21,377 nt of DNA from a virus, in the IMG/VR virus record IMGVR_UViG_3300044949_000227, positions 1-21,377 of that record; one strand, written 5' to 3'. Positions 1 through 21,377 of this stretch are shown here, in pieces (position 1 is the stretch's first letter; the number at the start of each line of letters is the position of its first letter). The translations under genes were made by a program, and so were the position numbers. The notes under the pieces are model-generated. The model was given only the letters and a program-made list of their open reading frames with translations, ran no database searches and had not been told where the DNA came from.

Positions 1-1
1 T

Positions 2-37
2 GAACAAGTTGCTAGTTGGGCAAAATCTGCATTCTAA
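2..37 (+). CDS. 3' end of an unidentified upstream gene (partial)
   Basis: An open frame enters from the left edge and ends at a TAA at 35-37. Only the last 11 residues are visible (EQVASWAKSAF). By T7 order the genes just before the large terminase are the small terminase, holin or spanin genes, but eleven residues cannot say which. A GGAGAGG purine run follows at 44-50, too far from the terminase ATG at 106 to be its obvious ribosome binding site. Confidence 0.4.
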   Translation, partial: EQVASWAKSAF

Positions 38-105
38 TACTTACGGAGAGGTATCTACAAGCCCCTGCAAGGTGCCTCTTCCCTTACTTAGGTATATTCT
101 ACCAC

Positions 106-1845
106 ATGGACACTTTAACAGCCCTTAAAGACGATTTTCGACTATTCCTTCAAGCACTATGGTCACAGTTAGATCTACCCTCACCAACACGAGCACAATA
201 CGCTATTGCTGATTACCTACAACACGGGCCAAAACGACTACAGATCCAAGCATTTCGTGGTGTAGGTAAGAGCTGGATTACTGGAGCCTTTGTGTTGTGG
301 ACATTGTTTAACAACCCAGAAAAGAAAATCATGATTATCTCCGCTTCCAAAGAGCGTGCTGATAACATGTCGATCTTTCTTCAGAAGCTAATCATTGAGA
401 CACCTTGGCTAGTACATCTAAGACCGAAGTCGGATGATGCCCGGTGGTCACGGATTAGCTTTGATGTGAACTGTTCTCCTCACCAAGCACCTTCAGTTAA
501 GTCAGTTGGTATCACAGGTCAGCTTACTGGTAGCCGTGCAGACCTTATGATTCTTGATGATATCGAAGTTCCAGGTAACTCAATGACTGAGATGATGCGG
601 GAAAAGCTGCTACAACTGTGTACAGAAGCTGAGTCTATCTTAACACCAAAGAAAGACAGCCGAATCATGTACCTTGGTACACCACAGACTACCTTTACCA
701 TCTATCGTAAGCTAGCTGAACGTAACTATAAACCATTCGTTTGGCCTGCACGTTACCCACGTAAACTATCTAACTATGAAGGACTCCTTGCACCACAAGT
801 ACAGGAAGATATCGAAAATGGTGTTGAACCTTGGGATGTAACAGACCCTGATCGCTTCTCTAATGAAGACCTAGTAGAACGTGAAGCTTCCATGGGTCGT
901 AGCAACTTTATGCTACAGTTCATGCTAGATACCAGCCTTAGTGATGCTGAGAAGTTCCCACTTAAGATGGCAGATCTTATCGTTACAGCAGTTAACCCTA
1001 AGGAATGTCCTGATGCTGTAGTGTGGTGTTCAGATCCCAGTAATGTCATTAAAGACTTGCCAACTGTTGGTCTACCTGGCGACTATTTCTATTCACCAAT
1101 GGTCATGCAAGGTGAGTGGTTACCTTACACAGAAACTATCTGCTCTGTAGACCCATCAGGTCGTGGTACAGATGAAACAGCTGCCTCTTTCCTTAGTCAA
1201 CGTAATGGTTTCATCTATCTCCACGAGATGCGTGCATATCAGGATGGTTATTCCGATAATACACTGTTAGATATTCTTAGAGGCTGTAAAAAGTACGGTG
1301 TTACTAAACTCCTAATTGAGACAAACTTTGGTGATGGTATTGTCGGTGAACTCTTTAAGAAACACCTTCAACAAACTAAACAAGCAATCGACATCGAAGA
1401 AGTACGTGCTAATGTCCGAAAGGAAGATCGTATTATCGACACACTAGAACCTGTTCTTAATCAACATAAACTGATTGTTAATAGGTCAGTTGTAGAATGG
1501 GATTTTAACTCAAATAAAGACGCAGCTCCAGAGACACGACTCCTATACATGCTATTCTATCAAATGAGTCGTATGTGTCGTGAAAAAGGTGCAGTAAGAC
1601 ATGATGATAGACTAGACTCACTAGCTCAAGGTGTTAAATACTTTACAGATGCTCTAGCTATCTCAGCATATGAAGCTATTAAGACACGTAAACAAGAAGA
1701 CTGGCTTGATATCCAAGAATCTTGGCTAGATGACCCCCAATCTGCAGCTAATCATATGGCATTTGGGTTCAATTTAGACCAACGTAGACAAGCAAGACAA
1801 CTAGCTGGTAAGTCCTCAGTTCCTACATATTTTATAGTTAATTAA
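106..1845 (+). CDS. terL: Terminase large subunit (DNA packaging ATPase/nuclease)
   Basis: This is the motor of DNA packaging. It docks on the portal, translocates DNA with its ATPase and cuts the concatemer with its nuclease. At 579 residues it matches T7 gp19 (586). The ATPase domain shows a Walker A-type loop, RGVGKSW (residues 51-57), and a Walker B strand, LMILDDIE (residues 147-154). The nuclease domain shows the acidic strand VDPSGRGTDE (Asp349) and a late acidic pair in HDDRLDSL (Asp500/Asp501). The frame is open to a TTG at 16, but the 30 extra residues are unlike the family, and MDTLTALKDD from the ATG at 106 is a normal start. It is followed by 260 bases without a gene, then a terminator. 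In T7 this gene lies at the right genome end, which bears on where the ends fall here. Confidence 0.95.
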   Translation: MDTLTALKDDFRLFLQALWSQLDLPSPTRAQYAIADYLQHGPKRLQIQAFRGVGKSWITGAFVLWTLFNNPEKKIMIISASKERADNMSIFLQKLIIETPWLVHLRPKSDDARWSRISFDVNCSPHQAPSVKSVGITGQLTGSRADLMILDDIEVPGNSMTEMMREKLLQLCTEAESILTPKKDSRIMYLGTPQTTFTIYRKLAERNYKPFVWPARYPRKLSNYEGLLAPQVQEDIENGVEPWDVTDPDRFSNEDLVEREASMGRSNFMLQFMLDTSLSDAEKFPLKMADLIVTAVNPKECPDAVVWCSDPSNVIKDLPTVGLPGDYFYSPMVMQGEWLPYTETICSVDPSGRGTDETAASFLSQRNGFIYLHEMRAYQDGYSDNTLLDILRGCKKYGVTKLLIETNFGDGIVGELFKKHLQQTKQAIDIEEVRANVRKEDRIIDTLEPVLNQHKLIVNRSVVEWDFNSNKDAAPETRLLYMLFYQMSRMCREKGAVRHDDRLDSLAQGVKYFTDALAISAYEAIKTRKQEDWLDIQESWLDDPQSAANHMAFGFNLDQRRQARQLAGKSSVPTYFIVN

Positions 1846-1850
1846 ACCCT

Positions 1851-1882
1851 AGTCATACCAATGGATTTGGACCGATAACCGC
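1851..1882 (+). repeat. Right-end copy of a two-part block repeated at 3329-3384
   Basis: Just after terL lie an 18-base string, agtcataccaatggattt (1851-1868), and gataaccgc (1874-1882). Both recur in the same order about 1.5 kb downstream in the early leader, at 3329-3346 (two substitutions) and 3376-3384 (exact). The two places flank the inferred joined genome ends. A role in packaging or replication is inference. Confidence 0.5.
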
Positions 1883-1896
1883 CGTATACAGGAGAA
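1879..1896 (+). promoter_or_regulatory. Candidate phage RNA polymerase promoter after terL
   Basis: The string CCGCCGTATACAGGAGAA resembles the start-site half of a T7 promoter (TATAGGGAGA) and recurs almost exactly at 6453-6470, inside the RNA polymerase gene. Its place just after terL matches the T7 phi-OR promoter near the right genome end. A strong terminator follows 28 bases later. No characterised promoter of a related phage RNA polymerase was recognised, so this is a pattern-based proposal only. Confidence 0.35.
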
Positions 1897-1923
1897 GGGA
1901 AGGGTGGACCCGACTTCTGTAGG

Positions 1924-1964
1924 AGGAAGACATGTCTTTATCAAGACACATCTTCCTCTTTTTC
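1924..1964 (+). terminator. Strong intrinsic terminator downstream of terL
   Basis: A 15-base stem with two central mismatches (arms 1924-1938 and 1943-1957) closes on a four-base TATC loop and runs into CTTTTTC at 1958-1964. This is a typical rho-independent terminator. It would end late transcripts coming through terL, and separates them from the small-gene/thyX pair downstream. Confidence 0.85.
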
Positions 1965-2035
1965 TAATGAACAGTGAGGGAATAAAAGACCAAAGACAAA
2001 GATCTCCCTCTTAGTTCATTCATCTACTCTACTGA

Positions 2036-2090
2036 CTGAATCTTGTGAGTACTGATTCTCCCAATTCTTCTGAATCCTGTCACTACTGAT
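2036..2090 (+). repeat. Imperfect 21-base direct repeat with 34-base period
   Basis: The 21-base units at 2036-2056 (CTGAATCTTGTGAGTACTGAT) and 2070-2090 differ at three positions and sit 34 bases apart, within the 260-base non-coding stretch between terL and the next gene. Nothing else is visible between the terminator and the ATG at 2106. Short repeats near genome ends occur in T7-like phages; no function can be assigned here. Confidence 0.5.
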
Positions 2091-2105
2091 ACTACTGTAT
2101 GCGTT

Positions 2106-2300
2106 ATGAGTAGAACATATCGTAAGCAACCACTACGTAATCAATTCCGTCACCCTAAGACACATAATGAACAAAAACAAGTTCAAGTGTCAAATAATTA
2201 TTACGATAACGAGTATTCAGTAAAAATTAGAAACCGTTATATTCCTACTGCATACGACGACATCACTGCCACCTCCATCTACCAAAACGATCATCGATGA
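2106..2300 (+). CDS. Small basic hypothetical protein upstream of thyX
   Basis: A 64-residue protein rich in Arg, Asn, Gln and Tyr (starts MSRTYRKQPLRNQFRHP), with no signal peptide, membrane segment or recognised domain. Its TGA (2298-2300) overlaps the thyX ATG (2297) in an ATGA junction, so the two are probably translated together. That coupling is the main evidence that it is real. It begins 141 bases after the terminator, with no clear Shine-Dalgarno sequence. The function is not recognised. Confidence 0.7.
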   Translation: MSRTYRKQPLRNQFRHPKTHNEQKQVQVSNNYYDNEYSVKIRNRYIPTAYDDITATSIYQNDHR

Positions 2301-2932
2301 CTCATACCGCCACCCTGGTACACATCACTCCTAACGCTGAAGAACTTATTAGTTACATGGCTAGGGTATCTAACCCAAGTAATCAAAACAACACTGAGAC
2401 CAGTGCTAAACTAATTAAGTATCTCATTGATCATCAACATTGGTCACCCTTTGAGATGGTTAATATGTGTGTAGAGATTAACACTACTAGGAGTATAGCA
2501 GCACAGATTCTTAGACACCGTAGCTTTAGCTTTCAAGAGTTTAGCCAACGGTATGCAGAAGTAACAACACCTGCCTCTATTCCTGAACTCCGTAGGCAAG
2601 ATGTTAAAAACCGACAGAATAGTATTGATGATCTGGATGAAGTGTTAAAGCAAAACTTCCAATTTAGGATTGGTAGTCTTTACTCTAGTTGCTATGGTCT
2701 TTATAAAGATATGGTAGCAGCTGGTATTGCTAAGGAATGTGCCAGGGAAGTGTTGCCTATGGCAGCTCCAACACGGTTGTACATGAATGGTACGATTAGG
2801 TCTTGGTTGCATTATTGTGACTTGAGAACCAGTAATGGTACGCAAAAGGAACATGCAGTAATTGCTGGACAGGTTCAAGACTTGTTGTATGAGCATTTAC
2901 CGAATGTGTGTAGTGCAATGTGGGATAAATGA
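2297..2932 (+). CDS. thyX: FAD-dependent thymidylate synthase ThyX
   Basis: ThyX methylates dUMP to dTMP using methylenetetrahydrofolate as carbon donor and FAD/NADPH as reductant, and works as a tetramer. The protein has 211 residues, a normal length. The signature RHRxxSxxxxSxR is present as RHRSFSFQEFSQR (residues 73-85). The usual Asn after the first Ser is Gln here. The start overlaps the preceding stop by four bases (ATGA), and an intrinsic terminator follows about 76 bases after the stop. It lies between terL and the early region, away from the other nucleotide genes (mazG-like, nrdA, nrdB) at 13.7-16.2 kb. It probably helps convert host deoxynucleotides into phage DNA precursors. Confidence 0.93.
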   Translation: MTHTATLVHITPNAEELISYMARVSNPSNQNNTETSAKLIKYLIDHQHWSPFEMVNMCVEINTTRSIAAQILRHRSFSFQEFSQRYAEVTTPASIPELRRQDVKNRQNSIDDLDEVLKQNFQFRIGSLYSSCYGLYKDMVAAGIAKECAREVLPMAAPTRLYMNGTIRSWLHYCDLRTSNGTQKEHAVIAGQVQDLLYEHLPNVCSAMWDK

Positions 2933-3008
2933 GCTTCTAAGGTGTCTATAAGGCTCTACAACACGTGTTAAGTGTGTTTTTGGTGTCTTTGTATGTTCAT
3001 ACTGTTCA

Positions 3009-3046
3009 AAGCCCTTCTGGGTCGTTCTGGAGGGGCTTAGATTTTT
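3009..3046 (+). terminator. Intrinsic terminator after thyX
   Basis: A ten-pair stem with two G-U pairs (arms aagcccttct, 3009-3018, and ggaggggctt, 3029-3038) has a ten-base loop and is followed by AGATTTTTG. It insulates the region that follows from thyX transcription. Its T-tract overlaps the -35 box of the next promoter, so termination and early initiation are packed together. Confidence 0.85.
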
Positions 3047-3074
3047 GACAGAAATTTCTCAAGTCTTATATAAC
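3045..3074 (+). promoter_or_regulatory. Host sigma-70 early promoter (candidate P1)
   Basis: A perfect -35 box TTGACA (3045-3050) is followed after 16 bases by TATATA (3067-3072), or after 18 by TATAAC (3069-3074). A start near 3080 would send host RNA polymerase into the early genes, as the A promoters do in T7. The site lies immediately after a terminator and before the early cluster, which is the expected place. No activity data are available. Confidence 0.65.
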
Positions 3075-3086
3075 GCTGGACCAGCG
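3074..3086 (+). repeat. GC-rich palindrome at the inferred early transcription start
   Basis: CGCTGG and CCAGCG are separated by one A (3080), a near-perfect 13-base palindrome just where P1 would start transcription. A second palindrome, AGAAATTTCT (3050-3059), lies in the promoter spacer. Either could be an operator or the 5' hairpin of the transcript; this is inferred from position alone. Confidence 0.4.
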
Positions 3087-3303
3087 CCGCAGCCCCCCAT
3101 AGGGGTACCCCCCCGGATCACACGTGCACACGCCCGTAGGCACCAGCATGTACGCACCCAGGCACACGCATAGCCGTGTCCAGCGCATCTGCATCAGGCA
3201 CAGGTACGCAGGACATAGGCGCATGGCCAGACACACACGCACACACGAGGAGTGGACAGTAGCACAACTGTACTACCTATCAATCTCACACATCTGTCGA
3301 CCC

Positions 3304-3327
3304 TTATTGAGAACGTTATTGAGAACC
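3304..3327 (+). repeat. Tandem 12-base repeat in the leader
   Basis: Two adjacent units, ttattgagaacg (3304-3315) and ttattgagaacc (3316-3327), differ only in the last base. They directly precede the second copy of the terL-side block (3329-3384). Each contains TTGAGA, like a -35 box, but no -10 box lies at a useful distance. Confidence 0.5.
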
Positions 3328-3328
3328 C

Positions 3329-3384
3329 AGTCATACCAACGGATCTCAGCGATTAACTGTACCATCAGCAACACTGATAACCGC
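3329..3384 (+). repeat. Left-end copy of the two-part block found after terL
   Basis: Here agtcataccaacggatct (3329-3346) matches 1851-1868 at 16 of 18 positions, and gataaccgc (3376-3384) matches 1874-1882 exactly. The spacing between the parts is 29 bases here and 5 bases after terL. Order and strand are conserved. Confidence 0.5.
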
Positions 3385-3599
3385 TGCACCGCAATGGATC
3401 AGGCTGTACTATGTGCCACTTACTCCAACTGTCCACCACACTGAGCTGCTACTGTGAACCCATACTCTTCTTTGAATGTTGAGTTACTCGACTCTCCCTG
3501 TTAAGGGTGAGGAGAGTCTCGAAACTTCAACCAGAAGAGATGAGAACCTCCAACCTGACCACTCTGCCGACCCATAAGGAACGCTGATCGGTCAACCCC

Positions 3600-3628
3600 T
3601 TGACAAGCCGCCGCTCACCGGTTACAGT
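3600..3628 (+). promoter_or_regulatory. Second host-type promoter candidate (P2) within the leader
   Basis: TTGACA (3600-3605) and TACAGT (3623-3628) are separated by 17 bases. The -35 box is perfect and the -10 box matches TATAAT at four of six positions. Tandem early host promoters are the rule in T7 (A1-A3), so a second start here is plausible. It would give a leader of about 230 bases. The -10 region overlaps a small inverted repeat (3614-3618/3627-3631). Confidence 0.4.
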
Positions 3629-3780
3629 GAGTACACGAACCTCGACAACCGAATAAGCACACCGTCAGCGGAGCAACCGCTAGGTCTCGACAAGCAGCAT
3701 GGGTCAGTGACTGCGAGGTGTGGTAGAGTACACAGACCGCCGAGCCACAGGCGGTATACAAGTATGATCATGGCACCACA

Positions 3781-3820
3781 TGCGTCTGTTGTAGCGGTGA
3801 AAGCGATACGCTAAGACGCA
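3781..3820 (+). other. Bulged stem-loop upstream of the first early gene
   Basis: Arms tgcgtct (3781-3787) and agacgca (3814-3820) pair perfectly. After a four-base bulge on the left, tagcg (3792-3796) pairs with cgcta (3809-3813). That makes 12 pairs around a 12-base loop, about 45 bases before the first early ATG. There is no T-tract, so it is not an intrinsic terminator. A ribonuclease III site, a regulatory element, or part of a larger RNA fold are all possible. Confidence 0.6.
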
Positions 3821-3847
3821 CCCGACGGCGACTAGTCGTCACCTATC

Positions 3848-3855
3848 CACTTGCT
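3848..3855 (+). promoter_or_regulatory. CACTTGCT element, copy 1, at the Shine-Dalgarno position
   Basis: The octamer CACTTGCT starts 16 bases before the ATG of the first early gene. The same octamer precedes the next two genes (4175-4182 and 4526-4533) at 18 and 16 bases. None of the three has a purine-rich Shine-Dalgarno sequence. A translation or processing signal is inferred. Confidence 0.45.
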
Positions 3856-3863
3856 TCATTACT

Positions 3864-4103
3864 ATGTTCAGCTTCAACGTTGTTAACCGCACTTCGTCTG
3901 CCATTGATTGTCTGCTTGTTGATCCCATGCGTGGCACTGCATGTGTCATCTTCAAGAATGGGTACAGCTATGTATACCTCAATGTGTCTCGTCGTGCTAT
4001 TGTTAACCTGCTCATGAATAAGAACATGAGCCTTGGTTTCTGGGTTAACGAGAACCTGATCAACACTAAGCGTGTCTTTGAGCAGCGCATTGCTGCTGCT
4101 TGA
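3864..4103 (+). CDS. First early gene; KTSC-domain-like small protein
   Basis: A 79-residue protein. The stretch TSSAIDCLLVDPMRGTACVIFKNG (written here only as a range, residues 10-33), then YSYVYLNV, a Leu-Leu pair and SLGFWVNENLI, follows the pattern of the KTSC family. That pattern is a small beta-rich domain with S-x-I, V-x-F-x-x-G, Y-x-Y-x-x-V, S-x-G-x-x-x-N-x-x-I; its biochemical role is unknown. As the first gene behind the host promoters it is probably made within minutes of infection and could modify the host. The start is preceded by CACTTGCT rather than a Shine-Dalgarno sequence. The domain call is from memory of the motif pattern, not a search. Confidence 0.75.
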   Translation: MFSFNVVNRTSSAIDCLLVDPMRGTACVIFKNGYSYVYLNVSRRAIVNLLMNKNMSLGFWVNENLINTKRVFEQRIAAA

Positions 4104-4127
4104 TTAGCACCTAGTTAGTTACACTCT

Positions 4128-4171
4128 CCCATCACATTGTTGATGGGTTTCTGTAGCTCACTTACAGCTAC
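4128..4171 (+). other. Tandem hairpins between early genes 1 and 2
   Basis: The first hairpin pairs cccatca (4128-4134) with tgatggg (4141-4147) around a six-base loop and is followed by TTTCTGT. The second pairs gtagct (4153-4158) with agctac (4166-4171) around a seven-base loop. The short T-run makes the first a weak terminator or attenuator at most. The pair may be an RNA processing site that trims the early message. The second CACTTGCT element follows at 4175. Confidence 0.6.
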
Positions 4172-4174
4172 GTT

Positions 4175-4182
4175 CACTTGCT
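4175..4182 (+). promoter_or_regulatory. CACTTGCT element, copy 2
   Basis: An exact octamer copy that begins 18 bases before the ATG at 4193 and directly follows the tandem hairpins. No Shine-Dalgarno sequence is present. Confidence 0.45.
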
Positions 4183-4192
4183 TACACAAACA

Positions 4193-4513
4193 ATGCTGTT
4201 CTATTCACACGAACTGACCAATGCTCTTAATGAGCGCTTCGATGATCTTGATGAGATCAAAGACATAGCTCAGTATGGCTGTGCAATGGGGGTCTCTGGT
4301 TTTATTTACATGCATGAGACCACTAAGTTCTTCCATGAGTTCGAAGATGACATCGAGGATGTGTGCTATGATACACTCGGTGATGACTTCATGTCTATCA
4401 TTGCCAAGAATACCACGAGTGTTCAAGGTATGATTCAAGTTATGGTATGGCATGTCATTGAGACATACTGCCAACGTGTTGTTGAAGAGGAAGAGATTGG
4501 GCAGGCTGCCTGA
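4193..4513 (+). CDS. Acidic early hypothetical protein
   Basis: A 106-residue, strongly acidic protein (many Asp/Glu; starts MLFYSHELTNALNERF, ends EEEEIGQAA). It is predicted mostly helical by eye, with a central region FIYMHETTKFFHEFEDDIED and no membrane segment. The frame is open to a TTG at 4178, but that lies inside the CACTTGCT element, so the ATG is chosen. The function is not recognised. Small acidic early proteins of T7-like phages often act on host enzymes by charge mimicry; this is a family tendency, not evidence for this protein. Confidence 0.7.
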   Translation: MLFYSHELTNALNERFDDLDEIKDIAQYGCAMGVSGFIYMHETTKFFHEFEDDIEDVCYDTLGDDFMSIIAKNTTSVQGMIQVMVWHVIETYCQRVVEEEEIGQAA

Positions 4514-4525
4514 TCATCACTTGTA

Positions 4526-4533
4526 CACTTGCT
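4526..4533 (+). promoter_or_regulatory. CACTTGCT element, copy 3
   Basis: An exact octamer copy that begins 16 bases before the ATG at 4542, the same spacing as copy 1. A partial copy, CACTTG, lies just upstream at 4518-4523. Confidence 0.45.
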
Positions 4534-4541
4534 GATTCATT

Positions 4542-4733
4542 ATGACTAACGCAATCCACGACACTGCTGTTAAAGTTGATGTCTTCCCTGATGAGTTCAA
4601 GCCAATCATGAAGGCACTCAAGTACACACTACTGTGTGAGGCTAGAGATGCTATCCTCAATGAGGATGAGTGGGCTGCTGTTGATGGGTGGCTTAATTAC
4701 ATCTCTGACATTGCACTTAACGAGGCTGTATGA
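4542..4733 (+). CDS. Small acidic early hypothetical protein
   Basis: A 63-residue protein (MTNAIHDTAVKVDVFPDEF...) with an acidic, helix-forming C-terminal half containing NEDEWAAVDGWLNYI. There is no membrane segment or known domain. Its TGA (4731-4733) overlaps the next ATG (4730) in an ATGA junction, which supports it and the next frame as real, coupled genes. The function is not recognised. Confidence 0.7.
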   Translation: MTNAIHDTAVKVDVFPDEFKPIMKALKYTLLCEARDAILNEDEWAAVDGWLNYISDIALNEAV

Positions 4734-4900
4734 AAGCTAACATTCGTATCTTACTTGAGCGATTCATTCGTGATGGTATTGATCATACCTTCATGAATAC
4801 AGATGTTGAGGTATCCACCAGTGATGCACAACGGCTAGCTGACGAATTGGACAACCGTATCTGGTTGTACATAGATGAGTACTTCGATTTCGACAACTGA
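4730..4900 (+). CDS. 56-residue early hypothetical protein
   Basis: A short frame (starts MKANIRILLERFIRDGID, ends YIDEYFDFDN) that a 60-residue cut-off would miss. Support comes from its junctions: it starts in an ATGA overlap with the gene before and ends in a TGATG overlap with the gene after, a pattern repeated through this operon. It is acidic at the C terminus and probably helical. The function is not recognised. Confidence 0.65.
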   Translation: MKANIRILLERFIRDGIDHTFMNTDVEVSTSDAQRLADELDNRIWLYIDEYFDFDN

Positions 4901-5142
4901 TGAAACTTTCCATGCCCAGTGACATACTGATTGGACAATACCTACAGTTTTTCACACTCATAGTGGCTGCAAGTATCGCTGCTGTGTATACTTGTGGCTA
5001 CACATTTGGTCTCTTTGTTCATTCACTTAACGACAAATGTACACAACTCATAAGGGACTCCGTGAATACGAAATCACCCTTCGTTCAGGTGTTTGGTATA
5101 TCCTTGCACCCGACTCTGAGCAAGCTGCTTGGCGTGCTCTAG
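4900..5142 (+). CDS. Small early membrane protein
   Basis: 80 residues. A hydrophobic segment of about 23 residues (roughly 14-36, FFTLIVAASIAAVYTCGYTF and onward) reads as one transmembrane helix, followed by a polar tail, so it probably sits in the host inner membrane. It starts in a TGATG overlap with the preceding stop. The last third (from 5037) overlaps another well-supported frame by 106 bases, so that part of the sequence codes in two frames. The function is not recognised; roles such as superinfection exclusion are only guesses. Confidence 0.6.
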   Translation: MKLSMPSDILIGQYLQFFTLIVAASIAAVYTCGYTFGLFVHSLNDKCTQLIRDSVNTKSPFVQVFGISLHPTLSKLLGVL

Positions 5143-5201
5143 AGTTGTCCCGTGAACGTAATGATCAACTACTAAATGTCAAACAAACAGATGAGTGGTA
5201 A
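5037..5201 (+). CDS. 54-residue early hypothetical protein, overlapping both neighbours
   Basis: A short frame below common length cut-offs (starts MYTTHKGLREYEITLRSG, then VWYILAPDSEQAAWRALELS). Its start lies inside the membrane-protein gene and its end overlaps the next gene by 26 bases. Protein-like alternation of hydrophobic and charged residues, and an amphipathic helix (EQAAWRALELSRERND), argue that it is real; overlap by both neighbours argues for caution. The function is not recognised. Confidence 0.6.
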   Translation: MYTTHKGLREYEITLRSGVWYILAPDSEQAAWRALELSRERNDQLLNVKQTDEW

Positions 5202-5520
5202 ACGTAAGCCTTACTTTGACAACAACTGGCAAGAGTACAAGGACGCACCTGATGACTTCTTTGTACCGCATACCTTTGAAGAGGTAATGCACTGGAAGAT
5301 TGGTGGTTGGGAGTTACCCAGTAGTGTATGCTGTGTCATTCGTGCCACTGATCTTGATACACATAAGGTCACAGAATATGTGTATCGTAAGCATTCTGCT
5401 GCACAGAACAAGGTTAACGAGTTGATCAACACACGTAACCTTGAGTTCGTAGTGTGTGATCACGAGTCTATTCACTTCCTTTCACCTGCTGACATTTCCG
5501 ATTATGATTCTGACGACTGA
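5176..5520 (+). CDS. Early hypothetical protein (114 residues)
   Basis: Starts MSNKQMSGKRKPYFDNNW; a second ATG lies five codons in (5191). The middle, VCCVIRATDLDTHKVTEYVY followed by an Ala/Asn-rich helix, suggests a small alpha/beta fold, and the end is acidic (DISDYDSDD). No known domain is recognised. The C terminus overlaps the following 43-residue frame by 17 bases. Its position before the RNA polymerase gene is typical of early host-takeover genes, but no function can be named. Confidence 0.7.
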   Translation: MSNKQMSGKRKPYFDNNWQEYKDAPDDFFVPHTFEEVMHWKIGGWELPSSVCCVIRATDLDTHKVTEYVYRKHSAAQNKVNELINTRNLEFVVCDHESIHFLSPADISDYDSDD

Positions 5521-5635
5521 AGAGTTCAACGAGTTCGCTAACCAGTATCCTGAGCTGGCGGATTGTGTTTGTCTTGATGAGGTAATTGTGTCTATTGATG
5601 AGCTTATGTTCGGTGACTACGAGGTACATAACTGA
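5504..5635 (+). CDS. 43-residue acidic protein directly before RNA polymerase
   Basis: A very short frame (MILTTEEFNEFANQYPELAD and onward) that length cut-offs miss. It ends in a TGATG overlap with the RNA polymerase ATG, so translation of it would deliver ribosomes to the polymerase start, which lacks its own clear Shine-Dalgarno sequence. It is strongly acidic. The evidence is the coupling and the absence of any other coding use of 5521-5634. The function is unknown. Confidence 0.6.
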   Translation: MILTTEEFNEFANQYPELADCVCLDEVIVSIDELMFGDYEVHN

Positions 5636-7974
5636 TGCCTACACCTGCTCAGATTGATGAACAGGTGCAGCTTGAGCGTGACCAGATACGTCAAGGTCTT
5701 AAGCGATTACGGGACAACACGGACGCACTACAGCAGCGTAGCTATGCGTCCTCTACGGTGTATGGTATCGCTTCGATTGATATCCTCTTACCTATCCTTG
5801 TGAAGAGGTTGGAGGATACCAACAAGCGTATCCATGAAGGTCACAACGGTAAGGCATTCAAAGAGATTGCACATTACATCAGTGACCTAGAACCATTAGC
5901 TGCTGCTGCTATTGCACTGAAGCTTACCTTTGATAAGGTCTTCAGTTACAAGGAAGGCAGTGATCAGGTGCAATCAGTATGTGATGCAGTCGGTTCAGCT
6001 ATTGAGGCTGAATGTCAGATGCGTTACTATGAACGCTGTGCACCTGGTCTACTTGATACACTGAAGAAGAACTACTGGCACAAGTCATGTGGTACACAAC
6101 AGAAGTTAACTGTTGTACAAACATTGATGAACCGTAGTGATATCCAACAGTGGCAATCATGGGGCAGAGCTAATCGCATCAAGCTTGGTGCATGGCTGCT
6201 TGACTGTATCATTGAGGTATCTAACTGGTTCACCAAGGACCTACGCAGGGAAGGTAAACGTACTACTACGTATGTGATACCGACACCTGAGTTCATCGCT
6301 ATCAAAGATAAGGTGATGAAGGATGCTGAGTTATTTGCTCCACTTGCTTGGCCAATGTTGATTGAGCCAAACGATTGGACCAATGACAGAGCTGGTGGGT
6401 ACCTGTTGAATGAGGTGATGCGTGGTCATGATATGGTACGGAGGGGCGACAGCCGCCGTATACAGGGAGAAACACCGATCAACTTTCTGAACAAGATTCA
6501 GAAGGTTGCCTTCACTCTAAACCCTTTCATAATGGAGATTGCAGAAGAACTAGATGGATTGGAACGAGCAGTTGGTAAGTTCCTCCCTATTGTGAATCAT
6601 GAGTTACCACCTAAGCCTTATGATATTGCGGAGAATGCAGATTCTCGTAAAGCATATCGTAGAGCAGCAGCGGAAACAATGAATCTGAATGCACAAGAGT
6701 TTAAGAAATCTTGTCGCACTCGGATGACTATGGAGGCAGTGAAGAGGTTCAAGAACGTAGCTAAGTTCTACATACCTTGGAGCTTTGACTATAGAGGAAG
6801 AGCTTATCCTATTCCTGCCTTTCTTACTCCTCAAGATACAGACTTTGGAAAAAGTTTATTGATCTTTGCTGAGGGGTCTTATGTAACTCCTGAAGCTGAG
6901 GATTGGTTAGCCTTTCAAGTTGCTACAACATTTGGTCTTGACAAAGCACCAATGGCTGAGCGACTAGAATGGGCAAGGAATAACCATGAATTGTTCACAC
7001 TCATAGCAACAAATCCTGTTGGTTACTTACATCTTTGGGACAATGTAGAGGAGCCTTGGCAATTCCTTGCAGCTGTTGAAGAGTATTACCATTGTGTCGT
7101 AGTTGCCGATAGGCAGTTCACACGTCTTATGGTGGCAACTGATGCTACCTGCAGTGGTCTACAGATCCTTGCAGGATTAGCTAGGGATAAGTCCACAGCA
7201 CGTCTTGTGAATGTCTTACCTGGTGATAAGCCACAAGATGCCTATAAGGTTGTTGCGGAGGCAGCAACACCTTACTGTCCTGAATCTATCCAACCTTACA
7301 TGGATAGAAAGACAGTTAAGCGTGTCGTTATGACTGTTCCTTATAATGCTAAACCATTCTCAAATCGTGGGTACATCAGAGACGCACTTGCTGAGAAGGG
7401 TGTAGAGATTAGTAAGGAAGACCTAACCAAAACAGTTAAGGCTGTACGCAATGCAATGGATGTTGTCGTACCTGGTCCGATGGCTGTTATGAAATGGATT
7501 GAGGATGAAGTTGCTAATGCAATCAAATCTGGTAAGGAGTTCTTAGAATGGACAACGCCATCAGGGTTTGTTGTTCATCAGAAGCTCAACAAGAAGTTAG
7601 TTGTTGAGTTAGCATTACAGCTATTGGGTCGTTGTAGGATGCAAGTTGCAGTTGATGATACAGATGAGGTAGACCTCAATCATCACAAGAACGCAACAGC
7701 TCCTAACTTGATTCATAGTTTAGATGCTAGTTTGCTACACTTGAGTGTCTTACGATTTGACGCACCTATTGCTCTCATTCACGATTCTGTGCTTTGTCGT
7801 GCAACGGACATGTCCGCCCTTTCATCCATTGTACGAGAAACGTACATGCACTTGTTCGCAGAGCATGACTACCTAAAAGACTTTGCTTCACATATTGGAG
7901 CAGAGACTGAACCACCGATAGTCGGAGACCTTGAACCGGAATCCGTAATCGAATCCACCTACTTTTTCTGTTAA
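5635..7974 (+). CDS. T7-like single-subunit DNA-dependent RNA polymerase
   Basis: This is the phage transcriptase that takes over middle and late genes from host polymerase. It has 779 residues against 883 in T7. Core motifs are intact: WSFDYRGRAYPIP; motif A DATCSG with catalytic Asp503; motif B RKTVKRVVMTVPY with Lys562 and Tyr570 at the same eight-residue spacing as T7 Lys631 and Tyr639 (Tyr639 selects ribonucleotides); and motif C LIHDSV with catalytic Asp717. The end, YFFC, keeps the aromatic C terminus that T7 polymerase needs in its active centre, though with a final Cys. The start is set by a TGATG overlap and the end by a TAATG overlap with SSB. A candidate promoter for this enzyme lies within the gene at 6453. 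Confidence 0.96.
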   Translation: MPTPAQIDEQVQLERDQIRQGLKRLRDNTDALQQRSYASSTVYGIASIDILLPILVKRLEDTNKRIHEGHNGKAFKEIAHYISDLEPLAAAAIALKLTFDKVFSYKEGSDQVQSVCDAVGSAIEAECQMRYYERCAPGLLDTLKKNYWHKSCGTQQKLTVVQTLMNRSDIQQWQSWGRANRIKLGAWLLDCIIEVSNWFTKDLRREGKRTTTYVIPTPEFIAIKDKVMKDAELFAPLAWPMLIEPNDWTNDRAGGYLLNEVMRGHDMVRRGDSRRIQGETPINFLNKIQKVAFTLNPFIMEIAEELDGLERAVGKFLPIVNHELPPKPYDIAENADSRKAYRRAAAETMNLNAQEFKKSCRTRMTMEAVKRFKNVAKFYIPWSFDYRGRAYPIPAFLTPQDTDFGKSLLIFAEGSYVTPEAEDWLAFQVATTFGLDKAPMAERLEWARNNHELFTLIATNPVGYLHLWDNVEEPWQFLAAVEEYYHCVVVADRQFTRLMVATDATCSGLQILAGLARDKSTARLVNVLPGDKPQDAYKVVAEAATPYCPESIQPYMDRKTVKRVVMTVPYNAKPFSNRGYIRDALAEKGVEISKEDLTKTVKAVRNAMDVVVPGPMAVMKWIEDEVANAIKSGKEFLEWTTPSGFVVHQKLNKKLVVELALQLLGRCRMQVAVDDTDEVDLNHHKNATAPNLIHSLDASLLHLSVLRFDAPIALIHDSVLCRATDMSALSSIVRETYMHLFAEHDYLKDFASHIGAETEPPIVGDLEPESVIESTYFFC
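6453..6470 (+). promoter_or_regulatory. Candidate phage promoter inside the RNA polymerase gene
   Basis: CCGCCGTATACAGGGAGA matches 1879-1896 apart from one extra G, and its end is close to the T7 start region TATAGGGAGA. It would drive the downstream replication genes. Because it is also coding (reads SRRIQGE), conservation at protein level is an alternative explanation. Confidence 0.35.
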
Positions 7975-8540
7975 TGGCACAAACCATCCACGTTACCCAA
8001 CAGCCTGTTGTCCTCGAAGGTTACCAAGCTGTACTGAAACCCAGCAAGTTTGGGTATTCACTGTCTGCTATTGTCGATCAAGCACTTGTCGATAAGCTTG
8101 AAGATGATCGAGTTGAATCTATCAAGTGGGCAGAATCCAAACTGAAGAACCCTAAGCGTTCTACCCTGAAGCCTGAGCCTTGGGAAGAAGTGTCTGATGG
8201 GAAGTACAAAGTCAAGTTTAGCTGGAATGAAGAGACCAAGCCGCCCGTGGTTGACACTGAAGGCACAGTCATCACCGACGAGAACACACCCATCTATAGT
8301 GGGAGCACTGTTAAGCTTGCCTTCCGACAAAAGCCCTACATCCTGCGTGATGGTGTCACCTACGGTACAAGTCTTAAACTTGTCGGAGTCCAAGTGGTCA
8401 CAGTTGGCTCTGCTGCAGGTGTTGACACAGGCGACCTTGGTGAAACTGAAGTGGCAGCTCTCTTTGGTCAAACAAAGGGTTACAAAACTTCTGAACCTAA
8501 CATCACTGCTACGCCTGAAGTTGAGGAAGACGATTTCTGA
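7974..8540 (+). CDS. Single-stranded DNA-binding protein (gp2.5-like)
   Basis: It coats single-stranded DNA at the fork and recruits the polymerase and helicase. At 188 residues it is a little shorter than T7 gp2.5 (232). The body is beta-rich with many Lys/Val/Thr, and the end is an acidic tail closed by Phe (VEEDDF), the hallmark by which gp2.5 contacts its partners. It follows RNA polymerase with a one-base overlap (TAATG) and runs into endonuclease I with another (TGATG). The assignment rests on tail, length and gene order rather than on a sharp motif. Confidence 0.8.
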   Translation: MAQTIHVTQQPVVLEGYQAVLKPSKFGYSLSAIVDQALVDKLEDDRVESIKWAESKLKNPKRSTLKPEPWEEVSDGKYKVKFSWNEETKPPVVDTEGTVITDENTPIYSGSTVKLAFRQKPYILRDGVTYGTSLKLVGVQVVTVGSAAGVDTGDLGETEVAALFGQTKGYKTSEPNITATPEVEEDDF

Positions 8541-8896
8541 TGCCTAGATACCGTTCAGGTCTTGAAGAGAAGGTTGCTGATCTTCTCTCCAGCTTGAAGG
8601 TAGAGTTTGAGTACGAGTCAACGAAAGTTCCTTACATTCTTCAATGCAACTACACACCCGACTTTCTTTTACCGAATGGTGTCTTCTTAGAGACAAAGGG
8701 GCACCTAACGGAGGAAGATCGAAGGAAGATGATCGCAGTGAAGAAAGCGAATCCCGACTTAGATATTCGGTTCGTCTTTCAAGCACCCTATAACAAAATC
8801 TACAAGGGGTCTAAGACTACTTATGCGAAGTGGTGCGAAAAGCACGGCTTCCAGTACTGTTCCTTTCATTCCATCCCAATCGAATGGCTAACATGA
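8540..8896 (+). CDS. Endonuclease I, Holliday junction resolvase (gp3-like)
   Basis: It cleaves branched DNA and, in T7, helps degrade host DNA. The 118 residues cover the T7 catalytic domain. RSGLEEKV carries Glu9 (T7 Glu20), YTPDFLLPNG carries Asp41 (T7 Asp55), and ETKG carries Glu51 and Lys53 (T7 Glu65/Lys67) with the same internal spacing. DIRFVF, YKGSKTTYAKWCEKHG and IPIEWL continue the match. The N-terminal extension of the T7 enzyme is missing. It starts in a TGATG overlap with SSB. Confidence 0.93.
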   Translation: MPRYRSGLEEKVADLLSSLKVEFEYESTKVPYILQCNYTPDFLLPNGVFLETKGHLTEEDRRKMIAVKKANPDLDIRFVFQAPYNKIYKGSKTTYAKWCEKHGFQYCSFHSIPIEWLT

Positions 8897-9093
8897 CTTA
8901 CGGCACTGCTGATTTCTACGCTGAGCACTTTAGTGATCTACTGGCTGATGTACAGGCTGATGACCCTGAAACCACACAGAACCTGATCGAAGGTTTCTAC
9001 CGCGCACTTGACTCTTGGTTCGACTATCACGATGCACAGGCACGAGAATACGCAGACATCCGAAAGCGAGTTCGTCAGGCACTTACCGTGTGA
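8893..9093 (+). CDS. Small acidic hypothetical protein before primase-helicase
   Basis: 66 residues from the ATG at 8893 (MTYGTADFYAEHFSDLLADV), chosen because it makes an ATGA overlap with the endonuclease stop. An in-frame ATG at 8884 would add MAN. It is acidic and helical by eye, with a basic end (IRKRVRQALTV), and overlaps the primase start by 62 bases. No domain is recognised. It sits where T7 has gp3.5 lysozyme, but is far too short and lacks amidase Zn ligands. Confidence 0.6.
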   Translation: MTYGTADFYAEHFSDLLADVQADDPETTQNLIEGFYRALDSWFDYHDAQAREYADIRKRVRQALTV

Positions 9094-10627
9094 TAACTGC
9101 GGTTCATCTGATGCAAATTCATTGTACACAGATGGTCATACCTTTTGCTTTTCTTGTAACACCTACGGACACACTGAAGAGGATGTTGTTCACACTCACA
9201 ACAAAATGTCAATCTCCGTAAGAGGATCTGCAACGCGCTTAGGTAAGCGCAACATTTCCGAAAAGGTGTGCCAACAGTACAAGATTTATCGTGATGGTGA
9301 CCTGCTAAGGTTTCATTACTATGATGAGTCTGGTATACTGATCGGCTGTAAAACCAAGACAAAGGACAAAGATTTCTATTATGAAGGGCAACCACCTACC
9401 TGCCTCTTTGGACAACATTTGTTTCCCGCCACTGGAAAACGAGTCGTTATCACTGAAGGAGAGCTCGATGCAGCTTCATGTAGTGAGGCTATGCCGGGGT
9501 GGCCGATGGTATCTCTACCTAGCGGTGCCGCTGCGGCCAGGAAGTCGATTCAACGGGCTCTCCAATGGCTCCAGGGCTATGAGGAGGTTGTCCTGTTCTT
9601 CGACAATGACGAGGCAGGCCGTAAGGCGTCGGAGGAAGCAGCAGGGGTCCTACCACCTGGCAAGTGTAAGGTCGCCCGTCTTGAGGCGTACAAAGATGCA
9701 AGTGATGCACTCCAGGCGAATGACTCTGAGGCGATTCGTCGCGCTATTTGGGACGCGAAACCATACCGTCCGGATGGGATCGTAGACGGGAAGACACTTC
9801 TAGAGCTAGTCACTACACCCTCTCCACCTTCTGATCATGACTACCCATTCAAAGGCTTGAATAACAAGCTTCACGGGATTCGTTATGGCGAGCTGGTGAC
9901 GGTGACCGCAGGTTCAGGAATCGGGAAATCGTCCGTTTGTAGAGAGCTTGCAACACACCTCCTTCAAAAAGGTGAGCGTGTTGGCTATTTAGCTCTTGAA
10001 GAAAGCAACCGTCGAACAGCACTCGGACTGATGTCTGCTGCTGTTGGCAACTCACTACACCTTGGAGAACATGACCGATCTACCCTCACCGAAGCGTATC
10101 AGGCAACTCTTGCTAATTGGAATCTCTTTCTTTTCGACGGCTTTGGTTCTTTTGATCCTGATCTCATCTACAACCGAATTGAGTACCTGGCAGCAGGTCT
10201 TGATGCGAGGATCATCTTTCTAGATCACCTCAGCATCCTTCTTAGCGGTCTTGACGGTGATGAACGCCGCATGATCGACACCACCATGACGAAGCTCCGC
10301 TCGTTGGTTGAGCGCACTGGCATCGCCATGTTCCTTGTCTCACACCTACGCAGAACATCCAGTGACCAGAATCACGAAGAAGGAGCACGAGTCACATTGG
10401 GACAGCTTAGAGGAAGTGCAGCTATTGCACAGCTATCTGACTCAGTTATTGCGCTCGAACGTAACCAGCAGGCCACAGATGCTGGAAGTGATACGACTGT
10501 GCGAGTCCTCAAGAATCGCTATTCAGGCGAGGTTGGCGTCGCGTGTCATTTGAAGTACGACCTGTCCACTTGCAAATTCATTGAAACCGAAGCTGATGAC
10601 GACTTTGACCCAACGACAGATTTCTGA
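9032..10627 (+). CDS. Primase-helicase (gp4-like)
   Basis: It unwinds the fork as a hexamer and makes RNA primers. 531 residues (T7 566). From the N terminus: a Zn finger with CDNC (Cys20/Cys23) and CFSC (Cys39/Cys42); a TOPRIM primase core with ITEGELDAAS and LFFDNDEAG; then a RecA-like helicase with Walker A GSGIGKSS (residues 294-301), Walker B IIFLDHLS, and VSHLRR plus GSAAIAQLSDSVI. The acidic tail ends in Phe (DDDFDPTTDF), the element by which gp4 holds gp5. The frame is open to a TTG at 9008; the ATG at 9032 is preferred. The start lies within the previous gene. Confidence 0.95.
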   Translation: MHRHENTQTSESEFVRHLPCDNCGSSDANSLYTDGHTFCFSCNTYGHTEEDVVHTHNKMSISVRGSATRLGKRNISEKVCQQYKIYRDGDLLRFHYYDESGILIGCKTKTKDKDFYYEGQPPTCLFGQHLFPATGKRVVITEGELDAASCSEAMPGWPMVSLPSGAAAARKSIQRALQWLQGYEEVVLFFDNDEAGRKASEEAAGVLPPGKCKVARLEAYKDASDALQANDSEAIRRAIWDAKPYRPDGIVDGKTLLELVTTPSPPSDHDYPFKGLNNKLHGIRYGELVTVTAGSGIGKSSVCRELATHLLQKGERVGYLALEESNRRTALGLMSAAVGNSLHLGEHDRSTLTEAYQATLANWNLFLFDGFGSFDPDLIYNRIEYLAAGLDARIIFLDHLSILLSGLDGDERRMIDTTMTKLRSLVERTGIAMFLVSHLRRTSSDQNHEEGARVTLGQLRGSAAIAQLSDSVIALERNQQATDAGSDTTVRVLKNRYSGEVGVACHLKYDLSTCKFIETEADDDFDPTTDF

Positions 10628-10760
10628 AGACGGATACCCAAAGTACCTTGATGCGGAGAACGATCCGTACATCTATCTCAAAGCACCCAACCCTCCCACA
10701 CCTGAGGCAATCAAGCGAGCACAGTTCGTCGATAAGACCTATCGCTGGACTGGCAAGTAA
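10596..10760 (+). CDS. 54-residue hypothetical protein between helicase and polymerase
   Basis: A short frame (MTTLTQRQISEDGYPKYLDA and onward, ending TYRWTGK) that overlaps the helicase end by 32 bases and ends in a TAATG overlap with the polymerase ATG. It contains a Pro-rich middle (KAPNPPTPEAIKRAQ). It explains the otherwise empty 130 bases between the two genes and probably couples their translation. The function is not recognised. Confidence 0.65.
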   Translation: MTTLTQRQISEDGYPKYLDAENDPYIYLKAPNPPTPEAIKRAQFVDKTYRWTGK

Positions 10761-11278
10761 TGCACCTCGTATTTGATCTCGAAACTGACGGTCTCTACGA
10801 TGATTGCACCCAAATTCACTGTCTTTGCATCCACGATCTCGATGCCAAAGAAGATCACGTCTTCAATGATCAAGGCTCTGCACAACCTATCACGAAGGGT
10901 ATCCAGCTCCTTGAAGACGCCGATGTTGTTATTGGTCATAATATTATCGGCTATGATCTTAGTGTTATCAGTAAGCTCTATCCTTGGTTTAACAAGCACG
11001 ATGGGGTTATTGATACTCTGGTTCTTAGTCGTATTTATCACGCTGACCTGCTGAAGACTGATCAGAAGAGGAACTGGAAACACATGCCTCTTCAGCTGTA
11101 CGGTCGTCACTCGCTTGAGGCTTATGGCCACAGGCTGGGTGAATACAAGGGCAGCTTCGGCAAGACCACTGACTGGAAAGAGTGGTCAGAGGAGATGGAA
11201 AATTACTGTCTCCAAGACGTACATGTGACTGTAAAACTTTGGCACCATTTCCGCAAATACCTGACTTCATCAAACTAG
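10760..11278 (+). CDS. DNA polymerase, N-terminal exonuclease part (frame ends early)
   Basis: This is the 3'-5' proofreading domain of a T7 gp5-like polymerase. The metal-binding motif FDLETDG is at residues 5-11, then VIGHNIIGYDL, IDTLVLSR, HSLEAYGHRLGE and the last motif, ENYCLQDVHVT. Homology is good to HHF (Phe164), then the frame gives eight unrelated residues and a TAG at 11276. The polymerase domain continues in the -1 frame from about 11251. One extra base in the run at 11248-11250 would join both into a 582-residue enzyme. The start makes a TAATG overlap. Confidence 0.88.
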   Translation: MHLVFDLETDGLYDDCTQIHCLCIHDLDAKEDHVFNDQGSAQPITKGIQLLEDADVVIGHNIIGYDLSVISKLYPWFNKHDGVIDTLVLSRIYHADLLKTDQKRNWKHMPLQLYGRHSLEAYGHRLGEYKGSFGKTTDWKEWSEEMENYCLQDVHVTVKLWHHFRKYLTSSN

Positions 11279-12507
11279 AGCATGATGTCGCAACAATCCT
11301 CACCAAACAGGAGATCTATGGCTGGCGATTTGCTGAAGATGCTGCACGGGAACTTGAGTCGAATCTCAGACGAGAGCTTGAAGGGCTTAGTCAGTTACTT
11401 CGCAACAGGTATCCTTACGTCGCAGACCGAGAGTTCACTCCGAAAAGAGTTAACCGAACCACAGGCTATGTAGCAGGTGCTCCACTCACAAAGCTGAAGG
11501 AGTTCAGCCCTACCAGTCGAGACCACATCGCCTGGGTAATGGAGAACCTGCACGGCTGGCAGCCTGATAAGACAACAAAAGCTGGCAAGACTGCCATCGA
11601 TGAGACTGTGCTCAAAGACATTGGGACTGAAGAAGCCCTTCAGTTCTTTCGGTGTCTTGAGCTAACCAAGCAGCTCGGTATGTTGTCTGAAGGCAAGAAT
11701 GCCTGGCTAAAGTTGGTACGTAACAATCGTATCCACCACCACTGTTCAGTTGCTACTAACACATTTCGATGCGCTCATCGTAACCCCAACCTTGCGCAGG
11801 TACCCAGTGATCTTAACTTTAGAAAGCTATTTACCGCTAGCCCTAGCCATGTCATGGTTGGTGCTGACCTCGCAGGCATTGAACTTAGAATGCTCGCACA
11901 CTACCTTGCTCGATATGATGGAGGCAGGTACGGAGACGTACTTCTCAACGGTGATATACACCAAGAGAATGCCGACAAGATTGGAATCTCTCGTCGTCTA
12001 GTAAAGACTGTAACTTATGCCTTTCTGTACGGAGCCGGTGACCAAAAGATCGGATTATCTTATGATGCGCAGTTATCACCTAAGGATGCCAAAGCTAAAG
12101 GCGTCGAGATACGCCAAGCTTACATGGATGCAATTCCTGGACTTGAGAAACTGGTTACTGCGGTTAAGTCCAAGGCGGAATCTGGTTACATTAACCTGTG
12201 TGACGGTCGCCGCTGCGCTGTTGATGGTAGCCACAAAGCCCTTAACTACCTACTCCAAGGGAGCGCGGGTATTGTAGCAAAACAATGGATGGTTCACACT
12301 CATAATGTAATCAACCAAGGTCAAATTAATGCACACCAACTAGCATTTATCCACGACGAATTGCAGTGGGAATGCTTACCAACTTATGCAGAGGATCTAA
12401 AAAATCACCTAGAGATGTGCGCTGCACTAGCTGGTGAATACTATAACCTCCGCGTTCCCATAGCTGCTGAAGGAAAGATCGGCAGTAATTGGGCTGAAGT
12501 CCACTAA
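11251..12507 (+). CDS. DNA polymerase, C-terminal polymerase part (frameshifted, no own start)
   Basis: The thumb, fingers and palm of the same family A polymerase. Numbered as one chain from 10760, it shows motif A GADLAGIELRMLAHY (Asp370), motif B RRLVKTVTYAFLYGAG and motif C IHDELQW (Asp533/Glu534). The frame is open back to a GTG at 11182, but the residues before 11251 match nothing in the family. The first ATG after the shift lies about 95 codons in, past much of the thumb. Independent translation is therefore unlikely; a sequencing or assembly indel, a real mutation, or ribosomal slippage must link the halves. The loop corresponding to the T7 thioredoxin-binding insert is much shorter than T7's 76 residues. 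Confidence 0.88.
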   Translation, partial: PQIPDFIKLEHDVATILTKQEIYGWRFAEDAARELESNLRRELEGLSQLLRNRYPYVADREFTPKRVNRTTGYVAGAPLTKLKEFSPTSRDHIAWVMENLHGWQPDKTTKAGKTAIDETVLKDIGTEEALQFFRCLELTKQLGMLSEGKNAWLKLVRNNRIHHHCSVATNTFRCAHRNPNLAQVPSDLNFRKLFTASPSHVMVGADLAGIELRMLAHYLARYDGGRYGDVLLNGDIHQENADKIGISRRLVKTVTYAFLYGAGDQKIGLSYDAQLSPKDAKAKGVEIRQAYMDAIPGLEKLVTAVKSKAESGYINLCDGRRCAVDGSHKALNYLLQGSAGIVAKQWMVHTHNVINQGQINAHQLAFIHDELQWECLPTYAEDLKNHLEMCAALAGEYYNLRVPIAAEGKIGSNWAEVH

Positions 12508-12521
12508 TCCACCCAACCGAT

Positions 12522-12659
12522 ATGGCAGTAAAATCTAAAACCTCTCTTGGTCGCGTTCAATTCGAGTCCAAGGCAAAATATAAACACACCCGTCAAGGTA
12601 ATGGCACTCGTAGTCTTCCTTCGCATGGGCGAAAGCTCAAGCGAGGACAAGGTAAGTGA
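12522..12659 (+). CDS. 45-residue basic protein, RGQG-type tail
   Basis: A tiny basic protein (MAVKSKTSLGRVQFESKAKY and onward) ending GRKLKRGQGK. The TSLGRVQFESK start and the Gly/Arg/Lys tail look like a small protein family I have seen repeatedly in cyanophages, without known function; that is recollection, not a search. It lies 14 bases after the polymerase stop, and its TGA overlaps the GTG start of the exonuclease (GTGA), so it probably couples the two. It may bind nucleic acid, judging by charge only. Confidence 0.7.
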   Translation: MAVKSKTSLGRVQFESKAKYKHTRQGNGTRSLPSHGRKLKRGQGK

Positions 12660-13426
12660 GTCTACTAATTGACTGTGATTACATTGTCTATAAATGCTGC
12701 GCCGCTACTGAAACCGAAATTGACTTCGGAGAAGATCTCATCGTCGTCACCTCCAGATTCAATGAAGCATATGACTACGTTGAACGAGAGCTCTACAACA
12801 TCGCTACCGATCTCGGATGTTTTGATGACTCTATTCTGTTCTTTTCTGATTCTGTCAACTTTCGCAAATCTCTTGACCCAGCGTATAAAGGACACCGTAA
12901 TCGAAAGAAACCGTGCGGCTACAAAAGAGTCATCAACAAACTCAAGGAAGACTACCACGTTGTTGTGATGCCTACCCTTGAAGCTGATGATGCGATGGGC
13001 ATCTACGCTACTAAAGAGCCTGGACACATCATTTGCAGCCCTGATAAGGATATGCGACAGATTCCTGGTGAGTTGTATGACTTCACCCAGGAAGTGAGTA
13101 CTATCACCCCAGAAATGGGTAAGCGCTGGCACCTAATTCAAACAATGGCTGGTGATCAAACTGATGGCTATGCAGGTGTACCTGGTATCGGAATCAAACG
13201 AGCTGCTGCACTTTTAGATGAACACGGTGATAACTGGAAGACAGTCGTAGATGCTTTTGCAGAGAAGGGTCTCGATGAGTCAGTTGCATTATTGAATGCA
13301 CGATTGGCAAAGATCCTTCAATGTGAAGACTATGACTTTTCAACTCAGCAAATCCGACCATGGCTTCCCACCTCCGCCAGTGTTGGATCTAACAATGGAG
13401 CAACAGTTCAAGATGCGTCAGATTGA
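12656..13426 (+). CDS. 5'-3' exonuclease (gp6-like, FEN family)
   Basis: It degrades host DNA and removes RNA primers. 256 residues from a GTG start in a GTGA overlap. Conserved acidic strands: LIDCDYIVYK, LFFSDSVNFR, TLEADDAMG, ICSPDKDMRQIP and AGDQTDGYAGVPGIGIKRA, the last being the helix-hairpin-helix-type region typical of flap/5' nucleases. T7 gp6 is longer (300). The final 30 codons overlap the NblA-like gene in another frame, and the tail is low in complexity (TSASVGSNNGATVQDASD), so the end may be evolving under constraint from the overlapping gene. Confidence 0.9.
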   Translation: MSLLIDCDYIVYKCCAATETEIDFGEDLIVVTSRFNEAYDYVERELYNIATDLGCFDDSILFFSDSVNFRKSLDPAYKGHRNRKKPCGYKRVINKLKEDYHVVVMPTLEADDAMGIYATKEPGHIICSPDKDMRQIPGELYDFTQEVSTITPEMGKRWHLIQTMAGDQTDGYAGVPGIGIKRAAALLDEHGDNWKTVVDAFAEKGLDESVALLNARLAKILQCEDYDFSTQQIRPWLPTSASVGSNNGATVQDASD

Positions 13427-13622
13427 AGACGCCTTGAATAACTCCAAAAGAGAGATAGATGCCATCATTACTCTCTTTCTTGCTCTTCAACGACAGTGTT
13501 TTGTGTTGAGCAACAACGTATCCAATCTTGTTTCTAAATGGCCAACACCAACCAATCCGGACCAGAGTACTATCGACGAGGCAGTATCCAAGTTTGGGAC
13601 TTTATTCGAGACCAAGGACTAA
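13332..13622 (+). CDS. NblA-like protein (candidate phycobilisome degradation adaptor)
   Basis: NblA tethers phycobilisomes to the host Clp protease so that they are degraded. This 96-residue protein has a Pro-rich lead (FPPPPVLDL) into LTMEQQFKMRQIEDAL, then LFLALQRQ and an Asn about seven residues on, then LVSKW. Cyanobacterial NblA has PPLPDFSLSVEQQFDLQ followed by the same LF..RQ......N spacing and is about 60 residues. The Pro-rich lead favours the ATG at 13332, which overlaps the exonuclease by 95 bases; the next ATG is 13395. A 35-residue C-terminal extension (PTPTNPDQSTIDEAVSKFG and onward) is additional. The assignment is by motif recall, without a search. Confidence 0.6.
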   Translation: MTFQLSKSDHGFPPPPVLDLTMEQQFKMRQIEDALNNSKREIDAIITLFLALQRQCFVLSNNVSNLVSKWPTPTNPDQSTIDEAVSKFGTLFETKD

Positions 13623-13840
13623 ACTTCCATCTTGGTAACGCAATCAAATATATTTGTCGCGCTGGATATAAAGACAGCAAGCGTGACGACATCCGTAAAG
13701 CCATCCACTATTTGCAAAACGAACTCGAAAATGACATCATCAACCCTTCTCCAGCAAGCCGTCGAATTCCGGAACGCTTTCCAGGTGAAGAACAGTACTA
13801 CGCCGGCTTCACGGACTATGCAGAGGCGTTTGATCGTTGA
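13538..13840 (+). CDS. DUF3310 (SaV-like, gp1.7-type) protein
   Basis: 100 residues with the family core YYRRGSIQVWDFIRD, then LNFHLGNAIKYICRAGYKD and DDIRKAIHYLQNEL. The family includes the region of T7 gp1.7, a nucleoside monophosphate kinase, and many phage proteins of unknown role. A function in nucleotide metabolism fits the neighbours (MazG-like protein and RNR). It overlaps the NblA-like gene by 85 bases and the next gene by 110, both in other frames. The start at 13538 (MANTNQSGPEYYRRG) gives the full family N terminus. Confidence 0.8.
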   Translation: MANTNQSGPEYYRRGSIQVWDFIRDQGLNFHLGNAIKYICRAGYKDSKRDDIRKAIHYLQNELENDIINPSPASRRIPERFPGEEQYYAGFTDYAEAFDR

Positions 13841-14111
13841 AGAATTCAAAGAGTTTCTTGATGCAGAGAATCAGCTGATCATGGGTCTGACTGTTAATGC
13901 AGCAGACTGTTTGAAAGAGCTAGCTGATCTTGTTTATGTTTGCTATCAATATGCTGCTAACCTTGGCTGGGATCTTGATGAGGCACTAGATCGTGTACAC
14001 AAGAGTAACCTATCTAAGCTTGGTGAGAACGGTAACCCTATCTACCGTGAAGATGGCAAGGTCTTGAAGGGACCAAACTACCAACCTCCTAACCTTACTG
14101 ATCTTGTTTAA
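13731..14111 (+). CDS. MazG-like nucleotide pyrophosphohydrolase
   Basis: All-alpha NTP pyrophosphatases of this family hydrolyse NTPs or dNTPs to the monophosphate and pyrophosphate; phage forms may recycle host nucleotides or act on alarmones. The Mg-binding signature is visible as EEFKEF (Glu37, Glu38, Glu41) followed by KELADLVYV (Glu63, Asp66), then YANNLGW-type helices and HKSNLSKLG. 126 residues from the ATG at 13731; the frame is open further upstream, but the preceding residues do not fit. The substrate cannot be read from sequence. nrdA follows two bases after the stop. Confidence 0.82.
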   Translation: MTSSTLLQQAVEFRNAFQVKNSTTPASRTMQRRLIVEEFKEFLDAENQLIMGLTVNAADCLKELADLVYVCYQYAANLGWDLDEALDRVHKSNLSKLGENGNPIYREDGKVLKGPNYQPPNLTDLV

Positions 14112-14113
14112 TC

Positions 14114-15505
14114 ATGTCTAAACCACCTAAAGAACTTATTGCTCGAACTGGTCGTGTACAATCATGGATTGATGATCCAACCGCTCGCTTGCCTGTCTCC
14201 TGTACCGTCTTTACGGTGGAAGACACTATGGAAGGACCGAATGGCATTGAAGCCAGTTGGCGTTTCGTTAGCCATGCGCTCCGATACGGTGCAGGCGTTG
14301 CTGTCCACCTTAGCAAGTTGCGACCCAAAGGAGCTGAGAATGGAAAAGGACTCGTAGCATCTGGTCCTGTTTCTTTTGCTAAGATCTACTCAACTCTGAA
14401 TGAGATCCTCCGCCGTGGAGGTGTATATAAGAATGGCGCAGTTGTATGTCACCTTGATCTTAGCCATCCTGATGTGCTTGAGTTTATTACTGCTAGTCGG
14501 GCTGAGCTTCCTTGGGTTAAGCGTTGCGTCAACATTAACCAACTTTGGTGGGATTCTTCTACCAGAGAAGTTAAAGAAGCCCTTCTTGATGGCATCAAAA
14601 AAGGAGACATCTGGCTCAACAAAACCAAGGTAGATAAAAATGGAAATCGAATCCGGGGTAACGTATGCCTGGAAGTCTATTTGCCCTCACGGGGTACCTG
14701 TTTACTTCAACATGTTAACCTCGGCCAATGTGAACTCGATGACATTCAAACTGCGTTTGTCAACGGAATGTCCGAACTGTGCAGTCTTCACGGAAAAACA
14801 GATGTTGGAGCTAGCGGAGAATACCTCCCTCCAGAGACAGATCGCCAAGTCGGTCTCGGAATGCTGGGTCTCGCAAATCTGCTCAGACAAAACGGAGTAA
14901 CGTATAAACAGTTTGGTAAAGCTCTTGCTGATATCAACGCTGGTACTGAGTATGAGAATACTCCTGCTACCATCATTGCAAAAGAGCTTGCTGGTGGTAT
15001 CATGGCAGCTGCTCAGGTAGCACGATTCAACAACATGGATCGAGCCTTCGCTATTGCCCCTACAGCGTCCTGTAGCTATCGTTATAAGGATCTTGATGGG
15101 TATACTACCTGTCCTGAGATTGCACCTCCTATTGCCCGACAGGTGGACCGTGACAGCGGTACGTTCGGTGTCCAGAGCTTCGACTATGGTCCTGTTGAGA
15201 TCGCGTCTGAAGTTGGCTGGGAAGATTACAAAGCAGTGTGTGATGGTATCATCACCCTGCTCGATAAGACTGGACTGTTGCATGGTTATTCCTTCAACAG
15301 CTGGTCAGATGTGGTTACCTATGATGAGCAATTCATCGAAGATTGGTTGGCAAGTCCACAGACTTCTCTTTACTATTCGCTTCAGGTTATGAGCGACGTT
15401 CAAGATAAGTCTGATGCTTATGCCGCATTGGATGAAGGTGACGTTGACGCATACCTGGAGTCTCTTCTTAATGATCCTGCTCCTGATTGTAATTGCGGCG
15501 AATGA
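14114..15505 (+). CDS. nrdA: Ribonucleotide reductase alpha subunit, class I (NrdA-like)
   Basis: It reduces ribonucleotides to deoxyribonucleotides. 463 residues, well below bacterial NrdA, because the N-terminal ATP-cone is missing: the chain begins almost at the catalytic barrel. Active-site residues: redox pair Cys30 (PVSCT) and Cys206 (NLGQC), the NVCLE motif (Asn183, thiyl Cys185, Glu187), and a Tyr-Tyr dyad (420/421) that passes the radical in class I enzymes. The tail ends CNCGE, giving the re-reducing cysteines. The dyad and the beta subunit next door support class I; such cyanopodovirus enzymes were long labelled class II. Without the cone it probably escapes dATP feedback. Confidence 0.9.
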   Translation: MSKPPKELIARTGRVQSWIDDPTARLPVSCTVFTVEDTMEGPNGIEASWRFVSHALRYGAGVAVHLSKLRPKGAENGKGLVASGPVSFAKIYSTLNEILRRGGVYKNGAVVCHLDLSHPDVLEFITASRAELPWVKRCVNINQLWWDSSTREVKEALLDGIKKGDIWLNKTKVDKNGNRIRGNVCLEVYLPSRGTCLLQHVNLGQCELDDIQTAFVNGMSELCSLHGKTDVGASGEYLPPETDRQVGLGMLGLANLLRQNGVTYKQFGKALADINAGTEYENTPATIIAKELAGGIMAAAQVARFNNMDRAFAIAPTASCSYRYKDLDGYTTCPEIAPPIARQVDRDSGTFGVQSFDYGPVEIASEVGWEDYKAVCDGIITLLDKTGLLHGYSFNSWSDVVTYDEQFIEDWLASPQTSLYYSLQVMSDVQDKSDAYAALDEGDVDAYLESLLNDPAPDCNCGE

Positions 15506-16212
15506 ACCCCTACGAAAAACTACAACAAAGAAAGAGGAAGTGGTCTCCTGTACAGACCACAGCTGGCAAGCTTGTTGATGGTGCGGAAGAAACAATCTTC
15601 CGTGCTCTTGCTATGCGACATATGGAACTACCCGTTGGTGACTTTATTGAAGCATCGCTTTCTGAAATTCCAGTTCTATCACAAGACCTGCTCCGATCTA
15701 ACATCAAAGACGAAGAAAACCACGACCTGGCTCTCGGCTACATCGCCAATGCTCTCGGAGTGGATCCTCAAGCGGAAGCAGAAGCCAAGCGAATTCGAGC
15801 TGCGTGGGAAGCGCATCCTGATCACACAGTCCTCAAAGCACTGGTGGCCGAGCGTGCAATTTTCTTCGTTCTACTCCCGTTCTTTCGATTTAATGGTGAC
15901 GCTGGTCTCCGCACCGTCTCCGCTGACATCAGTAGAGATGAGCAAGTCCACGTGGCTGCAAACTCTCTTGTCTGCAGGGAACTTGGATACGAACCATCTC
16001 CATCTCTCGACAAGCTCAGGAAGGCGACGATCAACTGGGTTATGACACCTTTGAAATCGTCTACTAACAAATATCTGGACAAAAAATTTTGGCTGGATTC
16101 CAGTGATAGCCTGATGTACCAAGGAAAGGCACCTGAGCTTTCTGACACACGTCGAGCACGAATGCCTGCGTTCTTTGAACATGCAAACCCCAATCTCCCT
16201 CAATATGCTTGA
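15502..16212 (+). CDS. nrdB: Ribonucleotide reductase beta subunit (NrdB-like), lacking the radical Tyr
   Basis: A ferritin-like radical generator for the alpha subunit. 236 residues, short for NrdB. Likely metal ligands: Glu71/His74 (DEENH), Glu117 (AERAIFF) and Glu147/His150 (RDEQVH), with the first acidic ligand in the helix around 40-50. Four residues after His74, where E. coli has radical Tyr122, there is Leu78. So the enzyme should use another radical site, as class Ic and other Tyr-less forms do with a Mn-containing cofactor or modified residue. The start overlaps the nrdA stop (ATGA), so the subunits are co-translated. Confidence 0.85.
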   Translation: MNPYEKLQQRKRKWSPVQTTAGKLVDGAEETIFRALAMRHMELPVGDFIEASLSEIPVLSQDLLRSNIKDEENHDLALGYIANALGVDPQAEAEAKRIRAAWEAHPDHTVLKALVAERAIFFVLLPFFRFNGDAGLRTVSADISRDEQVHVAANSLVCRELGYEPSPSLDKLRKATINWVMTPLKSSTNKYLDKKFWLDSSDSLMYQGKAPELSDTRRARMPAFFEHANPNLPQYA

Positions 16213-16378
16213 AGTCTCCGGACTTCAGCTTAATGTTCTTCTAGAAAAATTAGAAGAGAACTTTCCGCCCACTACACCCAACCCTAGTGAATCCCTTTCA
16301 CAAATAATGTACCGCTCTGGCCAACGTTCTGTGGTCGAGTGGATTCAATACCAACTCAACGAAGAGAACAATGGCTAA
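16205..16378 (+). CDS. 57-residue hypothetical protein between nrdB and the head genes
   Basis: Begins MLEVSGLQLNVLLEKLEENF, then a Pro-rich stretch (PPTTPNPSES) and MYRSGQRSVVEWIQYQL. It is probably two amphipathic helices. It overlaps nrdB by eight bases and the next gene by eight bases, which supports coupling at both ends. An upstream in-frame ATG at 16175 lies well inside nrdB and is less likely. The function is not recognised. Confidence 0.65.
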   Translation: MLEVSGLQLNVLLEKLEENFPPTTPNPSESLSQIMYRSGQRSVVEWIQYQLNEENNG

Positions 16379-17225
16379 ACAGAAAAACAAAGGTGGTGGT
16401 GTAAAGGCAGCACTACGTGAACTTGCACCAGGTGGTATTACTAAAAAAGAATTTGAGCAAGTAGCTGAGCAAACAAAAGCTTCCTCACAGAACATTGTGA
16501 GGACAATGGACATCATGAATAAAGCTGGACAAGATGTTCGGCTTAATTCTGGTGCAGCTAATATGCTGATTAAGCAGGCTCGAAAATCACCACAAATGAT
16601 GGGTTCTACATCATCCATATTTGGTGGTGAGCCTGCCTTTGGTCCTGGTCGTATTGGTAAGACCCTCCAAGGTATGATGGGTACCCGTGCTACTGGAGGT
16701 TATATTAATCCTCAAAGTGGACAGCAATCGTTTACTGCTGCTGTACCTTCTCAAATGATGATTGGTGGTACGCAAATTCGTCCTGGTGGACGTGTTGCTG
16801 TACGTCCTATGGGTGCTGCTCCTGCTATTGGTGGCACCACTACTGCTGGTCCATATGATGGGATGCCAATTCCAAAATTTAATCCGAATGGTCCCGGTCC
16901 CCTAGCTGCTCCTGCTGTTGAAACAGGTGGTGATCAATTTGACTTCCAATCAATGCTTGACGCTTTGACTGCAATGCAGCAACCAGCGTTTGACATGAGT
17001 GCATTGCAAGATATGTTCCAGACACAATTTGATCAGCTGAGCTCTCAGTTTGATCAGATGAACCCTCTGCGACTGGCTCAACTTGGTCGTGCCTATGGTT
17101 CTGATGCTATCCGAGCACGACAGAATATTCGCAAGATGCGTCAAGATTATCGTCGTGGTATTCCTGCAATGGCTCTTGGTAACACACTTGCTAGCCTTGG
17201 TATCGGTGGAGGCTTGACAATCTAA
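16371..17225 (+). CDS. Gly/Met/Gln-rich protein before portal (gp7.3 position)
   Basis: 284 residues: a Lys-rich start (MAKQKNKGGGVKAALREL), a helical first quarter, a long Gly/Pro/Thr/Met-rich low-complexity middle (residues about 80-185), a repeat-like MLDALTAMQQ/MSALQDMFQTQFDQLSSQFDQM segment and a basic end (RARQNIRKMRQDYRRG) finishing GIGGGLTI. In T7 the gene just before portal is 7.3, a tail-assembly/virion protein of 99 residues also ending Gly-Gly-Gly-hydrophobic (GGGINI). Position and tail make a virion or assembly role likely; the homology is not established and the length is three times that of T7. Confidence 0.7.
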   Translation: MAKQKNKGGGVKAALRELAPGGITKKEFEQVAEQTKASSQNIVRTMDIMNKAGQDVRLNSGAANMLIKQARKSPQMMGSTSSIFGGEPAFGPGRIGKTLQGMMGTRATGGYINPQSGQQSFTAAVPSQMMIGGTQIRPGGRVAVRPMGAAPAIGGTTTAGPYDGMPIPKFNPNGPGPLAAPAVETGGDQFDFQSMLDALTAMQQPAFDMSALQDMFQTQFDQLSSQFDQMNPLRLAQLGRAYGSDAIRARQNIRKMRQDYRRGIPAMALGNTLASLGIGGGLTI

Positions 17226-18781
17226 TGTCTGCTAAAGAACGTTATGATTTATTGTTCGGTGATCGCACTCAATATCTAAATGTTGCACAAAGAGCAGCTG
17301 AACTTACGTTGCCTTACCTGATCCGTGATGATGAGGTGTCATATAAAACAGCCAAGCCTTTGCCTTCTCCTTGGCAAAGTGTTGGTGCTAAAGGTGTTGT
17401 GACACTTTCATCTAAGCTGATGCTTGCATTGCTTCCTCCACAGACTAGCTTCTTTAAGTTGCAAGTGGATGAGACAATGCTTGGTCAAGAATATGGACCT
17501 GGTATTAAATCAGAACTTGATCTAGCATTTGCTAAGATCGAGCGTACCATTATGGAATCCATTGCTGCTAGTGATGATCGTGTCGTTGTACACCAAGCAC
17601 TGAAGCATTTGGTTGTTGCTGGTAATGCTCTGATTTATATGGGCAAAGATGGTCTTCGGTTGTATCCTCTTAATCGCTACGTTGTAGATCGAGATGGTGA
17701 TGGTAACGTCATTGAAATCGTAACCAAAGAACGAGTATCAAAGAAGCTTCTTGAAGGCATTCTTCCTGAACCTAAACCTAACGATGTTGCTAGAGACAAA
17801 CGTGGTGATCGTGATGAAGTAGATATCTACACACATGTTCGCCGTGACAATAATCGTTATGTATGGCATCAAGAGGTTGATGATATCGTTATTCCCAAGT
17901 CCTTTGGTAAGGCACCGCTTGACGCTAACCCTTGGCTAGCTCTCCGCTTCAACTCTGTTGATGGTGAGATGTATGGTCGAGGTCGTGTCGAAGAATTTAT
18001 GGGAGATCTGCGCTCACTTGAAGCACTCTCTCAGGCACTCGTAGAAGGCTCTGCAGCAGCCGCTAAGGTGGTATTCGTAGTGTCACCATCAAGCACGACT
18101 AAACCCCAAACACTGGCCGCTGCAGGCAACGGTGCGATCGTTCAAGGGCGACCCGAAGATATCGGTGTTGTCCAGGTTGGTAAGACTGCTGACTTCAGGA
18201 CTGCCTATGAGATGGCACTTCAACTTGAACGTCGGTTGTCTGATGCCTTCCTCATCCTTAATGTTCGCCAATCAGAACGTACTACTGCTGAAGAAGTACG
18301 CATGACTCAACTTGAACTTGAGCAACAACTTGGCGGTCTATTCAGTATGCTTACTGTTGACTTTCTTGTTCCCTATCTCAATCGTAAGTTGAACGTCTTC
18401 CAAAAGACTGGTGAGATTCCTCGCATTCCCAAAGGTATTGTCAAGCCTACCATTGTGGCAGGTATTAATGCACTTGGTCGAGGACAAGATCGGGAAAGCC
18501 TTAGTGCATTCCTGATGACTATTGCACAAACAATGGGTCCACAAGCCATTCAAACATTTGTTAACCCTGAAGAGGTTATCAAACGACTGGCTGCTTCTCA
18601 AGGTATTGATGTTCTTAACCTTGTGAAGTCTATGCAGGACGTTCAAGCAGAGCAAGTACAAGCTATGCAACAACAGCAACAAATGGAGCTAGTTAAGCAA
18701 GCTGGTCAGCTGGCATCTGCACCTGCTAATGATCCATCTAAATATCCACAACCAAATGAGCAACCAACCCAGCCGCAATAG
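17225..18781 (+). CDS. Portal (head-tail connector) protein
   Basis: It forms the dodecameric channel at one capsid vertex through which DNA is packaged and ejected, and nucleates capsid assembly with the scaffold. 518 residues (T7 gp8 536). Family landmarks: RYDLLFGDRTQYLNVAQRAAELTLPYL, a Ser-rich turn GAKGVVTLSSKLMLALLPP, then GNALIYMG, MYGRGRVEEFMGDLRSLEALS and RTTAEEVRMTQLELEQQLGG (each quoted as part of a longer match). The end is Gln-rich (residues about 480-518), typical of the disordered portal tail. It starts in a TAATG overlap. Confidence 0.93.
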   Translation: MSAKERYDLLFGDRTQYLNVAQRAAELTLPYLIRDDEVSYKTAKPLPSPWQSVGAKGVVTLSSKLMLALLPPQTSFFKLQVDETMLGQEYGPGIKSELDLAFAKIERTIMESIAASDDRVVVHQALKHLVVAGNALIYMGKDGLRLYPLNRYVVDRDGDGNVIEIVTKERVSKKLLEGILPEPKPNDVARDKRGDRDEVDIYTHVRRDNNRYVWHQEVDDIVIPKSFGKAPLDANPWLALRFNSVDGEMYGRGRVEEFMGDLRSLEALSQALVEGSAAAAKVVFVVSPSSTTKPQTLAAAGNGAIVQGRPEDIGVVQVGKTADFRTAYEMALQLERRLSDAFLILNVRQSERTTAEEVRMTQLELEQQLGGLFSMLTVDFLVPYLNRKLNVFQKTGEIPRIPKGIVKPTIVAGINALGRGQDRESLSAFLMTIAQTMGPQAIQTFVNPEEVIKRLAASQGIDVLNLVKSMQDVQAEQVQAMQQQQQMELVKQAGQLASAPANDPSKYPQPNEQPTQPQ

Positions 18782-19004
18782 TAGGCGTAAACCCTCACAA
18801 GTTGAACCCGAAAGGGATGTCCGCACAGTAGAACATCCACCTACTGAAAAACCTGTACTTACGGTAGAGACTCCTAAACCAAATAAGTACGAAGCTAAGC
18901 CTAAGATTGGTGCTCCCTCTCTTGGGCGTTCACCCAACTATGTAACTAAAGTTGGTCTTGGAAACCTTGAAGTAACTACTGCACATGGCAACTCTGACGT
19001 ATGA
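18756..19004 (+). CDS. 82-residue disordered hypothetical protein between portal and scaffold
   Basis: Rich in Pro, Lys, Glu and Thr (starts MSNQPSRNSRRKPSQ), with no hydrophobic core, so probably disordered. It overlaps the portal end by 26 bases and the scaffold start by 20 bases. The end (NYVTKVGLGNLEVTTAHGN) has some beta character. It might be a minor assembly factor by position. The frame is open to 18729, deeper inside portal, but the ATG at 18756 is the natural start. Confidence 0.6.
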   Translation: MSNQPSRNSRRKPSQVEPERDVRTVEHPPTEKPVLTVETPKPNKYEAKPKIGAPSLGRSPNYVTKVGLGNLEVTTAHGNSDV

Positions 19005-19755
19005 TCCCAATCCTGTGGATCAACCTGAGTTCAATGAAGCTGAGCAAGAAGCCCTTGCCATCGGAGAGGCTGCTGCTAAAGAGCAGCAACAGCTTCTCGC
19101 TGGTAAGTTTAAAGATGCTGAAGCACTAGAAAAAGCTTACATCGAACTCCAATCTAAATTTGGTTCTCGTCAAGAAGAATCCTCAACTGAGGAAACTACT
19201 GATGATGTAGAATCAGAAGACACTGAAGAAGAAACTATCAGTGTACTTGATGCTCTTTGGGAAGATGCTCAAAATGGTGAACTTTCTAAAGAGACAAAAG
19301 AACAACTTGCTAAGATGAACCCTGCTGAAGTTGCAGCAGAGTATCTTAAGTATCGTAAACAGATCGAAGAAAGCAACCCTGCTACTGAAGATATTAGTGA
19401 CTCACAAGTTGCTGAACTTCGTGGTATTGCTGGTGGTGATGAAGGTTACCAAGAGATGATTGCTTGGGCATCAGACAACCTCTCACCTCAAGATATCCAG
19501 CGTTATGATAATGTCATTGCTAGTGGAAACTACGATGCCATTTCATTTGCTGTTGAAGCACTCAAATCTAAATACACTGAAGCTATGGGCGTTGAAGGTC
19601 AACTGTTTAAAGGTAAGCCTGCTGGTAGCAGCAAGGATGTCTTCCGCTCTCAAGCTGAGGTAGTTGCAGCTATGTCTGATCCTCGCTATGATCGAGATCC
19701 TGCATATCGTCAAGATGTGTTTGCTAAACTTGAACGATCTGATCTTAATTACTGA
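18985..19755 (+). CDS. Capsid assembly scaffolding protein (gp9-like)
   Basis: An internal chaperone for procapsid formation that leaves before or during packaging. 256 residues, very acidic and helical, with a Glu/Thr/Ser-rich disordered zone (about residues 62-85: EESSTEETTDDVESEDTEEE). The C-terminal segment VVAAMSDPRYDRDPAYRQDV matches the conserved end of T7 gp9 (AMSDPRYGKD-like), which binds the capsid shell. In T7 the major capsid gene follows directly; here hli, small genes and psbA are inserted after it. It starts within the preceding gene. Confidence 0.88.
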   Translation: MATLTYDPNPVDQPEFNEAEQEALAIGEAAAKEQQQLLAGKFKDAEALEKAYIELQSKFGSRQEESSTEETTDDVESEDTEEETISVLDALWEDAQNGELSKETKEQLAKMNPAEVAAEYLKYRKQIEESNPATEDISDSQVAELRGIAGGDEGYQEMIAWASDNLSPQDIQRYDNVIASGNYDAISFAVEALKSKYTEAMGVEGQLFKGKPAGSSKDVFRSQAEVVAAMSDPRYDRDPAYRQDVFAKLERSDLNY

Positions 19756-19940
19756 TGCCCAACACTCAACAACTTAGTAACGTCTTCGCTAAAGAACCCA
19801 CCATGTACACTGACAAAGATTATACTGTCCCTCATAATGAGCGGGCAGAGCTGCTGAATGGTCGCCTTGCTATGCTTGGTGTCATCGCAGCAATCGGTGC
19901 TTATGCTGTAACTGGTCAACTCATCCCTGGTATCTTCTAA
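19755..19940 (+). CDS. hli: High-light-inducible protein (Hli)
   Basis: A single-helix chlorophyll-binding protein that protects photosystem II under stress; cyanophages carry it to keep host photosynthesis running. 61 residues with the Hli signature [20 protein letters not shown] (Glu and Asn/Arg ligate pigment) forming one membrane helix, and the usual TGQLIPGIF end. It starts in a TGATG overlap with scaffold, so it is expressed with the head genes. An internal ATG at 19803 would still give a full Hli core. Confidence 0.95.
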
Positions 19941-20077
19941 TGCCTCTCAAGAAAGGTTCTTCCGATAAGACTATCTCTGCTAACATTCGTAAGATGAAAG
20001 CAGAAGGTTATCCTCAGAAACAGGCTGTAGCTGCTGCACTCAGTAGTGCTGGTAAATCTAAAAAGAAGAAAAAGTAA
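19940..20077 (+). CDS. 45-residue Lys-rich protein
   Basis: Begins [20 protein letters not shown], then [20 protein letters not shown], and ends KKKKK. This pattern, with [11 protein letters not shown] and a Lys tail, is a common small phage and bacterial family without known function. It overlaps hli by one base (TAATG) and the next tiny frame by one base. It may be a minor virion or DNA-binding protein, judging from charge and location among late genes. Confidence 0.72.
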
Positions 20078-20127
20078 TGGCTTGCGGTAAGAAAGGTCAC
20101 AAAGAGAATGGCACAAAGAAAAAATAG
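20077..20127 (+). CDS. Possible 16-residue peptide frame
   Basis: ATG at 20077 overlaps the preceding stop (TAATG) and reads [16 protein letters not shown] to a TAG at 20125-20127, overlapping the next gene by 20 bases. It may be a coupling leader that carries ribosomes to 20108, or a remnant of a longer small gene. It is too short for any protein-level support. Confidence 0.3.
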   Translation: MACGKKGHKENGTKKK

Positions 20128-20356
20128 TGTCAGCCTAAAGATTGGTAAACATAAATCACGCACTGGTGGTCTGACGGCTGCCGGTCGTGCTAAATATAAT
20201 CGAGAGACTGGTTCTAATCTGAAGGCTCCACAGCCTGAAGGAGGACCACGTAAGCGTTCCTTCTGTGCCCGTATGGGTGGTGTGAAGGGACCGATGAAAG
20301 ACGAGAAGGGACGTCCTACTCGCAAAGCACTAGCCCTACGTAAGTGGAAATGTTAA
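20108..20356 (+). CDS. 82-residue basic protein conserved in cyanophages
   Basis: MAQRKNSVSLKIGKHKSRTG, then LTAAGRAKYNRETGSNLKAP and a Gly/Lys/Arg-rich end with CARMGG and KGPMKDEKGRPTRKALALRKW. The block from LTAAGRAKYN to ARMGGVKGPM is recognisable as a widely shared phage domain of unknown function; I know no assigned activity. It is highly basic with two Cys, so nucleic-acid binding or packing inside the virion is plausible. The next gene starts one base after its stop. Confidence 0.78.
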   Translation: MAQRKNSVSLKIGKHKSRTGGLTAAGRAKYNRETGSNLKAPQPEGGPRKRSFCARMGGVKGPMKDEKGRPTRKALALRKWKC

Positions 20357-20506
20357 ATGGCTAAACCTGGATTATACGCTAACATTAATGCTAAGCGTGA
20401 ACGCATTAAAGCTGGTAGCAAAGAAAAGATGAGGAAGCCTGGATCCCCTGGCGCTCCAACTGCTGCTCAATTTAAGAAGGCAGCTAAGACAGCTAAGAAA
20501 AAGTAG
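20357..20506 (+). CDS. 49-residue Lys/Ala-rich protein
   Basis: MAKPGLYANINAKRERIKAG, then KMRKPGSPGAPTAAQFKKAA and a Lys end. The MRKPGSPGAPTA motif recurs in small proteins of many phages, including cyanophages; the function is unknown. It begins immediately after the previous TAA. It is the last of the small basic genes, and is followed by an 81-base gap containing a strong hairpin. Confidence 0.72.
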   Translation: MAKPGLYANINAKRERIKAGSKEKMRKPGSPGAPTAAQFKKAAKTAKKK

Positions 20507-20515
20507 TATTGGTAG

Positions 20516-20546
20516 ATCCGTCAATACTGCGCGTGTATTGGCGGAT
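20516..20546 (+). other. 12-pair hairpin between the basic genes and the RlpA-like gene
   Basis: Arms atccgtcaatac (20516-20527) and gtattggcggat (20535-20546) pair at all 12 positions (one G-U), with a seven-base loop. No T-run follows, so it is not a standard terminator. It may be a processing site protecting the hli-side or psbA-side message. Downstream AGTAGGAG (20549-20556) is a rare Shine-Dalgarno-like string, but 31 bases from the next ATG. The rest of 20547-20587 is AT-rich and holds nothing else clear. Confidence 0.65.
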
Positions 20547-20587
20547 TAGTAGGAGTAATCAATATTAAAGTTCTTCGCTTTATTATT

Positions 20588-20884
20588 ATGATTCCTGTTC
20601 TAACTACTCTATCGGTGATCGCTAGTTGGTATGGTCCTGGCTTTAATGGCAGCCTTACTGCTAGTGGCGAACGATATAATCAAAACGCCCTTACTACAGC
20701 GCACAAGACACTACCCTTTGGAACACGTCTTCGTATATGTTTCAAACGGTGTGCCGTTGTTCGGGTAACAGATCGTGGTCCCTACATTTCTGGTAGGAGT
20801 CTTGATCTAAGTAAAGGTGCGGCTGATGCAATCGGTCTCACTGGTTCTGGAGTTGGCCGGGTAAAAGTAACTCGTCTTAACTAA
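20588..20884 (+). CDS. RlpA-like double-psi beta-barrel protein (possible lytic transglycosylase)
   Basis: RlpA proteins cut peptidoglycan glycan strands. This 98-residue protein is nearly all the barrel: ASWYGPGFNGSLTASGERYN, ALTTAHKTLPFGTRLRI, VVRVTDRGPYISGRSLDLS and an end with GVGRVKVTRL. The two residues needed in bacterial RlpA are present: Glu28 (ASGE) and Asp62 (TDRGP). A weakly hydrophobic start (MIPVLTTLSVIA) is too short for a sure signal peptide. Two Cys (51, 55) sit in the barrel strand. It could assist lysis or DNA entry as a virion protein; an expansin-like non-catalytic role is the alternative. It is unusual beside psbA. Confidence 0.85.
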   Translation: MIPVLTTLSVIASWYGPGFNGSLTASGERYNQNALTTAHKTLPFGTRLRICFKRCAVVRVTDRGPYISGRSLDLSKGAADAIGLTGSGVGRVKVTRLN

Positions 20885-20893
20885 CTTCAAACT

Positions 20894-21377
20894 ATGACTG
20901 CAACAATCGCAGCCCCACAGTCCCGGGTAAATACTTGGGACTCTTTTTGTAACTGGGTCACTTCGACCGACAACCGTCTTTATGTCGGCTGGTTTGGAAC
21001 ATTAATGATTCCGTGTCTCCTTGCAGCCACCATTTGTTTTATCATTGCATTCATTGCGGCACCACCAGTCGATATTGATGGCATCCGCGAACCTGTAGCT
21101 GGAAGCCTTCTTTATGGAAACAACATCATATCGGGAGCCGTCGTTCCGAGCAGCAATGCCATCGGACTACACTTCTACCCAATTTGGGAAGCTAATTCAC
21201 TTGATGAATGGCTCTACAATGGGGGTCCTTTCCAGCTCATCGTTTTCCACTTCCTCATTGGTGTCTATGCTTACATGGGACGAGAGTGGGAACTTAGCTA
21301 TCGACTAGGGATGAGGCCTTGGATCTTTGTCGCATACTCCGCTCCGGTGGCGGCTGCTACCGCTGTATTCCTTATCT
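20894..21377 (+). CDS. psbA: Photosystem II D1 protein PsbA (5' part, runs off the window)
   Basis: D1 is the fast-turnover reaction-centre subunit; phage copies replace damaged host D1 during infection. The first 161 codons of about 360 are present. Visible landmarks: [38 protein letters not shown] with the Mn-cluster-side acids, [17 protein letters not shown] with the peripheral-chlorophyll His, and [15 protein letters not shown]. Numbering is one ahead of the standard, so Glu131 equals D1 Glu130, the high-light-type residue. No intron interrupts the visible part. Codons end in C more often than in portal or scaffold, consistent with host origin. It lacks a clear Shine-Dalgarno sequence and follows the RlpA-like gene by nine bases. 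Confidence 0.97.

Follow-up and report, generated by a model that had tools for sequence, protein, structure and literature searches.

The window analyzed here is the whole of a 21,377-base linear virus fragment from IMG/VR, which begins with terL (16-1845), followed by a 64-aa ORF, thyX (2297-2932) and a terminator-like hairpin. Beyond these lies a gene-free gap of about 790 bases (3075-3863), downstream of which are the early genes and a T7-like RNA polymerase (5635-7974). The maps of complete relatives end on the right with the terL-thyX segment and begin on the left with the early genes, indicating that the contig spans a genome junction and that the gap corresponds to a genome end. Going by this gene order, the end in question is the left one of a T7-type cyanophage, brought into the contig via a concatemer or an assembly junction. 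The features recognized in and around the gap are as follows:

3009..3038, + strand: intrinsic-terminator-like hairpin (13-bp stem and T run) closing the terL-thyX transcription unit immediately ahead of the genome end
3043..3074, + strand: conserved left-junction motif TTTTGACAGAAATTTCTCAAGTCTTA|TATAACG across the predicted left cleavage 3068|3069, found directly 5' of the repeat in relatives
3069..3291, no strand: predicted direct terminal repeat (DTR) of ~223 bp, one copy in the contig, placed by aligned left ends, the ATCTGT right edge and the DTRs of relatives
3292..3298, + strand: ATCTGTC, T7-type concatemer-junction (class II) RNA polymerase pause motif, starting at the first base after the DTR
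3304..3326, + strand: TTATTGAGAAC occurring twice as a direct repeat at a 12-bp interval, conserved beside the junction
3450..3455, + strand: candidate host sigma70 -10 hexamer TACTGT, with a predicted start at ~3461-3463, the foot of the 5' hairpin
3465..3539, + strand: 5' hairpin with a covarying outer helix, a tandem GA/GA internal loop and an invariant 35-nt core (3487-3521)
3600..3628, + strand: TTGACA-17-TACAGT, another candidate host promoter, which some of the relatives share
3658..3722, + strand: three-way junction identified by covariation, with closing helix 3658-3663/3717-3722 and hairpins 3667-3681 and 3694-3714
3737..3774, + strand: H-type pseudoknot, with stem 3737-3741/3750-3754 and loop GCCA (3744-3747) pairing with TGGC (3771-3774)
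3782..3819, + strand: 3' bulged hairpin identified by covariation, with the conserved loop GTGAAAGCGATA
3864..4103, + strand: first early gene (gene 1; 79 aa, phrog_7365, unknown function), which lies outside the RNA and sets its 3' limit

The initial annotation had treated the gap as one structured leader, for which it offered three options, namely a non-coding RNA, a processed leader, or an end or replication sequence. The gap is real, but it is not a single unit: comparison with relatives divides it into a predicted terminal repeat at ~3069-3291 and a conserved folded RNA confined to ~3462-3863, such that the first 220 bases are end sequence and the last 400 specify a covarying structured RNA. 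Nor is its length surprising for a compact T7-like genome, as had been supposed. The first gene of T7 starts at 925 and the first annotated genes of the cyanophages P-SSP7, S-TIP37 and S-SBP1 at 1079, 761 and 649. A long gene-free left end is normal among T7-like phages, and as a genome end the present one is an ordinary T7-type end.

The absence of a credible gene from the gap is borne out by the relatives. A 106-aa ORF on the + strand (3124-3444) has no PHROG match and shows in-frame stops in 38 of its 57 tblastn matches among relatives, a 58-aa minus-strand ORF has stops in 21 of 36 relatives' matches, and the longest ATG-initiated ORF within 3292-3863 is only 49 aa long. Given the lack of a PHROG match and the broken reading frames, a protein-coding explanation of the gap was rejected. 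None of the 125 matches to gene 1 contains a stop. In S-CBP4 the annotated gene S-CBP4_0001 (257-652, minus strand) overlies the structured RNA; its frame is not conserved, with stops in 40 of 83 matches, and it is probably not a real gene. Two further observations concern annotation in these phages. An unannotated gene-1 homologue (45% identity) is present at ~703-891 in P-SSP7, in the supposedly non-coding region upstream of ORF1. Elsewhere in the window, two overlapping ORFs (10760-11278 and 11182-12507) occur where the DNA polymerase of S-TIP37 and P-SSP7 is split or frameshifted between its exonuclease and polymerase parts.

Predicted terminal repeat and concatemer junction

The ends of P-SSP7 have been directly sequenced, revealing a 206-bp repeat at each end and showing that a 728-bp region lies upstream of ORF1 and not, as assembled, downstream of the last ORF (PMC3350473). 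Exact end repeats are likewise found in the deposited records of P-SSP7 (206 bp), S-TIP37 (150 bp), S-SBP1 (180 bp) and Syn5 (237 bp), and the rule applied to the window predicts repeats of 162-261 bp in 20 relatives. The left ends of P-SSP7 and S-SBP1 align as TATACG...GGACGCA...CCCCC, with that of S-TIP37 being identical but shifted by one base, and the window aligns with these three ends at 3069 (TATAACG...CGCCGCAGCCCCCC). Immediately 5' of the cut the window, P-SSP7, S-TIP37 and S-SBP1 share the motif TTTTG(A/G)CA(A/G)AAAT...(A/T)A, of which Syn5 possesses a weaker form without the TATA part. The window thereby combines the left-end sequence of a T7-type genome with a conserved motif directly 5' of the repeat. 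As the contig has a single copy, we infer the DTR at 3069-3291, and cleavage at ~3068|3069 is predicted from the relatives.

This placement alters the reading of the near-consensus host promoter originally assigned to the leader. The TTGACA...TATA arrangement is indeed present at 3045-3074, but the predicted terminase cut splits it. On linear virion DNA its two halves would be parted, so it could not drive the leader on incoming DNA; hence, it makes a more plausible junction motif than leader promoter. On the other side of the repeat, the tandem TTATTGAGAAC copies (3304-3326) resemble TATTGAGAAT repeats lying inside the DTR of Syn5, and these may be binding sites. The S-CBP4 record (positions 1 and 44147) is opened within its terminal repeat and lacks an end repeat, like the earlier misassembly of P-SSP7.

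In T7 the concatemer-junction pause has an established role in packaging. The 160-bp repeat of T7 is followed at position 161 by ATCTGTT, which is the only coding-strand copy of this heptamer; two extra copies of the shorter ATCTGT (2072 and 5219) are both in the early region. ATCTGTT is the class II termination or pause sequence of the T7 concatemer junction (PMC11617373), and the Syn5 polymerase, like that of T7, gives a terminated product on a template with a class II site, the site having been mapped for the T7 polymerase (PMC9624206). ATCTGT is also the first sequence after the repeat in S-TIP37 (151), S-SBP1 (181) and Syn5 (238), with no other coding-strand copy there, and P-SSP7 has at the same place ACCTGTTG, in which the junction motif takes the form ACCTGTT. 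The window displays the same T7-type configuration: its single coding-strand ATCTGT, at 3292, follows the repeat without a gap and fixes the right edge of the predicted DTR.

This arrangement extends across the related contigs. Exactly one coding-strand ATCTGT was found in all 114 of those with enough upstream sequence, the distance from it to the RNA core downstream being 150-220 nt in 110 of them. In six cyanophage genomes (L001, L003 and L028-L031, where L001 is S-CBP4, L028 S-TIP37 and L030 P-SSP7) there are 5 copies on the coding strand as against 169 on the opposite strand. Within their ORFs a single copy was observed, compared with ~38 expected from synonymous-codon shuffling. Among all common 6-mers of the six genomes ATCTGT is the second most depleted, exceeded only by a palindrome. 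These counts suggest that a T7-style polymerase pause has constrained cyanophage genomes. Because the coding strand carries the motif once, at the junction, and otherwise avoids it, sequence alone suffices to find where the DTR ends on the right in assembled T7-like cyanophages. Separately, the palindromes TTCGAA and GCATGC are strongly depleted in the same six genomes, which suggests restriction-site avoidance.

The predicted folded RNA and its variation

The region ~3462-3863 encodes, on the evidence of covariation, a folded RNA of four domains: the 5' hairpin, the three-way junction, the pseudoknot and the 3' hairpin. The inverted repeats reported earlier are present, including a 12-pair bulged hairpin (3782-3819) and a branched arrangement (3658-3722). 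Both of these are upheld by compensatory changes in relatives, and the refuting test set by the initial annotation, a lack of such changes, did not refute it; the pseudoknot had been missed. The covariation score of each of the four domains exceeds every one of 500 shuffles and all slid controls. The underlying counts come from related sequences and are not independent events, and the slid controls retain this relatedness, yet they score far lower each time. Single-sequence folding is barely unusual relative to shuffles (z -1.9 for 3462-3863 and -1.3 for 3075-3461), and on energy alone the fold could be due to chance; the case for the RNA is therefore evolutionary rather than thermodynamic.

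The 35-nt core of the 5' hairpin is nearly invariant and palindromic, and was recovered in at least 119 viral stretches and in none of 84,980 bacterial and archaeal genomes. The arms around it vary yet remain complementary: across 32 distinct arm types the duplex energy of the 5' helix is -18.5 kcal/mol for the true arms, a value that none of 5000 permutations equalled (-11.0 after permutation; z -12). This hairpin shows 97 double-change cells against 29 in shuffles and a covariation score of 0.300 against 0.076, with slid structures reaching at most 0.093. In the three-way junction 93.5% of the cells are paired, with 85 double changes versus 30 in shuffles and a score of 0.479 versus 0.148. 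The pseudoknot has 91 double changes versus 32 and a score of 0.497 versus 0.103, its loop helix being paired in all 53 sequences through six different pairings (GCCA/TGGC, GCCT/AGGC, GGCA/TGCC, CCCA/TGGG, GTCA/TGAC and TGCA/TGCA). The corresponding values for the 3' hairpin are 96.4% paired cells, 20 double changes versus 7.7 and a score of 0.431 versus 0.178.

Given the immediate closeness of these inverted repeats to the DTR and the junction, and the palindromic nature of the invariant core, they might instead act as DNA, in the form of a replication origin or of terminase or maturation recognition sites by the genome end. This we consider quite improbable, as conserved loops, a long-range pseudoknot with six pairings and an asymmetric three-way junction are expected of an RNA and not of DNA sites, and as the foot of the 5' hairpin and the -10-like element are in phase.

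In the relatives examined the RNA keeps one position, at the left end of the genome, with terL-thyX on one side and the early genes on the other. Its composition is modular, with whole hairpins being inserted, deleted or swapped. In 46 of 83 relatives the 3' part contains a T-arm-like hairpin, whose loop is either TTCGAGT or TTTGAGT and for which several compensating stems are seen. In many of them it replaces the 3' bulged hairpin, and it is absent from the window. Inspection of the KBS-P-1A sequence revealed a T-arm-like hairpin along with another hairpin within an acceptor-like helix. ARAGORN made no tRNA or tmRNA call.

P-SSP7, which belongs to another genus, has a hairpin at 363 with the same topology (helix, GA/GA loop, helix, U-U mismatch, helix), located 156 nt after its junction motif and preceded 45 nt 5' by TAGAAT. 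A covariance model built from the main group (R1) found no match in P-SSP7, Syn5, T7 or the diverged loci; homology with the P-SSP7 element thus rests on topology, position and the -10 element. The P-SSP7 end accordingly resembles that of the window in its left-end motif, its junction motif and the spacing of a -10 element 45 nt from a hairpin of like topology, but differs in its diverged sequence, the lack of an R1 match and the presence of a T-arm-like element. A second T-arm-like hairpin in P-SSP7 (AGAGG-TTCAATT-CCTCT, at 1022) is situated just before ORF1 and is possibly tied to the integrase attachment site.

Predicted transcription and potential functions

With the motif at 3045-3074 set aside, the hexamer at 3450-3455 and the TTGACA-17-TACAGT element at 3600-3628 are better candidates for the promoters of the leader. 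Of 106 distinct relatives, 98 have a TAnnnT element at -39 to -35 relative to the invariant core, its three middle bases varying as in a -10 box; no canonical -35 is evident upstream of the hexamer at 3450. Downstream of the core, TTGACR-17/18-TAnnnT occurs in 15 of 96 sequences (the window and 14 others) as against 0.2 expected. No terminator was seen between the RNA and gene 1. The invariant core was also considered as a phage promoter and dismissed, having no further copies elsewhere in the genome, as was a promoter of the Syn5 phage polymerase, for which the window contains only chance-level matches with 3 mismatches. The resulting layout follows the left end of T7: in both, the DTR gives way directly to ATCTGT, beyond which lie a host-promoter region and then the first early gene. 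T7 has three annotated major host promoters (A1-A3) and a phage promoter there. No phage promoter was recognized in the window, which instead combines one or two candidate host promoters with a conserved structured RNA.

We favor, with a probability of about two in three, the reading that the terminal repeat and junction are followed by a host-transcribed structured 5' leader of the first early message, which is possibly processed into a free RNA. It builds on direct properties of the aligned sequences, namely the layout of the junction with its one copy of the motif, the covariation of the structure and the fixed position of the -10-like element. From these we infer the transcription start, strand, pausing, cleavage and leader role in the following scheme. 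A phage RNA polymerase that arrives from the right end late in infection would pause at the ATCTGT at 3292, just past the repeat, and as in T7 the pause would mark where the terminase cuts the concatemer. When the linear genome enters the cell, the host RNA polymerase would start near 3462, and in a subset of phages also near 3635, to make the first early transcript, which may be the first RNA made in infection. Its first ~400 bases would fold into a 5'-terminal hairpin, the three-way junction, the pseudoknot and the 3' hairpin ahead of the gene at 3864. The leader would most likely both protect the message and aid its processing, with the stem-loop at the 5' end guarding against 5'-dependent decay and the folded modules allowing host enzymes to process or stabilize it.

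The gene that follows the leader is mostly a gene-1 homologue, with different genes in S-CBP3, L125, L058/L087, L145 and S-CBP4, though this census of first ORFs is blurred by spurious ORFs inside the RNA. As the leader is kept while the first genes differ, a riboswitch or autoregulation specific to one gene is unlikely; better suited is a general role in 5'-end protection, processing or translation of the early message, or a role in trans. The structure is also more elaborate than simple mRNA protection needs, which favors an additional or trans role. The folded region might accordingly be released as a stable non-coding RNA acting in trans on a host factor, as a tRNA mimic, decoy or scaffold, for example via a cut by host RNase P, Z or III at a tRNA-like or 3' hairpin. 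Such release would account for the elaboration and the whole-module swapping, for the presence in 46 of 83 leaders of T-arm-like domains whose stems show compensating changes and for conservation independent of the first gene. It is nevertheless rather unlikely, as no terminator is seen between the RNA and gene 1, and as the window lacks the T-arm and ARAGORN finds no tRNA or tmRNA. It is conceivable, albeit doubtful, that the region defines a novel class of non-coding RNA in phages. Such an RNA would be the first product of infection by T7-like marine cyanophages, transcribed by the host polymerase and then freed from the early transcript, and would act in trans as a tRNA-like mimic, decoy or packaging factor built of exchangeable folded modules.

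Comparison with known phage RNAs

Podoviruses of marine picocyanobacteria are widespread, and a folded RNA kept at the left end of more than 100 of their genome contigs and absent from Rfam would constitute a new phage RNA family. A covariance search of the window and its relatives against 4227 Rfam families, at gathering thresholds and at relaxed E-values, matched nothing relevant, the negatives including GOLLD, ROOL, the phi29 pRNA and the known cyanophage motifs. No description of this RNA was found in the literature searched, which covered few subscription journals. The likeness to GOLLD and ROOL raised by the initial annotation consequently has no Rfam support. These two RNAs are found in phages, often near tRNA islands (PMC12286853). 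The present RNA is, like them and OLE, a large structured RNA, but it is shorter and has a fixed place at the left end of the genome.

Like the packaging RNA of phi29, it is a structured RNA encoded at a phage genome end. It might thus be asked whether it serves as a comparable packaging RNA for a terminase without a recognized small subunit, since it is encoded beside the packaging end and the gene before terL matches no small-terminase family in the relatives tested. We regard this as very improbable indeed: there is no Rfam match to the pRNA, no use of RNA is known for T7-type packaging, and a divergent small subunit may simply escape recognition. The packaging motor of phi29 is of another family, and there is no sequence match to its pRNA.

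Other structured RNAs reported in cyanophages include the manA, wcaG and PhotoRC-II motifs (PMC2864571) as well as Glutamine-II; unlike the RNA described here, these are short and lie beside particular genes, and none matches at this locus. Matches to the Glutamine-II riboswitch do occur just downstream of psbA in S-TIP37 (20335-20388) and P-SSP7 (20522-20575).
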